This document shows positions 1-64,000 of a stretch of 64,000 nt of DNA, in pieces. The notes beneath the pieces were generated by a model that saw nothing but the letters and a program-made list of their open reading frames with translations, searched no databases and had not been told where the DNA came from. Source of the DNA: Streptomyces coeruleorubidus (GTDB lineage: Bacteria; Actinomycetota; Actinomycetes; Streptomycetales; Streptomycetaceae); the NCBI RefSeq assembly GCF_028885415.1, contig NZ_CP118527.1:2170001-2234000 (forward strand), given 5' to 3'. Made by a program: the position numbers and the translations under genes. Each line of letters starts with the position of its first letter. The first letter of the stretch is position 1.

Positions 1-243
1 GAGCGGGGGCGGGAGGTGTTGGCACCCGGGTATCCGCCGCGGGCGGTGCGGGTGCTGGAGTTGGCGCAGCGGGTGGGGACGCTCATCGCCGTGGCGACGG
101 AGAGTGGGCACGGCGGTGCGGTGAGTTCGTCCGAGATCTCTGCTCGGCGGGAGGCGTTGCGGCCGGTGGAGCGGACGGCTCGGCGGGCGCAGGTCGCGGC
201 GTACAACTCCGTTGTGGAGGAGCGGGAGCGGGGGGTGCGGTGA
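1..243 (+). CDS. C-terminal end of an unrecognised protein (partial)
   Basis: The reading frame is open from the first base of the window to a TGA at 241-243, so this is the tail of a gene that starts upstream. About 80 residues are visible. They hold a hydrophobic stretch (LIAVATE) followed by a charged, Arg/Glu-rich C-terminus ending in ERERGVR. I do not recognise a family and see no catalytic motif. Codon use (GC-rich third positions) supports real coding. Downstream it faces chpE on the opposite strand, so the two genes converge. Confidence 0.55.
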   Translation, partial: ERGREVLAPGYPPRAVRVLELAQRVGTLIAVATESGHGGAVSSSEISARREALRPVERTARRAQVAAYNSVVEERERGVR

Positions 244-424
244 CTGGGGGTTGTTCTGGTGCTGAGCGGGGGTGCGGTGCGATGACTGTCGGTTGTGAAG
301 GTGCTCGGCGTCTGCGCTGGGGCCGGGTGGGTGCGCAGCCCGGCGCTGCTAGGTGCCGCTTCTTTGGGAAGGGTGCCGTCCCAAGCGGCACGACTGCCCG
401 CAGCTGAGCGGGACGGGTGCTCGC

Positions 425-465
425 AAAAAAGCGGACCGGCCTCCCAGGTGTGCTGGGAGGCCGGT
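425..465 (-). terminator. Rho-independent terminator of chpE
   Basis: Perfect 13-bp arms (ACCGGCCTCCCAG and CTGGGAGGCCGGT, 435-465) enclose a 5-base loop. On the minus strand they are followed by CCGC and then six T residues (complement of 425-430). It lies about 30 bases past the chpE stop codon. This is a classical U-tract terminator, which is less common in Streptomyces than plain hairpins. Confidence 0.9.
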
Positions 466-497
466 GGTACCTCCGGCTCGGAGACGGAGGTGGGGTG

Positions 498-740
498 TCA
501 GTGGTTGACGGCGTGGTTGTCGAAGGCGGGGTTCAGGACGCCCACGACGTTCACGCTGTTGCCGGACACGTTGACCGGGACGTGCACCGGGGCCTGAACG
601 ACGTTGCCCGAGCCGACGCCCGGGGAGCCCACGGCCTGGCCGTCGGCGTGCGCGCTGGTGGCGGAGGCGATGCCCGCGCTCGCGGCCAGCAGGCCACCCG
701 TCACCATCGTCACGGCAGCGGCCTTCTTCAGCTTCTTCAC
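498..740 (-). CDS. chpE: Chaplin E, short secreted hydrophobic surface protein
   Basis: 80-residue precursor. Chaplins are secreted, assemble into amyloid-like fibrils at the air-water interface, and let aerial hyphae leave the medium. The start is the GTG at 738-740, chosen because AAGGAGGG lies about 8 bases upstream and a signal peptide follows (KKLKK, then a hydrophobic core ending ASATSAHA). The mature part is one chaplin domain (SGNSVNVVGVLNPAFDN). It has no cysteine, whereas most chaplins carry a Cys pair. From memory, the Cys-less form is typical of ChpE. A strong terminator follows. The next gene upstream on the same strand is a two-component pair, about 150 bases away. Family assignment is firm; the E subtype rests on the missing cysteines and the gene order. 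Confidence 0.9.
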   Translation of the reverse strand: MKKLKKAAAVTMVTGGLLAASAGIASATSAHADGQAVGSPGVGSGNVVQAPVHVPVNVSGNSVNVVGVLNPAFDNHAVNH

Positions 741-896
741 TTCTGAGCCCTCCTTGCGATTGCCGCGGCAGGCGCCGCAGCACGCACTGGAGAACGGCGG
801 AGATCCGCTGGGGATGCGCCATATGGGGGACATTCCCACGACGGTATGAATCTCAGTCCGGAACGGAACCATCCGTGTTGCCGCGGGATGAGCCTG

Positions 897-1538
897 TCAG
901 CCGGTCACACCATGGCGAACGGCCCACAGAGCGGCCTGCGTTCGGTCGGACAGGTCGAGTTTCATCAGGATGTTCGAGACGTGGGTCTTGACGGTCTTCT
1001 CGGAGAGGACGAGGGCGCGGGCGATCTCCCGGTTGGAGCGGCCGTCCGCTATCAGGCCGAGCACCTCGCGCTCCCGCTCCGTGAGCGAACCGGCCCGGCC
1101 GGGGCCCGAGTTGGCCTCCTCCTGGGACAGCAGGGCGTCGGCGACCTCCGGCTGGAGCAGGATGTGCCCGGCGTGGACGGAGCGGATGGCTCCGGCGAGG
1201 GCGTCGGGGTCGACGTCCTTGTAGACGTAGCCGGCGGCGCCGGCGCGCAGGGCCGGAACCACGGTGCGCTGCTCGGTGAAGCTGGTGACGATCAGCACGC
1301 GCGCGGGGTTGTCCAGTTCGCGGAGTCTGCGCAGGGCGTCGACGCCGTCCATGCCCGGCATCTTGACGTCCATGAGGATGACGTCGGGCCGCAGTTCCTC
1401 CGCGCGGTCGACTCCTTCGGCGCCGTCCGCCGCCTCGCCCACGACCTCGATGTCGTCCTGTACCTCGAGGAAGGTGCGCAGGCCCCGGCGGACGACCTGG
1501 TGGTCGTCGACGAGCAGCACCTTGATTGCGTCAGCCAC
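897..1538 (-). CDS. NarL/LuxR-family response regulator
   Basis: 213 residues. The receiver domain (about 5-120) has acidic residues D11-D12, a phospho-acceptor D57 (VILMDVKMPGMDG) and the conserved Lys in GYVYKD. A LuxR-type helix-turn-helix follows (about 150-205: SLTEREREVLGLIADG, then SNREIA and EKTVKTHVSNIL). It should be phosphorylated by the kinase encoded just upstream, whose stop overlaps this start by 8 bases, implying translational coupling. The target genes are not visible from the sequence. chpE lies next downstream, but it has its own ribosome-binding site and a gap of about 150 bases, so a link to chaplin control is only a guess. Confidence 0.9.
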   Translation of the reverse strand: MADAIKVLLVDDHQVVRRGLRTFLEVQDDIEVVGEAADGAEGVDRAEELRPDVILMDVKMPGMDGVDALRRLRELDNPARVLIVTSFTEQRTVVPALRAGAAGYVYKDVDPDALAGAIRSVHAGHILLQPEVADALLSQEEANSGPGRAGSLTEREREVLGLIADGRSNREIARALVLSEKTVKTHVSNILMKLDLSDRTQAALWAVRHGVTG

Positions 1539-2700
1539 CGGGGACCTCCATCTCGATCGTGGTGCCCTTGCCGGGCGCCGATTCCACGGTCAGCGTGCCG
1601 CCGGCGCCGCTCGCCCGGTCCCGCATCGAGACCAGGCCCAGATGGCGCCCCGCGTGGCGGACGGCGCTCGGGTCGAAGCCGCTGCCGTCGTCCGTGACCC
1701 GCAGGACGGCTCCGCTGCCGCGGCGGTCCAGGGTCACGTCCACGTGGTCGGCGCCGGAGTGGCGCAGGGCGTTGTGCAGGGCCTCCTGGGCGACGCGCAG
1801 GACGGCCTCCTCCTGGGAGGCGGGCAGGGCCTTCACACCGCGGCCGGCGAAGGTGACGCGGGCGGAGTGGGCACGGTCGAGGACCTGGACCTGCGTCCGG
1901 AGGGTGGCCACGAGGCCGTCCTCGTCGAGGGCGGCGGGGCGCAACTCGACGACGGCGGCGCGCAGTTCGTCGGCGGCCTCGGCGGCGAGGGCTGCCACCT
2001 GCTGGAGTTCGCCCTTGGCGCGGGAGGGGTCCCGGTCCACCAGGCGGGCCGCGGCCTGGGCGGTCAGGCGGAGGGAGAAGAGCTTCTGGCTGACCGCGTC
2101 GTGCAGTTCGTGGGCGAGGCGGGAGCGCTCCTCGGCGATGGTGAGTTCGCGGCTGCGCTCGTAGAGGCGGGCGTTGGTGAGGGCGATCGCCGCGTGCTGG
2201 GCGAGGATGCCGAGCAGTTCCTCGTCGTCCGCCGTGAAGCCGCAACCGCCTTCGGGTTTCGGGCACGGGGGGTGTTCCCCCACAGGACGCAGCTTGTTCG
2301 CCAGGAACAGGGCGCCGATGACCTCGTCGCCGTCGCGGATGGGCAGGCCCAGGAAGTCGACCAGGTCGGGGTGGGCGCTCGGCCAGCCCTCGAAGCGGGG
2401 GTCCTTGCGGACGTCGGCGAGGCGCTCGGTCCTGGCCTCGTGCAGCATCGAGGCGAGGATGCCGTGCTGGCGCGGGAGCGGGCCGATGGCCTTCCACTGC
2501 TCCTCGCTGACGCCGTCGACGACGAACTGGGCGAAGCCGCCGTGGTCGTCGGGGACGCCGAGCGCGGCGTACTGCGCGTCGAGCAGCTCGCGGGCCGAGG
2601 CGACGATCGTCTTGAGGACGTCGCGCACCTCGAGATGCCTGCTCATGGCCAGCAACGCGGAGCTCACCGCGGCGAGGCCGGACCGTGGACCGTGGCTCAT
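1531..2700 (-). CDS. GAF-domain sensor histidine kinase (HisKA_3 type)
   Basis: 389 residues, no membrane segment, so a cytoplasmic sensor. The N-terminal GAF domain (about 20-175) includes GDEVIGALFLANK and an unusual loop with HPPC and a second Cys seven residues later (C146, C153). The dimerisation/phospho-acceptor helix has HELHDAVSQ with H200 as the likely site. The HATPase domain (about 290-385) shows the N-box region (LRVAQEALHNALRHS) and the DDGSGFD G-box. It forms an operon with the downstream response regulator (8-base overlap). The paired Cys/His in the GAF loop could sense redox or metal, but the sequence alone does not prove this. Confidence 0.88.
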   Translation of the reverse strand: MSHGPRSGLAAVSSALLAMSRHLEVRDVLKTIVASARELLDAQYAALGVPDDHGGFAQFVVDGVSEEQWKAIGPLPRQHGILASMLHEARTERLADVRKDPRFEGWPSAHPDLVDFLGLPIRDGDEVIGALFLANKLRPVGEHPPCPKPEGGCGFTADDEELLGILAQHAAIALTNARLYERSRELTIAEERSRLAHELHDAVSQKLFSLRLTAQAAARLVDRDPSRAKGELQQVAALAAEAADELRAAVVELRPAALDEDGLVATLRTQVQVLDRAHSARVTFAGRGVKALPASQEEAVLRVAQEALHNALRHSGADHVDVTLDRRGSGAVLRVTDDGSGFDPSAVRHAGRHLGLVSMRDRASGAGGTLTVESAPGKGTTIEMEVPGG

Positions 2701-2932
2701 GACCTCACGGTACCGGCGGGCTGTGACAGCGCGGCTCGGACCGGTGGCGGTGGGCGCCCGGTCCGGTGGACCTAGGTCGCGGGGCGGATGGGATCGGCCG
2801 GCGGGGCGTAGGACCCGGGGGCGGGCCGGGGGCGTAGGGCGAAGGGACCCGGTGATCTGCGGCCCGCGTCCGAGGCGATCGGGGTGGTCCCGTTCCTACG
2901 TTGAGTGCACGATCACGACGAGGGAGCCGATC

Positions 2933-3631
2933 ATGCCGGTTGCGATCATCACGGGGGCCTCGAAGGGCCTGGGCCGGGCTCTCGCGCAGGCCCTGGCCGG
3001 GCGGGGCTGGGACCTGGTGCTCGACGCCAGGGGCGCCGAGGCCCTGACGGAAGCGGCAGAGGCCGTCTCCGCGCACGGCACGCGCGTGACCGCCCTGCCC
3101 GGGGACGTCACGGACGCCGCGCACCGAGCGGCACTGGTGTCGGCGGCTTGGCGGCTCGGCGGCGTCGACCTGCTGGTGCACAACGCGAGCGCGCTGGGCG
3201 CCGAGCCGCTGGTGCGGCTGGAGGAGTTGCCCCTGGAGGGGCTGCGGCGGGCGCTGGAGGTGAACCTGGTGGCCGGGCTGGGCCTGGTCCAGGAGGCGCT
3301 GCCGCTGCTGCGGGCCTCGCGGGCGGGCAGCGTCGTGGCGGTCAGTTCGGACGCGGCCGCCGAGGCGTACGAGACCTGGGGCGGCTACGGGGCCTCCAAG
3401 GCGGCGCTGGACCATCTGGTGGCGGTGCTCGCCGTGGAGGAGCCGGGGCTGCGGGTCTGGGCGGTGGATCCCGGGGACATGGCCACGGACCTGTACGCGG
3501 CGGCCGTACCGGACGATCCCGATCCGCGGCCGGAGCCGGCGACTGCGGTGCCGGGGTTCCTGCGGCTGCTGGACGAGCGGCCGGCGAGCGGGCGGTACGG
3601 GGCTCGGGCTCTGGTGGACGGGGTCCGATGA
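2933..3631 (+). CDS. Short-chain dehydrogenase/reductase (SDR)
   Basis: 232 residues in the usual size range of classical SDRs. The Rossmann glycine motif is near the N-terminus (TGASKGLGRA), followed by the NAS motif (LLVHNAS), a catalytic Ser near 138, and YxxxK as Y152-GASK156. The enzyme should be an NAD(P)H-dependent oxidoreductase; the substrate is unknown. The ATG at 2933 was chosen because an AGGGAG site sits 7 bases upstream and the glycine motif begins at residue 7. Its stop overlaps the start of the QueA-like gene (ATGA), so the two are translated together and probably work in one pathway. Confidence 0.85.
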   Translation: MPVAIITGASKGLGRALAQALAGRGWDLVLDARGAEALTEAAEAVSAHGTRVTALPGDVTDAAHRAALVSAAWRLGGVDLLVHNASALGAEPLVRLEELPLEGLRRALEVNLVAGLGLVQEALPLLRASRAGSVVAVSSDAAAEAYETWGGYGASKAALDHLVAVLAVEEPGLRVWAVDPGDMATDLYAAAVPDDPDPRPEPATAVPGFLRLLDERPASGRYGARALVDGVR

Positions 3632-4671
3632 CGCCGGCCGTGCGGATACCGGCGGAGTTGTCGGCCCGGGTGCCGGTCGAGCAGCGCGGGCCCGGGCTGG
3701 ACCGGGACGCCGTGCGGATGCTGGTGTCCAGGGGCGTCGAGGTGGCGCATCACACGTTCACGGAGCTGCCGCGGCTGCTGCGGGCCGGGGATCTGCTCGT
3801 GATCAACACCTCCGCCACACTGGCGGCGGCCGTGGACGGGTGGATCGGGCACGCGCGCGTGGTGGTGCATTTCTCCACGCGCGGCGACGACGGCCGCTGG
3901 GCGGTGGAGCTGCGGGAGCCGGACGGGCGGGGCACCACGCGCGCGCGTGCGGGAGGGCCCGTGGGTACGGAGGTGGGCCTGCCCGGGGGTGTACGGCTGG
4001 TTCTGGACCAGCCGCTGAGTGGGCGGAGCGAGCGACTGTGGTGGGCCCGGGTGTCCGGGCCCGGGGTGCCGGGGCTGCTGCGGGAGCACGGGCGGCCCAT
4101 TCGCTACGCCTACACGGAGCGGGACCAGCCGCTGTCCGTCTACCAGACGGTGTTCGCGGTGCCGTCTGTGGACGGGGCGGGCAGTGCGGAGATGCCGAGT
4201 GCGGCGCGGCCCTTCACGGCGCGGCTGGTGACGGTGCTGGTGAGCCGGGGGGTGCAGTTCGCGCCGGTCACGCTGCACGCGGGCGTGGCGTCGGCGGAGG
4301 CGCACGAGCCGCCGTATCCGGAGCGCTTCGTGGTGCCCGAGGCGTCGGCGCGGCTGATCAACGCCGCGAAGGCCGGTGGAGGCCGGGTCGTGGCGGTCGG
4401 GACGACGGCGGTGCGGGCCGTGGAGTCGGCGGTGGGCGGCGACGGGGTCGTACACGGGCGTGCGGGGTGGACGGATCTCGTCGTCACACCGGAGCGTGGG
4501 GTGCGGGTGGTGGACGGGCTGCTGACCGGGCTGCACGCGCCGGAGGCCTCGCATCTGCTGATGCTGGAGGCGGTCGCGGGGCGGGAGGCGATCGAGCGTG
4601 GCTACGGGGCTGCGCTCCAGGACCGCTACCTGTGGCACGAGTTCGGGGACGTGCACCTCGTCCTGCCGTGA
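3628..4671 (+). CDS. QueA-like S-adenosylmethionine:tRNA ribosyltransferase-isomerase homologue
   Basis: 347 residues, the normal QueA length. In the queuosine pathway QueA transfers and isomerises the ribosyl part of SAM onto 7-aminomethyl-7-deazaguanine in tRNA. QueA-like landmarks are DLLVINTSATLAA (family: NNTRVxPAR), PFTARLV, FAPVTLHAGVAS (family: xTLHVGxGTF), VGTTAVRAVES and GYGAALQDRYLWHEFGD near the end. Several positions are diverged: NTRV is replaced by NTSAT, and the THLP region reads LHAPEASHLLML. No tgt, queC, queD, queE or queF lies in the window. The gene is coupled to an upstream SDR. It may be a QueA relative with another acceptor, so I leave the symbol empty. Confidence 0.75.
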   Translation: MTPAVRIPAELSARVPVEQRGPGLDRDAVRMLVSRGVEVAHHTFTELPRLLRAGDLLVINTSATLAAAVDGWIGHARVVVHFSTRGDDGRWAVELREPDGRGTTRARAGGPVGTEVGLPGGVRLVLDQPLSGRSERLWWARVSGPGVPGLLREHGRPIRYAYTERDQPLSVYQTVFAVPSVDGAGSAEMPSAARPFTARLVTVLVSRGVQFAPVTLHAGVASAEAHEPPYPERFVVPEASARLINAAKAGGGRVVAVGTTAVRAVESAVGGDGVVHGRAGWTDLVVTPERGVRVVDGLLTGLHAPEASHLLMLEAVAGREAIERGYGAALQDRYLWHEFGDVHLVLP

Positions 4672-4868
4672 AGGCCCCTCACACAGAGCATCGCTTGTGC
4701 AACGCGTGGTGAGAACGTATGCCGCCGGGTGTGAGCCCGCGCATAGGACGCACGTCACGTACGAAAGGGCGTAGGAGACAAACCCCCACCTTTTGAGCGG
4801 CGCATACACTCCAATCTGCACCGATTTGCCCCTCCCTGATCCACTATCGGGCATCGTACGTCACACCT

Positions 4869-4897
4869 TTGCCACGCCATTTTGCGGCCGCTAAGAA
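4869..4897 (+). promoter_or_regulatory. Candidate vegetative promoter for the secreted SLT protein
   Basis: TTGCCA (4869-4874) and TAAGAA (4892-4897) are separated by 17 bases, a spacing typical of the main sigma factor. It would give a leader of about 110 bases before the ATG at 5014. The rest of the 342-base gap from 4672 to 5013 holds no gene. I looked there for the c-di-AMP (ydaO) riboswitch that precedes some Streptomyces cell-wall hydrolases and did not find its conserved core. Confidence 0.4.
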
Positions 4898-5013
4898 TTG
4901 CTGGCGTCGCTCAGCGCCGTGGGTTCTCCCCCGCGGCGTTCGTGTCGGAAACACACCCGTCCAACGCCGGACGCCGAGCGACTCCCGCGCTATTCGAAGA
5001 GGTCCACACCACC

Positions 5014-5739
5014 ATGCCCAAGAACATCTTCAGCCGTGGCCGTAGTCGTACCCTGACCCGTCACCACAAGATCGCCATGGCGGGTGTCGCCACCCTCGGC
5101 GCCGCCGCCATCGGTTTGTCCGCGGTGCCGAGCGGTGCGTCGACCAAGACCACGACCGAGGCCGCTCAGCCGGTTGCGGTGGCGTTCAGCACCGAGCAGA
5201 TCAAGGACGTCAAGGCCAGCGTCACCGACCAGATGGCCAGTGCCACGGTGAAGGCGGAGCAGATCGCGGCGAAGAAGAAGGCCGACGCCGCTGCCGCCGC
5301 CAAGAAGAAGGCCGCCGCCGAGGCGGCGAAGAAGAAGGCCGAGGCCGCGCGCAAGGCCAAGGAGGCCGCGAGCCGGGACGCCAAGCGCGCCGAGGTCAAG
5401 AAGGCCGCGAAGACCTACCCGAACAACCTCGACGGCTGGATCCGCGAGTCGCTCGACGTCATGAAGAAGCACGGCATCCCCGGCTCCTACGACGGCATCA
5501 AGCGCAACATCATCCGGGAGTCCTCGGGTAACCCGAAGGCGATCAACAACTGGGACATCAACGCCATCAACGGCGTCCCGTCGAAGGGCCTGCTCCAGGT
5601 CATCCCGCCGACCTTCAAGGCCTACCACGTCCCCGGCACCTCCTGGGACATCTACAACCCGGTCGCCAACATCACCGCCGCCTGCAACTACGCGGCCGAC
5701 AAGTACGGCTCCATGGACAACGTCTTCGGCGCGTACTGA
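5014..5739 (+). CDS. Secreted transglycosylase (SLT)-like protein with Ala/Lys-rich coiled region
   Basis: 241 residues. A basic N-terminus and hydrophobic core (KIAMAGVATLGAAAIGLSAVPSGAS) form a signal peptide, which favours the ATG at 5014 over a longer GTG start upstream; AGAGGT lies 8-13 bases before it. Residues about 80-135 are a highly charged Ala/Lys/Glu segment (repeated AAKKKA) predicted to be helical or coiled. The C-terminal 105 residues are a lytic-transglycosylase-like fold: IIRESSGNPKAIN contains the catalytic Glu, followed by SKGLLQVIPPTF and the final AACNYAADKYGS. It should cut or bind peptidoglycan outside the cell. A bidirectional hairpin separates it from the convergent ABC transporter gene. 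Confidence 0.88.
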   Translation: MPKNIFSRGRSRTLTRHHKIAMAGVATLGAAAIGLSAVPSGASTKTTTEAAQPVAVAFSTEQIKDVKASVTDQMASATVKAEQIAAKKKADAAAAAKKKAAAEAAKKKAEAARKAKEAASRDAKRAEVKKAAKTYPNNLDGWIRESLDVMKKHGIPGSYDGIKRNIIRESSGNPKAINNWDINAINGVPSKGLLQVIPPTFKAYHVPGTSWDIYNPVANITAACNYAADKYGSMDNVFGAY

Positions 5740-5770
5740 GGCCGGCGCGGACCTCTGCTCGCTGGACCGA

Positions 5771-5820
5771 ACGCCGAAGGGCGGCACTCTCCTGACGGAG
5801 TGCCGCCCTTCGGGCGTCGT
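5771..5820. terminator. Bidirectional terminator hairpin
   Basis: Perfect 14-bp arms (GAAGGGCGGCACTC and GAGTGCCGCCCTTC) are extended by flanking partly paired GC bases and enclose a short loop. It sits between the convergent SLT-protein and ABC-transporter genes and can serve both. Confidence 0.85.
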
Positions 5821-5843
5821 GAAGCGTGACTACTCGCGCACGA

Positions 5844-8471
5844 CTACTTGCGCATGACCTCGGGCTCGTGACGGCGCAGGAAGCGGGCCACGAAGAATCC
5901 GCAGATCACGCCGAGGGCGAGGAGCGCGCCCATGTCCATGGCCCAGGCCCCGACCGTGTGCTCCCACAGCGGGTCGGTGTCGCCGGCCGTCTCGGGCGGG
6001 CTGATCTTGTTGAAGTCCAGCGTGGCACCGGAGGCGGCGACCGCCCAGCGCGACGGCATCAGGAACGAGAACTGGTTGACGCCGATCGAGCCGTGCAGCG
6101 TGAACAGGCAGCCCGTGAAGACGACCTGGATGATGGCGAACATCACCAGCAGCGGCATGGTCTTCTCGGCGGTCTTCACCAGCGACGAGATGATCAGGCC
6201 GAACATCATCGAGGTGAAGCCGAGGGCCATGATCGGCACGGACAGCTCCAGCAGCGTGGCGCTGCCGAAGACCAGGCCCTCCTCGGGGATCTCCCGGCTG
6301 GAGAAGCCGATGACGCCGACCAGCAGGCCCTGCAGCACGGTGATCATGCCGAGCACGAACACCTTCGACATCAGATACGCCGAGCGCGACAGGCCGGTCG
6401 CGCGCTCCCGCTCGTAGATGACCCGTTCCTTGATCAGCTCGCGGACCGAGTTCGCCGCGCCCGCGAAGCAGGCACCGACCGCGAGGATCAGCAGGACCGT
6501 GGTGGCCGTGCCGTTCGGGATGATGCGGCCGGTCTGCGGGTTGGGCGGGTTGGGCAGCAGGCCCCGGTCCGCGTCGATGAGCAGGCTCACCGCGCCGAGC
6601 ACGGCCGGCAGGATCACCATCAGGGCCAGGAAGCCCCTGTCGGACACGATCACCGAGACGTAGCGCCGCACCAGCGTGACGAACTGGGACATCCAGCCCT
6701 GCGGCTTCGGCGGCTTCATCGCCTGCATCGGCGCAACCTGTACGGACTGCGGCGCTACGGCGTCGATGTCCGCGGCGTACATCTGGTAGTGCTGCGAGCC
6801 CTTCCAGCGGCCCGCCCAGTCGTAGTCGCGGTAGTTCTCGAAGGCGGAGAAGACATCGGCCCAGGTGTCGTAGCCGAAGAAGTTCAGCGCCTCCTCCGGC
6901 GGGCCGAAGTACGCCACCGCGCCGCCGGGCGCCATCACCAGCAGCTTGTCGCACAGCGCCAGCTCGGCCACTGAGTGGGTGACGACGAGGACCGTACGGC
7001 CGTCGTCCGCCAGGCCGCGCAGCAGCTGCATGACGTCGCGGTCCATGCCCGGGTCGAGGCCGGAGGTCGGCTCGTCCAGGAAGATCAGCGACGGCTTGGT
7101 GAGCAGCTCCAGGGCCACGGAGACGCGCTTGCGCTGGCCACCGGAGAGGGAGGTGACCTTCTTCTCCTTGTGGATGTCCAGCTTCAGCTCGCGCAGCACC
7201 TCGTCGATACGGGCGTCGCGCTCGGCGGCCGTGGTGTCGGCCGGGAAGCGGAGCTTGGCCGCGTACTTGAGGGCCTTCTTGACGGTCAGTTCCTTGTGCA
7301 GGATGTCGTCCTGCGGGACCAGACCGATGCGCTGGCGCAGCTCGGCGAACTGCTTGTAGAGGTTGCGGTTGTCGTAGAGGACTTCGCCCTGGTCGGCGGG
7401 CCGGTACCCCGTGAGCGCCTTCAGCAGCGTGGACTTGCCGGAACCGGACGGGCCGATGACCGCGATCAGCGACTTCTCGGGGACGCCGAAGGAGACGTCC
7501 TTGAGGATCTGCTTGCCGCCGTCGACCGTGACGGTCAGGTGGCGGGCGGAGAAGGACACCTCACCGGTGTCGACGAACTCCTCCAGTCGGTCGCCGACGA
7601 TCCGGAACGTCGAGTGGCCGACGCCGACGACGTCGGTCGGGCCGAGCAGCTGCGTGCCGCCCTTGGGGATCGGCTGGCCGTTGACGTACGTGCCGTTGTG
7701 CGAGCCCAGGTCGCGGATCTCCATGCGGCCGTCGGGCGTCGAGTGGAACTCGGCGTGGTGCCGGGAGACCTGGAGGTCGGAGACGACCAGTTCGTTCTCC
7801 AGGGCACGGCCGATGCGCATCACGCGGCCGAGGGAGAACTGGTGGAACGTGGTCGGGCTGCGGTCGCCGTAGACCGGCGGCGCCCCCGCGACGCCGCCGG
7901 GGCCCTGCTGCGGCGGGATGTGCGCCGCGGGCTGCTGCTGCGGCTGCTGCCAGCCGGCCTGGGCCTGCTGCTGCGGGGCCTGGGGCTGCTGGTGGGGCGC
8001 CTGCTGGTACGGCGCCTGCTGGGCGGGCGCCTGCTGGGCCCAGCCGGGGCTCGCGCCCTGCGCGGCGTACGGCTGCTGCTGGGGATGGGCCTGCGGCGTG
8101 GCGACGGAGGCGGCGGCGCCGGAGAGGTTCAGGCGCGGCCCGTCGGTCGCGTTGCCCAGATGCACCGCCGATCCCGGGCCGAGCTCCATCTGATGGATGC
8201 GCTGCCCCTGCACGAACGTGCCGTTGGTGCTGCCGTGGTCCTCGATGACCCAACTGCGGCCGTTGAAGCTGACCGTGGCGTGACGCCAGGAGACCCTGGC
8301 GTCGTCGAAGACGACGTCCCCCTGCGGATCACGTCCGAGGGTGTATGCCCTGGACGGATCGAGCGTCCAGGTACGTCCGTTTGATTCCAGTACGAGTTCC
8401 GGCACTCCATGCCCCACTGAGTTGTCCCCCGAGTTATCCCCCGACATGGGGAGTCTAGGGATGTCGAACAT
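5844..8471 (-). CDS. ABC transporter with two FHA domains, ATPase and membrane domain (Rv1747-like)
   Basis: 875 residues, matching the size and order of Mycobacterium tuberculosis Rv1747. FHA1 spans about 25-115 (GRD...SWRH...GSTNGTF) and FHA2 about 205-295 (GR...SRHHAEF...GSHNGTYVNG). A Gln/Pro/Ala-rich linker joins them. The ATPase has Walker A at 340-348 (GPSGSGKST), LSGGQRKR at 442 and LIFLDEPTSGLD at 462. The C-terminal third (from about 610) is an ABC-2 type permease with about six membrane segments. FHA domains bind phosphothreonine, so export is probably gated by a Ser/Thr kinase; none is nearby. A second in-frame ATG at 8445-8447 could be the true start; neither start has a clear ribosome-binding site, so leaderless translation is possible. 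Confidence 0.92.
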   Translation of the reverse strand: MFDIPRLPMSGDNSGDNSVGHGVPELVLESNGRTWTLDPSRAYTLGRDPQGDVVFDDARVSWRHATVSFNGRSWVIEDHGSTNGTFVQGQRIHQMELGPGSAVHLGNATDGPRLNLSGAAASVATPQAHPQQQPYAAQGASPGWAQQAPAQQAPYQQAPHQQPQAPQQQAQAGWQQPQQQPAAHIPPQQGPGGVAGAPPVYGDRSPTTFHQFSLGRVMRIGRALENELVVSDLQVSRHHAEFHSTPDGRMEIRDLGSHNGTYVNGQPIPKGGTQLLGPTDVVGVGHSTFRIVGDRLEEFVDTGEVSFSARHLTVTVDGGKQILKDVSFGVPEKSLIAVIGPSGSGKSTLLKALTGYRPADQGEVLYDNRNLYKQFAELRQRIGLVPQDDILHKELTVKKALKYAAKLRFPADTTAAERDARIDEVLRELKLDIHKEKKVTSLSGGQRKRVSVALELLTKPSLIFLDEPTSGLDPGMDRDVMQLLRGLADDGRTVLVVTHSVAELALCDKLLVMAPGGAVAYFGPPEEALNFFGYDTWADVFSAFENYRDYDWAGRWKGSQHYQMYAADIDAVAPQSVQVAPMQAMKPPKPQGWMSQFVTLVRRYVSVIVSDRGFLALMVILPAVLGAVSLLIDADRGLLPNPPNPQTGRIIPNGTATTVLLILAVGACFAGAANSVRELIKERVIYERERATGLSRSAYLMSKVFVLGMITVLQGLLVGVIGFSSREIPEEGLVFGSATLLELSVPIMALGFTSMMFGLIISSLVKTAEKTMPLLVMFAIIQVVFTGCLFTLHGSIGVNQFSFLMPSRWAVAASGATLDFNKISPPETAGDTDPLWEHTVGAWAMDMGALLALGVICGFFVARFLRRHEPEVMRK

Positions 8472-8563
8472 CGGGTGGAACTATTTCAGGAGCGGTCGCC
8501 TGACTGAAAGTCGGGCCTTGTGAAGACCGCGTACGGACGCATCAGCGGATTACGTTGACGGGG

Positions 8564-8591
8564 TTGAAAACGGGCCGGAGAGTGGTATTTC
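8564..8591 (+). promoter_or_regulatory. Candidate promoter of the streptophobe gene
   Basis: TTGAAA (8564-8569) and TATTTC (8586-8591) are spaced by 16 bases in the divergent 176-base region between the ABC transporter and the streptophobe gene. It has the right orientation and lies 57 bases before the ATG. Weak evidence from sequence only. Confidence 0.3.
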
Positions 8592-8647
8592 GACGCGAGG
8601 GGGGCATGCGCGGTGTTCCCGCCGCGTAGCGGATCGGGGGGTCTGCC

Positions 8648-10779
8648 ATGGGTGCCGGTACAGGTGTCGAGACGGCGAGGGACGGCGCGCATGTGCCGTG
8701 GGGGGACGTGCTGATGTCCGCCGTCGTCGCCGTGAGCTGGGCGTTGATCGGGATGGCGGGTACGGCGGCGCTGGGCCTGCGGCTGCTGGAGGCGGACGCG
8801 GCGGGCTCGTTGGGGCCGATGACCGCGGCGGTGGTGGCACTTGGGGCGGGTGGTTCGGTCACGCCCGCCGGTGATGTGTCGGCGTTCGGTCTGACGGGCG
8901 CGGAGGCGGACACGGCCATCGAGATCACGCCACTGGGGGTGAGCCTGGTCGGGGCGGTGCTGCTGTCGTACTTCTTCCTACGGTCCTTGCGGGCGGCGGG
9001 AGTTGTGATATCACCGGCCGAACTCCTCGCGCGTGCGGGCGCGGTGGTCGCGCTGTTCCTCGCGATGCTGGGCGGGCTGGCCTGGGCGGGGCACGACGTC
9101 ATCACGATCGACGGCGGCGCGCTCGGCCTCGACGACCTGACCGGGGGCGGCGGCGTGGAGATCCCCGGGCTCGGGGACGTCGGGGACATCGGCGGGCTGC
9201 TGCCGGACCGCATCGGCGACCTGGTCGACGCGCAGGCGGCGGTCGGCTTCACGGTCGACACCGCGCCCACTCTGCTCGGCGGGCTCGGCTGGTCGGCCGG
9301 GGTCCTCCTCATCGCCCTGCTGGCCTCGCGCCGCACACCGCTGCCGCGGGGCTGGGAGGCCGTGCACCGGGTCGTGCGGCCCGCCGTTTCCGCGGTGGTG
9401 ACCGTGCTGCTGGTGGCGGTGGCGGCGGGGCTCGCCGCGGTGGCGTACGCGGCGACCGGTGACGACCATCCCCGGCGCATCGCCGGCGCGGCGCTGCTCG
9501 GGGCGCCGAACGGGGTGTGGCTGGGCGTTCCGATCGGCCTGCTCGTGCCGTGGGACGGCCGGGCGACGGGTGAACTGACCCGTCTCCTGCCTGACCCCCT
9601 GGACGACCTGCTCGCGGTCCGCTCCGACCAGCCGGTGACGCTGGGGCGGCTGGCCGAGCTGGACGGGCGGGTGTGGCTGCTGGGCGTGGCGGCGGCGCTG
9701 TTGATGCTGTCGGCGGGGGTGTTGACGGCGGCACGGACGCCGGTGGGCGGCGTGTCAGGGGGGCCTGGTCCTGGGGCCGTACGGGGTTCGGGTGCCCTCG
9801 GTTTCGCGGGGCGGTGTGCGCTGCGGCTGGGGGTCGCGACCGCGCTCGCCCTGCCGCTGCTCGTCTGGCTGACGGACGTGTCCGTGACCGCCTCCCTGTC
9901 CGTGCTCGGCTTCGACGCGTTCGGCGCGGGCATCGAACTGCACGGGCACCTCGGCATGGCCTTGTTGCTGGGTGCGGTGTGGGGTGCTGGGGCCGGGACG
10001 GTGGGGGCGTTGCTCGCGTGGGCGAGCGGGGCGGCGGGGCGGTCGGCGACGGCGTTGGCTCGGGGGATGGGGTGGCGAGGGGCGGTGTGTCTGGGGCTGG
10101 TGTGTCTGGGGCCGGTGTGTCTGGGGCTGGTGGAGCGGGGAGCCGGTCGGAGGCTGGGTGGGCTGGGTACGGGCAGGGGGTCGGTACGGGCCAGGCCGGA
10201 TACGACGCCACCGCCGGGCAAGCAGGGCCAGGGGCCGCCACGGGCCAGGCCGGACACGACGCCGGCGCCGGGCGGTCCAGGGGCTGGGGCGGGGCTCGCG
10301 CCGGGCGGGCGTCGTCGTACGGGGAGGAAGGCGGGCCTTACGCGCCCGGAGTGCCGTACCGGCCGCCGAACCCGGCCACCAATCCGTACCTCCGGATGCC
10401 GGACGAGCTGGGGGAACCGGAGGACGCGCGACCTCTCGGAGAGGCAGGGCCGTCCGATGGACCGCTGGGGCGCGGCCGGCAGGCCGGTGAGGATCGGCAA
10501 CGAGGGGAGAGTCGGCGGCCGCCGGGCGAGGCCCCACGCCCCGGCGAGCCCAGGCCACCGCACGAAGCCCGCTCGGGCAGTGACCCGGCTGCGCACCGGG
10601 ACGGTGACGTGTACGGCGCGCCCACGGTGGCGCGGCCGGTCGGGCCGCCGCCGCGTGGCCCCCGGCAGCCGCCCGGCCCGAAGGGTGGGAACCGGCCGCC
10701 GGCCCGGCCGGACGACGGGCCGCTGCCTCCCCCGCCACCTCCTCCCCCGCCGCCGCGGAAACCGCCTGGCGGGAAGTAA
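8648..10779 (+). CDS. Streptophobe-family membrane protein, frameshifted near 10062
   Basis: The first about 470 residues form a polytopic membrane protein (roughly eight to ten hydrophobic segments) read from the ATG at 8648. After about 10066 this frame turns into Arg-rich nonsense and would run into serB until 11584. The frame shifted by -1 instead gives a Gly/Ala-rich then proline-rich tail (TNPYLRMPDEL, YGAPTVARPV, ten prolines, KPPGGK) with a stop at 10777-10779, where a gene end is expected. Membrane body plus Pro-rich tail fits the streptophobe proteins annotated in Streptomyces; function unknown. One missing G in the run 10062-10066 (CGGGGGA) would restore a 710-residue protein. Total length 2132 bases is one short of a multiple of three. 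It could be a sequencing error, a real mutation or slippage. Confidence 0.8.
10084..10128 (+). repeat. Three tandem 15-bp repeats inside the streptophobe gene
   Basis: Unit GGTGTGTCTGGGGCT occurs three times with one mismatch (10084-10098, 10099-10113, 10114-10128). In the restored frame it encodes GVSGA three times. It begins 18 bases after the G-run where the frame is lost, so the locus is prone to slippage. Confidence 0.85.
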
Positions 10780-10913
10780 GTCCCCGCGGGGCCGGGGACG
10801 CGATCCCCGAGGGACGCAAGGTTCGCGCCACCCGCGCGACACCTACTGTTCGCTGTCCGCCAGACGGACCTCACGGGCGGTACGACCTGCCTGCCGGATA
10901 CGGTGGAACCACC

Positions 10914-12128
10914 ATGAGCGCTTCGCAGACCTCGTCCTCCGACGTCCCCACCCTCCTTGTCAAGATCTTCGGCAAGGACAGCCCGGGCATCACGGCCGGC
11001 CTCTTCGACACCCTCGCCGCCTACTCCGTCGACGTCGTCGACATCGAGCAGGTCGTCACCCGTGGCCGAATGGTGCTGTGCGCGCTCGTGACCGAGCCGC
11101 CCCAGGGGCTCGAGGGCGATCTGCGGGCGACCGTCCACAGCTGGGCCGAGTCGATGAAGATGCAGGCGGAGATCATCTCCGGCCTCGGCGACAACCGGCC
11201 GCGCGGGCTGGGCCGCTCCCTGGTCACCGTGCTCGGGCACCCGCTCACCGCCGAGGCGACGGCTGCGGTCGCCGCGCGGATCACGAAGACCGGCGGCAAC
11301 ATCGACCGTATCTTCCGGCTCGCCAAGTACCCCGTGACCGCCGTCGAGTTCGCCGTGTCCGGCGTGGAGACCGAGCCGCTGCGCACCGCCCTGGCGCCCG
11401 ACGCTGCGAAGCTCGGCATCGACGTGGCGGTCGTCGCCGCCGGTCTGTACCGGCGCGCGCAGCGCCTGGTCGTCATGGACGTCGACTCGACGCTCATCCA
11501 GGACGAGGTCATCGAGCTGTTCGCCGCGCACGCCGGCTGCGAGGACCAGGTCGCCGAGGTGACGGCGGCCGCGATGCGCGGTGAGCTGGACTTCGAGCAG
11601 TCCCTGCACGCGCGCGTGGCGCTGCTGGAGGGGCTCGACGCCTCGGTCGTGGACAAGGTGCGCAGCGAGGTGCGGCTGACGCCGGGCGCCCGCACCCTGA
11701 TCCGTACGCTGAAGCGGCTCGGCTACCAAGTCGGCGTCGTATCCGGCGGTTTCACCCAGGTCACCGACGATCTCAAGGAACGGCTCGGGCTGGACTTCGC
11801 CCAGGCCAACACGCTGGAGATCGTCGACGGGAAGCTGACGGGCAAGGTCACGGGCGAGATCGTCGACCGGGCCGGCAAGGCCCGGCTGCTGCGCCGGTTC
11901 GCCGCCGAGGCGGGCGTGCCGCTGTCGCAGACCGTGGCGATCGGTGACGGCGCCAACGACCTGGACATGCTGAACGCGGCCGGTCTGGGCGTCGCCTTCA
12001 ACGCCAAGCCGGTGGTGCGCCAGGCCGCGCACACCGCGGTGAACTTCCCCTTCCTGGACACCGTGCTGTACCTGCTGGGCATCACGCGCGAAGAGGTCGA
12101 GGCGGCGGACACCCTCGACACGGCCTGA
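10914..12128 (+). CDS. serB: Phosphoserine phosphatase with N-terminal ACT domains
   Basis: 404 residues. It catalyses the last step of serine synthesis, hydrolysing phosphoserine. The N-terminal 175 residues form two ACT-like regulatory domains (LLVKIFGKDSPGITAGLFD; SLVTVLGHPLTAEATAAVA), as in mycobacterial SerB2. The HAD catalytic core follows: DVDST with nucleophile D189 and acid D191, SGGFTQV, and GDGANDLDML for magnesium. ATG at 10914 has GGTGGAA about 6 bases upstream. The gene stands alone, with a strong terminator after it. ACT domains suggest feedback control by amino acids. Confidence 0.95.
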   Translation: MSASQTSSSDVPTLLVKIFGKDSPGITAGLFDTLAAYSVDVVDIEQVVTRGRMVLCALVTEPPQGLEGDLRATVHSWAESMKMQAEIISGLGDNRPRGLGRSLVTVLGHPLTAEATAAVAARITKTGGNIDRIFRLAKYPVTAVEFAVSGVETEPLRTALAPDAAKLGIDVAVVAAGLYRRAQRLVVMDVDSTLIQDEVIELFAAHAGCEDQVAEVTAAAMRGELDFEQSLHARVALLEGLDASVVDKVRSEVRLTPGARTLIRTLKRLGYQVGVVSGGFTQVTDDLKERLGLDFAQANTLEIVDGKLTGKVTGEIVDRAGKARLLRRFAAEAGVPLSQTVAIGDGANDLDMLNAAGLGVAFNAKPVVRQAAHTAVNFPFLDTVLYLLGITREEVEAADTLDTA

Positions 12129-12157
12129 AGCTGCGACGCGGCCTGAGCCGGCCAGGA

Positions 12158-12186
12158 GAGCCCGGCACCGCACCGGTGCCGGGCTC
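12158..12186. terminator. Hairpin terminator between serB and the SixA-like gene
   Basis: Perfect 13-bp arms GAGCCCGGCACCG and CGGTGCCGGGCTC with a 3-base loop, 30 bases past the serB stop and 18 bases past the end of the convergent phosphatase gene. No T-tract; usual for this genus. Confidence 0.8.
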
Positions 12187-12203
12187 CGGTCACGCGGAGT
12201 CGG

Positions 12204-12722
12204 TCACTCGGTCGGCGCCCAGTAGTCCAGCAGCGTGGCCACGCCCGGCTCCAGGCTCTTCCACGAGCCGGTGAAGGACACAATGGCGAAGGCGGCGGCC
12301 GGGAAGCCGCGGCGGCTCATCCGGTCGCGGGCGTCGCCCTCGGCCGTGCCCGCCAGGATGTCGGCGAGGCCCTGGACGGCCGGGTTGTGGCCGACCACGA
12401 GGACGTTCTGCGCGTCGTCGGGGGTCTCGTTGAGCACGGCGATCAGTTCGCCCGGCGAGGCCTCGTAGATCCGCTCCTCGTAGATGGTTTTCGGCCGCTG
12501 CGGGAACTCCTGGACGGCGAGCTTCCAGGTCTCCCGGGTCCGGACCGCGGTGGAGCACAGGGCCAGGTCGAAGGGGATGCCGGTGTCGGCCAGCCTGCGC
12601 CCGGCCTCCGCCGCTTCTTTTCGGCCCCGGTCAGCGAGCGGACGCTCATGATCGCTCACCTGTGGCCAGTCGGCTTTCGCATGGCGGAAGAGGACAATCC
12701 TGCGGGATTCTGCGACGCTCAT
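12204..12722 (-). CDS. SixA-type phosphohistidine phosphatase (histidine phosphatase superfamily)
   Basis: 172 residues, short like SixA. The catalytic RHG-type motif reads VLFRHAKADW with H14 as phospho-acceptor; the second catalytic His is in VLVVGHNPAV. R62 in CSTAVRTRET matches the conserved arginine region. SixA-type enzymes remove phosphate from phosphohistidine in phosphorelay proteins; a role on a small metabolite is also possible. Cytoplasmic, no signal peptide. It is monocistronic, convergent with serB. Confidence 0.85.
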   Translation of the reverse strand: MSVAESRRIVLFRHAKADWPQVSDHERPLADRGRKEAAEAGRRLADTGIPFDLALCSTAVRTRETWKLAVQEFPQRPKTIYEERIYEASPGELIAVLNETPDDAQNVLVVGHNPAVQGLADILAGTAEGDARDRMSRRGFPAAAFAIVSFTGSWKSLEPGVATLLDYWAPTE

Positions 12723-12788
12723 AAGATCCAGCTTCGCACGAAACAGGCCATGGGGCGCAGGGAGTTGACCACCGGCTTCGGCCGTGCC

Positions 12789-12995
12789 TCAGCGGGCTAT
12801 CAGCTGCTGGACCCGCTCGAAGAGGTGGGTGATCACGGGATCACCGGTGGCCGCCTGGGCGTCGGACGGGTTCAGGATCAGCACGAGCAGCGCGACGAAG
12901 GCGAGCGTGGGCAGGGCGAGGGCCCACCAGGGCAGCCGGCTGTCTGCGCCGGCCCGGGTCGCAGGGTGGGGCCGGGTGTGCGTAGGAGCCGGCAT
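12789..12995 (-). CDS. Small single-pass membrane protein
   Basis: 68 residues from the ATG at 12993-12995, preceded by a GGAGG site 6 bases away. One transmembrane helix (WWALALPTLAFVALLVLIL) is followed by a short acidic-aromatic tail (THLFERVQQLIAR). No recognised family or catalytic residues. It lies upstream of the SixA-like gene on the same strand. The good ribosome-binding site and clear helix support a real gene. Confidence 0.65.
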   Translation of the reverse strand: MPAPTHTRPHPATRAGADSRLPWWALALPTLAFVALLVLILNPSDAQAATGDPVITHLFERVQQLIAR

Positions 12996-13162
12996 GGGTG
13001 CCTCCGCTCTTCGAATGGTCCGTGGCCCGCGTCTCGCGGTCACATCTCGAAGTTACGGAATCAGCGGCCGCCAACCCATCCGGTGATCCACCCACTCGAC
13101 CCTGAGCCTCGCCCCCTAGGGGACAGGGGGGCTAACCCCACCATGGGCCGGGCGAGGGCCGG

Positions 13163-13279
13163 TCATGGCGAGGCGATGGTCGCGATGACGGCGATGACGA
13201 TGAAGATCGCGAAGAAGGCGCCGAACACGAGCAGCATCTTCTTCTGACCGTGCTGGGGATTCGGGTCGAGCACTGGCAT
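13163..13279 (-). CDS. SGM_5486-family transporter-associated micropeptide
   Basis: 38-residue protein: a short polar start (MPVLDPNPQHGQKK) followed by one transmembrane helix (MLLVFGAFFAIFIVIAVIATI). In Streptomyces a tiny protein of this form is named after its constant position next to a CynX/NimT-type MFS transporter, which is the case here (transporter ends 65 bases upstream on the same strand). It may be a small subunit or stabiliser of the transporter; this is inferred from position. Confidence 0.75.
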   Translation of the reverse strand: MPVLDPNPQHGQKKMLLVFGAFFAIFIVIAVIATIASP

Positions 13280-13344
13280 GGGGCAAGTCTCGCACCCGCC
13301 CCGGGCGCCTGACGCCCGGGGGCCCCAAGCCCCCGGGGCCGGGC

Positions 13345-14880
13345 TCAGCGGGCCGCCTCGTCCTCCACCGTGCGGTCCCGGCCCGCCAGGAATCCGACCG
13401 CCATCTGCGGGATCATCAGGGCGCTCATCAGCGCGATCGGCAGGCCCCAGCCGCCGCTGTGCTGGTAGAGGACGCCCACCAGGAGCGGACCCGGGATGGA
13501 GATCAGGTAACCGGTACTCTGTGCGAACGCCGACAGCTGGGCCACGCCCGGGCCGGTCCTGGCCCGCATGCCGACCATGGTGAGGGCGAGCGGGAAGGCA
13601 CAGTTGGCGACGCCGAGCAGCACGGCCCAGGCCCAGGCGCCGGCGGCCGGCGCGAGGTACAGCCCGGCGTAGCCGGCGAGGCCGCAGACGCCCAGGGCGA
13701 GCACGATCGGGCCCTGCTGCGGCAGCCGCGTGGCCAGACGCGGTATGACGAAGGCCAGGGGCACGCCCATCACCATGGTGACCGCGAGCAGCAGCCCCGC
13801 GGTGCCGGCGGGCACACCCGCGTCCCGGAAGATCTGCGCCATCCAGCCCATGGTGATGTAGGCGGCGGTGGCCTGGAGCCCGAAGAAGACGGCCAGGGCC
13901 CAGGCGGTACGGCTCCCGGTGATCCGTAGCCGCGGAGCCTCCCCGGGGGCGGATCCGGTGGGAGCCGAGTCCGGCGTCTCCCGATCCCGCGCCGACCGGT
14001 CGCCGTCGCCCTCCGGGCCCACGGCCCGCTTCCCGGGCCCGGCCGCGACTCCGGACCGCTCCCCCAGCCCGGTATCCGTGCCCGCGGTCCGCTCCTCCGC
14101 CCCGGTCTCCGTCCTCCACGTTCGCTCTCCCGGCCCGGTCTCCTCGCCCCGGCTCAGCTCCCCCGACCCGGCCGCGACTCCGGTCCGTCCCCCTGGCCCG
14201 GACGCCGCCGTACCCGTCGCACGGCCCCGTACGAACGGCAGCCACGGCAGGACCGCCGCCACGGCCAGCCCGGACCACAGGGCCAGGCCCGACTGCCAGC
14301 TGCCGCCCAGGGCGTCGGTCAGGGGCACCGTGACCGCCGCGGCGAGGGCGGTGCCCAGGGCGAGTGCCATGGAGTACAGGCCGGTCATGGAGCCGACGCG
14401 GTCGGGGAACCAGTGCTTGACGATGACCGGCATCAGGACGTTGCTGACCGCGATGCCCATGAGGGCGAGGGCGGTGGCGGCCAGGAAGCCGGCCGTGCCG
14501 CCGGCGTACGGCCGGATCGCCAGGCCGGCGGCGATGGCGGCCATGCCGGCGCACACCACGGCGCCGGCTCCGAAGCGGCGGGCGAGCCGCGGGGCCATGA
14601 CGCCGAAGACGGCGAAACACAGCGGCGGCACGGAGGTGAGCAGCCCGGCCACGCTGCCGCTCATGCCGAGCCCGTCGCGGACCTCCTCCAGGAGGGCGCC
14701 GAGGCTGGTGATGGCGGGACGGAGGTTCAGCGCGGACAGCACGATGCCGAGGACGAGCAACCGCGTCGTCCACGCGCGCGTGGACGTACCGCCGGGTTCC
14801 CGGGCCTCGTGCGCGGCCGAGCTGCGTACGGTCGGGGGCGTCATCGTCCGGGTTTCCTCGCTAGCCATGGGGCCCATCAT
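13345..14880 (-). CDS. CynX/NimT-type MFS transporter
   Basis: 511 residues with about 12 membrane segments in two halves. The N-terminal part has LNLRPAITSLGALLEEVRDGLG, typical of the CynX/NimT (cyanate/2-nitroimidazole) branch. The central cytoplasmic loop is unusually long (about 100 residues) and consists of Gly/Glu/Arg/Thr-rich repeats of about 11 residues (GPGERTWRTET, GAEERTAGTDT, GLGERSGVAA). The substrate is unknown. It is divergent from a FadR-type regulator with a perfect palindrome just upstream of the start, and is followed by the 38-residue micropeptide. Likely repressed by that regulator. Confidence 0.88.
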   Translation of the reverse strand: MMGPMASEETRTMTPPTVRSSAAHEAREPGGTSTRAWTTRLLVLGIVLSALNLRPAITSLGALLEEVRDGLGMSGSVAGLLTSVPPLCFAVFGVMAPRLARRFGAGAVVCAGMAAIAAGLAIRPYAGGTAGFLAATALALMGIAVSNVLMPVIVKHWFPDRVGSMTGLYSMALALGTALAAAVTVPLTDALGGSWQSGLALWSGLAVAAVLPWLPFVRGRATGTAASGPGGRTGVAAGSGELSRGEETGPGERTWRTETGAEERTAGTDTGLGERSGVAAGPGKRAVGPEGDGDRSARDRETPDSAPTGSAPGEAPRLRITGSRTAWALAVFFGLQATAAYITMGWMAQIFRDAGVPAGTAGLLLAVTMVMGVPLAFVIPRLATRLPQQGPIVLALGVCGLAGYAGLYLAPAAGAWAWAVLLGVANCAFPLALTMVGMRARTGPGVAQLSAFAQSTGYLISIPGPLLVGVLYQHSGGWGLPIALMSALMIPQMAVGFLAGRDRTVEDEAAR

Positions 14881-14882
14881 AG

Positions 14883-14897
14883 AATCATGGGATGATT
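14883..14897. promoter_or_regulatory. Palindromic operator candidate between MFS and GntR genes
   Basis: AATCAT-GGG-ATGATT is a perfect 6+6 inverted repeat with a 3-base centre, 3 bases upstream of the transporter start and 63 bases upstream of the regulator start. A symmetric AT-rich site in this GC-rich gap is a good candidate for the binding site of the FadR-type regulator. Confidence 0.6.
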
Positions 14898-14959
14898 TAC
14901 TGTCCAGTCCGTCTCATCCCCGGCTGCCCTGCGGCGCCCCGGTCGTGCGAAGGTGTGCC

Positions 14960-15652
14960 ATGCCCCTGAGCCATCCCCGACGTTCGGCGCTCTCCGAGCA
15001 GGTCATCGCCGCCCTTCGGTCCCAGATCACCTCCGGCGAGTGGCCGGTCGGCTCGCGCATCCCGACCGAGCCCGAACTGGTCGAGCAGCTGGGTGTCGCC
15101 CGCAACACGGTCCGCGAGGCCGTCCGCGCGCTCGCGCACAACGGCCTGCTGGACATCCGCCAGGGCTCCGGCACGTATGTCGTGGCGACGAGTGAGCTGG
15201 CGGGGGTGATGCAGCGGCGGTTCGCCGGTGCCGATCCCCGGCACATCGCCGAGCTGCGCTCCACGCTGGAGTCGTCCGCCGCGAGGCTGGCCGCTCAGCG
15301 GCGTACGGAGAAGGACCTCAAGCAGCTCGACGCGCTGCTGCTGCGGCGTGAGGAGGCCTGGGAGTCGGGTGACGCGGAGGCGTTCGTGACCGCGGACGCG
15401 ACCTTCCACCTGGCCGTGGTGTCCGCCTCCCACAACGACGTGATGACGGCCATGTACGCGGACCTGGGCGAGGTGCTGCGGGACTGGCTGCGCGAGGACG
15501 TCGGCGAGGAGCTGACGCCGGAGACGTACATGGACCACGGGCGGCTGCTCGACGCGATCCGCGCGGGCGACGCGGCGCAGGCGGCGGAGGAGGCCGCCCG
15601 CTATCCGTTCCTGTGCCGACTGGGCGGGATCAGCTCGTCCGCCGGTGACTGA
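14960..15652 (+). CDS. FadR-type GntR-family transcriptional regulator
   Basis: 230 residues. The winged helix-turn-helix is at about 10-75 (SEQVIAALRSQITSGEWPVGSRIPTEPELVEQLGVARNTVREAVRAL, shown here only as landmarks: IPTEPELVEQLGVARNTVRE; LDIRQGSGTYV). The C-terminal FCD effector domain (about 85-215) has ELRSTLESSAARLA, and F-x-DATFH as the metal/ligand-binding part. ATG at 14960 was chosen because the helix-turn-helix starts at residue 10. Divergent to the MFS transporter, so probably a local repressor sensing the transported compound. Its 3' end overlaps the convergent secreted-protein gene by 23 bases. Confidence 0.88.
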   Translation: MPLSHPRRSALSEQVIAALRSQITSGEWPVGSRIPTEPELVEQLGVARNTVREAVRALAHNGLLDIRQGSGTYVVATSELAGVMQRRFAGADPRHIAELRSTLESSAARLAAQRRTEKDLKQLDALLLRREEAWESGDAEAFVTADATFHLAVVSASHNDVMTAMYADLGEVLRDWLREDVGEELTPETYMDHGRLLDAIRAGDAAQAAEEAARYPFLCRLGGISSSAGD

Positions 15653-15980
15653 TCCACACCTCGCCGACCTCCTTCCAGCAACGTCCCGTCAGCCGCACGG
15701 TCTGTGCGGGCCCGGCCTCCACCGGGGAGCTGTCGGTGTCGATGTCCCACCAGCGGGCGCACTCGACGTGCAGGCTCACGCGGTCGGTCTCCGGGTAGGG
15801 GTTGTGGCAGTACGCGGTCACGCGGGAGCCGGTGACGCGGGTCCGGCACTCGGCGCCGAACGGCTCCGCCGGCTCCTGCTCGTCGGCGGGCACGCGCGCG
15901 TGGGGCACCGCCTCGTAGGCCAGGGTCATCACGAGAGCGACGGCGAGGGACAGTGAGGCCGTTCGGCGGGACAAGCGCAC
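15630..15980 (-). CDS. Secreted four-cysteine protein of unknown function
   Basis: 116 residues from a GTG at 15978-15980 with GAGGAGG 6 bases upstream. A signal peptide (RLSRRTASLSLAVALVMTLA) is followed by a mature part with four Cys (AEC, AYC, VEC, GRC), likely two disulfides. No known family. Its last 23 bases overlap the end of the convergent gntR gene. Confidence 0.7.
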   Translation of the reverse strand: MRLSRRTASLSLAVALVMTLAYEAVPHARVPADEQEPAEPFGAECRTRVTGSRVTAYCHNPYPETDRVSLHVECARWWDIDTDSSPVEAGPAQTVRLTGRCWKEVGEVWISHRRTS

Positions 15981-16088
15981 AAGGGGACCTCCTCGGCCGT
16001 ACTGGGGAGGGGATCGCGTGGTGAACGCGTACTCCAGGGTGCCCGGTTGTGAGCCTCGCCCGCCCGGCCGGATGAGCCGAACGGGTGA

Positions 16089-16123
16089 CGCCCCGCTCCC
16101 CGCGCGCTGCGGGAAACGGGGCG
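16089..16123 (-). terminator. Hairpin downstream of fabI
   Basis: Outer arms CGCCCCG and CGGGGCG with a further partly paired C-rich/G-rich inner stem, 18 bases after the fabI stop on the minus strand. No T-tract. Confidence 0.55.
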
Positions 16124-16140
16124 CCTACGGCGTACGGAGA

Positions 16141-16908
16141 TCAGGCTCCGATGGCGTGCAGACCGCCGTCCACGTGGATGATCTCGCCGGTGGTCTTCGG
16201 GAACCAGTCGCTCAGCAGTGCGACGACGCCGCGGCCGGCCGGCTCGGGGTCCTTCAGGTCCCACTCCAGCGGGGAGCGGGAGTCCCACACGGACGCCAGC
16301 TCGCCGAAGCCCGGGATGGACTTCGCGGCCATGGAACCTAGCGGGCCGGCCGAGACCAGGTTGCAGCGGATGTTCTGCTTGCCCAGGTCACGGGCCATGT
16401 AGCGGCTGGTCGCCTCCAGGGCGGCCTTGGCCGGGCCCATCCAGTCGTACTGCGGCCAGGCGAACTGCGCGTCGAACGTCAGACCGACGACCGAGCCGCC
16501 GTTCTGCATCAGCGGCAGGCATGCCATGGTCAGCGACTTCAGGGAGTACGCCGAGACGTGCATGGCCGTGGCGACCGACTCGAACGGCGTGTTCAGGAAG
16601 TTGCCGCCGAGGGCGTCCTGCGGGGCGAAGCCGATGGAGTGCACGACACCGTCGAGGCCGCCGAGCTCCTCGCCGACGATGTCGGCCAGGCGCCCGAGGT
16701 GCTCGTCGTTGGTCACGTCGAGCTCGATGACCTTGACGGGCTTGGGGAGCTTCTTGGCGATGCGCTCGGTCAGCGTGGGCCGCGGGAACGCCGTGAGGAT
16801 GACCTCGGCGCCCTGCTCCTGGGCCAGCTTGGCGGTGTGGAAGGCGATGGAGGCCTCCGTCAGCACACCGGTGATCAGGACGCGCTTGCCCTCGAGAATT
16901 CCGCTCAT
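16141..16908 (-). CDS. fabI: Enoyl-ACP reductase (NADH), InhA type
   Basis: 255 residues. It reduces the trans-2-enoyl-ACP double bond in the last step of each type II fatty-acid elongation cycle. The atypical FabI glycine region reads ITGVLTEASIAFHTAK. The catalytic residues align with InhA F149/Y158/K165 as F145, Y154 and K161 (FDAQFAWPQYDWMGPAK). C-terminal NAD-binding part: GGLHAIGA. It starts 5 bases after the fabG stop, so fabG-fabI form one operon, as is usual in Streptomyces. Target of InhA/FabI-type inhibitors by family knowledge. Confidence 0.96.
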   Translation of the reverse strand: MSGILEGKRVLITGVLTEASIAFHTAKLAQEQGAEVILTAFPRPTLTERIAKKLPKPVKVIELDVTNDEHLGRLADIVGEELGGLDGVVHSIGFAPQDALGGNFLNTPFESVATAMHVSAYSLKSLTMACLPLMQNGGSVVGLTFDAQFAWPQYDWMGPAKAALEATSRYMARDLGKQNIRCNLVSAGPLGSMAAKSIPGFGELASVWDSRSPLEWDLKDPEPAGRGVVALLSDWFPKTTGEIIHVDGGLHAIGA

Positions 16909-16913
16909 GGTGA

Positions 16914-17633
16914 TCAGTGACCCATTCCCAGTCCGCCGTCAACGGGGATGACGGCTCCAGTGATGTACGAGGCGTCGTCCGAGGCGAGGAACCGCACCGT
17001 CGCGGCGATCTCCTCCGGCTGCGCGTACCGGCCGAGCGGCACCTGCGACACGATGCCGGCGCGCTGCTCGTCGGTGAGCACCTTGGTCATGTCGGTGTCC
17101 ACGAAGCCGGGCGCGACGACGTTGAAGGTGATGTTCCGCGAGCCCAGCTCCCGGGCGAGGGAGCGTGCGAAGCCGACGAGGCCGGCCTTGGAGGCGGCGT
17201 AGTTGGCCTGCCCCGCGGAGCCGAGCAGCCCGACGACCGACGAGATCAGGACGACGCGGCCCTTCTTGGCGCGCAGCATGCCGCGGTTGGCGCGCTTGAC
17301 CACACGGAAGGTGCCGGTGAGGTTGGTGTCGAGGACGGACGTGAAGTCGTCCTCGGACATGCGCATCAGGAGCTGGTCCTTGGTGACGCCGGCGTTGGCG
17401 ATCAGGACCTCGACGGGGCCGTGGGCCTCCTCGATCTCCTTGTAGGCCTGCTCCACCTGCTCGGCGTCGGTGATGTCGCACTTGACGGCGAGGCAGCCCA
17501 ATTCCGTCAGGGCGGCCGGCGGCTCACCCGAGCGGTACGTGATGGCGACCTTGTCGCCGGCATCGGCGAAAGCACGGGCGATGGCGAGGCCGATGCCCCG
17601 GTTGCCTCCGGTGACGAGAACCGAGCGGCTCAA
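16914..17633 (-). CDS. fabG: 3-oxoacyl-ACP reductase
   Basis: 239 residues, NADPH-dependent ketoreductase of the fatty-acid elongation cycle. Motifs: TGGNRGIGLAIA, LIANAGVT, catalytic Ser in LISSVVG, and Y145-AASK149. The start is a TTG (17631-17633), supported by AAAGGGTGAT about 5 bases upstream and by the glycine motif starting at residue 8. First gene of the fabG-fabI operon. The 272-base gap to the divergent tldD holds several palindromic motifs that could bind a fatty-acid regulator. Confidence 0.94.
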   Translation of the reverse strand: MSRSVLVTGGNRGIGLAIARAFADAGDKVAITYRSGEPPAALTELGCLAVKCDITDAEQVEQAYKEIEEAHGPVEVLIANAGVTKDQLLMRMSEDDFTSVLDTNLTGTFRVVKRANRGMLRAKKGRVVLISSVVGLLGSAGQANYAASKAGLVGFARSLARELGSRNITFNVVAPGFVDTDMTKVLTDEQRAGIVSQVPLGRYAQPEEIAATVRFLASDDASYITGAVIPVDGGLGMGH

Positions 17634-17752
17634 CGGATCACCCTTTCGGTAGCGGTCTGATACTCCGCCCGGGCGCCTGGACGACAGGCGGCGATGACAG
17701 GCGGCTTCCTCGAAAACCTATCGGTCCGGACACGTCCGCGGACAATCGGGCA

Positions 17753-17782
17753 CCGACAGTGGCGTACGGGACTCACTGTCGG
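17753..17782. promoter_or_regulatory. Inverted repeat between fabG and tldD
   Basis: CCGACAGTG (17753-17761) and CACTGTCGG (17774-17782) are perfect 9-base arms around a 12-base centre. A 10-base palindrome GTCCGCGGAC lies just upstream (17735-17744). Arm spacing near two helical turns suits a dimeric regulator, but a hairpin is also possible. Function unknown. Confidence 0.4.
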
Positions 17783-17905
17783 GTCCCTACAGAAAGCTAC
17801 GCGTCCGGGTCGGGAAACTCGTGGCCCCCGCGCGGGCTGAGACGACATGATCGGAGCAGTCACGACGTACGGCAACCACGGTCACCTCGACAGAAAGAGA
17901 CGGCG

Positions 17906-19429
17906 GTGCCTCATACCATCGACGAGGCCTTCACGGCCCTCCCCCTACGCGCCCTCGCCGACGCGGCCCTCGCACGCGCGCGTGCGCTGGGCGCCGAGCA
18001 CGCGGACTTCCGGTTCGAGCGGGTGCGAGGCGCCTCCTGGCGGTTCCGGGACGCCAAGCCCGCCGGGTCCTCGGACACCACCGACCTCGGGTACGCGGTG
18101 CGCGTCGTGCACGGCGGTACGTGGGGTTTCGCGTCCGGTGTCGACCTCAGCCTGGACGGCGCCGCCAAGGTCGCCGGGCAGGCGGTGGCGATGGCCAGGC
18201 TGTCCGCGCAGGTGATCAAGGCGGCCGGGTCGGACGAGCGGGTGGAGCTGGCCGACGAGCCGGTGCACGCCGAGAAGACGTGGGTCTCGTCGTACGAGAT
18301 CGATCCGTTCACCGTGCCCGACGAGGAGAAGGCCGGGCTGATCGCGGAGTGGAGCGCGCGGCTGCTGGCGGCCGACGGGGTCGACCATGTCGACGCCTCG
18401 CTGCTCACCGTCCATGAGAACAAGTTCTACGCCGACACCGCCGGGACCGTGACCACGCAGCAGCGGGTGCGGCTGCACCCGGTGTTCAACGCCGTGTCGG
18501 TGGACGAGTCGAGCGGCGAGTTCGACTCGATGCGCACCCTCGCGCCGCCCGTGGGACGCGGCTGGGAGTACCTGCGGGGCACCGGCTGGGACTGGGAGAG
18601 CGAGCTGGAGCAGCTCCCCGACCTGCTCGCAGAGAAGATGCGCGCGCCGAGCGTCGAGGCGGGCCTGTACGACCTGGTCGTCGACCCGTCGAACCTGTGG
18701 CTGACCATCCACGAGTCCATCGGGCACGCCACCGAGCTGGACCGGGCCCTCGGCTACGAGGCGGCCTACGCCGGCACCTCCTTCGCCACCTTCGACCAGC
18801 TGAACAGGCTGCGCTACGGCTCGGAGCTGATGAACGTCACCGGCGACCGCACCGCCGAGCACGGGCTCGCCACCATCGGGTACGACGACGAGGGCGTCGA
18901 GGCGCAGTCCTGGGACCTGGTGAAGGACGGCGCGCTCGTCGGCTACCAGCTGGACCGGCGGATCGCGAGGCTGACCGGCTTCGAGCGGTCCAACGGATGC
19001 GCCTACGCCGACTCCCCCGGGCACGTGCCGGTGCAGCGCATGGCCAACGTGTCGTTGCTGCCGGACCCGGCGGGGATGTCCACCGAGGACCTGATCGGCG
19101 GCGTCGAACGGGGCATCTACGTCGTCGGCGACCGGTCCTGGTCGATCGACATGCAGAGGTACAACTTCCAATTCACGGGTCAGCGCTTCTACCGGATCGA
19201 GAACGGGCGGCTCGCCGGGCAGCTGCGGGACGTGGCCTACCAGGCGACGACGACCGACTTCTGGGGCTCGATGGCCGCCGTCGGCGGCCCGCAGACCTAC
19301 GTCCTGGGCGGCGCCTTCAACTGCGGCAAGGCCCAGCCGGGCCAGGTCGCGGCCGTGTCGCACGGCTGCCCGTCGGCCCTCTTCAAGGGCGTCAACATCC
19401 TCAACACGACCCAGGAGGCCGGTCGATGA
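17906..19429 (+). CDS. tldD: TldD metalloprotease subunit
   Basis: 507 residues. TldD and TldE (PmbA) form a heteromeric zinc protease that degrades unfolded peptides and trims leader peptides of modified peptides such as microcin B17. The metal-binding HExxxH motif is present (H269-ESIGH274, followed by E277-area TELD), marking the catalytic subunit; C-terminal GGAFNCGKAQPGQ contains the conserved Cys region. The start is GTG at 17906, with AGAAAGAG 6 bases upstream. The stop overlaps the tldE start (ATGA), so both subunits are co-translated. Confidence 0.94.
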   Translation: MPHTIDEAFTALPLRALADAALARARALGAEHADFRFERVRGASWRFRDAKPAGSSDTTDLGYAVRVVHGGTWGFASGVDLSLDGAAKVAGQAVAMARLSAQVIKAAGSDERVELADEPVHAEKTWVSSYEIDPFTVPDEEKAGLIAEWSARLLAADGVDHVDASLLTVHENKFYADTAGTVTTQQRVRLHPVFNAVSVDESSGEFDSMRTLAPPVGRGWEYLRGTGWDWESELEQLPDLLAEKMRAPSVEAGLYDLVVDPSNLWLTIHESIGHATELDRALGYEAAYAGTSFATFDQLNRLRYGSELMNVTGDRTAEHGLATIGYDDEGVEAQSWDLVKDGALVGYQLDRRIARLTGFERSNGCAYADSPGHVPVQRMANVSLLPDPAGMSTEDLIGGVERGIYVVGDRSWSIDMQRYNFQFTGQRFYRIENGRLAGQLRDVAYQATTTDFWGSMAAVGGPQTYVLGGAFNCGKAQPGQVAAVSHGCPSALFKGVNILNTTQEAGR

Positions 19430-20820
19430 GCGCGCGAACCAGCAAGCCGCACGAGGTCGTCGAGCGCGCCCTGGAACTGTCCCGGGCGGACGGCTGTGTC
19501 GTCATCGCGGACGAGCAGTCCACCGCCAACCTGCGCTGGGCGGGCAACGCCCTGACCACGAACGGCGTCACGCGCGGGCGCACGCTCACCGTGATCGCCA
19601 CCGTCGACGGCAAGGAGGGCACGGCCTCGGGGGTCGTGTCACGGTCCGCCGTGACGGCCGACGAGCTGGAGCCCCTGGTGCGGGCCGCCGAGGCCGCCGC
19701 GCGCGGCGCCGGGCCCGCCGAGGACGCGCAGCCGCTGGTCACGGGCGTCGCGCAGGCGCCGGAGTTCATGGAGGCGCCCGCCGAGACCTCCTCCGCCGTG
19801 TTCGCCGACTTCGCTCCGGCGCTCGGCGAGGCCTTCGCACGCGCGCGTGCGGGCGGCCGGGAGCTGTACGGCTTCGCCAACCACGAACTGGTCTCGACGT
19901 ACATGGGGACGTCCACGGGGCTGCGGCTGCGGCACGACCAGCCGAACGGGACGCTGGAACTGAACGCCAAGTCCCCGGACCGCACCCGGTCCGCCTGGGC
20001 CGGCCGCTCCACGCGGGACTTCAAGGACGTCGACCCGGCGGCGCTGGACGCGGAGCTGGCCGTGCGCCTCGGGTGGGCCGAGCGGCGCGTTGAGCTGCCC
20101 GCGGGCCGGTACGAGACGCTGCTGCCGCCGACGGCCGTCGCGGACCTGCTGATCTACCACATGTGGTCGGCGTCGGGCCGGGACGCGGTGGAGGGCCGCA
20201 CGGTGTTCTCCAAGCCGGGCGGCGGTACGCGGGTCGGCGAGAAGCTGACCGACCTGCCGCTGACGCTGCGCAGCGACCCGAACGAGCCCGGCCTGGAGTC
20301 GGCGCCCTTCGTGATCGCCCACTCCTCCGGGGGCGACCAGTCGGTGTTCGACAACGGGCTGCCGCTCGCGGGCACCGAGTGGATGAGCCGGGGCGAGCTG
20401 CGGCACCTGACGACCAGCAGGCACAGCGCGGGCCTGACCGGGCTGCCGGTCGCCCCTGGGATCGACAACCTGATCCTGGACGGGGGCGAGGACCGCTCGC
20501 TGGAGGAGATGGTCGCGAGCACCGAGCGGGGGCTGCTGCTCACCTGCCTGTGGTACATCCGGGAGGTCGATCCGGCGACGCTGCTGCTCACCGGTCTGAC
20601 CCGGGACGGCGTCTACCTGGTCGAGAACGGCGAGGTCACCGGCGAGGTGAACAACTTCCGGTTCAACGAGTCGCCGGTGGGGCTGCTGGGGCGGGCCACC
20701 GAGGCCGGGCGGACGGAGAAGACGCTGCCCAGGGAGTGGAGCGACTGGTTCACCAGGGCGGCGATGCCGGCGCTGCGGGTCCCGGATTTCAATATGAGCT
20801 CTGTCAGTCAGGGCGTATAA
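19426..20820 (+). CDS. tldE: TldE/PmbA metalloprotease partner subunit
   Basis: 464 residues. Non-catalytic partner of TldD: it has the common fold (ADGCVVIADEQSTANLRWAGN at the N-terminus, VNNFRFNESP near the end) but no HExxxH, as expected for PmbA/TldE. Co-translated with tldD through a 4-base overlap. No modified-peptide (RiPP) cluster is adjacent, so the natural substrate in this organism is open. Confidence 0.93.
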   Translation: MSARTSKPHEVVERALELSRADGCVVIADEQSTANLRWAGNALTTNGVTRGRTLTVIATVDGKEGTASGVVSRSAVTADELEPLVRAAEAAARGAGPAEDAQPLVTGVAQAPEFMEAPAETSSAVFADFAPALGEAFARARAGGRELYGFANHELVSTYMGTSTGLRLRHDQPNGTLELNAKSPDRTRSAWAGRSTRDFKDVDPAALDAELAVRLGWAERRVELPAGRYETLLPPTAVADLLIYHMWSASGRDAVEGRTVFSKPGGGTRVGEKLTDLPLTLRSDPNEPGLESAPFVIAHSSGGDQSVFDNGLPLAGTEWMSRGELRHLTTSRHSAGLTGLPVAPGIDNLILDGGEDRSLEEMVASTERGLLLTCLWYIREVDPATLLLTGLTRDGVYLVENGEVTGEVNNFRFNESPVGLLGRATEAGRTEKTLPREWSDWFTRAAMPALRVPDFNMSSVSQGV

Positions 20821-20876
20821 CCTCGTAGTCGGCTGTCACCCGACTGCCCGAAGATCATCGAGGAGACACGAGAACC

Positions 20877-22145
20877 GTGACGGACATCGTCGACGAGCTG
20901 AAGTGGCGCGGGCTGTTCGCCCTGTCCACTGACGAGGACGCTTTGCGCAAGGCGCTCGCGGACGGTCCCGTCACGTTCTATTGCGGCTTCGACCCGACGG
21001 CGCCGTCGCTGCACGTGGGGCACCTGGTGCAGGTGCTGACCGTGCGCCGGCTCCAGCAGGCCGGTCACCGGCCGCTGGCGCTGGTCGGCGGTGCCACGGG
21101 CCTGATCGGCGACCCGCGTCCGACCGCGGAGCGCACGCTGAACGACCCGGAGACGGTCGCCGGCTGGGTCGGCAAGCTGCGCTCCCAGATCGAGCCGTTC
21201 CTGGACTTCGAGGGCGAGAACGCGGCCGTCATGGTCAACAACCTCGACTGGACTCAGAACCTCTCCGCGATCGAGTTCCTGCGGGACATCGGCAAGCACT
21301 TCCGCGTCAACAAGATGCTGACCAAGGACTCCGTCGCCCGGCGCCTGGAGTCCTCCGAGGGCATCAGCTACACGGAGTTCAGCTACCAGATCCTCCAGGG
21401 CATGGACTTCCTCCAGCTGTACCGGAGGTACGGCTGCACGCTCCAGCAGGGCGGCAGCGACCAGTGGGGCAATCTCACGGCGGGCCTGGACCTGATCCAC
21501 CGGCTGGAGCCGGACGCCACGGTGCACGCCATGGCGACACCGCTGATGACCAAGGCGGACGGCACCAAGTTCGGCAAGACCGAGGGCGGCGCCGTCTGGC
21601 TCGACCCGGAGATGACGACGCCGTACGCGTTCTACCAGTTCTGGCTGAACGTGGACGACCGGGACGTCTCCAAGTACATGCGCATCCTGTCCTTCCGTTC
21701 CCGCGCGGAGCTGGAGGAGCTGGAGAAGCAGACCGAGGAGCGTCCGCAGGCCCGTGCCGCGCAGCGGGCGCTGGCCGAGGAGCTGACGACGCTGGTGCAC
21801 GGCGCCGACCAGACGGCCGCCGTGATCGCCGCGTCCAAGGCCCTCTTCGGGCAGGGCGAACTGGCGGAGCTCGACGAGCGGACGCTGGCCGCGGCCCTGT
21901 CGGAGGTGCCGCACATCCAGGTCGCCGAGCTCGGCCCGGTCGTCGACCTGTTCGCGGAGGTCGGCCTGGTGGCCAGCAAGTCGGCCGCGCGCCGCACGGT
22001 CAAGGAGGGCGGCGCCTACGTGAACAACGTCAAGGTCGCCGGCGAGGACGCGGTCCCCGCCAAGGAGGACCTGCTGCACGGCCGCTGGCTGGTGCTGCGC
22101 CGGGGCAAGAAGAACCTGGCGGCGGTGGAGGTCACCGGCGCCTGA
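20877..22145 (+). CDS. tyrS: Tyrosyl-tRNA synthetase
   Basis: 422 residues. Class I synthetase that charges tRNA-Tyr. The HIGH motif reads HVGH ([11 protein letters not shown]), the KMSKS loop reads KFGKT ([12 protein letters not shown]), and the C-terminal S4-type RNA-binding domain starts near residue 360 ([17 protein letters not shown]). GTG start at 20877, with AGGAGA 10 bases upstream. I saw no T-box leader in the 56 bases before it. A strong hairpin follows the stop. Confidence 0.97.
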
Positions 22146-22157
22146 GGGCGCGAGGGA

Positions 22158-22189
22158 GGGGGTGGTCTCCGGTGACGGAGGCCGCCCCC
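22158..22189 (+). terminator. Terminator of tyrS
   Basis: 13-bp stem GGGGGTGGTCTCC / GGAGGCCGCCCCC (two G-U pairs) with a 6-base loop, 12 bases after the tyrS stop, followed by CTTCG. It lies just before the tandem 23-bp repeat. Confidence 0.8.
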
Positions 22190-22190
22190 T

Positions 22191-22236
22191 TCGCCGTGTG
22201 TGTCATGCCCTTCTCGCCGTGTGTGTCATGCCCTTC
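22191..22236. repeat. Perfect tandem duplication of 23 bp
   Basis: TCGCCGTGTGTGTCATGCCC plus TTC occurs twice without mismatch (22191-22213 and 22214-22236). The second copy contains the stop codon of the convergent YeaQ-type gene, so the duplication begins inside that gene's last codons. Confidence 0.95.
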
Positions 22237-22501
22237 GTTTCTTGCCCCGGACCGCCGTGTACGCCCGGTCGCCGATGGCGACGAGGATGATCGCGGCCGC
22301 CAGTTGGAACACGTGCCGCCACCAGTCGATGCCCGAGGTGGCGTCCACACCGGCCGCCCGGGCGACGGCGTTGCCGCCGATGGCGCCGAGCATGCCCAGA
22401 ATGACGGTCAGCCACAGGGGGACGTGCTGCTTGCCCGGAATGATCGCCTTGGCGAGCAGACCGAGTACCAGTCCCACGATGATCGCCCACAACCAGCCCA
22501 T
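22226..22501 (-). CDS. GlsB/YeaQ/YmgE-family small membrane protein
   Basis: 91 residues with three hydrophobic segments: MGWLWAIIVGLVLGLLAKAI, LWLTVILGMLGAIGGNAVA and VFQLAAAIILVAIG. The G-rich first and second helices (GxxxG patterns) and length match the YeaQ/GlsB family of stress-induced membrane proteins; the biochemical role is unknown. ATG at 22499-22501 has GAGGAGG 5 bases upstream. Convergent with tyrS. Confidence 0.85.
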   Translation of the reverse strand: MGWLWAIIVGLVLGLLAKAIIPGKQHVPLWLTVILGMLGAIGGNAVARAAGVDATSGIDWWRHVFQLAAAIILVAIGDRAYTAVRGKKRRA

Positions 22502-22744
22502 CGCTGCCTCCTCGTACGGCTCGACGTGAGCACTACGCCCAGTGTCGGCCCAGGTGCCCTACGCCGCATGCCGGGGATGGCCGTACGCCGCTCGGCTCAG
22601 GCTGTTCGCCCGGGCCGGACCGGCCCCGGTCTCGTAGCCGGCGCAGGCGCGGCGTAACGTGGAAGCTGTCCTGGCCAGGTTCCCCGGCCGGCCCAGGGCG
22701 GCTACGGGGCGGGGAGATCCGATACGGGCGGATGGTGGAATGCG

Positions 22745-23140
22745 ATGCGGAAGCGGCATGGCGGCGGACACGCCGAGGTTTTCCGGATCACCGGCGCCCG
22801 GGCCGGACTTCAGGACGACGTCCGCGGGCGGCAGCGCCGGTACGTGATCTCTATGACGGTCCGCACGATCTCCGTGATCCTCGCGGCCACGTTGTGGAAC
22901 GTCGAACGGCACGTCGCCGTCGTGGCCTTGGTGCTCGGGCTGGTGCTGCCGTACATCGCGGTGGTGATCGCGAACGCCGGGCGTGAGAACGCGCCGTCTT
23001 TGCCGTCGACGTTCGTGGTGCCGCCGGCGCGGCCGATGATCGCGCCGTCGGGGACGCAGGACGGCCCCGCGGAATCCGTCGCGGAAGACGCCGTGTCCGG
23101 GACGGTACCGGGGGCGCGGACCGAGTCGCAGGAGCGGTAG
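22745..23140 (+). CDS. DUF3099 membrane protein
   Basis: 131 residues. The N-terminal part (HAEVFRITGARAGLQDDV, RGRQRRYVISM) is followed by two close transmembrane helices (VRTISVILAATLWNV; HVAVVALVLGLVLPYIAVVIANAG) and a polar tail. This arrangement is DUF3099, a small actinobacterial family of unknown function. ATG at 22745, with GGTGGAA 4 bases upstream. The 6C RNA gene lies 110 bases downstream on the same strand. Confidence 0.85.
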   Translation: MRKRHGGGHAEVFRITGARAGLQDDVRGRQRRYVISMTVRTISVILAATLWNVERHVAVVALVLGLVLPYIAVVIANAGRENAPSLPSTFVVPPARPMIAPSGTQDGPAESVAEDAVSGTVPGARTESQER

Positions 23141-23250
23141 GGGCGCTCGCGGGCGATCGCAAACGGAGGTCATCGCCCCGCCAAGCTCAAGAAAAGCTCA
23201 GATCAATCATGTTGTTCAGGTGCCGGGCTCGGGGTTACCCGTGACATACT

Positions 23251-23334
23251 TCGTACGCGCTCCGCATCCCCCGTCGGAGCGACGGACCGACGCCGGGCAG
23301 CTCCCCCCGTGGCTGCTCGGCGTCGCCTTTTCTG
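23251..23334 (+). ncRNA. 6C small RNA
   Basis: Two adjacent hairpins, each with a C-run in the loop. Hairpin 1: arms CGCTCCG (23258-23264) and CGGAGCG (23275-23281), loop CATCCCCCGT. Hairpin 2: 13-bp stem GACGCCGGGCAGC / GCTGCTCGGCGTC (one G-U pair, 23289-23324), loop TCCCCCCGTG, followed by GCCTTTTCT as a U-rich terminator. Paired stem-loops with six-cytosine loops define the actinobacterial 6C RNA. In mycobacteria it is a conserved sRNA whose C-rich loops pair with G-rich mRNA sites. CATACT (23245-23250) just upstream may be the -10 element. Confidence 0.82.
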
Positions 23335-23356
23335 TGTGCAGTGGTGAGACGAAGCT

Positions 23357-23575
23357 GTGAGTGACGAGACGCCCATCTGTTCCGCGAAGGGCTGCCGTGC
23401 CGATGCCGTGTGGGTGCTGGCGTGGAACAACCCGAAGATCCATACGCCGGAGCGGCGCAAGACGTGGCTGGCCTGTGAGGAGCATCGCGAGCATTTGTCG
23501 CAGTTCCTCGGGGTGCGGGGGTTTTTGAAGGACGTGGTCCTGCTGAAGGAGTGGGAGTCCTCGCAGAACCCCTAG
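23357..23575 (+). CDS. Small conserved Cys/Trp protein (often misnamed acetone carboxylase)
   Basis: 72 residues from the GTG at 23357, 23 bases after the 6C RNA terminator. It contains C-x4-C (CSAKGC) and a later C-x2-x-H pattern (WLACEEHREHLSQFL), which could bind zinc, and is rich in Trp (AVWVLAWNNPKIHTPERRK). From memory, databases sometimes name this family acetone carboxylase; nothing in the sequence supports that enzyme. Its TAG stop shares the bases CTAG with the stop of the convergent moaA. Confidence 0.75.
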   Translation: MSDETPICSAKGCRADAVWVLAWNNPKIHTPERRKTWLACEEHREHLSQFLGVRGFLKDVVLLKEWESSQNP

Positions 23576-24561
23576 CCGCCGATCGCCGACATGGGCCGGT
23601 CCGGCTGGACGAACGTCGGGTCGTCCAGGCCCGCTCCCGCCTTCTTGCCCCACATGGCCAGCCGCCAGATACGGGCGATCTCCTCGTCCGGGGCGTCCGA
23701 GCGGAGTGCGGCGCGCAGGTCGGTCTCCTCGCGGGCGAACAGGCAGGTGCGTACCTGTCCGTCGGCCGTGAGGCGGGTGCGGTCGCAGGCCGCGCAGAAC
23801 GGGCGGGTGACGGAGGCGATCACGCCGACGACATGCGGGCCGCCGTCGACCAGCCAGCGCTCCGCCGGGGCCGAGCCGCGTGCCTCGTCGCCCTCGGCGG
23901 TCAGCTCGAATCGCGTGCGCAGGGAGGTCAGGATGTCCCCGGCGGTGATCATGCCGTCGCGCTTCCAGCCGTGCTGGGCGTCCAGGGGCATCTGCTCGAT
24001 GAAGCGCAGCTCGTAGTCGTGCTCCACGGCCCAGGCCAGGAGGTCGGGGGCCTCGTCGTCGTTCAGGCCCGGCATCAGGACCGAGTTGACCTTGACCGGG
24101 GTCAGGCCCGCGTCGCGTGCGGCGTGCAGGCCCTCGATGACGTCCTTGTGACGGTCGCGGCGGGTGAGGGTCTTGAAGACGTCCGGGCGGAGTGTGTCCA
24201 GGGAGACGTTGACCCGGTCCAGGCCTGCCGCCTTCAGGGCCGCCGCCGTGCGCTTGAGGCCGATGCCGTTGGTCGTGAGGGACATCTGAGGACGCGGGTC
24301 GAGGGCCGCGACGCGCTCGACGATGCCGACCAGGCCGGGGCGCAGCAGGGGCTCGCCGCCGGTGAAGCGGACCTCCTCGATACCGAGGGACGTGACCGCG
24401 ATGTCGATCAGGCGGACGATCTCGTCGTCCGTGAGCAGGTCCGGCTTGGCCAGCCACTGCAGGCCCTCCTCGGGCATGCAGTACGTGCAGCGCAGGTTGC
24501 ACCGGTCGGTCAGCGAGACCCTCAGGTCGGTGGCCACTCGGCCGTAGGTGTCGATGAGCAC
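23572..24561 (-). CDS. moaA: GTP 3',8-cyclase (molybdenum cofactor)
   Basis: 329 residues. Radical-SAM enzyme that starts molybdopterin synthesis from GTP. The N-terminal cluster motif is C21-x3-C25-x2-C28 (LTDRCNLRCTYCMP); FTGGEPLLR follows; the C-terminal cluster has CAACDRTRLTADG and a third Cys (VRTCLF); the protein ends in the functional Gly-Gly tail. GTG at 24559-24561 was chosen over a longer upstream ATG because a GGGAGGGGG site lies before it and it matches the family start. No other moa genes are in the window. Confidence 0.94.
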   Translation of the reverse strand: MLIDTYGRVATDLRVSLTDRCNLRCTYCMPEEGLQWLAKPDLLTDDEIVRLIDIAVTSLGIEEVRFTGGEPLLRPGLVGIVERVAALDPRPQMSLTTNGIGLKRTAAALKAAGLDRVNVSLDTLRPDVFKTLTRRDRHKDVIEGLHAARDAGLTPVKVNSVLMPGLNDDEAPDLLAWAVEHDYELRFIEQMPLDAQHGWKRDGMITAGDILTSLRTRFELTAEGDEARGSAPAERWLVDGGPHVVGVIASVTRPFCAACDRTRLTADGQVRTCLFAREETDLRAALRSDAPDEEIARIWRLAMWGKKAGAGLDDPTFVQPDRPMSAIGG

Positions 24562-24670
24562 GTGGGCCCCCTCCCTCGACGCGGATCGTGCCCGGAGCCC
24601 TGATTCTCCGGCACCTGCGAGCCTACGTGACACCACTGACATCACCACAGACCCGATCCCACGACGCGGG

Positions 24671-24718
24671 ACGCGGCCGCGCCGCAGGGACCTGGAGGTT
24701 CCTACGACGCGGCCGCGT
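24671..24718 (-). terminator. Hairpin between the symporter gene and moaA
   Basis: Perfect 11-bp arms ACGCGGCCGCG (24671-24681) and CGCGGCCGCGT (24708-24718), with a small inner stem AGGGACC/GGTTCCT in the loop. It lies 14 bases after the stop of the minus-strand symporter gene. Confidence 0.75.
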
Positions 24719-24732
24719 GCGGGGATTCGTGC

Positions 24733-26358
24733 TCAGTGGGCGCCGGTGCCGGTCAGGGACCGGACCTCCAGCTCGGCGAACTTCTTGACGTCCGGCTCTT
24801 CCTTGGACAGGACCGTGCCGAGCCAGCCCATGAGGAAGCCGAAGGGGATGGAGATGATGCCCGGGTTCTTCAGCGGGAACCAGGCGAAGTCGACGTCGGG
24901 GAACATCGCCTTGGGGTCGCCGGAGACGACGGGCGAGAACAGCACCAGGCCGACGGCGACGATCAGACCGCCGTAGATCGACCACAGGGCGCCCTGGGTG
25001 GTGAACCGCTTCCAGAACAGGCTGTAGAGGATCGTCGGCAGGTTGGCGGAGGCCGCGACCGCGAAGGCGAGCGCGACCAGGCCGGCCACGTTCAGGTCGC
25101 GGGCGAGGGCGCCCAGGCCGATTGAGACGACGCCGATGAAGACGGTCGCCCAGCGGGCCGCGCGCACCTCCTCGGCGCCGGAGGCCTGCCCCTTGCGGAT
25201 GACGTTGGCGTAGATGTCGTGCGCGAAGGACGACGACGAGGCGAGGGTGAGTCCGGCGACGACCGCGAGGATCGTCGCGAAGGCCACCGCCGAGATCGTG
25301 GCGAGCAGGATCGCGCCCCAGGTCGAGTCGACGCCGCCGAGGTGCAGGGCGAGCAGGGGTGCCGCCGTGTTGCCGGACGGGTTGGACGCGATGATCTCTT
25401 CCTGCGAGATGAGCGCGGCGGCGCCGAAGCCGAGCGCGATCGTCATCAGGTAGAAGCCGCCGATGATGCCGATGGCCCAGTTCACGGACTTACGGGCGGC
25501 CTTGGCGTCGGGCACCGTGTAGAAGCGGATCAGGATGTGCGGCAGGCCGGCGGTGCCGAGCACCAGGGCGATGCCGAGGGAGATGAAGTCCAGCTTGGAG
25601 GTGCCGGTCGCGCCGTACTGGAGGCCGGGCTCCAGGAAGGCCGCGCCCTTGCCGCTGTTCTCGGCGGCCGTGCCGAGCAGGTCGGAGATGTTGAAGTTGA
25701 ACTTCAGCAGCACCAGGAAGGTGATCAGGAGGGTGCCGCCGATGAGCAGCACGGCCTTGATCATCTGGACCCAGGTGGTGCCCTTCATGCCGCCGATGGA
25801 GACGTAGACGATCATCAGGATGCCGACCAGGGCGACGATGAGGATCTTGCCCGCGTCGGAGGTGATGCCGAGCAGCAGCGAGACGAGGACGCCCGCGCCG
25901 GCCATCTGCGCCAGCAGGTAGAAGATCGACACGACGATCGTGGACGTACCGGCGGCGGTGCGGACCGGGCGCTGCCGCATGCGGTACGCGAGCACGTCAC
26001 CCATGGTGTAGCGGCCGGAGTTGCGCAGCGGCTCCGCCACCAGGAGCAGGGCGACCAGCCAGGCGACCAGGAAGCCGATGGAGTAGAGGAAGCCGTCGTA
26101 GCCGAAGATGGCGATCGCGCCCGCGATGCCGAGGAACGACGCGGCCGACATGTAGTCGCCGGAGACGGCGAGGCCGTTCTGGAAGGCGCTGAACTGGCGT
26201 CCGCCGGCGTAGAAGTCGGCGGCGTCCTTGGTCTGGCGGCCCGCCCAGATGGTGATGCCGAGTGTGGCCAGGACGAACAGCGCGAACAGGGTGATGATCA
26301 GCGGGCGGTGCTCGCTGGCCTCGTTCGCGGCGATAAGGGTCTGCTGTGCGGGGCTCAT
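24733..26358 (-). CDS. Solute:sodium symporter, ActP-like cation/acetate symporter
   Basis: 541 residues with about 13 membrane segments. SSS-family features: FYAGGRQFSAFQNGLAVSGDYMSAASFLG near the N-terminus (pieces: GGRQFSAFQNGLAVSGDYMS), RMRQRPVRTAAG, and SSSFAHDIYANVIRKG. This matches the acetate permease ActP. ATG at 26356-26358 is chosen because it overlaps the stop of the upstream DUF485 gene (ATGA) and a signal-like N-terminus follows. DUF485 + ActP pairs (yjcH-actP) are the usual arrangement, so import of acetate or a similar short carboxylate is likely. Confidence 0.88.
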   Translation of the reverse strand: MSPAQQTLIAANEASEHRPLIITLFALFVLATLGITIWAGRQTKDAADFYAGGRQFSAFQNGLAVSGDYMSAASFLGIAGAIAIFGYDGFLYSIGFLVAWLVALLLVAEPLRNSGRYTMGDVLAYRMRQRPVRTAAGTSTIVVSIFYLLAQMAGAGVLVSLLLGITSDAGKILIVALVGILMIVYVSIGGMKGTTWVQMIKAVLLIGGTLLITFLVLLKFNFNISDLLGTAAENSGKGAAFLEPGLQYGATGTSKLDFISLGIALVLGTAGLPHILIRFYTVPDAKAARKSVNWAIGIIGGFYLMTIALGFGAAALISQEEIIASNPSGNTAAPLLALHLGGVDSTWGAILLATISAVAFATILAVVAGLTLASSSSFAHDIYANVIRKGQASGAEEVRAARWATVFIGVVSIGLGALARDLNVAGLVALAFAVAASANLPTILYSLFWKRFTTQGALWSIYGGLIVAVGLVLFSPVVSGDPKAMFPDVDFAWFPLKNPGIISIPFGFLMGWLGTVLSKEEPDVKKFAELEVRSLTGTGAH

Positions 26359-26711
26359 GCGCCGCCCTCCATCCGGGACTTGATGGCCTCGGCCTTGGGG
26401 TCGAGATTCGCGGCGGCGTGCTTCGAGTACCACCAGGCGATGAGGAACGTGGTGACGAACTGGGCGACGCCGAAGACGAGGGCGACGTTGATGTTGCCGA
26501 ACAGCTTGGTGCCCATGAAGCCGCCCGCGTAGTTCGACAGCAGGACGTACAGCAGGTACCAGGCGACGAAGCCGACGGTCAGCGGGAAGGCGAAGGAGCG
26601 GAAGGAGCGGCGCAGTTCACCGAACTCCGCGCTCTCCTGCACCTCGGTGAACTCCTCGGGTGAGGGGAGTTTGTGTTGCTCTTTCGAGGGGGGCGGTGCG
26701 TCGGTGGCCAC
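26355..26711 (-). CDS. DUF485 membrane protein, partner of the ActP-like symporter
   Basis: 118 residues, two transmembrane helices (FPLTVGFVAWYLLYVLLSNYA; VALVFGVAQFVTTFLIAWWYSKHA) after a polar N-terminus with FGELRRSFRSF, the DUF485 (YjcH) signature region. GTG start at 26709-26711, with GAGGAGA 5 bases upstream. First gene of a two-gene operon with the symporter. The 255-base divergent gap to the subtilase gene (26712-26966) shows no gene. Confidence 0.88.
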   Translation of the reverse strand: MATDAPPPSKEQHKLPSPEEFTEVQESAEFGELRRSFRSFAFPLTVGFVAWYLLYVLLSNYAGGFMGTKLFGNINVALVFGVAQFVTTFLIAWWYSKHAAANLDPKAEAIKSRMEGGA

Positions 26712-26966
26712 GGACGTCTCCTCGCAATGACGGAAGCGGTTTTCAACAGGGACGGAGGCGAGTGTCCTCGCGCTCCTTGTCCAACGTCACGGCGGCACGC
26801 GAGAACCGGTTCAACCGCCCGGCGTTCTTTCCGAAGTCGTTTCGGCAAAACATTGCTGGCCAGCGAGAGCGCGGGATAGCTTCGCCCTGCACCACCTCGT
26901 CATGTACCTGCCCGAGCACCACCTGTGCCTCGGGCCGGTTTCGTTTCCGGAGGATGTGGAGACCCC

Positions 26967-28496
26967 ATGTCTCATCTGTGTTCCAGACGTCGGCTCGCCC
27001 TTGCCGTGCCCGTCGTGCTGTCCCTGACGGCCTCGCTGGGCTTCCTGCCCGCCGCCGCGTCGGCGGCCCCGCGCGCCGAGTCGGCCGCGCAGACGGCGAA
27101 CGCGCCGAAGCTGGCGTACGTCGTCAACACCAAGGTGGACCGTCGCACGATCGCGTCGGTGAAGAAGGCGGTCGGCGCGGCCGACGGCTCGGTCGTGGCC
27201 ACGTACGAGCGAATCGGCGTGATCGTCGCCCACTCCTCGAACCCCGACTTCGCCAAGACCATGCGCACGGTGCGCGGGGTCCAGTCGGCGGGTGCGACGC
27301 GGACGGCGCCACTGACCGCCGCGGGGACCAAGGAAGAGGGCGCCGTCGAGTACCTGACGGCCGCCCAGGCCGAGCGCACCGAGGCCGCCTCGGCGCAGAC
27401 GCCCGAGAGCGAGCCCCTCGAGGCCGACCAGTGGGATCTGCGCACGATCGGCGCCGACAAGGCCGCGAAGATCAACCCGGGCAGCCGCAAGGTGACCGTC
27501 GCCGTGATCGACACCGGCGTGGACGACACCCACCCCGACATCGCCCCGAACTTCTCCGCGTCCCAGTCCGCGAACTGCGCCGGCGGCAAGCCCGACACCA
27601 GCGAGGGCGCCTGGCGGCCGTACACCCCGGAGGACTACCACGGCACGCACGTGGCCGGTGAGATCGCCGCCGCGCGCAACGGAATCGGCGTGGCGGGCGT
27701 CGCACCTGGTGTGAAGGTCTCCAGCATCAACGTGACCGACCGGGCGAGCGGTCTCTTCTACCCGGAGAGCGTGGTGTGCGCCTTCGTGTTCGCCGCCGAC
27801 CACGGCGTCGAGATCACGAACAACAGCTACTACGTCGATCCGTGGCTGTACAACTGCATGGACGACCCGGACCAGCGGGCCATCGTCGACGCGGTCAACA
27901 GGGCGCAGCTGTACGCGCAGAAGAAGGGCACGCTCAACGTCGCCGCGGCGGGCAACTCCAACCACGACCTGGACGCGGACGCGATCGTCGACGACTCCAG
28001 CCCGAACGACACCACGCCCGTCGAGCGCACCATCGACCCGCACGAGTGCTTCGACATACCGACCCAGCTGCCGGGTGTCGTCACGGTGAGCTCGACCGGC
28101 GTCGACAACGAGAAGTCGTACTTCTCGACGTACGGCAAGGGTGTCGTCGACGTCGCGGCGCCGGGCGGCGACCGGCGCTACCAGATACCGGACACGCCCT
28201 CGAAGGACGGCCGCATCCTGTCCACCATGCCGAACGGCGCGTACGGCTTCCTCCAGGGCACCTCGATGGCCTCCCCGCACGCCTCCGGTGTGGCCGCGCT
28301 GCTGAAGTCCAAGCACCCGTGGGCGTCCCCGGCCCGGCTTCAGGCGATGCTGAAGGCGCAAGCCGACCGGACCGCCTGCCCCGAGTCGTACGACCAGGAC
28401 GGTGACGGCACGCAGGACGCGGTGTGCGAGGGCGGCGAGCGCGTCAACGGCTTCTACGGGTACGGCATCGTCAACGCGCTGCGCGCGGTCGAGTGA
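26967..28496 (+). CDS. Secreted subtilisin-like serine protease (S8), copy 1
   Basis: 509 residues. Signal peptide (RRLALAVPVVLSLTASLGFLPAAASA), then an I9-like propeptide (about 48-118, YVVNTKVD...GVQSAGATRTAPL). The catalytic triad is D182 (VIDTGVDDTHPD), H225 (HGTHVAGEIAA) and S433 (GTSMASPH), with oxyanion N330 (AAAGN). A C-terminal acidic segment DQDGDGTQDAVCEG resembles a calcium loop, and paired Cys are present. ATG at 26967 was chosen for the signal peptide and the GGAG site upstream. It lies 59 bases before a paralogue with the same architecture, so the pair arose by tandem duplication. Confidence 0.93.
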   Translation: MSHLCSRRRLALAVPVVLSLTASLGFLPAAASAAPRAESAAQTANAPKLAYVVNTKVDRRTIASVKKAVGAADGSVVATYERIGVIVAHSSNPDFAKTMRTVRGVQSAGATRTAPLTAAGTKEEGAVEYLTAAQAERTEAASAQTPESEPLEADQWDLRTIGADKAAKINPGSRKVTVAVIDTGVDDTHPDIAPNFSASQSANCAGGKPDTSEGAWRPYTPEDYHGTHVAGEIAAARNGIGVAGVAPGVKVSSINVTDRASGLFYPESVVCAFVFAADHGVEITNNSYYVDPWLYNCMDDPDQRAIVDAVNRAQLYAQKKGTLNVAAAGNSNHDLDADAIVDDSSPNDTTPVERTIDPHECFDIPTQLPGVVTVSSTGVDNEKSYFSTYGKGVVDVAAPGGDRRYQIPDTPSKDGRILSTMPNGAYGFLQGTSMASPHASGVAALLKSKHPWASPARLQAMLKAQADRTACPESYDQDGDGTQDAVCEGGERVNGFYGYGIVNALRAVE

Positions 28497-28555
28497 CGCG
28501 CGCTTCCCAGACCTCTCGCACAGTCCGCCCGTACCGCGAACGAACTGGAGACACC

Positions 28556-30076
28556 ATGACAGCGCCGCACGCGCGCTACCGCCGCGCCGTCGCGATCCCG
28601 GCCGGGATGGCCATGGCCACGGCCCTGGCGTTCCTGCCGAACACCACGGCCACGGCCGCCGACGAGGCGCCCGCGGCGGTCTCGGCCGACGCGACCTCGC
28701 TCAGCTACGTCGTCAACGTCAAGCCGGGCCACGGCACTTCGGCGTACGTGAAGAAGGCCGTCGGCAAGGCCGGCGGCACGATCGTGACGTCGTACGACCA
28801 GATCGGCGTCATCGTCGTCCACTCCACGAACCCCGACTTCGCCGAGACGATCCGCACGGTCCGCGGCGTGCAGTCGGCCGGCGCCACCCGCACCGCGCCG
28901 CTGCCCACGGCGGTGACGGCCGACCTGGGCACGCCCAAGGTGCTGAGCGCGGCCGAGGTGGCCAGGGCCGAGGCCCCCGCCGGACAGGACCCGCTGGAGC
29001 CCCAGCAGTGGGACCTGCCCGCCATCAAGGCGGACAAGGCGCACGAGAAGTCGCTGGGCAGCAAGAAGGTCACCGTCGCCGTGATCGACACCGGCGTCGA
29101 CGACACCCACCCCGACATCGCGCCCAACTTCGACCGCGGCGCGTCGGTCAACTGCGTGTCGGGCAAGCCGGACACGTCCGACGGGGCCTGGCGGCCGGGC
29201 GCCTCGGAGAGCCCGCACGGCACGCACGTGGCGGGTGAGATCGCCGCCGCGAAGAACGGCGTCGGCATGACCGGTGTCGCGCCCGGGGTGAAGGTCTCCG
29301 GCATCAAGGTGTCCAACCCGGACGGCTTCTTCTACACGGAGGCCGTGGTGTGCGGCTTCGTGTGGGCGGCCGAGCACGGGGTGGACGTCACCAACAACAG
29401 CTATTACACCGACCCGTGGTACTTCAACTGCAAGAACGACCCGGACCAGAAGGCGCTGCTGGACGCGGTCACCCGGGCCTCGCGGTACGCGGAGAAGAAG
29501 GGCGCGGTCAACGTCGCTGCGGCCGGCAACGAGAACTACGACCTCGCGGCCGACGAGATCACCGACCCGTCGTCGCCGAACGACTCCACGCCGGGCGAGC
29601 GGGTCGTGGACCCGTCCGAGTGCCTCGACATCCCGACCCAGCTGCCGGGCGTCGTCACGGTCGCCTCGACGGGCGCGAAGGGCATCAAGTCGTCCTTCTC
29701 CAACTACGGGCTGGGCGTCGCCGACATAGCCGCCCCGGGCGGCGACTCGACCGCCTACCAGAAGCCGGAGCCGCCGGCCACGAGCGGGCTGATCCTGGGC
29801 ACGCTGCCAGGCGGCAAGTGGGGCTACATGGCCGGTACGTCGATGGCGTCCCCGCACGTCGCGGGCGTCGCGGCCCTCATCAAGTCGACGCACCCGTACG
29901 CCACTCCGGCCCTGGTGAAGGCCCTCCTGTACGCACAAGCCGACGCCACGCCGTGCACGGACCCGTACGACATCAACGCCGATGGCAAGATCGACGCGGT
30001 GTGCGAGGGCTCGAAGAACCGCAACGGCTTCTACGGGTGGGGCATCGCGGACGCGCTGGACGCGGTGACCAAGTAG
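28556..30076 (+). CDS. Secreted subtilisin-like serine protease (S8), copy 2
   Basis: 506 residues, paralogous to the preceding protein along its full length (identical stretches include VIDTGVDDTHPDIAPNF and RTVRGVQSAGATRTAPL). Signal peptide ends near residue 35; propeptide about 49-117. Catalytic D178, H221 and S429; oxyanion N325. The C-terminal DINADGKIDAVCEG is again a calcium-loop-like segment. The start ATG at 28556 has CTGGAG 6 bases upstream. A 12-bp hairpin follows the gene, so both proteases may be made from one transcript. Likely extracellular protein turnover or processing during growth and development. Confidence 0.93.
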   Translation: MTAPHARYRRAVAIPAGMAMATALAFLPNTTATAADEAPAAVSADATSLSYVVNVKPGHGTSAYVKKAVGKAGGTIVTSYDQIGVIVVHSTNPDFAETIRTVRGVQSAGATRTAPLPTAVTADLGTPKVLSAAEVARAEAPAGQDPLEPQQWDLPAIKADKAHEKSLGSKKVTVAVIDTGVDDTHPDIAPNFDRGASVNCVSGKPDTSDGAWRPGASESPHGTHVAGEIAAAKNGVGMTGVAPGVKVSGIKVSNPDGFFYTEAVVCGFVWAAEHGVDVTNNSYYTDPWYFNCKNDPDQKALLDAVTRASRYAEKKGAVNVAAAGNENYDLAADEITDPSSPNDSTPGERVVDPSECLDIPTQLPGVVTVASTGAKGIKSSFSNYGLGVADIAAPGGDSTAYQKPEPPATSGLILGTLPGGKWGYMAGTSMASPHVAGVAALIKSTHPYATPALVKALLYAQADATPCTDPYDINADGKIDAVCEGSKNRNGFYGWGIADALDAVTK

Positions 30077-30096
30077 AGCTCGTATGGAGGTAGTCC

Positions 30097-30124
30097 GGGC
30101 CGGGCGGGGGCACCCGCCCGGCCC
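30097..30124 (+). terminator. Terminator of the subtilase pair
   Basis: Perfect 12-bp stem GGGCCGGGCGGG / CCCGCCCGGCCC with a GGCA loop, 20 bases after the stop of the second protease gene. Confidence 0.85.
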
Positions 30125-30153
30125 GCTGCGTCCCTGCGGCAGGATCCCTTGTC

Positions 30154-30684
30154 ATGGACGTGTACGAAGATCACTTGACCTGGGCTGCCGAACCGGTGAG
30201 GCCGCGGTGGCAATTGGCCCTGCGGTTCGCGGGGAGCATCGTGTGGTTTCCGGTGGTGTGCGTGCTGTGGGTGGCGGTCGCGGCGGTGTTGTTCGTCGTC
30301 GGCCTGTTCGCCGACGGGATCGCGGCTGTCAGCGACAGATTCGAACGCGCCTACATGAACTTCTTCGACGCGACGCTGGGCCGTGTCGCGCGTCTGGCCT
30401 CGTGGTGTGTGACCTGGCCGGAGCTGCGCCATGAGGGGGACACCGACTACTACAAATCGCGCGTGGACAAGGTGGTGGGCAACTGGACCGCCCGGGCCTC
30501 GGCGCCGATCGAACCGAAGAAGGCGCGGCCACCTGTGGAGTGCGAGATACCGCTGCGCGACTACCGCGGCGTAGGCGGCCGGTACGTCGCCGAGGTGGCG
30601 CTCGCGCAGGGATGGGAGCTGCGGCCGACGGACGTGCGCAAGGAAGTCCGGTTGTGGTGGTCGGCCGCGTCGAAGGCCGCCTGA
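30154..30684 (+). CDS. Membrane-associated protein of unknown function
   Basis: 176 residues. One long hydrophobic segment (IVWFPVVCVLWVAVAAVLFVVGLFA), then a soluble C-terminal domain with CEIPLRDYRGVGGRYVAEVALAQGWELR. I do not recognise the family. The latter phrase (DYRGVGGRYVAEVALAQGW) looks like a conserved compact domain seen in other Streptomyces hypothetical proteins, from memory. ATG at 30154, with AGGA 10 bases upstream. Monocistronic between a terminator and a CopD-like gene. Confidence 0.65.
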   Translation: MDVYEDHLTWAAEPVRPRWQLALRFAGSIVWFPVVCVLWVAVAAVLFVVGLFADGIAAVSDRFERAYMNFFDATLGRVARLASWCVTWPELRHEGDTDYYKSRVDKVVGNWTARASAPIEPKKARPPVECEIPLRDYRGVGGRYVAEVALAQGWELRPTDVRKEVRLWWSAASKAA

Positions 30685-30736
30685 GTCCGTCCTCGAGGAT
30701 TTGCCCAGCCATGTGAAGGTTGGTGAAGATCTCGGG

Positions 30737-31711
30737 GTGACCTTGACAAGACCCGTCGCCGTGCTGGTGCTGGTGACGCTGGCCGCGCTGATCCCGCTGC
30801 TCGGCCCGACCACCGCGCTGCACGGCACCGGGGAGGCCGCCGCGCCCGGCGTCGGCGGCATAGCCCTGCTGCGTACGGTGCTGTTCGCGGCCCTGTGCGT
30901 ACCGATGGGCGAGCTGTTCGTGAACCGGCTGGCGCGTTCCGTGCCGGGCGCGGAGAAGGCCACCGGCCACCCGGTCGTGCCCCGCAGTTGGTCAGCGTTC
31001 GCGGCCGCCGCCGGTTTCGTCGCCGCTCTCGGGCTCGCCTCGGTCGTGGCCACGGGCAATCTCGTCCCTGACGGTCTGTCGGACATCGACGTCGGCGGGC
31101 TTTATGCGTCCCGGGACGGCAAGCTCGCCCTGCTGGAGGTCAACGCGTTCCTCGTGGCGGGGCTGTGTGCCCTCTCGCGCCGGCCGGCCACGCAGCTGTG
31201 GCCGCTGGCCGCCGTGGTGATCGCCGAGGCCCTGCGCGCGCACCCCGCGACCGAGCACGCCCCGCTCACCGGCTCCGGGCTGACGCTGGTCCACCTGACC
31301 TGTGCGGCGCTGTGGGCGGGCGGTCTGCTGCACGCGCTGCGCACGCTGCGGCTGTGGCACGGCCGGTACGGCACGGAGGCGGGCGCGGCCCTGCTGGGTC
31401 TCTACGCGCGCGTGGCGGCCGTTCTGCTCGCCGCCATCACCGCGACGGGCGCGTGGAGTTCACTGCGGCGGATGCCGCCGGAGACGATCCTGGAGCAGCT
31501 GACGGCGACGGCGTACGGGCGTGCCCTGCTCGCCAAGGTGCTCCTCGTGGCCGCCGTCGCCGCCGTCGCCCTGTCGGCACGGCGGCGGCTGCGCCGGGCG
31601 GCCGATCCGCTGACCGCCTGTGCGCCGGCGCGGGCGGAGGTGGTCGCGCTGGGCCTGGTGGTCGCCGTGTCAGGACTGCTGACGACCCTTCCCCTCCCCA
31701 TCCGCTGGTGA
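30737..31711 (+). CDS. CopD-like (copper resistance D domain) membrane protein
   Basis: 324 residues with about eight membrane helices. Features: LTLVHLTCAALWAGGLLHAL (family HxxxxxxWxG region, typical of CopD), ATGAWSSL, and LLAKVLLVAAVAAVALSARRRL at the end. CopD proteins help move copper across the membrane; several relatives have unrelated or unknown roles, and no CopC or copper gene is nearby. The start is uncertain: GTG 30737 (used; membrane helix follows at once), GTG 30716 or TTG 30701 in the same frame. The stop lies inside a 20-bp repeat array. Confidence 0.75.
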   Translation: MTLTRPVAVLVLVTLAALIPLLGPTTALHGTGEAAAPGVGGIALLRTVLFAALCVPMGELFVNRLARSVPGAEKATGHPVVPRSWSAFAAAAGFVAALGLASVVATGNLVPDGLSDIDVGGLYASRDGKLALLEVNAFLVAGLCALSRRPATQLWPLAAVVIAEALRAHPATEHAPLTGSGLTLVHLTCAALWAGGLLHALRTLRLWHGRYGTEAGAALLGLYARVAAVLLAAITATGAWSSLRRMPPETILEQLTATAYGRALLAKVLLVAAVAAVALSARRRLRRAADPLTACAPARAEVVALGLVVAVSGLLTTLPLPIRW

Positions 31712-31758
31712 CGCTCACCAACCGCTGGTGACGTTCCCCATCCACTGATGAGCCTCAG
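31699..31758. repeat. Three degenerate 20-bp tandem repeats across two convergent stops
   Basis: Units: CATCCGCTGGTGACGCTCAC (31699-31718), CAACCGCTGGTGACGTTCCC (31719-31738), CATCCACTGATGAGCCTCAG (31739-31758). The stop of the CopD-like gene lies in the first unit and the stop of the lysoplasmalogenase gene in the third. Confidence 0.8.
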
Positions 31759-32435
31759 ACGGCGCGCATCTCTCCGTACGTCGCGGCCGGCGCCCTGCGC
31801 GCGTTGAGCGCCCCGAGCGTGCCGCCCGCCAGGAGGACCTGTGCGGCGATGTAGGTGAGCATGATCCAGAAGTCCGGCCCGGGCGGCTGCGGCCAGTCGG
31901 CGACGCCGGTCGCGATGAGCGTGTCGGAGAGCAGGAAGAGCGCACCGCCGAGTCCGGTGAAGAGGCCGAGCCGGATGGCGGCCCTGTACGCCATGGCCGT
32001 GAGCAGGAGGCTGTACCCGGCGACGGGCAGGCGCAGATCCGCGGGCAGGTCCGTCCACAGCAGCGCGACGGTCGTGACGAGGGCGGTGGCGTACCCCAGG
32101 GCGAGCAGGCCCGCACGCGCGCGTGGGACCGCGTACCGGCTGCCGTGCCTCTGGAAGAGGACCAGGTAGCAGACGTGCCCCGCCGCGAAACAGCCCATAC
32201 CGGCGAGGAAGGCCGGCTCGGCGTCGGACAGCAGCAGCACGTCACCGCCCCAGCCGAACAGCAGGGCGGCCACCAGCGACCGGGGTGCCCGGCGCAGGAC
32301 GGCCCAGAGGGCCAGGAGCGGCATCAGCAGCGGCTTGGCGACGGCGTGCCCGGCGTCGAAACCGGCCGCCAGGGAGACGAGGTCGACGACGACGGCGAGA
32401 CCGAGGGCGCCGAGGAGGAGCCGGGAGCGGCTCAC
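31755..32435 (-). CDS. YhhN/TMEM86-family lysoplasmalogenase
   Basis: 226 residues, about eight membrane helices, the normal YhhN size. Family features: AKPLLMPLLALW near the N-terminus, ALLFGWGGDVLLL (conserved GD), FLAGMGCFAAGHVCYLVLF (conserved GxxxFxxxHxxY), and ALFLLSDTLIA (conserved FxxSDxxLA). The eukaryotic member TMEM86B hydrolyses the vinyl-ether bond of lysoplasmalogens; relatives share the catalytic Asp residues seen here. GTG start at 32433-32435 overlaps the stop of the upstream sterol-desaturase-like gene (GTGA), which fixes the start and shows translational coupling. Confidence 0.88.
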   Translation of the reverse strand: MSRSRLLLGALGLAVVVDLVSLAAGFDAGHAVAKPLLMPLLALWAVLRRAPRSLVAALLFGWGGDVLLLSDAEPAFLAGMGCFAAGHVCYLVLFQRHGSRYAVPRARAGLLALGYATALVTTVALLWTDLPADLRLPVAGYSLLLTAMAYRAAIRLGLFTGLGGALFLLSDTLIATGVADWPQPPGPDFWIMLTYIAAQVLLAGGTLGALNARRAPAATYGEMRAV

Positions 32436-33346
32436 GCCGAGGTGCTCTTCCCGACGGGCGACGAGGCCGGGGCCGGAGCCTCGGTCGTCTCGGTGGTGAG
32501 CGCCGGTGCCGCAGCCGGCGCAGGCCCCCATCCCGGCCCCCGGAACACACGGCCCGCGCGCTCTCGCCAATCACGCGCCGCCTTCAGGTCCTTCGCGATG
32601 GACACGTACTCGTGCGTCGCCACCTTGAGCAAGTTGTACGTGTTGATGTTCTTGGTCAGTCCGTACACGGGCCGCACGGTCTCGGCGACGAAGGACCCGA
32701 ACAGCCGGTCCCAGACGATGAGGATGCCGCCGAAGTTGCGGTCCAGGTAGCCGCCCTGGGAGGCGTGGTGGACCCGGTGGTGCGAAGGCGTGTTGAAGAC
32801 GAACTCGAACCAGCGCGGCATCTTGTCGATCCGCTCGGTGTGGATCCAGAACTGGTAGACGAGGTTCGCGGAGGAGCAGAACGCGAGGGCGGCCGGGTGC
32901 ACCCCGGCGGCGATGAGGGGGACGTAGAACGGCCACACGGTCAGGGACGTCCAGGGCTGACGCAGCGCGGTGGTGAAGTTGAACTTCCGGCTGGAGTGGT
33001 GGACGACGTGGCAGGCCCACAGGATGCGGATGACGTGGTGGCCGCGGTGGGACCAGTAGTAGAAGAAGTCCTGCGCGAGCAGCATCAGCGGGACGGTCCA
33101 CCACAGGACGGGCACGCGCAGGGGCGTGAGTTCGTAGAGGGCCGTGTACAGGGCGACGATCGGGATCTTCCAGAGGAAGTCGAAGGCGAGGCTGCCGAGA
33201 CCCATGCCGATGCTCGTCGCGGCGTCCTTCGCCTCGTAGCCCGCCGCGTCCTCGTCGGGGTGGAGGCGGTAGCTCACCATCTCGACCACGGCGAGCAGTA
33301 CAAAGGCGGGTATCGACCACAGCACGACATCGGGCAGGTTCGGCAT
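32432..33346 (-). CDS. Sterol desaturase/fatty acid hydroxylase family protein (AGMO-like)
   Basis: 304 residues, four to five membrane helices, di-iron enzyme family. The three His boxes are present: HRGHH (98-102 region), HVVHHSS, and HHRVHHA; further histidines (HTERID) complete the usual set. The family includes alkylglycerol monooxygenase, which opens ether bonds of alkylglycerols. It is co-translated with a YhhN lysoplasmalogenase, so both proteins may act on ether lipids. The C-terminal 40 residues are Pro/Ala-rich and probably disordered. The 252-base gap to the exonuclease gene contains its promoter region; no gene seen there. Confidence 0.88.
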   Translation of the reverse strand: MPNLPDVVLWSIPAFVLLAVVEMVSYRLHPDEDAAGYEAKDAATSIGMGLGSLAFDFLWKIPIVALYTALYELTPLRVPVLWWTVPLMLLAQDFFYYWSHRGHHVIRILWACHVVHHSSRKFNFTTALRQPWTSLTVWPFYVPLIAAGVHPAALAFCSSANLVYQFWIHTERIDKMPRWFEFVFNTPSHHRVHHASQGGYLDRNFGGILIVWDRLFGSFVAETVRPVYGLTKNINTYNLLKVATHEYVSIAKDLKAARDWRERAGRVFRGPGWGPAPAAAPALTTETTEAPAPASSPVGKSTSA

Positions 33347-33598
33347 GCCTGAACCGTAGGACCGCCGTCCTGCCCCGACCAGACGTTGTTACCCACAAGT
33401 ATTACCGACGGTACGCGCTTGCTTCTTGGCGATCTCCGCCAATTCGGCGAGGCCGTTCGGCCGGGCGACTGAGGGTCGATCAGGCGTACGCCTTGCGAAC
33501 GGACAGACCGGACAAGTCACCTGAGGGACCATCGGAAGAGCGGAGCTCGCGCACCTGACGGACGGCGGTGTCAGTCGTGGCCCGTATCCTCAGGAACC

Positions 33599-34600
33599 AT
33601 GCTGGAAGACCTGACGACCGCAGCGTTCTCTCCCACGGCGTGGCCGACCGCGTATCCCAAGGGGTACGCGGTCGTTGACGTGGAGACCACGGGCCTGGCC
33701 CGGGACGACCGCATCATCTCCGCGGCCGTCTACCGGCTGGACGCGCGCGGCGAGGTCGAGGACCACTGGTACACGGTGGTCAACCCGGAGCGTGACCCCG
33801 GCCCCGTGTGGATCCACGGACTGACGAGCGAGGCGCTCGAGGGCGCGCCCCTCTTCCAGGACATCGCCGAGGAGTTCACGGCCCGGCTCGAAGGCCGGGT
33901 GCTCGTCGCGCACAACGCCGTCTTCGACTGGCAGATGATCGCCCGGGAGTACGCGCGCGCGAAGTGCGAGGCGCCCGTGCGGCAGCGGCTGTGCACCATC
34001 GCCCTGTCGAAGGAGCTCGGGCTTCCGCTGCCCAACCACAAGCTGGAGTCCCTCGCCGCGCACTTCGGCGTCGTCCAGCGGCGGGCGCACCACGCGCTGG
34101 ACGACGCGCGCGTGCTGGCGGAGGCGTTCCGCCCCAGCCTCAGGGCCGCGGCGGCGAACGGCGTACGGCTGCCGCTGCACGAGTGCCGGCCGCTGACGGA
34201 GTGGTCGGACCGCCCTGCCACGCCCCGCATCGGCCAGCAGGCGGGCCCGCGAAGCTACGGCGCCTACCGCCAGACCAGTTGGCGCCCCTCCCGCAAGCGC
34301 CCCGCCTGCCCCTACCCCAACCCGGGGCGCTACGAGGCGGGCGGGCGGCTCAAGCAGGGCATGCGGGTCGCCTTCTCCGGCGACACCTCGACCGAGCGGG
34401 AGCTGCTGGAGGACCGGGCGACCGAGGCCGGGCTGCACGTGGCCACCAGCCTGTCCCGGCTGACCAGCCTGCTCGTCACGAACGACCCGGAGTCGGGCAC
34501 GTCCAAGGTGGTCAAGGCCCGGCAGTTCGGCACACCGATCGTGGACGAGGCGGCGTTCGGGCAACTCCTCTCGGATGTGGAGCCGGCGTCGGAGGGGTGA
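33599..34600 (+). CDS. DnaQ-like 3'-5' exonuclease with C-terminal BRCT-like region
   Basis: 333 residues. The DEDDh exonuclease domain is about 20-185: VVDVETTGL (D-x-E), LVAHNAVFDW (second D) and HHALDDAR (H and final D). The C-terminal part (about 250-325: GMRVAFSGDTSTERELLEDRA, VTSLLVTN-like phrase SRLTSLLVTNDPESGTSKV, GTPIVDEAAF) resembles a BRCT domain. Such proteins resemble the proofreading epsilon subunit of DNA polymerase III but are usually accessory repair exonucleases. ATG at 33599. Monocistronic. Confidence 0.88.
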   Translation: MLEDLTTAAFSPTAWPTAYPKGYAVVDVETTGLARDDRIISAAVYRLDARGEVEDHWYTVVNPERDPGPVWIHGLTSEALEGAPLFQDIAEEFTARLEGRVLVAHNAVFDWQMIAREYARAKCEAPVRQRLCTIALSKELGLPLPNHKLESLAAHFGVVQRRAHHALDDARVLAEAFRPSLRAAAANGVRLPLHECRPLTEWSDRPATPRIGQQAGPRSYGAYRQTSWRPSRKRPACPYPNPGRYEAGGRLKQGMRVAFSGDTSTERELLEDRATEAGLHVATSLSRLTSLLVTNDPESGTSKVVKARQFGTPIVDEAAFGQLLSDVEPASEG

Positions 34601-34700
34601 CCGTACGCGGAGCGGTGTCGCAGGGCGACCGCAGGGGGGAGCGGTACCGGACGGGCGACCGCAGGGGGAGCGGTACCGGAGGGGCGACCGTACGGACGGG
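34594..34700. repeat. Imperfect tandem repeats of 28-30 bp after the exonuclease gene
   Basis: Consensus GGGCGACCGCAGGGGGAGCG followed by GTACCGGA. Copies start at 34594 (overlapping the stop codon), 34623, 34653 and 34681 (truncated). Copies 2 and 3 are nearly identical apart from G-run length. No coding function seen. Confidence 0.8.
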
Positions 34701-34766
34701 TGATTGGCGGGCGACTCGCCCGGTGGCCGCTCGCCCGGGCCGGGGCGACGGCTCACCCTGTGGCGC

Positions 34767-35000
34767 ATGGCGACCTGTGAGGTATGTGGCAATCAGTACG
34801 GAATGACCTTCGAGGTGCACGCGCAGGGGGCGGTGCACGTCTTCGACTGCTTCGCCTGCGCGATCCACCGCATGGCCCCCATCTGCGAGCACTGCCGGGT
34901 ACAGATCATCGGCCAGGGCGTCGAGGTCGACGGCCACTGGTACTGCGGTGCCCACTGCGCCCGCGCGGAGGGAAAGGCGGGAATTGTCGACAAGGTCTGA
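34767..35000 (+). CDS. Small cysteine-rich zinc-binding protein
   Basis: 77 residues with four Cys/His clusters: CEVC (4-7), CFAC plus nearby H, CEHC and YCGAHC. These could bind two zinc ions in a treble-clef or LIM-like fold. No enzyme motif; related proteins in Streptomyces are uncharacterised. The ATG at 34767 has no strong ribosome-binding site; an in-frame GTG at 34704 would add 21 low-complexity residues. A 11-bp hairpin follows 21 bases after the stop, ending at the next start codon. Confidence 0.75.
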   Translation: MATCEVCGNQYGMTFEVHAQGAVHVFDCFACAIHRMAPICEHCRVQIIGQGVEVDGHWYCGAHCARAEGKAGIVDKV

Positions 35001-35021
35001 CCCCGTACCCGGCTGAATGCA

Positions 35022-35050
35022 CCCCACGACCGAGTTGTACGGTCGTGGGG
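35022..35050 (+). terminator. Perfect hairpin directly abutting the SURF1 start codon
   Basis: CCCCACGACCG (35022-35032) and CGGTCGTGGGG (35040-35050) form an 11-bp stem with a 7-base loop. It can end transcription of the zinc-protein gene. Its last base is the first base of the GTG start of the SURF1 gene, so no ribosome-binding site is free; either SURF1 mRNA is leaderless or the hairpin controls its translation. Confidence 0.7.
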
Positions 35051-35847
35051 TGTACCGCTTCCTGATGTCCCGGCAGTGGGTGATCCTCACACTGATCGCC
35101 CTGCTTCTCATCCCCACGATGATCAGGCTGGGAATCTGGCAGATGCATCGCTACGAGGAGCGCACCGCACGGAACCAGCTGGTCACCGACGCGCTGGCGG
35201 CCGAGCCGGTGCCCGTGGAGAAGCTGACCGGACCCGGGCACACCGTCACCAGCACCGAGCGGTACCGGACCGTGACCGCGAAGGGCCGCTTCGACACGGA
35301 GGACGAGGTCGTCGTCCGCCGCCGCACCAACTCCGACGACGAGGTCGGCTACCACGTCCTGACCCCGTTCGTCCTCGACGACGGCAAGGTCCTGCTGGTC
35401 AACCGGGGCTGGATCCCCTCGGACGGGCCGAGCCAGACCACGTTCCCGAAGGTCCCCGCACCGCCGAGCGGCCAGGTGACCATCGAGGGACGGCTGATGC
35501 CCGACGAGACGACCGCGGCGAGCGGCATCAAGAACCTCAAGGGCCTGCCGGACCGGCAGATCATGCTGATCAACAGCGAGCAGGAGGCCCGGCGCCTGGA
35601 CGCGCAGGTGCTCGGCGGCTACATCGCGCAGACGGCGCCCGAGCCCAAGGGCGACACTCCCGAGCTGCTCGGCGACCCCGGCAAGGAGGACGCCGCGCTG
35701 AACTACGCGTACGCCGTGCAGTGGTGGCTGTTCGCCGCGGCCGTCCCGGTCGGCTGGGTGATCCTGGCCCGCCGCGAGGCCCGCGAACGGGCGCAGGCGG
35801 CGGCCGCGACGGCGCAGGACAGGGAGTCGCAGCCGGCCACGGCGTGA
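35050..35847 (+). CDS. SURF1-family cytochrome oxidase assembly protein
   Basis: 265 residues. Two transmembrane helices flank an extracytoplasmic domain: N-terminal WVILTLIALLLIPTMIRLGIWQ and C-terminal WWLFAAAVPVGWVILARREARE. Conserved pieces: LGIWQMHRYEERTARN, GYHVLTPFVLDDGKVLLVNRGWIP, NYAYAVQWW. SURF1 (Shy1) helps assemble haem-copper oxidase subunit I. The GTG at 35050 is used because YRFLMSRQWV matches the usual family start; an ATG at 35017 lies in the hairpin. No cytochrome oxidase genes are in the window. Confidence 0.9.
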   Translation: MYRFLMSRQWVILTLIALLLIPTMIRLGIWQMHRYEERTARNQLVTDALAAEPVPVEKLTGPGHTVTSTERYRTVTAKGRFDTEDEVVVRRRTNSDDEVGYHVLTPFVLDDGKVLLVNRGWIPSDGPSQTTFPKVPAPPSGQVTIEGRLMPDETTAASGIKNLKGLPDRQIMLINSEQEARRLDAQVLGGYIAQTAPEPKGDTPELLGDPGKEDAALNYAYAVQWWLFAAAVPVGWVILARREARERAQAAAATAQDRESQPATA

Positions 35848-35874
35848 CGCCGTCGGTCCTGGCCTTGGCTGTGG

Positions 35875-36816
35875 TCAGCCGGCCGGGCCGTCCCGCCAGT
35901 AGAGGAAGGCCCGTTCCGGCTCGGGCAGCAGGTCCCACGGATGGCGTGTCATGTGGCGGCCGACGCGCCGCAGGACGAGTGCGGCCTCGGCCGGGCGGTG
36001 AGCGCGGGTCAGGGCGAAGGCGAGCAGGTTGAGGTCGGTCATCGCTTCGGCATGGGGCGCGACGGAGGTGTGGAACCAGCGGGACAGGGCCCGGTCGAGC
36101 TCCTCGGCCGCCCGGAGCTCGTTCCAGTGACCGCTCGCGCCGATGGCGGCGAGGCCCGTCAGGCCCTGGCGGTGGGCGCCGAGCTCCACGCGGGCCGCCA
36201 CCGGCAGCACGGCGAGCGGCGAGCCGTGCGGGGCCTGGACCGCGCTCTGCCAGGCGAAGTCCAGCATGTCGGAGAGCGTGCCGTGGCCGCGCGGCGACAG
36301 ATAGCCCAGCATCTGGTGGTAGGCGCCACGGTGCCACGGTGCGCGGTTGACAGCCTCGGTCCACACGGGCACGGCGTCTCGTACCGGTACGGCACAGGCG
36401 TGCATCAGAGAGAACAGGGCCAGCCAGGGCGTCGGGTCCCCGGGGCAGGCGTCGGCGGCACGCAGACACGCCTGTTCGGCCTGGCGTACGGCGGCAGGGT
36501 CGCCGACCGGGACCCGGGCCACCGCGGCGCAGGCGGACAGCAGCAGGGCGTCGCCGTGGCCGGGCCGTTCGGCCACCCAGCGCTCGGGCATCACGGCCGG
36601 CATGTTCCGGGCGAGGACCGACACCCGGTGTGCTCTGCGGTCCCAGTCCCGTCCTGTGGCGCGCAGCAGCCGGGCGGCGGGCTCCCAGGCGGGACGGTTG
36701 CTGCCCGCGCCGAGCCCGTGCAGTTGGGGGACCGGCCGCAGTGCGACGAGGGTCGCGTGCAGGAGGTCGTCGTCGAGTTCGGGGCGGATCAGCAGGGCAG
36801 GGCGGCGTCTGAGCAT
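35875..36816 (-). CDS. Hypothetical helical-repeat protein
   Basis: 313 residues, soluble, rich in Ala, Arg, Leu and Trp. Features such as RWVAERPGHGDALLLSACAAVAR, DPTPWLALFSLMHA and NRAPWHRGAYHQMLGYLSPRGHG (given in pieces) suggest stacked alpha-helices of a TPR-like type. I do not recognise a named family. It converges on the SURF1 gene, 27 bases apart. ATG at 36814-36816; a longer form is not excluded. Possibly a protein-interaction scaffold; no function assigned. Confidence 0.65.
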   Translation of the reverse strand: MLRRRPALLIRPELDDDLLHATLVALRPVPQLHGLGAGSNRPAWEPAARLLRATGRDWDRRAHRVSVLARNMPAVMPERWVAERPGHGDALLLSACAAVARVPVGDPAAVRQAEQACLRAADACPGDPTPWLALFSLMHACAVPVRDAVPVWTEAVNRAPWHRGAYHQMLGYLSPRGHGTLSDMLDFAWQSAVQAPHGSPLAVLPVAARVELGAHRQGLTGLAAIGASGHWNELRAAEELDRALSRWFHTSVAPHAEAMTDLNLLAFALTRAHRPAEAALVLRRVGRHMTRHPWDLLPEPERAFLYWRDGPAG

Positions 36817-36859
36817 CTCGGTCTCGGCGAAGGTGGAGCGGAGCAGGACGAGGTCGGTC

Positions 36860-36907
36860 GCGCGGCGGGCGTGCCGTCAGGGCTGGGGAGGGGCACGCCC
36901 GCCGCGC
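36860..36907 (-). terminator. Terminator of the cstA-ybdD operon
   Basis: Perfect 16-bp arms GCGCGGCGGGCGTGCC (36860-36875) and GGCACGCCCGCCGCGC (36892-36907) with a 16-base loop, 74 bases after the ybdD stop on the minus strand and 44 bases upstream of the next minus-strand gene. Confidence 0.8.
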
Positions 36908-36980
36908 GGCCGGGGAACCACGCGCCGGAGGACGCCACGCGGCCGGGGGACCGCGCGGGGGGGGATGCCGCCGCGCGGGA

Positions 36981-37172
36981 TCAGCAGCAGCGGCCGGGCG
37001 CCTCGCACTCGCGCTGCGTGGTGCGCATCCGCTGGTACTCGCGTCGGGTCGGCACCGGAGCGCGCGGGTGGTGGCGCCGGTGCCGCTCGCAGTAGCGGTC
37101 GTACTCCGTCTCGCCGGTCAGCTCGCGCGCGTACCGGAGCACGGTGTCCAGCATCTTCCGTACGGTGCTCAC
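36981..37172 (-). CDS. ybdD: YbdD/YjiX-family small protein (DUF466)
   Basis: 63 residues. Family features: LRYARELTGETEYDRYCERHRRHHP and PTRREYQRMR (quoted in part), ending with two Cys (GRCC). YbdD/YjiX proteins are encoded with CstA/BtsT carbon-starvation transporters and, from literature on E. coli, support pyruvate or peptide uptake. The GTG start overlaps the cstA stop (GTGA), fixing the start and showing co-translation. Confidence 0.88.
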   Translation of the reverse strand: MSTVRKMLDTVLRYARELTGETEYDRYCERHRRHHPRAPVPTRREYQRMRTTQRECEAPGRCC

Positions 37173-39340
37173 GGGCCCGCCCCCACCAGCGGCTCGGTGT
37201 TCCGCTGCTCGGGGACATCGATGCGGGAGGCGACGTACGGGGCCTCGGTCGTCGGCAGGGGCTCGGTGGCGCGCAGTGCGCGGAAGCACACCACCGCGCA
37301 GTTGACCAGGACGATGAGGACCAACAGCAGGAAGATCGCCATGATCACGCCGTCGACGGTGTTGTTGAGGACGATGGTGTGCATGTCGTCCATGTTCGTG
37401 GCGCCCGGCAGCAGCTTGCCGGCGTCGATGGCGTCCGCGTAGACGTCCCGCTGGGCGAAGAAGCCGATCTTCGGGTCGTCCGAGAAGATCTTCTGCCAGC
37501 CGGCGGTGAAGGTGACGGCCACGTCCCAGGCCAGAGGGATGCCGGTCACCCACGCCCAGCGCAGTTTGCCCGCCTTGATCAGCATGGTCGTGGTGACGGC
37601 CAGGGCGACCGCGGCCAGCAGCTGGTTGGCGATGCCGAACAGCGGGAAGAGCTGCTTGATGCCGCCGAGCGGATCGGTGACACCGGCGTACAGGAAGTAG
37701 CCCCAGGCGCCGACGACCAGGGCGCTGGTGATCCAGATGCCCGGCTTCCAGGTGACCCGGCCGATCGGCTTCCAGACGTTGCCCAGCATGTCCTGGAGCA
37801 TGAAGCGGCCCACGCGGGTGCCCGCGTCCACCGTGGTCAGGATGAACAGGGCCTCGAACATGATGGCGAAGTGGTACCAGAAGGCCTTCATCCCGGCACC
37901 GCCGAACACCCCGGCGAAGATCTCCGACATCCCGACGGCCAGGGTGGGCGCGCCACCGGAGCGGCCGACCAGGGTGTGCTCCTCGACGGCCTTGGCCGCC
38001 GCGGCGAGCTGGTCCGGGGTGATGCTGAAGCCGAGGTTCTTCACCGCTTCCGACGCGGTCTGCACCGTTGGGCCGAGCAGCGCGGCCGGGGAGTTCATCG
38101 CGTAGAACAGGCCCGGTTCCAGGACGCACGCGGCGATCAGCGCCATGACGGCGACGAAGGACTCCGTGAGCATGGAGCCGTACCCGATCATTCGGACCTG
38201 GGACTCCTTCTGGATCAGCTTCGGCGTGGTGCCGGAGGAGACCAGGGCGTGGAAGCCGGACAGGGCGCCGCAGGCGATGGTGATGAACAGGAACGGGAAG
38301 AGCCCTCCGGCGAACACCGGTCCGGCGCCGGTCGAGGCGAACTCCGTCACCGGCTCGGCCTTGAGGGTCGGGGCGGCGATCACCACGCCGACGGCCATCA
38401 GGGCGATGGTGCCGACCTTCATGAAGGTCGACAGGTAGTCACGGGGAGCCAGCAGCATCCACACGGGGAGCACGGAGGCGACGAAGCCGTAGCCGATCAG
38501 GCAGAAGACCAGGGTCTCGGGGCTCCAGACGAAGTACTCCGCCATCGACGAGTCCTGGATCCAGCCGCCGCCGAGGATGGCGAGCAGCAGCAGTACCACG
38601 CCGATGACACTGGTCTCCACGACCCGGCCCGGCCGCAGGTAGCGCAGGTAGTAGCCCATGAAAAGGGCGATGGGGATGGTCATGGTGACCGAGAAGGTGC
38701 CCCAGGCCGACTCGGCCAGCGCGTTGACGACGACCATGGCCAGCACCGCGAGCAGGATGATCATGATGGCGAAGACACCGATCAGTGCCGCCGCCCCGCC
38801 CACCCTGCCGATCTCGTCCCGGGCCATCTGACCGAGGCTCTTGCCGTCCCGTCGCATGGAGAGGAAGAGGACGATCATGTCCTGGACCGCGCCGGCGAAG
38901 ATCACGCCCACGACGATCCAGATCGTGCCCGGCAGATAGCCCATCTGCGCGGCCAGCACCGGACCCACCAGCGGACCGGCGCCGGCGATGGCCGCGAAGT
39001 GGTGGCCGAACAGCACCCGGCGGTCGGTCGGGTGGTAGTCGACACCGTCCTCCAGCCGCTCGGCCGGGGTGGCGCGGGTGTCGTCGACCTCCAGGACCCG
39101 GCGGGCGATGAACCGCGAGTAGAAGCGGTAGGCGATGGCGTACGAGCCGAGGGCCGCCATCACCAGCCACACGGCGGAGATCTCCTCGCCGCGGGAGAGC
39201 GCGAGGACACCCCAGCCGACCGCGCCGACGAGGGCGACGGCGGTCCATATGAGGATCGACCTGGGGGTCATGCGGGACCGCCGGGGCGGTGGCCCCTCCG
39301 GCGCCGGCAGAGCGGATCCGGGCATGGCTGACGTGGACAT
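37169..39340 (-). CDS. cstA: Carbon starvation protein A (CstA) transporter
   Basis: 723 residues, about 16-18 membrane segments. Family features: HHFAAIAGAGPLVGPVLAAQMGYLPG (in pieces), GAVQDMIVLFLSMRRDGKSLG, FHALVSSGTTPKLI, EALFILTTVDAGTRVGRFMLQD. CstA proteins take up pyruvate or small peptides under carbon limitation. ATG at 39338-39340 has GAGGAG 6 bases upstream. It is the first gene of the cstA-ybdD operon. The genes upstream (DUF3311 and sodium symporter) also look like carboxylate uptake genes. Confidence 0.93.
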   Translation of the reverse strand: MSTSAMPGSALPAPEGPPPRRSRMTPRSILIWTAVALVGAVGWGVLALSRGEEISAVWLVMAALGSYAIAYRFYSRFIARRVLEVDDTRATPAERLEDGVDYHPTDRRVLFGHHFAAIAGAGPLVGPVLAAQMGYLPGTIWIVVGVIFAGAVQDMIVLFLSMRRDGKSLGQMARDEIGRVGGAAALIGVFAIMIILLAVLAMVVVNALAESAWGTFSVTMTIPIALFMGYYLRYLRPGRVVETSVIGVVLLLLAILGGGWIQDSSMAEYFVWSPETLVFCLIGYGFVASVLPVWMLLAPRDYLSTFMKVGTIALMAVGVVIAAPTLKAEPVTEFASTGAGPVFAGGLFPFLFITIACGALSGFHALVSSGTTPKLIQKESQVRMIGYGSMLTESFVAVMALIAACVLEPGLFYAMNSPAALLGPTVQTASEAVKNLGFSITPDQLAAAAKAVEEHTLVGRSGGAPTLAVGMSEIFAGVFGGAGMKAFWYHFAIMFEALFILTTVDAGTRVGRFMLQDMLGNVWKPIGRVTWKPGIWITSALVVGAWGYFLYAGVTDPLGGIKQLFPLFGIANQLLAAVALAVTTTMLIKAGKLRWAWVTGIPLAWDVAVTFTAGWQKIFSDDPKIGFFAQRDVYADAIDAGKLLPGATNMDDMHTIVLNNTVDGVIMAIFLLLVLIVLVNCAVVCFRALRATEPLPTTEAPYVASRIDVPEQRNTEPLVGAGP

Positions 39341-39402
39341 GGCGACTCCTCACCTGGAGCGGTGTGTCGGGTGGTGCTGCGAAGGGGTTGCAGAGGGCGC
39401 GA

Positions 39403-39627
39403 TCAGGGACCGTGACGGTCGTCGTGCCGTGTCAGCGCGTAGGCCGCGAGCAGGCAGAGGCCGCACCCCGGTACCCAGGCGAGCTGGTACCAGTAGAAGA
39501 ACGGCGTTCCCGCCAGCCGTGGGCTCGCGCCGGCGTACCAGGGGACCCACAGCAGTCCCGCGGCGGGAGCGAGCAGCAGGAGGACGACGGCTACGCGTCG
39601 TAGCCGTGGACGGCCGGTCCGTGCCAT
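39403..39627 (-). CDS. DUF3311 small membrane protein
   Basis: 74 residues, two membrane helices (VAVVLLLLAPAAGLLWVPWYA; PFFYWYQLAWVPGCGLCLLAAYAL), the DUF3311 pattern with PxFxWYQLAW. DUF3311 proteins are usually encoded with sodium:monocarboxylate symporters, as a small subunit-like partner. Here the symporter gene is divergent, 178 bases away, rather than directly downstream. ATG at 39625-39627, with GAGGAG 8 bases upstream. Confidence 0.87.
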   Translation of the reverse strand: MARTGRPRLRRVAVVLLLLAPAAGLLWVPWYAGASPRLAGTPFFYWYQLAWVPGCGLCLLAAYALTRHDDRHGP

Positions 39628-39805
39628 GACCTGTGCTCCTCTGCCGTTCGCTGTCGGTCTGTGCAAGAGTTGCGCTTCCGCCGAGAACGGTTGACAGCGG
39701 ATTTCCAGAAGATTTCCCGCCGGTTTTCTTTCTTCTTCTGTCCTCCGAACCGGCCGCCCGCGCAACCAGCAGGCGAGGGTTCAGGCACACCAAGGACGGT
39801 GACCC

Positions 39806-41368
39806 ATGGCGGATGGCGCCATGACCACGACGTTCCTCGCCGTGATCGGCGGAGCGTCGCTGCTCGCCGTCACCGCGCGCCGTCTGCGCCCCGTCGACCG
39901 GCTGCCGTCCCTGGAGGGCTGGGCGCTCGCCGACCGCAGCCTCGGACCGGGGTGGACCTGGCTGCTGCTGGGCGGCACGATCTTCACCGCGTACACGTTC
40001 ACCGCCGTCCCCGGACTGGCGTACGGCAACGGCGCGCCCGCGTTCTTCGCGGTGCCCTACACGGTGATCGTCTGTCCGCTCGCCTTCGTTCTGCTGACCC
40101 GTCTGTGGTCGGTGGCCCGCCGCCACGGGTACGTCACGGCTGCCGACTTCGTGCGCGGGCGGTACGGTTCACCGCCGCTGGCGCTCGTGGTGGCGCTGAC
40201 CGGGATCCTCGCGACGATGCCGTACCTGGCGCTGCAGCTGCTCGGCCTGCGGGCCGTGCTCACGGCCGGGGGCCTCTATCCCCGGGGAGCGGCCGGCGAC
40301 CTGGTGATGGTGGCGCTGTTCGCGGGGCTGGCCGTGGCCACGTACCGGCACGGGCTGCGCGCGCCGACGGTGATCTCGGCGCTCAAGGCGGTTGCCGTGT
40401 TCGTCTCGCTCACGGCCGTGTGCTGGCTGGTCCTGGAACGGCTCGGCGGACCGGGCGCGGTGTTCGAGAAAGCGGCGTGGCGGCTGGCCGGGACGGACAC
40501 GGCCGGCTCCGCCCTGCTGCTCTCCCCCGAGCAGCAGCCCGCCTACGCCACCCTCGCGCTGGGCTCGGCGCTCGCGCTGCTGATGTACCCGCACGTGCTC
40601 ACCGCCGGATTCGCCGCCGACAGTCCACGCACCGTACGCAGGGCCGCCGTGGCGCTGCCCGCCTGGACGGCACTGCTCGCGCTCTTCGGTTTCCTCGGCA
40701 TCGCGGCGCTCGCCACCGGGGTGCGGGCGCCCGAGGGCGGGGCCGAGGCCGCCGTGCCGATGCTGGTCGACCGGCTGATGCCGGGGCCGCTGGCCGGACT
40801 GGTGTTCGGCGCGATCACCGTGGGCGCGCTGGTCCCGGCCGCCGTGATGTCCATCGCGGCCGCCACGAGCTTCGTCCGCAACGTGTACGTCGAGTACGTC
40901 CATCCGACGGCCACGCCGAAGCGGCAGGTGCGCATCGCCAAGGCGGTGTCGCTCACCGCGAAGGTGGGGGCCGTGGCGTTCGTGTTCGGACTGCGCGACC
41001 AGGACGCCATCAACCTCCAGTTGCTCGGCGGCGTGTGGATCCTGCAGATCTTCCCGGCGGTCGCCGTCGGGCTGTTCACCGGGTGGCTGCACCCGCGGGC
41101 GCTGCTCGCCGGGTGGGCCGTGGGCATGGCGTCGGGGACGTACCTGGTGGTGCGCGAGGGGTTCTCCTCGATCGTGCCGCTCGGTACCGGCGCCGGGCCG
41201 CTGGAGATCTACGCCGGGCTCGCCGCCCTGCTGCTCAATCTGACCGTCGCGGTGGCCGGTACCGCGGCGCTGACACGCCTCGGCGTCCCGCGCGGCGCCG
41301 ACGCGACAGACCTGCCGTCCCGCCTGACCGTCAGGCGGCGCCCGGAGACGGGAGCGAACACTCCGTGA
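39806..41368 (+). CDS. Sodium:solute symporter (monocarboxylate type)
   Basis: 520 residues, about 13 membrane segments. SSS features: DRLPSLEGWALADRSLG, WLLLGGTIFTAYTFTAVPGLAYG (in pieces), RHGYVTAADFVRGRYGS, and ATSFVRNVYVEYVHP. The nearby DUF3311 gene points to the MctP-like monocarboxylate branch (pyruvate, lactate and similar). Its stop overlaps the GTG of a sigma-factor gene (GTGA), so the transporter heads a coupled operon with a sigma factor and a small membrane protein. Such linkage of a symporter to a SigE-type sigma factor is unusual. Confidence 0.87.
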   Translation: MADGAMTTTFLAVIGGASLLAVTARRLRPVDRLPSLEGWALADRSLGPGWTWLLLGGTIFTAYTFTAVPGLAYGNGAPAFFAVPYTVIVCPLAFVLLTRLWSVARRHGYVTAADFVRGRYGSPPLALVVALTGILATMPYLALQLLGLRAVLTAGGLYPRGAAGDLVMVALFAGLAVATYRHGLRAPTVISALKAVAVFVSLTAVCWLVLERLGGPGAVFEKAAWRLAGTDTAGSALLLSPEQQPAYATLALGSALALLMYPHVLTAGFAADSPRTVRRAAVALPAWTALLALFGFLGIAALATGVRAPEGGAEAAVPMLVDRLMPGPLAGLVFGAITVGALVPAAVMSIAAATSFVRNVYVEYVHPTATPKRQVRIAKAVSLTAKVGAVAFVFGLRDQDAINLQLLGGVWILQIFPAVAVGLFTGWLHPRALLAGWAVGMASGTYLVVREGFSSIVPLGTGAGPLEIYAGLAALLLNLTVAVAGTAALTRLGVPRGADATDLPSRLTVRRRPETGANTP

Positions 41369-41961
41369 GACGCAGACAGAACACCCCGGTCACCCTGCCA
41401 CCGGTCCCCGCACCGGCCGCCCGAGCCGAGCCGCTCGCCCCCGCGGTGAGCGATCCGGACGACGTGGAGCGGGAGGCCGGCGTCGCCCGGCTCTTCGAGG
41501 TGCACTACTCCTCGATGCTGCGCCTCGCCGTCCTGCTCGGCGCGGACGACCCGGAGAACGTGGTGGCCGAGGCGTACTACCAGATCTACCGCAAGTGGCG
41601 GCGCCTGCGGGACGCGGCCGCGGCGGAGGCGTATCTGCGCTCGACCGTCTGCAATCTGACGCGGATGCGGATACGGCACCTCCAAGTCGCCCGCAGACAC
41701 GAGGAGAACCCGCCGAACCCGCCGGACGAGGCGGTCGCCTCCGCGGAGCACGCCGCACTGCTGCGCGACGACCAGCGCGTGCTCATCGACGCCCTCCAGC
41801 AGTTGCCGCCCCGGCAGCGCGAGGCGCTGGTGCTGCGGCACTGGCTCGGTCTGAAGGAGAGCGAGATAGCCGCCGCGATGGGCATCTCCGGCGGTTCCGT
41901 CAAGACGCACACGGCACGCGGCATCGCCGCCCTGACCCAGGCGATGGAGGCCCGGCGATGA
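41365..41961 (+). CDS. SigE-family RNA polymerase sigma factor
   Basis: 198 residues. Region 2 is near residues 35-100 (LFEVHYSSMLRLAVLLGAD, EAYYQIYRKWRRL, YLRSTVCNLTRMRIRH) and region 4 near 130-195 (QQLPPRQREALVLRHWLGL, EIAAAMGISGGSVKTHTARG). The N-terminal 30 residues are Pro/Ala-rich. The size and region-4 form match the SigE family of extracytoplasmic-function factors. Coupled to the symporter upstream (GTGA) and to the membrane protein downstream (ATGA), which may hold or sense it. Confidence 0.88.
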   Translation: MRRRQNTPVTLPPVPAPAARAEPLAPAVSDPDDVEREAGVARLFEVHYSSMLRLAVLLGADDPENVVAEAYYQIYRKWRRLRDAAAAEAYLRSTVCNLTRMRIRHLQVARRHEENPPNPPDEAVASAEHAALLRDDQRVLIDALQQLPPRQREALVLRHWLGLKESEIAAAMGISGGSVKTHTARGIAALTQAMEARR

Positions 41962-42290
41962 CTCATCGAGATGCGACTCCGTCGCGTGGCACCAGTCCCG
42001 ACGGGCCCGGACACGGCCGCACCGAGGAGGAGCTCCGCGAGGCGCTTCGGGTACTGGCGGGCGGGGTGCTTCCCGACCCCGACGCGTACCGCACGGCACG
42101 CGGCGAGTGGCTGCGGCGCGAGCGGCGGCGGCGGCTCGTGCTCGCCGTGCTGGTCGCGGTCGTCTTCGCGCTGGCGACCCTGATCGGCCTGTGGGTGCTC
42201 AACCAGGCGCCGTCGGACCCCGGTGTCATCTTCTCCGGCGCCGGCTCCCCGGCCGCCTCGGGCCTGTCACTCCCCCGCCCCCTGCCCTGA
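41958..42290 (+). CDS. Small membrane protein, possible anti-sigma partner
   Basis: 110 residues. A cytosolic N-terminal part (TEEELREALRVLAGGVLPDPDAYRTARGEWLRRERRRR, seen in pieces) precedes one transmembrane helix (LVLAVLVAVVFALATLIGLWVL) and a short external tail. Start overlaps the sigma-factor stop (ATGA). Membrane proteins in this position and topology often bind the sigma factor, but it lacks a recognisable zinc-binding anti-sigma motif. Role inferred from context only. Confidence 0.7.
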   Translation: MTHRDATPSRGTSPDGPGHGRTEEELREALRVLAGGVLPDPDAYRTARGEWLRRERRRRLVLAVLVAVVFALATLIGLWVLNQAPSDPGVIFSGAGSPAASGLSLPRPLP

Positions 42291-42323
42291 TTGCCGCACC
42301 CGCCTGCCGGGAACCCGCACTCC

Positions 42324-44117
42324 GTGGACCCGAGCATCGAGGATTACGCGCTCATCGGCGATGAACAGACCGCCGCCCTGGTCGGTACGGACGGATCCGT
42401 GGACTGGCTCTGTCTGCCCCGCTTCGACTCGGCCGCCTGCTTCGCCAAGCTGCTCGGCGACGAGGACAACGGCTACTGGCGCATCGCCCCCGTGGGGGCG
42501 GACCGGTGCACCCGGCGCGCCTACCGACCCGACACCCTCGTCCTGGACACCGAGTGGGAGACCGGGCAGGGAGCGGTCCGCGTCACCGACCTGATGCCCC
42601 AGCGCGACCGCGCCCCCGACCTCGTACGCGTCGTCGAGGGCCTGGGCGGCGAGGTGACGCTCCACAGCGTCCTCAAGCTGCGCTTCGACTACGGCTCGAT
42701 CATCCCCTGGGTACGCCGGGTCGACGGCCACCGCGTCGCCGTCGCCGGACCCGACTCCACCTGGCTGCGCAGCGAGCCGGAGGTGCGCAGTTGGGGCGAG
42801 GACTTCGGAACGCACGCGGAGTTCACGGTCCGCAAGGGCGAGAAGGTCGCGTTCGTCCTCACCTGGCACCCCTCCCACGAGCAGCGCCCGCCGCTCGTCG
42901 ACCCCTACGAGTCGCTGCGCCACAGCGTGGAGGACTGGCGGGCCTGGGTGTCGCGCTGCCGCTACGACGGACCGTACCGGGACGCCGTCGTCCGCTCCCT
43001 GATCACCCTCAAGGCGCTCACCTACGCCCCGACCGGCGGCATCGTCGCCGCCCCCACCACCTCACTGCCCGAGGAGCCGGGCGGGGTGCGCAACTGGGAC
43101 TACCGCTACTGCTGGCTGCGCGACTCCACCCTCACCCTGGGCGCGCTGCTGTCGGCGGGCTACCAGGAGGAGGCCGAGGCCTGGCGGAACTGGCTGCTGC
43201 GCGCGGTCGCGGGCGACCCGGCGGACCTCCAGATCATGTACGGCGTGGCCGGCGAGCGACGGCTGCCCGAGTTCGAGTTGCCGTGGCTGTCCGGCTTCGC
43301 CGGGTCCGCCCCCGTACGCATCGGGAACGACGCCGTGAAACAGGTTCAGCTGGACGTCTACGGCGAGGTCATGGACTCCCTGTCGCTGGCCCGCATCTCG
43401 GGCCTGTCCGCCCAGCCTGACGTGTGGGCGCTGCAGACGGCCCTGATGGACTTCCTGCGGGACAACTGGCGCCAGCCGGACGAGGGTCTGTGGGAGGTGC
43501 GCGGCGGTCGGCGCCAGTTCGTGCACTCGAAGGTGATGGTGTGGGTCGCCGCCGACCGTGCCGTACGCACCCTGGAGCGCCATCCAGAGCTGGACGGCGA
43601 CCTGGACGGCTGGCGCGCGCTGCGTGACGAGGTGCACCGCGAGGTGTGCGACAAGGGCTACGACCCCGAACGCAACACCTTCACGCAGTCCTACGGCTCG
43701 CGCGAACTGGACGCCGCGCTGCTGCTCATCCCGCGCGTCGGCTTCCTGCCGCCCGACGATCCACGGGTGGTCGGCACGATCGACGCGGTCCGCAAGGAGC
43801 TGGACCACGACGGCTTACTGCGCCGCTACAGCACCACCGACTCCGACCAGGCGGACATCGACGGACTGCCCGGCTCCGAAGGCACCTTCCTGGTGTGCTC
43901 GTTCTGGCTCGCGGACGCCCTGCACATGACGGGCCGTACGCAGGAGGCCCGGGAGCTGTTCGAGCGGCTGGCGGGACTCGCCAACGACGTCGGCCTGCTG
44001 TCCGAGGAGTTCGACCCGGTGACCGGCCGGCAGCTCGGCAACTTCCCGCAGGCGTTCAGCCACATCGGCCTGGTGAACACCGCTCTCGCCCTGTTCGGGG
44101 AGGACGGGGCAGGATAG
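42324..44117 (+). CDS. Glycoside hydrolase family 15 protein (trehalase/glucoamylase-like)
   Basis: 597 residues. N-terminal super-sandwich domain (SIEDYALIGDEQTAALVGTDGSVDWLCLPRFDS region, in pieces: GSVDWLCLPRFDS), then the (alpha/alpha)6 barrel with PEEPGGVRNWDYRYCWLRDS, the GH15 signature region, and SEEFDPVTGRQLGNFPQAFSH near the end containing the second catalytic Glu. Actinobacterial members are often trehalases; a glucoamylase role is also possible. No signal peptide, so intracellular. The start is uncertain: GTG at 42324 (used) or TTG at 42291 directly after the previous stop. It probably belongs to the sigma-factor operon. Confidence 0.87.
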   Translation: MDPSIEDYALIGDEQTAALVGTDGSVDWLCLPRFDSAACFAKLLGDEDNGYWRIAPVGADRCTRRAYRPDTLVLDTEWETGQGAVRVTDLMPQRDRAPDLVRVVEGLGGEVTLHSVLKLRFDYGSIIPWVRRVDGHRVAVAGPDSTWLRSEPEVRSWGEDFGTHAEFTVRKGEKVAFVLTWHPSHEQRPPLVDPYESLRHSVEDWRAWVSRCRYDGPYRDAVVRSLITLKALTYAPTGGIVAAPTTSLPEEPGGVRNWDYRYCWLRDSTLTLGALLSAGYQEEAEAWRNWLLRAVAGDPADLQIMYGVAGERRLPEFELPWLSGFAGSAPVRIGNDAVKQVQLDVYGEVMDSLSLARISGLSAQPDVWALQTALMDFLRDNWRQPDEGLWEVRGGRRQFVHSKVMVWVAADRAVRTLERHPELDGDLDGWRALRDEVHREVCDKGYDPERNTFTQSYGSRELDAALLLIPRVGFLPPDDPRVVGTIDAVRKELDHDGLLRRYSTTDSDQADIDGLPGSEGTFLVCSFWLADALHMTGRTQEARELFERLAGLANDVGLLSEEFDPVTGRQLGNFPQAFSHIGLVNTALALFGEDGAG

Positions 44118-44122
44118 GGGCC

Positions 44123-44878
44123 ATGGATCTTGGACTGAAGGACCGGGTGTACATCGTCACCGGGGCCACCCGCGGCCTCGGCAACGCCTCCGCGCGCGAG
44201 CTCGTCGCGGACGGGGCGAAGGTGGTCGTCTCGGGGCGGGACGAGAAGAGCGTCGCCGAGGCGGCGGCCGCGCTGGGCCCGAACGCGGTCGGGGTGGCCG
44301 TCGACAACGCCGACCCCGACGCGCCGGCCGTGCTGATCAGGGCCGCGCGGGAGCACTTCGGGCGCTTCAACGGTGTCCTCGTCAGCGTGGGCGGGCCGCC
44401 GGCCGGGTTCGTCGCCGACAACACGGACGAGCAGTGGCAGGCGGCGTTCGAAGCGGTGTTCCTCGGCGCGGTGCGGCTGGCCCGCGCCGCGTCGGCCGAG
44501 TTGGAGGCCGGGGGTGTCATCGGGTTCGTGCTGTCCGGCTCGGTGTACGAGCCGATTCCCGGGCTGACGATCTCGAACGGGCTGCGGCCGGGGCTGGCCG
44601 GGTTCGCCAAGTCGCTGTCCGACGAACTGGGGCCGCGGGGGATCCGGGTGGTCGGTGTGCTGCCCGGACGCATCGACACCGATCGCGTGCGCGAGCTGGA
44701 CGCGTTGTCGGCGGATCCCGAGGCGACCAGGGCGGCGTCGGAGTCGCGTATTCCGTTGCGGCGGTACGGAGCGCCCGAAGAGTTCGGGCGGGTGGCGGCG
44801 TTCCTGCTGTCTCCGGCGGCTTCTTATCTGACCGGGGTCATGGTGCCGGTGGATGGCGGAGCGCGGCACGGGTTCTGA
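44123..44878 (+). CDS. Atypical SDR lacking the catalytic tyrosine
   Basis: 251 residues with a normal SDR glycine motif (TGATRGLGNASA) and C-terminal SYLTGVMVPVDGG. At the place of YxASK the sequence is SNGLRPGLAGFAK: the Tyr is replaced and the Lys is shifted. This matches a known group of SDR-fold proteins, often annotated as 3-oxoacyl-ACP reductases, whose active site must differ. Starts 5 bases after the GH15 stop (ATG at 44123, with AGGA about 8 bases upstream), so probably the last gene of the operon. Substrate unknown. Confidence 0.8.
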   Translation: MDLGLKDRVYIVTGATRGLGNASARELVADGAKVVVSGRDEKSVAEAAAALGPNAVGVAVDNADPDAPAVLIRAAREHFGRFNGVLVSVGGPPAGFVADNTDEQWQAAFEAVFLGAVRLARAASAELEAGGVIGFVLSGSVYEPIPGLTISNGLRPGLAGFAKSLSDELGPRGIRVVGVLPGRIDTDRVRELDALSADPEATRAASESRIPLRRYGAPEEFGRVAAFLLSPAASYLTGVMVPVDGGARHGF

Positions 44879-44901
44879 GCGCCGTTCTCGTCTGCGGGTT
44901 C

Positions 44902-44933
44902 GTGGGGGCTCGTCGCGCAGTCCCCGCACCCCT
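44902..44933. terminator. Terminator-like repeat element of Streptomyces
   Basis: GTGGGG (44902-44907) and CCCCGCAC (44922-44929) flank CTCGTCGCGCAGT. This resembles the very common Streptomyces intergenic element with the core CGCAGTTCCCCGCGCCCC. It sits between the convergent SDR and AmaP genes. Confidence 0.5.
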
Positions 44934-44940
44934 GAGTACG

Positions 44941-45519
44941 TCAACTCACTCTCTCCGCATGGTGCCGGACGCCTTTCAGTCGTACCTCCGCGGGCAGTGA
45001 CGCGAGACCCGCCGAGGTTCTGGCGTGGGTCAGGGCGCCGGTCGTCAGGTCGTGCAGGGCCGTGCCCGGGTCCACGTGCGGTTCCAGTGCGAGCCGTACG
45101 CGGGCCTCGGGGGCGCTGCGACGGCCCGTCAGGCGGGCGTGGGCCCGGTCGACGCCGTCGACCTGGGCCGCCTCCTCGGTGAGGACGCTCTCCAGGGCCC
45201 GGCCGCGCATCAGGGCGCCCTCGCCGTCGCCGGTGTCGACGAGGACCTCGGCGAGGCGGCGCCGGCGCAGTACCGCGACCAGCCACCACAGGGCGAGCAG
45301 CATTGCAACGGCGAGTACGGCGATGACGGCCGGCCACCACCAGCCGTCGTCCCGCCAGCGGGTGCGTTCGGCGTTGGTCAGCAGCACGTCGTGGCGGCTG
45401 TCGTGGATCCACCACGAGGGTGCCGGAGCGCCGAGGCCCACGGCCAGTACGGAGCCGCCCAGCACCAGCAGGACGAGGCCCACGAGCCCGAGGAACACGC
45501 GGTTGACGACCTTGAGCAT
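44941..45519 (-). CDS. amaP: Alkaline shock response membrane anchor protein
   Basis: 192 residues. Two membrane helices (VFLGLVGLVLLVLGGSVLAVGLG; WWWPAVIAVLAVAMLLALWWLVAVL) followed by a cytosolic Asp23-like domain. In Staphylococcus AmaP anchors Asp23 to the membrane. The ATG at 45517-45519 is used because GGAAGGAG sits 8 bases upstream; an upstream GTG (45528) overlaps the previous stop but is too close to that site. Last gene of a minus-strand cluster with two Asp23/Gls24 proteins, a small membrane protein and a DUF6286 protein. Confidence 0.85.
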   Translation of the reverse strand: MLKVVNRVFLGLVGLVLLVLGGSVLAVGLGAPAPSWWIHDSRHDVLLTNAERTRWRDDGWWWPAVIAVLAVAMLLALWWLVAVLRRRRLAEVLVDTGDGEGALMRGRALESVLTEEAAQVDGVDRAHARLTGRRSAPEARVRLALEPHVDPGTALHDLTTGALTHARTSAGLASLPAEVRLKGVRHHAERVS

Positions 45520-45524
45520 CGCTG

Positions 45525-46209
45525 TCACTCCTTCCGGCCGGGCCGCCGGACGTGCACCGACAGCGCGGGCGTCCGGGAGAGTCCCAGTCCGCGGACCGCG
45601 TGGGTGAGCACGGCGTCCAGGTCGGTTCGCACGTCGTCCAGTTCACGGAAGTGCGACACGGCGCGGACGTCCGCCCGCCTGCGGCGCACCCGCACCCGCG
45701 CCGACTGCACGCCGGCCACCTCCATGGCCCGGTCGCGCAACGCGCTCGCCGCGGCGTCCCGGTCCAGTCCGGCGCGTACGTCGCAGCATCGGGAGCACGT
45801 GCCTGAGGCCCGGCGTGGCCGCCAGGAGCAGCAGCCAGAGCCCGAGGGCGGCGGCGACCCCGGCCCCGACGAGCACCCAGATGTCGTCGAGGGGCCGGTC
45901 GGCGAGCTGCCGGGCCAGCTCCCGGCGCCAGCTCATGACGGGCCGGTCGGCGCGCACGGAGGCGATGTCGTACAGGAACAGTCCGGCGAGTCCCAGGAGC
46001 AGCAGGGCGACGATGCCCGCCGGGATGCGGCGTGCCGACCAGAAGCGGCTTTCGCGGCCGCCCTCGTCGTCGGGTACGGGCGGCGTTCCGTCCTCGGCCG
46101 CCGGCGCGGACCGGTCGGGTCCGGTGCCGGTCTGCGACGTGTCGAGGACCGGCAGGCGCTGTGTGGTGCCCTCGGGCTCGGACGGTTCGGTGCCCCGGGG
46201 TTCGCTCAT
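45525..46209 (-). CDS. DUF6286 membrane protein, frameshifted near 45780
   Basis: The N-terminal part (SEPRGTEPSEPEG, then helix IPAGIVALLLLGLAGLFLYDIA and a second helix VLVGAGVAAALGLWLLLLA) is read from the ATG at 46207-46209. After LRHVLPMLR this frame becomes Arg/Gly-rich, while another frame supplies the expected C-terminal domain (VRAGLDRDAAASALRDRAMEVAGV, VSHFRELDDVRTDLDAVL, in pieces) ending at 45525. The total of 685 bases is one more than a multiple of three, so a single extra base around 45771-45790 explains it, giving 227 residues when corrected. It is either a sequence error or an inactivating mutation. Start overlaps nothing upstream except the 4-base overlap with the Asp23 gene. 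Confidence 0.78.
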
Positions 46210-46589
46210 CGCGTCCTCCCCTGTACCGCGCCGGGCCCGGCGACCAGGTGCAGCCGCTCCACCTGGACGACGACCTCCGGCACCTGCATTCCCACCAAGG
46301 TGCCCACCCGCTCGACGACTTGGCGACGCACCCGGCGGCAGCGCGCGCCGACGTCGCAGGGGTAGTCGAGCTCGACGTGGACACGGACGTGTGCGACGTC
46401 GTGGTGGACCGCGACGGTGGCGGACGGCCGGCCGGCGTCGGGCGGCAGCGTTCCGACGGCCTCGCGAGCCGCCTGGGAGGCGATCTTCGCGACGACCCGG
46501 TCGGCGATCCTGGTCGCGCCCCGCTCGCCCGGCGGGACGACGGCCAGGGGTCTGCCGAGCTCACCGGCCCCCGCGCTCACGGTCGTCAC
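46206..46589 (-). CDS. Asp23/Gls24 family envelope stress protein, copy 1
   Basis: 127 residues with the Asp23 fold: RGATRIADRVVAKIASQAAREAV, then paired beta strands ATVAVHHDVAHVRVHVELDYPCDV, and VRRQVVERVGTLVGMQVPEVVVQVERLHL (quoted in pieces). Asp23 proteins coat the inner face of the membrane and respond to envelope or alkaline stress. GTG start overlaps the stop of the 60-residue membrane protein (GTGA), and its stop overlaps the next gene. Confidence 0.87.
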   Translation of the reverse strand: MTTVSAGAGELGRPLAVVPPGERGATRIADRVVAKIASQAAREAVGTLPPDAGRPSATVAVHHDVAHVRVHVELDYPCDVGARCRRVRRQVVERVGTLVGMQVPEVVVQVERLHLVAGPGAVQGRTR

Positions 46590-46768
46590 CGCCGCCGTTC
46601 ACGGGGACGGAAGAAGTCGCCGAAGTCCATGTCCCCCTCCAGGAACCGGCCGACGACGAAGCCGACGGCGCCCAGCGCCGCCACCAGCAGGAAGGCGCCG
46701 AATCCGCCGAAGTACCCGGCGAATCCCAGTGCCATGCCGGCGATCATGCCGACGACGGCCATGTTCAT
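46586..46768 (-). CDS. Small membrane protein of the Asp23 cluster
   Basis: 60 residues: two Gly-rich hydrophobic stretches (MAVVGMIAGMALGFAGYFGGFGAFLLVAALGAVGFVVGRFL, in pieces) and an acidic-basic tail DMDFGDFFRPRERRR. It resembles DUF2273-type small membrane proteins found beside Asp23 genes. ATG at 46766-46768, with GAGGAG 5 bases upstream. Co-translated with the following Asp23 gene. Confidence 0.8.
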   Translation of the reverse strand: MNMAVVGMIAGMALGFAGYFGGFGAFLLVAALGAVGFVVGRFLEGDMDFGDFFRPRERRR

Positions 46769-46817
46769 GCTGCGCTCCTCAGCTCCTCATTCGCTGCGTT
46801 GTCCGGTGGCAGGTGCC

Positions 46818-47291
46818 TCACTGGATCCGGCGCTCCGGTTCCTCTTCCTCCTCATCCGGCAGCTTCACGTCGCTCACCGCGATGTTGACCTCGACGACCT
46901 CGAGGCCCGTCATCCGCTCGACGGCGGTGATGACGTTCTCCCGTACGTCCCGGGCCACATCGGCGATCGACACGCCGTATTCGACGACGATCTCCAGGTC
47001 GAGGGCGGCCTGCACCTCGCCGACCTCGACCTTCACACCACGCGACACCGACTTGGCGCCACCGGGCACGCGGTCGCGCACTGCTCCGAACGTGCGGGAC
47101 AGACCGCTGCCCATGGCGTGCACGCCGTCCACATCGCGTGCGGCGAGCCCGGCGATCTTCTCCACGACGCCGTCCGCAATGGTCGTGCGCCCGCGAGAGC
47201 CGGGGTCTCCCCCGCCACTCTTGGTCAGCGGGCTCCGGCGTGCCGCCGCCGTCTCGGTCTCCCCGCCCCGGTTCTCGGTCATGTCAGTCAT
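46818..47291 (-). CDS. Asp23/Gls24 family envelope stress protein, copy 2
   Basis: 157 residues. A disordered N-terminal 35 residues precedes the Asp23 domain: GRTTIADGVVEKIAGLAARDVDGVHAM, GVKVEVGEVQAALDLEIVVEYGVSI, VRENVITAVERMTGLEVVEVNI (given in pieces), followed by an acidic tail (PDEEEEEPE). ATG at 47289-47291, with AAGGA about 10 bases upstream. First gene of the cluster; its partner domains recur in the next four genes. Confidence 0.9.
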   Translation of the reverse strand: MTDMTENRGGETETAAARRSPLTKSGGGDPGSRGRTTIADGVVEKIAGLAARDVDGVHAMGSGLSRTFGAVRDRVPGGAKSVSRGVKVEVGEVQAALDLEIVVEYGVSIADVARDVRENVITAVERMTGLEVVEVNIAVSDVKLPDEEEEEPERRIQ

Positions 47292-47378
47292 CGCCGTTCG
47301 TCCTTTTCGGTTGTCGTCCTGCGACCACCGTAAGCACGGTTGCGTGGTTACGCGCCTTTGATGCGGCAGGCTGGAGGA

Positions 47379-48095
47379 ATGACGGCCGACCGGTGGACGC
47401 AGGCAGTGAGACATCAACTGGGCCTCGGCAGGCTCCTGCCGCTGGGTGACGCGCGGGACGGCGCGTGGATCGCCGAGCGGGCGGCCGAGGCGGTGTTGCG
47501 GCGCGCGGCAAGGGACGCACCGGGTGTGCGCCTCGAAGCGCTGCGTGTCGCGCTCGCCGATCCGGCGGACACCGGGAGCCCGGCCGTGCCGGCCCCGCCG
47601 AGCGCTCTGCCGCCCGGGCCGCTGCGGGTGACGGCGGAGTTCGCGGCCACGGCCTCGCAGCCGCTTCCGACGACGGCGTCCCTGCTGCGGGCGACGCTGG
47701 CGACGGCCGCGACGCAGCGGCTCGGTCTGACGGTGGCGGAGGTGGATCTGCGCGTGACGGGCCTGCTGGAGGAGGAGACGGAACCGCCCGGGCCCGCCGC
47801 GCCCCTCCCCGAGCCGCCGCGCGCCGCCCAGGCCGGGGGCGACGACGAGAGTCGCGTCGCCGCAACCGCGCTCAAGGTCCCGGGCGTGCTTCATCTGACC
47901 GGCGCGCTGGGCCACCCCGTGCACATCGAGGAGCTCCCCCGCGACGCCGCGCTGCCGCACCGCCACGTCCGGCTGGAACTCGCGGTGCGCGAGGACCACC
48001 GGGCCCGGGACGTGGCGCGCGAGGTCCGCACAGCGGTGCGGACGGCACTGCAGGACCACCCGACGGTGGCGGTCCTGGTGAGCGGGATCGGCTGA
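47379..48095 (+). CDS. Asp23-like regulator-neighbour protein (nucleopolyhedrovirus P10 name in databases)
   Basis: 238 residues. Two regions look like Asp23-type alternations: GAWIAERAAEAVLRRAARDAPGVRLEALRVAL and VAATALKVPGVLHLT...HRHVRLELAVREDHRARDVAREVRTAV (in pieces). From memory, homologues sit at the same place in Streptomyces and carry the misleading database name nucleopolyhedrovirus P10 family. Divergent from the Asp23 cluster, it probably shares its function at the membrane. ATG at 47379 is only 1 base from GGAGG; an ATG at 47361 in the same frame is the alternative start. Confidence 0.7.
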   Translation: MTADRWTQAVRHQLGLGRLLPLGDARDGAWIAERAAEAVLRRAARDAPGVRLEALRVALADPADTGSPAVPAPPSALPPGPLRVTAEFAATASQPLPTTASLLRATLATAATQRLGLTVAEVDLRVTGLLEEETEPPGPAAPLPEPPRAAQAGGDDESRVAATALKVPGVLHLTGALGHPVHIEELPRDAALPHRHVRLELAVREDHRARDVAREVRTAVRTALQDHPTVAVLVSGIG

Positions 48096-48127
48096 GGGGC
48101 GCGGGCACCGCGCGGCCGAGGGCCCCT
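48095..48127. terminator. Hairpin between the Asp23-like gene and the enoyl-CoA hydratase gene
   Basis: AGGGGC (from the stop codon, 48095-48100) pairs with GCCCCT (48122-48127) around a GC-rich loop containing GCGGGCACCGCGCGG. It is of the same general type as the element at 44902 and can serve both convergent genes. Confidence 0.5.
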
Positions 48128-48150
48128 GGGATGCCGGGAAGCGGACCGGC

Positions 48151-48954
48151 TCAGTCCCCGACGCCCGCGAGGTCCCGCAGACGGCGGGCCTGGGCCTGGC
48201 GTTCCGCGCCGCGCTGGTCCTCGTAGGTGCGCTCCTGCGCGCCGCGCAGCAGCGCCTTGGTCTCGATGACCGCGTCACGGGGGGCGGCGAGCACGGCCGA
48301 CGCGAGGTCGCGGACCGTGTCGTCGAGCTGGTCGGCGGGCACGGCCACATTGGCCAGCCCGGTGTTCACGGCCTCCTCGGCCGTGACGAAGCGCCCGGTC
48401 ACGCAGATCTCCAGCGCGCGGGCGTATCCGACGAGTCCCACCAGCGGATGCGTGCCCGTCAGGTCGGGCACGAGTCCGAGGCTGGTCTCGCGCATGGCGA
48501 ACTGCACGTCGTCGGCGACGACGCGCAGGTCGCAGGCGAGGGCGAGCTGGAAGCCCGCCCCGATGGCGTGCCCCTGGACGGCGGCGACGGAGACGATGTC
48601 GCTGCGCCGCCACCAGGTGAACGCCTCCTGGTACTCGGCGATGGTCGCGTCCAGCTCGGCGTCGCTCCCACGCGCGAGGTCGATGAACGACGGTTCCCCG
48701 TCGAAGCCCTCGGGAGTGAACGCCTGCCGGTCGAGACCGGCCGAGAAGGACTTGCCCTCGGCCCGCAGCACCACGACGCGGACGGAGCCCGGCAGCTGCC
48801 GCCCGGCCTCGGTCAGCGCCCGCCACAGAGCGGGGCTCTGCGCGTTGCGCTTGGCCGGGTTGGTCAGCGTCACCGTGGCGATCGCGTCGTCGACGGTGAG
48901 CCGTACGCCGTCCTTGTCGAGTACGGGAACAAGGTCCTTGTCGGGCGAAGCCAT
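48151..48954 (-). CDS. Enoyl-CoA hydratase/isomerase family protein
   Basis: 267 residues, crotonase fold. Oxyanion-hole regions: FSAGLDRQAF and AVQGHAIGAGFQLALACDLRV. One of the two usual catalytic Glu sites appears changed (SLGLVPDLTGTHPLVGLVG), so the exact reaction (hydratase, isomerase or dehalogenase-like) is unclear. Substrate an acyl-CoA. ATG at 48952-48954. Lies upstream of, and on the same strand as, no other gene; gbn is 150 bases further upstream with its own terminator. Confidence 0.87.
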   Translation of the reverse strand: MASPDKDLVPVLDKDGVRLTVDDAIATVTLTNPAKRNAQSPALWRALTEAGRQLPGSVRVVVLRAEGKSFSAGLDRQAFTPEGFDGEPSFIDLARGSDAELDATIAEYQEAFTWWRRSDIVSVAAVQGHAIGAGFQLALACDLRVVADDVQFAMRETSLGLVPDLTGTHPLVGLVGYARALEICVTGRFVTAEEAVNTGLANVAVPADQLDDTVRDLASAVLAAPRDAVIETKALLRGAQERTYEDQRGAERQAQARRLRDLAGVGD

Positions 48955-49066
48955 GGGACGCCTCCGATGTGTGCGGTCGTCATCCGTGCCGCACGACGGC
49001 TTTCCCGCCGTAGCACGGCACAGCTAAGTGACTGCACAGTAACCACCCGGCCGATCAGCCGACCGA

Positions 49067-49102
49067 CCGGGTGGCCACCATCGAAGCCGAGGGGCCACCC
49101 GG
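49067..49102 (-). terminator. Hairpin downstream of gbn
   Basis: CCGGGTGGCC (49067-49076) and GGCCACCCGG (49093-49102), perfect 10-bp arms with a 16-base loop, only 2 bases after the gbn stop codon. A second partly overlapping pairing exists further downstream (CCACCCGG at 49043). Confidence 0.75.
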
Positions 49103-49104
49103 GG

Positions 49105-49323
49105 TCAGGCCGTGGCCTTTTTACCCCGTGTCGCCCCGCCACGCCCTCGCAGCGTGACGCCCGACTCACTGAGCATGCGGTGCACGAAGCCATACGAGCG
49201 GCCGGTCTCCTCGGCCAACGCCCGGATGCTCGCACCGGCGTCGTACTTCTTCTTCAGGTCTGCCGCGAGCTTGTCGCGCGCGGCGCCGGTCACCCGGCTG
49301 CCCTTCTTCAGAGTCTCGGCCAC
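49105..49323 (-). CDS. gbn: Gbn, GATC-binding nucleoid-associated protein
   Basis: 72 residues, very basic, with a single helix-turn-helix (KYDAGASIRALAEETGRSYGFVHRMLSESGVTLRGRGG, seen in pieces) and a Lys/Arg tail ending RGKKATA. From literature, SCO1839 of S. coelicolor is Gbn, a small nucleoid protein that binds GATC-containing sites and affects development and antibiotic timing; size, charge and gene order match here. The GTG at 49321-49323 is used because GAGGAGG lies 7 bases upstream. Seven GATC sites lie upstream. Monocistronic, with a terminator directly after the stop. Confidence 0.8.
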   Translation of the reverse strand: MAETLKKGSRVTGAARDKLAADLKKKYDAGASIRALAEETGRSYGFVHRMLSESGVTLRGRGGATRGKKATA

Positions 49324-49362
49324 CCGTGCCTCCTCATGGGAAGTGCGCTCTGGTCTCCTCAT

Positions 49363-49658
49363 GATCACCCCTCCGGGCCTTGATGGCCACCCATTCGGCA
49401 AGGTCCGTGAGACAAGGTTGTGACGACGGGAGTGCATCCCCACAAGTGGAATAAGAAATTCCGAAGAGCGACGTCCGTACGGCCGAACGGATCGCCACGG
49501 GAAATGCCAGGTCAGAAAGATGTCGCGGCCGAGCCCGGAAGAATCGGGGGCTCGGCCGCGAAATCGATGTAGGACACACCTCGGTACGAGGAGATCTCAC
49601 ACAGATGATGGATCACCGCTAGGCCGAATGATCCATACGCCGTTGATCACGCATTCGA

Positions 49659-49660
<2 letters not shown>
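49363..49660. promoter_or_regulatory. Cluster of seven GATC sites upstream of gbn
   Basis: GATC occurs at 49363, 49490, 49593, 49611, 49630, 49645 and 49657; the last five fall within 68 bases. Two read GATCAT on the minus strand (49363, 49630). About one GATC per 256 bases is expected by chance, and fewer in GC-rich DNA. Given Gbn's reported specificity this is a candidate autoregulatory region. The interval 49324-49658 otherwise holds no gene. Confidence 0.5.
49524..49560. terminator. Strong hairpin in the gap between ABC-F gene and gbn
   Basis: Perfect 13-bp arms CGCGGCCGAGCCC (49524-49536) and GGGCTCGGCCGCG (49548-49560) with an 11-base loop. It lies 99 bases after the ABC-F stop on the minus strand and probably ends that transcript before gbn. 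Confidence 0.7.
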
Positions 49661-51257
<1,597 letters not shown>

Positions 51258-51491
51258 GGACAGACTCCAGGGCGATACGGGGGGGCGGGATGGGCGGCTG
51301 AGGACGTTCCCGCCGTCTAATGCGCGAGGAGAAAGGCCATGGGGGACAGTCTAACGGGGCCGTGCAACCACTTTTTCTGCGTGCGGGTGTTCGGTTCGTC
51401 TCGCCGGGTCGTTGTCAGTGGTGGGTGCGAGACTGAGCAGCAGGACCGGATCATCGGATCTCCGGCGACCGAGCACAAGGGAGTGATCGGT

Positions 51492-51905
51492 ATGGCAGGC
51501 ACGTCCGGCGGGCGTCCGAGCATCTACCCGACGCTGCTGTACGCCGACGCGAAGGCGGCGATCCGGCAGCTCACGGAGGCCTTCGGCTTCACGGAGCTGT
51601 CGGTGTACGAGGGCGAGGACGGCGCGGTGATGCACGCCGAGCTGGTCCAGGGCAACGGCGCGGTGATGGTCGGCAGCAAGGGCCGGGGCGGCGTGTTCGA
51701 CGCGGCCATGAAGGACGCGGGCACCACCGGGGTGTACGTCGTCGTGGACGACGTGGACGCACACCACCGCCGCGCCGTGGACCACGGCGCGGAGATCCTG
51801 ATGCCCCCGACGGACCAGGACTACGGCTCGCGGGACTACATGGCCCGGGACCTCGAGGGCAATGTGTGGAGCTTCGGGACGTACGCGCCCGAGACAGCGG
51901 GCTGA
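51492..51905 (+). CDS. VOC-superfamily (glyoxalase/bleomycin-resistance-like) protein
   Basis: 137 residues, single VOC module with paired beta-alpha-beta-beta-beta units: SIYPTLLYADAKAAIRQLTEAFGF, ...VMVGSKGRGG, TGVYVVVDDVDAHHRRAVDHGAEIL, and GSRDYMARDLEGNVWSFGTY (quoted in part). Some members bind metals or antibiotics; this one resembles the PhnB-like/glyoxalase-like branch. Function unknown. ATG at 51492, with AAGGGAG 7 bases upstream. Confidence 0.85.
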   Translation: MAGTSGGRPSIYPTLLYADAKAAIRQLTEAFGFTELSVYEGEDGAVMHAELVQGNGAVMVGSKGRGGVFDAAMKDAGTTGVYVVVDDVDAHHRRAVDHGAEILMPPTDQDYGSRDYMARDLEGNVWSFGTYAPETAG

Positions 51906-51927
51906 CGGCCCCAGCGGCGGGCGCGGG

Positions 51928-53328
51928 CTAGCTGCCTCCGGTGTGCACCTGGAACGCGGCCCGGCGCACGGCCTTGGCCAGGGCCGGGTCGGGGTGTGCC
52001 GCGGCGAGGGCGACCAGGACCTGCACGGTCCGCGGGTGGCCCACGGCCCGCACCTCGTCCAGCAGCATCGGGATGGTCGGCTGCACGGCGGACTCCAGGT
52101 GGCGGACGAGCAGCGGTGCCTCACCGTGGTCGGCGACGGCGGCGGCGGTGTCCACCCACAGCCAGGTCGCCTCCTCCCGGGTGAGCACCTCGTGGGCGTC
52201 CTCCGGGTCGGCCCCGTCGTGCTCGGCGAGCCACAGCAGCGCGTACGGCCTGAGCGTCGGCTCGTCCAGCACGGCGCGGACGTCCGGCTCGGCGGGGGCG
52301 CCGACCACGCGCAGCGCCTCGAAGGCGAGGCCGCGCAGCAGGGCGTCCTCGCCGCGGGCGGCGCCGAGGAGTTCGGTGACGGCGCTGCCGACGGTTCGGG
52401 CGGCGAGCCAGGCCCGGTACTCGGCGCGGGCCGCGTTCGGGCGCAGCTGGGCGCAGCCGCGGAGCATGTCCTCGGCGGCCTGCTCGATGTTCCCGGCGGG
52501 GCTCTGCGCGGCGACGCAGATCTGCTCCAGCTTGACCCAGACGGCCCAGCTGCCGAGCGGGGTGAGCGTGGCCTGGCCGTCGCCGTAGGTGAGGGCGCCG
52601 ACGGAGGCTAGGGCGCGCAGGGCCCAGTCGAGGAGCGGGGCGAGCGGGGCGTCGGTGGGCTCCGGTTCGGCCGGCGGCTCGGGCTGCGGGCCGTAGGGGA
52701 TCTCGCAGCGTGCCGTGCGCAGCTCGGTGACGCGCTGCTCCAGGAGGTCGAGGAGCTGCTCGACGGGGACGGGACCGGCGGACAGCTGCAGGAACGAGAG
52801 CACCTGCGGCATGGCCGAGACGACCTCGGCGACGGCGGCGGGCTCGTGGTCCTCGGGTTCCGGACAGGCGAGCGACCAGGCGTCGAAGAGGGCGACCCAG
52901 CCGCGCAGTACGGCGCTGTCGTCGCGGTCCCAGGCACGCAGCCGCCAGCCGGGGCGGGCGCTGTCGCCGTGCACCTCGACGAGACCGGCGAGCCGGGCGG
53001 TGTCCCAGTCGGCTCTGACCTGATCCGCGGTCAGGCCCAGCTCGAGGGCGGCCCGTTCGGCGGTCGCCGCGGAGAGGGTGGCCTTGCCGTCGGCGGTGGC
53101 GCTGCCCCGGCCGGGGCCGAGCTCGGTGTCGGCCCAGCGGGCGACGCGGGCCGCGTCGGCGAGACCTGAGCGTGCCATTCTGGCCAGCTCCGCCGGTGCC
53201 GGGGTGCCCTCCGGGGGACGCGGTGCGGGTCGGCGCGAGCGCCGCTGGTTCATCGCTCTGGGGGCGGCGGCCAGGGGTCGCGGGCGGACGAGTCGAAGCC
53301 TGGAGTCGCGCGGGATACGGGACGTCAC
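51928..53328 (-). CDS. Large soluble protein of unknown function
   Basis: 466 residues from the GTG at 53326-53328; an alternative ATG is at 53251-53253. The N-terminal 60 residues are Arg/Pro-rich. A winged-helix-like phrase occurs near 90-150 (ALELGLTADQVRADWDTARLAGLVEV), and the C-terminal 200 residues have stacked helices with HEAT-like spacing (LLRGLAFEALRVVGAPAEPDVRAVLDEP; VQPTIPMLLDEVRAVGHPRTVQVLVALAAAHPD). I recognise no named family. Common in Streptomyces, from memory, but uncharacterised. Confidence 0.7.
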   Translation of the reverse strand: MTSRIPRDSRLRLVRPRPLAAAPRAMNQRRSRRPAPRPPEGTPAPAELARMARSGLADAARVARWADTELGPGRGSATADGKATLSAATAERAALELGLTADQVRADWDTARLAGLVEVHGDSARPGWRLRAWDRDDSAVLRGWVALFDAWSLACPEPEDHEPAAVAEVVSAMPQVLSFLQLSAGPVPVEQLLDLLEQRVTELRTARCEIPYGPQPEPPAEPEPTDAPLAPLLDWALRALASVGALTYGDGQATLTPLGSWAVWVKLEQICVAAQSPAGNIEQAAEDMLRGCAQLRPNAARAEYRAWLAARTVGSAVTELLGAARGEDALLRGLAFEALRVVGAPAEPDVRAVLDEPTLRPYALLWLAEHDGADPEDAHEVLTREEATWLWVDTAAAVADHGEAPLLVRHLESAVQPTIPMLLDEVRAVGHPRTVQVLVALAAAHPDPALAKAVRRAAFQVHTGGS

Positions 53329-53550
53329 GGGGGCAGTCTTCCGGTTGACGGTCCGAAAACCCAAACGGAATGTCACGACGGGCGACGGGGATGGCCAACG
53401 CACGGGGTCCCGTGAGTGGTCGAGGGCCGCGAACAGGCCAGTGGTACGACGCTAAACGGAATCCTCACGACCGGTCGATAGGGGGCGGGGCGGGGCGTGG
53501 TTGCGACGGGGCGAAGGGGGCGTGAACGGGGGGTGTGTCAGGCCCGGGGG

Positions 53551-54678
53551 TCACATGAGAGGTGTCAGGAAGCGCCGCAGCGCCTCCTCGTAGGTCTGCG
53601 GGTCGGCGTTCCACATCGCTCCGTGGGGCGCGTTGCCGACGGTGCGGAGGGCGACCATGTCGGGGCGGGCGTCGGCGAGCCGGCGGGAGAGCTGCCAGGG
53701 GGCCACCGTGTCGTCCGGTCCGTGGAAGACGAGCGCCGGGGTCCGGAGGCCCTCGGAGGGTGCCGTGCCCGGGACGCGGTCGCCGTACATGCCGGTGCGG
53801 CCCTGTGCGGCGCGGACCGCCAGGGGCAGCAGCGCGCCCGGGGTGCGGCGGGCCGCGGCGAGGGCGCGCAGGGTGGTCTCCCAGCTGAGCACCGGGGAGT
53901 CCAGGACGAGCCCGGCGACGCGGTCGCGCAGCCCCGAGTGCGCGGCGGCGCGCAGGGCCATGGTGGCGCCGGTGGACCAGCCGTGCAGGACGACCTGCCG
54001 GGCGCCGTAGCGCACGGCGTAGCGGATCGCCGCGTCGAGGTCGCGCCACTCGGTCTCGCCGAGGTGGTTCAGGCCGTCGGGCGGGCGGGGTGCGCCCAGG
54101 TCGCCGCGGTAGGCGAGGGCGAGCACCGGGAAGCGGTTGCGGTGCAGGAACCCCATGACGTTCATGGCGAGTTCCCGGGTGGTGCCCAGGCCGTGCACGG
54201 CGATCACCCAGGTGTCCCGGGCACCGGGCACGAACCACGCGGGCAGGGCGCCGAGTTCGCCGGGGATGTCGATGTCGGCGTGTTCGAGGCCGAGGGCGGC
54301 GCTCGGGTCGCCGACGTACACGTTCGGGGTGAGCCAGACCCTGTCGCCGGGTTGGAGGGTGCCGTGCGTGACCCGCTCCAGGCGGCGTACGACGGTGTCG
54401 GCGGGGTGCGGGGTGTTGGCCAGGACGGGGCCGACGACCGCGTGGGAGCCGTTGCCGGACAGCCCGTAGCGGCCGGGCCGCAGGGCGGCCAGGTCCCGGG
54501 TGAGGCTGATCTGCCCCGCGGCGGTGCCGTGCACGGTGAGCCGGGGTTCGGTGGGCAGGGGCCGGCCGGGAGGCGCCTTGAGCGCGGCGTCACTGGCGAA
54601 CCGCCCGGCGGCCACGGCGGCGGCGCCGACTCCGATCACGGCGGTGACGGCAGCGGCCGTCGCTCTGACAGTGCGCAC
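53551..54678 (-). CDS. Membrane-anchored alpha/beta hydrolase
   Basis: 375 residues. An N-terminal hydrophobic segment (AAAVTAVIGVGAAAVAAGRFA) could be a signal anchor. The hydrolase part has WVIAVHGLGTTRELAMNVM (oxyanion hole HG), nucleophile elbow GWSTG, acid near VFHGPDD and His in NAPHGAMWN. Substrate unknown; carboxylesterase or thioesterase activity is possible. GTG start at 54676-54678. Next gene downstream on the same strand is more than 200 bases away. Confidence 0.82.
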   Translation of the reverse strand: MRTVRATAAAVTAVIGVGAAAVAAGRFASDAALKAPPGRPLPTEPRLTVHGTAAGQISLTRDLAALRPGRYGLSGNGSHAVVGPVLANTPHPADTVVRRLERVTHGTLQPGDRVWLTPNVYVGDPSAALGLEHADIDIPGELGALPAWFVPGARDTWVIAVHGLGTTRELAMNVMGFLHRNRFPVLALAYRGDLGAPRPPDGLNHLGETEWRDLDAAIRYAVRYGARQVVLHGWSTGATMALRAAAHSGLRDRVAGLVLDSPVLSWETTLRALAAARRTPGALLPLAVRAAQGRTGMYGDRVPGTAPSEGLRTPALVFHGPDDTVAPWQLSRRLADARPDMVALRTVGNAPHGAMWNADPQTYEEALRRFLTPLM

Positions 54679-54862
54679 GGCTCCAGTGTCCTGGCGGACC
54701 GGGCGAGCGACCAGTGGGAGGCAGCGGCGGGATTACGGGGCCGGGGTGGGGCAGGGACGAAGGTGGGGCGGGACGGGGGTGGGGCGGGGTGCGGATAGTC
54801 GGCCGGGAAGCCCCGGGTACATCTCGGCGCGTAGAGCATGCGAGCGCGCCCGGGGATCAGGC

Positions 54863-55070
54863 GGCTGTGCCTGGAGGGCGGGCGGGTGCGGGCGGGTGAC
54901 GGGGCATCGGGGGGCTGCGCCTAGAAGGCAGGCGGGCGCGGGCAGACGCCGGGACATCGGGGGGCTGCACCTGGCGGGCGGGCGGGCGCGGGCGGGCGCC
55001 GGGGCCGTGGCTGCGCCCGGAGGGCAGGGTGCCCGTGTCGGCGGCATGACGGCTGCGCCCGGAGGGGGGC
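54863..55070. repeat. Imperfect tandem array, period about 50 bp
   Basis: The motif GGCTGYGCC (GGCTGCACC in one copy) recurs at 54863, 54913, 54963, 55009 and 55051, spaced 50, 50, 46 and 42 bases, and each copy is followed by a G-rich stretch with GGGCGGGCGGG. Part of a gene-free region 54679-55411 in which I see no coding frame with a plausible start and no RNA gene. Confidence 0.7.
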
Positions 55071-55079
55071 GAGGATCTC

Positions 55080-55300
55080 CCGCACACCATGGGTCTTCGT
55101 ACTCACGGGGCGGCGGCGCGAGCCACGTGCGACGCGGCGGGCGCGCCCCGGGGTGACGCGAGAGTCAGCGGCGCCACCCCTGCCCCCGGAAGTAGGACGG
55201 CGGCACCCCGCACACCACGACCTTCGCACCCACAAGGCGGCGGCGCGAACAACGGGGCGTGCGCGGCACCCGGGAGGACGCGAGGGCCGGCGACGTCGAT
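55080..55300. repeat. Imperfect direct repeat of about 90 bp, two copies
   Basis: Copy 1 at about 55080-55175 (CCCGCACACCATGGGTCTTCG ... ACGGGGCGGCGGCGCGAGC ... GACGCGAGAG, shown in parts) and copy 2 at about 55207-55300 (CCCGCACACCACGACCTTCG ... AAGGCGGCGGCGCGAAC ... GACGCGAGGG). They are about 128 bases apart. Together with the preceding array they fill the 730-base gap; no function recognised. Confidence 0.65.
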
Positions 55301-55411
55301 GGTCGGCGGGTGGCCTCCCCGGCCGGTGGGGCGAGGCAGCCAGGACCGGCGAGTCAGGACCGGCGGTAGGGCCGGCCGCCCCGGCGGCACCGGGGCGTCC
55401 AGGGCGGAAGG

Positions 55412-56143
55412 TCAGCGGCGTTGGCCGTAGCCGCGCAGCTGTTCCTGCACCTCCGCCAACTGCTCCCCGGACAGCAGGCTCGGGGACAGGCCCGGTACCG
55501 ATGCGGCGGTCAGCCACAGGCGGCACATCCATTCCAGCTGGGCGGTGCGGTCGTAGGCCTGGTCCAGTGACGTGCCGTGGGTGATGGTGCCGTGGTTCTG
55601 GAGGAGGCAGCCGGAGCGGTCGGCGAGGGCGCGGAGCATGTTCTCGGCCAACTCGTCGGTGCCGTATGTGGCATACGGGGCAACCCGGACGGGTCCGCCC
55701 AGCGCGGCGGCCATGTAGTGGATCAGCGGCAGCTCGCTCACGAGCGTCGAGACGGCCGTCGCGTGCACGGCGTGGGTGTGGACGACGGCACGGGCGCCGG
55801 TCGTGCGGTAGACCGCGAGGTGCATGGGCAGCTCGCTGGTCGGGACGAGCGTGCCGAGGACCTGCCGGCCGTCGAGGCCGACGCCGGTCACGTCCTCCGG
55901 CCTCAGCCGGTCGTAGGGGACGCCCGACGGCGTGACCAGGACCGTGTCCCCGACGCGCACCGAGACGTTCCCGGACGTGCCGACGACGAGTCCGTCGGAG
56001 ACGGTCCGGCAGGCCGTCGTGACGAGTTCCTCCCAGGCGCTCGCCTCCTCGGGGCGCACACCCCTCCGCCGCGACTCCCCCACATCCTGTCCGCCACCCC
56101 GGACGTCCCCCGCGCCCCGCCCGTCGCCTCGCTGCTCAGCCAT
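55412..56143 (-). CDS. Class II aldolase/adducin family protein (fuculose-phosphate aldolase-like)
   Basis: 243 residues. Zinc-binding His pairs are in VVHTHAVHATAV and QNHGTITHG; VGTSGNVSVRVGD is the usual N-terminal phosphate-binding region. Such enzymes split sugar phosphates into dihydroxyacetone phosphate and an aldehyde; substrate unknown. The first 30 residues are Gly/Arg-rich, so a downstream start is possible. Terminates next to the repeat region. The 196-base gap to the divergent GH25 gene has no gene. Confidence 0.83.
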   Translation of the reverse strand: MAEQRGDGRGAGDVRGGGQDVGESRRRGVRPEEASAWEELVTTACRTVSDGLVVGTSGNVSVRVGDTVLVTPSGVPYDRLRPEDVTGVGLDGRQVLGTLVPTSELPMHLAVYRTTGARAVVHTHAVHATAVSTLVSELPLIHYMAAALGGPVRVAPYATYGTDELAENMLRALADRSGCLLQNHGTITHGTSLDQAYDRTAQLEWMCRLWLTAASVPGLSPSLLSGEQLAEVQEQLRGYGQRR

Positions 56144-56339
56144 GCGGCGATCCTGCCAGGCAGGCTCTCAACGCGCCGCCGGGCGGGGGCACTTTAGGCC
56201 GGAGTCCGAGCATCCGTAAGGGCACATACCGGCACATACACCGCACAGATCCCTCTTGGCCGGAGATCTTCGGGCATTCAACGATCTTCCAGTACTCTCT
56301 GGTGGATTTGCCGTGCACGTCGCCATTCCGGGGGGAAAC

Positions 56340-57092
56340 ATGGCCCGTGACCACACACCGTCCCGACACCGCGGCCGCCGGCTCGCCGCGTACGCGGCGG
56401 CACTCGCACTGGGAGGCATCGCCCTGGCCGAGGCTCCGGCCTCGGGGGCGAGCCGCCCGAAGGGACACGACGTCTCGTCGCACCAGAAGAACGTCGACTG
56501 GCAGAGCGCGAAGGCGAAGGGCGCCAGGTTCGTCTACGTCAAGGCGACCGAGTCCACCACCTACCGCAACCCCTACTTCGGCCAGCAGTACAACGGCTCG
56601 CGCAAGGCGGGTCTGATCCGCGGCGCCTACCACTTCGCACTGCCCAACAGGTCGTCGGGCCAGGCGCAGGCGGCGCACTTCGTGAGCAACGGCGGCGGCT
56701 GGACCGCGGACGGCTGGACGCTGCCGCCCGCGCTCGACATCGAATACAACCCGTACGACAAGAAGCGCAAGTGCTACGGCCTGAGCAAGGCGAGGATGGT
56801 CGGCTGGATCAAGTCGTTCAGCGACGAGGTCAAGCGGCTCACCGGCCGCCGCCCGGTGATCTACACGACCACCCACTGGTGGAACACGTGCACGGGCAAC
56901 AGCCGCGCCTTCGCCGCCGACCATCCGTTGTGGATCGCCCGCTACAACGCCGCGAGCGCGGGCACGCTGCCGGCCGGCTGGACCTCGTGGACGTTCTGGC
57001 AGTACGACAACGGCTCCGGAAGCCTGCCGGGTGACCAAAATCTCTTCAACGGGTCACTCGATCGACTGAAACGGTTCGCGCGCGGGGCCTAG
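56340..57092 (+). CDS. Secreted GH25 muramidase (lysozyme)
   Basis: 250 residues. Signal peptide (RHRGRRLAAYAAALALGGIALAEAPASG), then the GH25 fold: GHDVSSHQKNVDWQ, FVYVKATES, HFALPNRSSGQAQAAHF, LPPALDIEYNP (catalytic Asp/Glu) and SWTFWQYDNGSG (quoted in part). GH25 enzymes cut the glycan chain of peptidoglycan between MurNAc and GlcNAc; Streptomyces Cellosyl is of this type. ATG at 56340, with GGGGGA about 4 bases upstream. Secreted cell-wall hydrolase, monocistronic. Confidence 0.92.
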   Translation: MARDHTPSRHRGRRLAAYAAALALGGIALAEAPASGASRPKGHDVSSHQKNVDWQSAKAKGARFVYVKATESTTYRNPYFGQQYNGSRKAGLIRGAYHFALPNRSSGQAQAAHFVSNGGGWTADGWTLPPALDIEYNPYDKKRKCYGLSKARMVGWIKSFSDEVKRLTGRRPVIYTTTHWWNTCTGNSRAFAADHPLWIARYNAASAGTLPAGWTSWTFWQYDNGSGSLPGDQNLFNGSLDRLKRFARGA

Positions 57093-57097
57093 CCCTT

Positions 57098-57163
57098 GGG
57101 GGCGCGGGGAGCCTGGCAGCAGGGCGGAACGGCAACCCTCGATCGCGGACACCCCCGCGCCCC
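57098..57163 (+). terminator. Possible terminator of the GH25 gene (long loop)
   Basis: GGGGCGCGGGG (57099-57109) and CCCCGCGCCCC (57153-57163) can form an 11-bp stem over about 43 bases. Similar GC-rich elements occur elsewhere in the window. Weak because of the large loop. Confidence 0.35.
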
Positions 57164-57168
57164 TCCCA

Positions 57169-57201
57169 GTTCATCTTCCGTTCACTCAGGTTACCTACGT
57201 T
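57169..57201 (+). promoter_or_regulatory. PHO box (PhoP direct repeats) before the phosphate transporter gene
   Basis: Two 11-base direct-repeat units GTTCATCTTCC (57169-57179) and GTTCACTCAGG (57180-57190), plus a degenerate third (57191-57201), match the Streptomyces PhoP consensus GTTCACCxxxG. It sits about 37 bases before the start of the Pit transporter gene, so phosphate control by PhoR-PhoP is very likely. Confidence 0.8.
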
Positions 57202-57237
57202 CGTCCGGCCAACGACCTCGAACGATTGCCTGGGTAA

Positions 57238-58488
<1,251 letters not shown>

Positions 58489-58522
58489 CCCCGCCCACTC
58501 GGTTACAAGGAGAACCTCTGCC

Positions 58523-58744
58523 ATGAAGATCGACTGGGCGGCCCTCGGCTCCGTCTTCGGCGTCAGCCTCGTGGTCACCGTGGCCCTCGTGGGCCTGTTC
58601 ACCCTCGGCATCACCGGTCTGTCCCGCCGCGAGCGGGCGGTGGCCGCGGGCGGGTCCGCGGGGCTTGCCGTGACGGGCGCGTACGCGTGCTTCGCGGCGT
58701 GTGCGGCGGCCGTTGGGTACGGGATCTATCTGATCGTGGCCTGA
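58523..58744 (+). CDS. Small membrane protein downstream of the phosphate transporter
   Basis: 73 residues, two helices (WAALGSVFGVSLVVTVALVGLFTLGI and AVAAGGSAGLAVTGAYACFAACAAAVGYGIYLIVA, in pieces). ATG at 58523, with AAGGAGA about 9 bases upstream. Second gene of the phosphate operon; may assist the transporter, but no family is recognised. Confidence 0.75.
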   Translation: MKIDWAALGSVFGVSLVVTVALVGLFTLGITGLSRRERAVAAGGSAGLAVTGAYACFAACAAAVGYGIYLIVA

Positions 58745-58767
58745 TCGCCTGATCACGATCGCTTCTG

Positions 58768-58802
58768 CCGGGCGGTACGGGACTTCGTCCCGTACCGCCC
58801 GG
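58768..58802. terminator. Bidirectional terminator between the phosphate operon and the giant gene
   Basis: Perfect 16-bp arms CCGGGCGGTACGGGAC (58768-58783) and GTCCCGTACCGCCCGG (58787-58802) with a TTC loop. Serves the convergent phosphate operon and the protease-nSTAND gene. Confidence 0.9.
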
Positions 58803-58818
58803 TTGTCGTGTGCGGGGC

Positions 58819-61800
58819 TCAGGAGCACGGCGAGCCGGTGTCCGCGCCGGCGTCGGTGAGGATGCGCTGCTCCGCCGGAGTGTAGGGGGCGGACCAGTTG
58901 CGGCAGAGGGCTTTGATCCAGGCTTCGGGGGCCAGGGGGATGCGTACGACGTCGTTGGCCTGTTCCACGGTCATGTGGTCGGAGGTGAGACGGATGTCGG
59001 GGGCGGCGGCATAACCGGGGACGTCGACGTACGGCTCGTCCGTGTCTTCCGCTCGCCAGACTTTCAAGGGGCTCTCGTCGGTCACCAGCGTTCCGTCGTC
59101 GGCCAGGGACTTCACGGAGATCTCGCCGTCGCTCTCGACGGTCCGTCCCATGGGCTCACCATCGGCCACCTTCCGGCGGACGACCGTTCTGGCGTCGCTC
59201 GGCGTCGCGATAAGAGAGCCGTTGGGGCTGAAGGCCAGCAGCTCCTCCTCGTGTCCAGAGCCCATGGTGAAGTCTCCGATCCGCCGCTTCTCCCCCGTGT
59301 CGACGTTCCAGAGGAAGACCCTTCCGTCGCTGTCCGCAACAGCCACCTCCGTTCGCCCGGGGCGCACTCCGAAGCCCATGCAGCTCCCGTTGCCACACGG
59401 GCGGGCCGCGATGGCCCGCTCCTCTCCCGACTCGACGTCGAAGACGATCAGCCGCTCCGCCGTGAGCACCACTGCCTCGCTGCCGTACAGGGGAGCGGCG
59501 AACACGACCGGGCTGGAGAACTTCTCGGTGAACTCGGCGGCGCCCCGAGCCGCCTCGCGTACCGACAGCCGTTCGTGCCCGCTGCTCCAGAGGACGAGGC
59601 GGCGGCTGTCCGCGGTGAAGAACAAGTTCGGTTCGACCACCCCCGTTCCCGTCCACTCATCGAGCACGAGGGGTTTCGCTGCCATCTCCTGGCCCCGGCG
59701 CGCCAGGATCAGCCACGGTTGGGGCACTCCGCCCAGGGTCTCCGGGCTGTCCAGCCGGGCGCGGCGGACTCCGTCGGCGCTTCTCGCATACGTTTCATCG
59801 CTTCCCCAGCCGCCTGCCATGGAGGGGAGGGGGAAGCGACTGTCCTCGGTCGTCCGCAGAACCAGCAGATCCGATCCCTGGGGCCGGAGGATGTACGGAG
59901 TCCCTTCCTTCCTGGTGATGACGGCGGCGGGCTGTACCGCCGCCGTAGCGAGGAGCCCGGCCGGCGCGCGGTAGCGCCTACCTGTCAGCAGCTCAGTCGC
60001 CCAGACCACGGCGTTGCCGTCGGAACCGCCGTGGTCCAGCGCGTAGCGCCCGGTGCTGTCGACGCCTTCCTGCCTGAATATCGGAACGGTAGGTGGGATG
60101 GTGCCGGAACCTGTGAGGGACTCCAGCGCGTAGCGCCCGTGCTTCCGGTCGACCATGACGCCGGAGCCACGTCCGACGAGGCCTGCGACCTTCCGGAGCG
60201 TGCGGAGTTCCTTCCCACTCGCCAGCCTTCGGACGGTGGCGACACCGGGGCCCTCCTCCCCTCCTGCCGTCATGTAGACGGCGTCCGTGCCGTCTCCGAC
60301 CAGTGCGGCGTCCACCGGAGCCGCGCCGTGACGGGCCACGGTGACCGGCTGGCCCGTATCGCTCTGCCAGGCCTCGACCGACCAGTCGCGCCGGTCCGTC
60401 TCCTCCGTGCCGTCGCCGTAGGCGGCCAGCCTCAGCAGGCGCTCGCCGCCGTCCGAGAAGTCGAGCGCGGCCGTAGGAGGCAGGGGTTCGGCGTCCAGCG
60501 CCGGCCTGGTCCACAGATGTTCTCGCCGTGGCAGATCGTGGACCTGTACCGAGCCGTCGTCCCAGGCCACGGCCAGCAGCCGCCCGTCGTCGCTGAGTTC
60601 GGCCATGGACACGACGCCGTGCGGTCGTCCGGGCACCTTCCAGGATCGTGCCCTGCCCTCAGGGATCCCCGTCCACACCCGGACGAACGAGGTGTTCCCC
60701 CTCCCCGTGGACACGGTCACCACGGTCGAGCCGTCCGCGGTCGTGTCGAGGCTCTGGATCTGTTCGTCCCTCGGACCCGCGACTCCGGCGACCACGGACG
60801 AACCCCGCAAGTAGGCCTCCAGCAACGCCTGCCGGGCCTCCCTGCCCCGTGCGTTGTACCAGGCGGCCATGGCCATCCGTACGGACGCCACGGGGTGGGT
60901 CCCGGCGAGGCGGCCGGCCTCCTCCGCCAGCGTGCGCGACGCGATCGTCCGCCCCCGGGTCTCCAGCGCGTTCCCCCTGCGCCACGACTCCACCGCCAGT
61001 CCTCCCGCGAGCAGGGCCAGAACGACGAGTACGGAGGCCGCCAACCGCCACCGGTGCAGCGCTCGTTGCTGATGGCGGCGGCTCAGGTCGACGTAGGCAC
61101 GCTCGGACGGTGTGATGTCCTCCCCGTGCCTCGGGTCCGCCAACTGCTCCAGTGACGTCGCCAGCATCGTGCCGCGCAGGAGCGCGCCGGTCTCCTCCCC
61201 CGTGGCCTTCCAGTCGTCCATGGCCTGGCGGAGGCGTTCCTGCCACTGGCGGAAGTCGCGGGAGTCCTCCAGCCAGGCGCGCAGACGGGGCCAGGCGCGT
61301 ACCAGTTCCTCGTGGGCCAGGTCGACCAGCGGCTCGCCGTCCGGGCCGTGGGTGATGCGGACGAAGCGGGTGCGGGTGGCCAGGGCTTCCGCGACGGAGC
61401 GGATCTCCGACGGCAGATGGGTCAGGCGGGCCGGCTTGCGGGTGAAGCCGCCGCTGTCGTCCGGGCGGGCCAGTTGGACGAAGAGGCGGCGGACCGGGGC
61501 CTCGCCGTGTTCCGCGATGACCTCGCCGACGCGCTTCTCGGCGTGGGTGGACAGGGCACCGCTCACTCCGCCGAGGACCTCGTAGCCGGTGTGGGTCAGA
61601 CGTACGCCGCCCTGGAGGGACCAGAGTTCGGTGAGGGCGAACTCGACCATCGGCAGGTGGCCGGGCTCGTCCTGGGCGTCGTCGACGATGCGCTGGGCGA
61701 GGCCGGGGTCGAGGGTGAGGCCGGGTACGCGGGAGGCCGGACCCTCGACCGCGCGCAGCAGGCCCGCACGGCCCAGCGGTGCGACGACCTGGGCGCAGTC

Positions 61801-63072
61801 GCTGAGGACGTGGGCGGTGGCGGGTTCCGCGAGGTCGTCGAGGCAGGCGGAGCGCAGGGTCGCGAGGACGCGCAGCCGTTTGTCCTCGGCGGGGACCGAG
61901 GAGAGGGCGATCAGTAGGGCCAGCAGGGAACGGGCGGTGGCCGGTTCGCCGGCCACGATCTCCTCCAGCTGGTTGAGGAAGAAGACGTGGCCGCGTGGGC
62001 CGCAGTGGTGCAGCAGGCGCAGGCCGAGTGCGGGGGCCGCCCCGGTGTCGAGCAGGTCCGCGAGTTCCTGGGCGGTGCGCTCCTGGATGGCGACACCCTG
62101 GTCCGGTTCCAGCAGCGGCGCCAGTGCTCGCGCCAGGGTCAGTGCGGCGGGTGTGCCGGGCAGCGGGCGGATCTCCGAGACCGTGTGGCCGTCGGCGCGC
62201 AGGCGTGGGAGCGCCCCGGCACGCACGAGTGACGTCTTGCCGCTGCCGGACGGGCCGACCACCGGCACGACGACGTGCCGGTCCACCGCCTCCAGCAGTC
62301 GTTCCGTCTCCTTCTCCCGGCCGAAGAAGTGCTCGGCGTCCTCCTCCCGGAAGGCGTCGAGGCCTCGGTAGGGGCAGCGGCGCAGGCCCGGCTGGAGGTC
62401 CAGCAGCGTTGCCGCGGGGATCAGGTACGAGGTGGCCGCCGTACGGCCGCGGTCGGTCGCGACCGTCATGCCGATCACGGCACCGAGTTCCTCGTCCCAG
62501 ACGGGGGCTCCGCTGCACCCCGGGGAGATGTGGTGCGCGGTGCCGTCCGCCTCCATGGAGATCCAGCCCTGTCCGACGGCGCCGAGCAGCCGCCCGCCGA
62601 TCCAGGCGCCGTGTTCGGCCGAGGCCGGGAAGGCCAGGATGCGGAAGCGGTGCTCCCAGACGTCGCCGGCGCCTGCCAGGGGGACGGGAGGCGTGTCCGC
62701 GACGGCGGCGTGTTCGGGCAGCCGCAGCAGTGCGATGTCGCCCGTTCCGTCGGCGGCCAGCGGCAGCCAGGCCGACACCGAGGTCTCGAAGGCGGCGCTG
62801 CCCCGGTGGAGCGGGAACTCGACGGTCACGGGGCTCGTCGGCGGGGATTCGGCCCGTGCGTCGGTGCGCAGGGCCTGCGCGACGACATGGGCGCAGGTGG
62901 CCACCGTGCCGGGGGCGAGCAGGAATCCGGAGCCGACGGGAGCGCCGTCGGCGGACCGTACCCGGACCACCGCGGAGCCGAGCCCCTCCGGGCACCGTGC
63001 GCCGGTCACCTCGGCGGCCCCGGGCGGCGGCCGGTGACGTCCACCGGCACTCAACTGGGTGTCGTAGCGCAC
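58819..63072 (-). CDS. Trypsin-like protease / nSTAND ATPase / WD40 fusion protein
   Basis: 1417 residues. An S1 protease domain (about 25-240) has H62 (ATCAHVV), D112 (GDIALLRL) and S187 (GCSGAP), a complete triad. An nSTAND1-type ATPase follows: RGLDAFREEDAEHFFGREKE, P-loop GPSGSGKTSLVRAG at about 273. The Walker B region HVFFLNQLEEIV has Asn where Asp is normal (DQFEE), so ATP use may be altered. A helical region ends in one transmembrane helix (about 675-695, LAASVLVVLALLAGGLAVESW). The C-terminal 650 residues are WD40-type repeats. The GTG at 63070-63072 has AAGGACGGG 4 bases upstream. STAND proteins with sensor repeats and effector domains act in bacterial conflict or signalling; here the effector would be the protease. 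It stands alone. Confidence 0.88.
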   Translation of the reverse strand: MRYDTQLSAGGRHRPPPGAAEVTGARCPEGLGSAVVRVRSADGAPVGSGFLLAPGTVATCAHVVAQALRTDARAESPPTSPVTVEFPLHRGSAAFETSVSAWLPLAADGTGDIALLRLPEHAAVADTPPVPLAGAGDVWEHRFRILAFPASAEHGAWIGGRLLGAVGQGWISMEADGTAHHISPGCSGAPVWDEELGAVIGMTVATDRGRTAATSYLIPAATLLDLQPGLRRCPYRGLDAFREEDAEHFFGREKETERLLEAVDRHVVVPVVGPSGSGKTSLVRAGALPRLRADGHTVSEIRPLPGTPAALTLARALAPLLEPDQGVAIQERTAQELADLLDTGAAPALGLRLLHHCGPRGHVFFLNQLEEIVAGEPATARSLLALLIALSSVPAEDKRLRVLATLRSACLDDLAEPATAHVLSDCAQVVAPLGRAGLLRAVEGPASRVPGLTLDPGLAQRIVDDAQDEPGHLPMVEFALTELWSLQGGVRLTHTGYEVLGGVSGALSTHAEKRVGEVIAEHGEAPVRRLFVQLARPDDSGGFTRKPARLTHLPSEIRSVAEALATRTRFVRITHGPDGEPLVDLAHEELVRAWPRLRAWLEDSRDFRQWQERLRQAMDDWKATGEETGALLRGTMLATSLEQLADPRHGEDITPSERAYVDLSRRHQQRALHRWRLAASVLVVLALLAGGLAVESWRRGNALETRGRTIASRTLAEEAGRLAGTHPVASVRMAMAAWYNARGREARQALLEAYLRGSSVVAGVAGPRDEQIQSLDTTADGSTVVTVSTGRGNTSFVRVWTGIPEGRARSWKVPGRPHGVVSMAELSDDGRLLAVAWDDGSVQVHDLPRREHLWTRPALDAEPLPPTAALDFSDGGERLLRLAAYGDGTEETDRRDWSVEAWQSDTGQPVTVARHGAAPVDAALVGDGTDAVYMTAGGEEGPGVATVRRLASGKELRTLRKVAGLVGRGSGVMVDRKHGRYALESLTGSGTIPPTVPIFRQEGVDSTGRYALDHGGSDGNAVVWATELLTGRRYRAPAGLLATAAVQPAAVITRKEGTPYILRPQGSDLLVLRTTEDSRFPLPSMAGGWGSDETYARSADGVRRARLDSPETLGGVPQPWLILARRGQEMAAKPLVLDEWTGTGVVEPNLFFTADSRRLVLWSSGHERLSVREAARGAAEFTEKFSSPVVFAAPLYGSEAVVLTAERLIVFDVESGEERAIAARPCGNGSCMGFGVRPGRTEVAVADSDGRVFLWNVDTGEKRRIGDFTMGSGHEEELLAFSPNGSLIATPSDARTVVRRKVADGEPMGRTVESDGEISVKSLADDGTLVTDESPLKVWRAEDTDEPYVDVPGYAAAPDIRLTSDHMTVEQANDVVRIPLAPEAWIKALCRNWSAPYTPAEQRILTDAGADTGSPCS

Positions 63073-63269
63073 TGGTCCCGTCCTTTCCGCAGGCCTGCAT
63101 CCCGTGCGAGGTATTGGAGGGTGTGCGCCGGGCCCCCGCAAGCGGGTCGCCGGAACGTGCCCCGCACAGGGGAATTCGCCCCGACCCGTCCCACGGGCAC
63201 GGGGCTCCGTGCTAGCGGTGTGGGCTTCTCCACACTCTCCCCTCGCAGGTCAACGGCAAGTTGACGGCT

Positions 63270-63405
63270 GTTCCCGGCCGTGGTGGACTGCCGGGGCCAG
63301 TACGGCGGCAGGAGAGGAAGCCGGTGGAAGTCCGGCGCGGTCCCGCCACTGTCACCGGGGTAGCGATCCCCGGGAGCCAGGAACTCTCACCGCCGGTCCA
63401 GTCGA
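63270..63405 (+). ncRNA. Cobalamin (B12) riboswitch
   Basis: Conserved core is readable: GAGAGGAAGCCGGTGGAAGT (63312-63331), CCGGCGCGGTCCCGCCACTG with the B12 box GCCACTG at 63345-63351, then CCGGGAGCCAGGAACTC (63370-63386). Position upstream of a cobD gene fits B12-repressed cobalamin synthesis. Exact ends are approximate. The 434-base gap 63073-63506 otherwise holds only promoter sequence and the leader ORF described next. Confidence 0.88.
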
Positions 63406-63442
63406 ACCAGGGCGCGGACACCCTGAGTGAGGACATATCGCC

Positions 63443-63502
63443 ATGCGCGGCTGCCGAACTAGGTTCAGTACCCCACCCCTGCCCGCCCCTGTGGGCGGCT
63501 GA
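63443..63502 (+). CDS. 19-codon leader ORF between riboswitch and cobD
   Basis: ATG at 63443, preceded by GAGTGAGGAC about 9 bases upstream, encodes MRGCRTRFSTPPLPAPVGG and stops with TGA 4 bases before the cobD ATG. It is in a different frame from cobD. Good ribosome-binding site and tight spacing suggest translation of the short ORF and re-initiation at cobD, which has no clear site of its own. A weak hairpin (63481-63496) overlaps its end. Peptide function, if any, unknown. Confidence 0.45.
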   Translation: MRGCRTRFSTPPLPAPVGG

Positions 63503-63506
63503 GCCC

Positions 63507-64000
63507 ATGGGTGCCGGCCGCGTCTTCGCGTACGGCGCCGCCGCCGGTCTGATCGGTGACCTGCTGCTCGGCGATCCTCGCCGAGGGCATCCGGTCGCCG
63601 TGTTCGGGCGGGCCGCGGGGGCCGTGGAACGGGTGTTGTGGCGGGACCACCGGGGGTGGGGCGCGCTGCACGCCGTGGTGTGTGCGGGAGGGGCCGTCGC
63701 GCTCGGGGGCGCCGCCGCGCGCGCCGTGCGGGACTCCGCCGTCGCGTCGGTCGTTCTGACCGGTGCTGCCACCTGGGCCGTGGTCGGGGGGACTTCGCTC
63801 GCGCGGGAGGCGCGGGCCGTCGGGCGTGCCCTGGAGGCGGGGGACGTCGAGGGGGCCCGGGAGCGGCTGCCGCATCTGTGCGGGCGGGATCCGCAGGCAC
63901 TCGACGCCGACGGGATCGCCCGGGCCGTGGTCGAGTCCGTCGCCGAGAACACCTCCGACGCGGTCGTGGGGGCGCTCGTGTGGGGGGCCGTCGGTGGTGT
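63507..64000 (+). CDS. cobD: Adenosylcobinamide-phosphate synthase, CobD/CbiB (partial)
   Basis: The gene starts at the ATG at 63507 and runs off the window; about 164 codons are visible and contain no stop. Family features: LIGDLLLGDPRRGHPVAVFGR at the N-terminus (in pieces: GDPRRGHPVAVFG) and VVESVAENTSDAVVGALVWGAVGG (pieces), the CbiB signature SVAENTSD. It attaches the aminopropanol phosphate arm during cobalamin synthesis, in the membrane. Preceded by a B12 riboswitch and a leader ORF. Further cobalamin genes are expected beyond the window edge. Confidence 0.93.
   Translation, partial: MGAGRVFAYGAAAGLIGDLLLGDPRRGHPVAVFGRAAGAVERVLWRDHRGWGALHAVVCAGGAVALGGAAARAVRDSAVASVVLTGAATWAVVGGTSLAREARAVGRALEAGDVEGARERLPHLCGRDPQALDADGIARAVVESVAENTSDAVVGALVWGAVGG

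Follow-up and report, generated by a model that had tools for sequence, protein, structure and literature searches.

Near the right end of the window, the 64,000-nucleotide stretch of the Streptomyces coeruleorubidus genome analyzed here, a solitary gene lies between what we take from sequence to be a Pit-type phosphate transporter gene (pit) and a presumptive cobD, beyond which, outside the window, cobQ and cobN come next (Table 1). The preliminary description had placed it alone between a phosphate operon and cobalamin genes; its isolation and the cobD-cobQ-cobN side stand, but pit is a single gene and not an operon. The gene represents an insertion at the pit-cobD junction. Its two sides align to the empty site of G123 (L137) at 91% and 97%, and G123, which lacks the gene, is the nearest relative by flanks (flank dS 0.12). 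Only a short gap is present at pit-cobD in 125 of the 138 measurable Streptomyces genomes, which bears out the earlier expectation of variable presence at an exchange-prone boundary. Homologues at this site in all relatives, with conserved non-defense partners, had been named as the pattern that would speak against a conflict function. Most relatives instead lack the gene at this site, which rules out a universal site with housekeeping partners.

Table 1. Features of the inserted gene and its flanks (positions in the window)
Feature	Position	Strand	Remark
Left-flank gene, presumably Pit-type phosphate transporter	57238..58488	+	named from sequence
Insertion compared with G123's empty site: gene and ~140 bp upstream	58815..63214	.	
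Whole gene, 1417 codons, one frame	58819..63072	-	alternative start GTG 63009
Conserved C-terminal tail with C1390 and C1416	58825..58905	-	
Predicted double beta-propeller, ~residues 760-1379, predicted extracytoplasmic sensor	58936..60795	-	model, fold matches, cysteine parity
Counterpart of the cassette swapped between G103 and S. cyaneus, residues ~850-1371	58960..60525	-	
Predicted transmembrane helix, residues 677-695	60988..61044	-	hydropathy
nSTAND1 NTPase, residues 234-627	61192..62373	-	Pfam PF20703
Walker B region, residues 362-375	61948..61989	-	N367 at 61972-61974, usual Asp replaced
Walker A, residues 271-282 (K279)	62227..62262	-	
HtrA-like S1 protease domain, residues 30-228	62389..62985	-	
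Catalytic residues	H62 62887-62889, D112 62737-62739, S187 62512-62514	-	
Cobalamin riboswitch, cobD side, outside the insertion	63267..63405	+	Rfam RF00174, 42.8 bits
Right-flank gene, presumably cobD (CbiB-like)	63507..64000	+	named from sequence

Domain layout and predicted topology

Pfam matches and structure models give the protein an N-terminal effector, a STAND switch and a C-terminal superstructure-forming sensor, a layout that fits the type of receptor proposed by Kaur et al. Trypsin_2 matches residues 47-202 (E 4.3e-13), and the nSTAND1 domain covers positions 1-377 of the 379 of its profile (286.6 bits against a cut-off of 27.1, E 5.9e-85). Among 120 aligned rows, the catalytic residues are invariant wherever a residue is present (H62 in 116/116, D112 in 117/117, S187 in 118/118), as is K279 of Walker A (118/118). 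The product has both the His-Asp-Ser triad and the fold of an S1/HtrA protease. HtrA/DegS stress proteases are the nearest fold, in VIA-align rows that mostly cover the protease (residues 18-231) and barely probe the NTPase fold. These results agree with the full S1 triad and P-loop nSTAND1 ATPase reported earlier in one polypeptide. Proteins of this architecture are common in Streptomyces: of 7993 scored, 612 reach E <= 0.001, and the best 120 of these served as the homologues. The true start may be GTG 63009 rather than 63072, because its equivalent is the start in many close homologues and residues 1-25 of the model have pLDDT < 50.

The Walker B sequence is FFLNQLEE, in which Asn367 replaces the Asp of the nSTAND1 motif (DQxEE), a variant within the family in a protein that otherwise matches the profile fully. 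Position 367 holds 22 Asn, 97 Asp and one gap in the 120 aligned rows. Among the 119 readable rows, Asn is carried by the window protein and, of its 22 closest homologues, by 21, the exception being P0013 with Asp. The alignment thus confirms the change from DQFEE to NQLEE noted before, and the clade-wide Asn rules out a local sequence error, of which Asp in close homologues was to have been the sign. Q368, E370 and E371 are invariant in 120/120 rows; together with K279, they suggest that nucleotide binding and the catalytic glutamate are probably kept.

The C-terminal half is modeled as a beta-rich structure of 48 strands (pLDDT 91.8) and matches propeller folds, Apaf-1 being among the Foldseek matches; the VIA-align rows mostly cover model residues 100-420, with the second propeller less probed. 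In the Pfam search of the whole protein, single WD40 repeats (PF00400) reach 15.7 bits against a cut-off of 27, and none passes. The WD40-type repeats described earlier thus fall below the cut-off of the repeat profile, but the beta-rich model of this half is a confident one.

The single membrane helix of the preliminary description was confirmed by hydropathy as a strong hydrophobic segment. With this threshold applied to all 120 proteins, 100 show one helix peak and 20 show two, the second being mostly weak and within the first 40 residues. The N side of the helix is more positive in all 118 proteins with a detected helix, and the cysteine count is even in 94/118 on the propeller side vs 58/118 on the other side. 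The C1390 position is Cys in 118/120 and the C1416 position in 117/120, and we infer a C1390-C1416 disulfide. The charge asymmetry and the mostly even cysteine counts, both derived from related sequences, place the propeller outside the membrane. We therefore predict an extracytoplasmic propeller and a cytoplasmic protease, which supports, as a prediction, the earlier assignment of sensor and protease to opposite sides.

Exchange and divergence of the propeller

Up to residue ~820, the gene of genome G103 is 95-100% identical to that of S. cyaneus; identity is 67-87% in the propeller and 98% at the tail, and the G103 propeller matches other species. At the level of sequence, these comparisons show a mosaic gene with an exchanged, hypervariable propeller, the strongest result of the analysis and one that goes beyond the preliminary description. 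Recombination-driven propeller diversity is a family-wide pattern, seen in 10 homologue pairs that share members and are not independent. Groups for the AU test were picked after the pairwise distances had been seen, which makes its p-values post hoc. Weaker codon bias (GC3 0.85 vs 0.91), considered as a source of the high propeller dS, can explain neither the sharp breakpoints of G103 nor its closer match to other species in the propeller.

Protein-sequence divergence is also much faster in the propeller than in the protease and NTPase. Between the window gene and eight pit-cobD relatives, propeller dN/dS is 0.44-0.63, which denotes fast divergence without demonstrating that the propeller is, on average, under positive selection. 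The gene of S. tuirus (L041) has frame breaks, and its first ~100 residues are misaligned in the half-by-half dS comparison; the dN/dS set was used instead. The protease-NTPase half is also exchanged, yet its protein sequence is conserved. The N-half falls into two groups (L043, L044 and L049 vs L045, L046 and L117), and in 9/9 pairs drawn across them its dS is 0.50-0.63, higher than that of the propeller (0.13-0.47) and of the flanks (0.28-0.32). This rules out a restriction of exchange to the propeller. Reverse cases, with propeller identity > 3 points above the N-half and > 60%, number 0 among 7140 homologue pairs; a slight one is G103 vs L043 and L044 (80 and 81% against 84 and 85%). Tandem-repeat instability was rejected as the origin of propeller diversity, with 0 arrays in 58819-61095 at score >= 40. 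The exchange and fast divergence of the propeller suggest that specificity is what changes in this protein, and a sensor that is swapped and evolves quickly is what one would predict for an immune or self/non-self receptor.

Companion genes and related systems

A tblastn search with a single query, over flanks of ~1.5 kb for most loci, detected Trypco1 near 20 of 28 related loci; some of the eight negatives may be false, the three matches lying downstream are weak ones (E 1.4e-07 to 1.1e-04), and L036, having no protease match, was left out of the count. Trypco1 adjoins the N-type relatives L047 and L048, and the same search found it at 0/9 of the N-type pit-cobD loci of the window's clade. 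In the window's own genome, Trypco1 occurs only at 3094732 and 5064868; none adjoins the window's protease gene, and a protease-bearing relative at 3.70 Mb is also without it. Elsewhere, the pit-cobD gap is occupied by caspase-vWA/solute-binding genes in three genomes and by a Trypco1-bearing relative in a fourth. The Trypco1 neighbors of many relatives, like the EACC1-like/caspase systems found at pit-cobD, are further additions to the preliminary description.

AVAST type I, like the window gene, combines STAND with a trypsin-like protease, but as separate genes, and it is not known to have a membrane helix. Avs membership was rejected, the PADLOC scan giving weak matches only (best 18 bits), with Avs1b, the one Avs model matched, at 14.0 bits (E 0.0014) on the protease. 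Apaf-1 shares the order of STAND and then double WD40 propeller; it is soluble, recruits a caspase via its CARD and is not known to have a fused protease.

STAND-trypsin conflict proteins have already been proposed (Kaur et al. 2020, PMC7159879), the name nSTAND1 comes from Kaur et al. 2021 (PMC8195603), and the architecture is common, so the earlier suggestion of an undescribed device is not supported. In the parts of PMC7159879 that treat STAND-trypsin and Trypco1-trypsin systems, an N-terminal trypsin-like effector is carried on a STAND NTPase in filamentous actinobacteria, as here, and a Trypco1 neighbor is a trait shared by many relatives of the window gene. Unlike the STAND-trypsin proteins described in those parts, the window gene is solitary, with no MoxR-vWA, NucA or EAD partner seen alongside, and its product has one membrane helix, propellers predicted outside and an exchanged sensor cassette. 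EACC1-caspase two-gene systems, with a TM helix and an extracellular PBP or vWA (System 4 in the same parts of PMC7159879), are similar to the caspase systems that share the pit-cobD gap. They resemble the window protein in having an N-terminal peptidase, a membrane helix and a variable C-terminal part, but the peptidase is unrelated, and the Pfam matches of the gap systems include no STAND domain, in a scan that left out the G089 insert (L135). In fungal HNWD/HET-E, as outlined in the relevant portion of PMC2873952, the WD propeller carries specificity and diversifies by recombination; the order of N-terminal effector, STAND NTPase and C-terminal propeller is also alike. These proteins differ in their HET effector, their NACHT domain and their action in the cytoplasm of the fused cell, and HNWD diversity arises from WD40 units repeated in tandem and highly conserved; the search of 58819-61095 found no such arrays in the window gene.

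A candidate membrane receptor and its alternatives

We lean toward reading the gene as a membrane-anchored STAND-protease conflict receptor, a variant of the proposed STAND-trypsin kind; the STAND-type conflict reading put forward earlier is supported. In the usual STAND model, activation occurs by oligomerization. Here, a double propeller outside the membrane, held by predicted disulfides with C1390-C1416 as the likeliest pair, would bind a ligand of foreign or non-self origin on the outside of the cell. The signal would pass via the single helix to the cytoplasmic nSTAND1 domains, which would bind nucleotide and oligomerize, and the fused HtrA-like proteases, brought together, would be switched on, cut cytoplasmic targets and leave the hypha arrested or killed. 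The clade-wide Walker B Asn may slow nucleotide hydrolysis by the switch. For a release of the protease, as first envisaged, we found no evidence.

A housekeeping sensor on the cell surface (responding, for instance, to nutrients, envelope stress or a secreted signal), with a DegS-like protease acting on a regulator and a propeller tracking species-specific ligands, would accord with the HtrA/DegS-like fold, the single-gene locus, propeller dN/dS < 1 and the recombination of both halves, as any often-exchanged gene might show. It is unlikely in view of the absence of the gene from its nearest relative by flanks, the short gap in most genomes, the swapping of the sensor between species and the Trypco1 carried by many relatives. 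Rather doubtful, in our estimate, is a bacterial allorecognition receptor, in which a polymorphic, recombining double-propeller ectodomain would tell self hyphae, or the proteins they secrete, from non-self ones on contact, with the cell then killed or arrested from inside, a prokaryotic counterpart of HET-E with the sensor outside and a site alternating with caspase-armed devices.

Known STAND anti-phage proteins and characterized bacterial STAND sensors act inside the cell, unlike the topology proposed here, and helix-free STAND-WD40 proteins exist. The whole protein could accordingly be cytoplasmic or peripheral, sensing intruders inside the cell like Avs/NLR proteins, with a helix that does not export the propeller. 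The strong helix with its consistently more positive N side, the near-invariant Cys pair and the prevalence of even cysteine counts on the propeller side make this improbable. A switch-dead scaffold, signaled by the Walker B Asn, that binds nucleotide without hydrolysis or cycling and leaves the protease to ligand-driven clustering only, is very improbable: Asn is found in 22/23 of the closest clade (window included), whose nine pit-cobD loci lack Trypco1, but the invariant Q368, E370, E371 and K279 and the one close homologue with Asp argue against it.

If the conflict-receptor reading holds, Streptomyces would possess a family of membrane receptors for immunity or self/non-self recognition, built from a conserved protease-NTPase chassis and a sensing ectodomain that acts as a natural, swappable cassette. 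Natural recombinants such as G103 and S. cyaneus, near-identical outside the propeller, make ligand specificity testable, and the pit-cobD gap provides a fixed address for seeking more one- and two-gene conflict devices. In G046, this gap measures 11.6 kb.

Variable occupancy of the pit-cobD gap

The preliminary description raised the question of whether the putative receptor gene is variably present between the Pit-type phosphate transporter gene and cobD, and a search across Streptomyces genomes confirmed this. The pit-cobD distance, measurable in 138 genomes, was <1.3 kb (median 672 bp) in 125, which had a short gap only, and ≥2.8 kb in 13; 33/150 genomes encoded a relative anywhere (E ≤ 1e-60). 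The large gaps comprised four with the receptor family, three with caspase genes, five of ~3 kb, and that of G046. Receptors of G000, G001, and G103 carried Asn at Walker B; that of G021, a divergent relative with a Trypco1 gene, carried Asp. The three caspase proteins shared 56–73% mutual identity. Small one-helix proteins upstream of the caspase gene were 50% identical between G085 and G136, and G063 had a similar start (only the beginning was read); the EACC1 match of the G085 protein (E 0.011) fell under the cut-off. An HTH_31-DUF5753 gene occurred in 4/4 scanned ~3 kb gaps (G107, G067, G039, and G013; the fifth gap is that of G089), and scanning a second ~300-codon open reading frame (ORF) in two of them (L132 and L136) gave no Pfam match. 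A genome-contig scan yielded 24 loci, seven of which had an N-type gene (Asn at Walker B) in the pit-cobD gap (S. tuirus, S. olindensis, S. sp. HD, S. sp. cf386, S. cyaneus, S. curacoi, and one MAG). The N-type relatives at L047 and L048 (44% identical) were located elsewhere.

The closest genome by Pit identity (G123, 96%) has an empty site, and its flank dS to the window (0.12) was the lowest among the loci compared. The window sides of the insertion aligned to it at 91% and 97% identity, thereby delimiting the insertion (see table).

Features in the window, its genome, and related loci
Sequence	Position	Strand	Feature
Window	58523-58744	+	73-codon ORF, small membrane protein, after pit, outside insertion
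Window	about 58815-63214		Insertion
Window	62515-62517		C186, just before catalytic serine
Window	63267-63405		Cobalamin riboswitch before cobD, near upstream end of inserted gene
Own genome	3094732; 5064868		Trypco1 (only occurrences)
L121 (one relative)	13057-13464		Arr-type rifampin ADP-ribosyltransferase gene, upstream of the relative
L128, L129, L130 (G085, G063, G136)	pit-cobD gap		EACC1-like one-helix protein, caspase-TM-vWA, solute-binding protein gene
L132, L133, L134, L136 (G107, G067, G039, G013)	pit-cobD gap		HTH_31-DUF5753 regulator, inserted

Exchange of propeller and N-half

Between the window and S. olindensis, dS was 0.15–0.28 in flanking genes, 0.31 in the protease, 0.47 in the NTPase, and 0.94 in the propeller (propeller dN 0.56). 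The sharpest exchange case is G103 versus S. cyaneus, with nucleotide identities (50-codon windows) of 95–100% over residues 21–820, 67–87% over 821–1370, and 98% over 1371–1417, and dS of 0.13 (flank), 0.04 (N-half, the protease-NTPase part), and 0.34 (propeller-half). The middle part of G103 was instead 83–96% identical to S. sp. HD (L043) and cf386 (L044). Maximum chi-square placed breakpoints at ~849 and ~1371, a value reached in 0/1000 permutations. With groupings picked after the distances were seen, N-half data rejected {G103, HD, cf386} and propeller data rejected {G103, S. cyaneus}. L043 (HD) versus L049 gave dS of 0.14 (flank), 0.13 (N-half), and 0.38 (propeller), with a breakpoint near 629.

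Exchange restricted to the sensor was rejected. The N-halves form two groups, {L043, L044, L049} and {L045, L046, L117}, and in 9/9 between-group pairs N-half dS (0.50–0.63) exceeded both flank (0.28–0.32) and propeller dS (0.13–0.47); the gene is thus mosaic, with reassortment of either half. The propeller is distinguished by its protein divergence: N-halves in these pairs were 79–81% identical (dN 0.11–0.13), versus 63–68% (dN 0.22–0.25) for propeller-halves in 7/9 and 84–85% in the two carrying the borrowed propeller of G103. N-half exchange broadens the exchange, yet the propeller is still the part most variable in protein sequence. Among 7140 pairs of 120 proteins, 109 had N-halves ≥85% identical, with a median propeller identity of 62%. 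Ten pairs, sharing members, reached ≥95%, and eight of these had propellers <70% identical (one pair: N-half 100%, propeller 51%). Propeller dN/dS was 0.44–0.63 (window versus eight pit-cobD relatives), so positive selection is unsupported. The homologs P0033, P0036, and P0039 were 98–100% identical over residues 30–627, with propellers at 49–69%.

Walker B variant and Trypco1 partner

The Walker B alignment across homologs called for in the preliminary description did not bear out a local sequence error, which is ruled out by Asn across a clade. Of 120 rows (window plus 119 listed homologs), 97 had Asp at position 367, 22 had Asn, and one had a gap; Q368, E370, and E371 were invariant (120/120). 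Asn bearers were the window and 21/22 of its closest homologs (exception: P0013, Asp), and the Walker B change marks a clade. The change may alter nucleotide hydrolysis. Position 186 was Cys (GCSG) in 22/120 rows, all in the closest clade, and exclusively Phe (89) or Tyr (7) in the remaining readable rows.

Among 28 protease-bearing loci of the genus search, Trypco1 immediately preceded the protease gene in the same orientation in 17, lay downstream in three (weak matches), and was not found in eight. It was found at 0/9 N-type pit-cobD loci (window, L041-L046, L049, and L117). At L048, the gene immediately upstream was Trypco1 (E 5.6e-27). Given that Asn and Trypco1 occur together at L047 and L048, the most parsimonious order would be Asn first and Trypco1 loss later in the pit-cobD lineage.

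Topology and relation to known systems

The proposed arrangement of sensor and protease on opposite membrane sides is favored by charge and cysteine parity. In counts from related, hence non-independent, sequences, the pre-helix segment was more positive than the post-helix segment in 118/118 proteins with a detected helix, and cysteine number was even after the helix in 94/118 and before it in 58/118; C1390 was present in 118/120 and C1416 in 117/120. Jointly, these data favor a protease inside and a propeller outside, probably with disulfides.

For multicellular bacteria, Kaur et al. 2020 (PMC7159879) proposed that proteins of the STAND, trypsin, Trypco1, and EACC1-caspase types are conflict systems. 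We place the window receptor among these because its relatives adjoin Trypco1 and its gap is shared with EACC1-like/caspase modules. It differs from them in being membrane-crossing, in its exchanged ectodomain, and in its missing partner. The nearest analog of its evolutionary behavior is the fungal HNWD family (PMC2873952), which diversifies through tandem-repeat instability, whereas a search of the window receptor found no such repeats. In the literature searched, mostly at abstract level, neither this pit-cobD gap nor an exchange of propellers among STAND proteases of bacteria was reported. The whole G000 genome encodes six strong nSTAND1 genes (268–426 bits) and a seventh barely above the cut-off.
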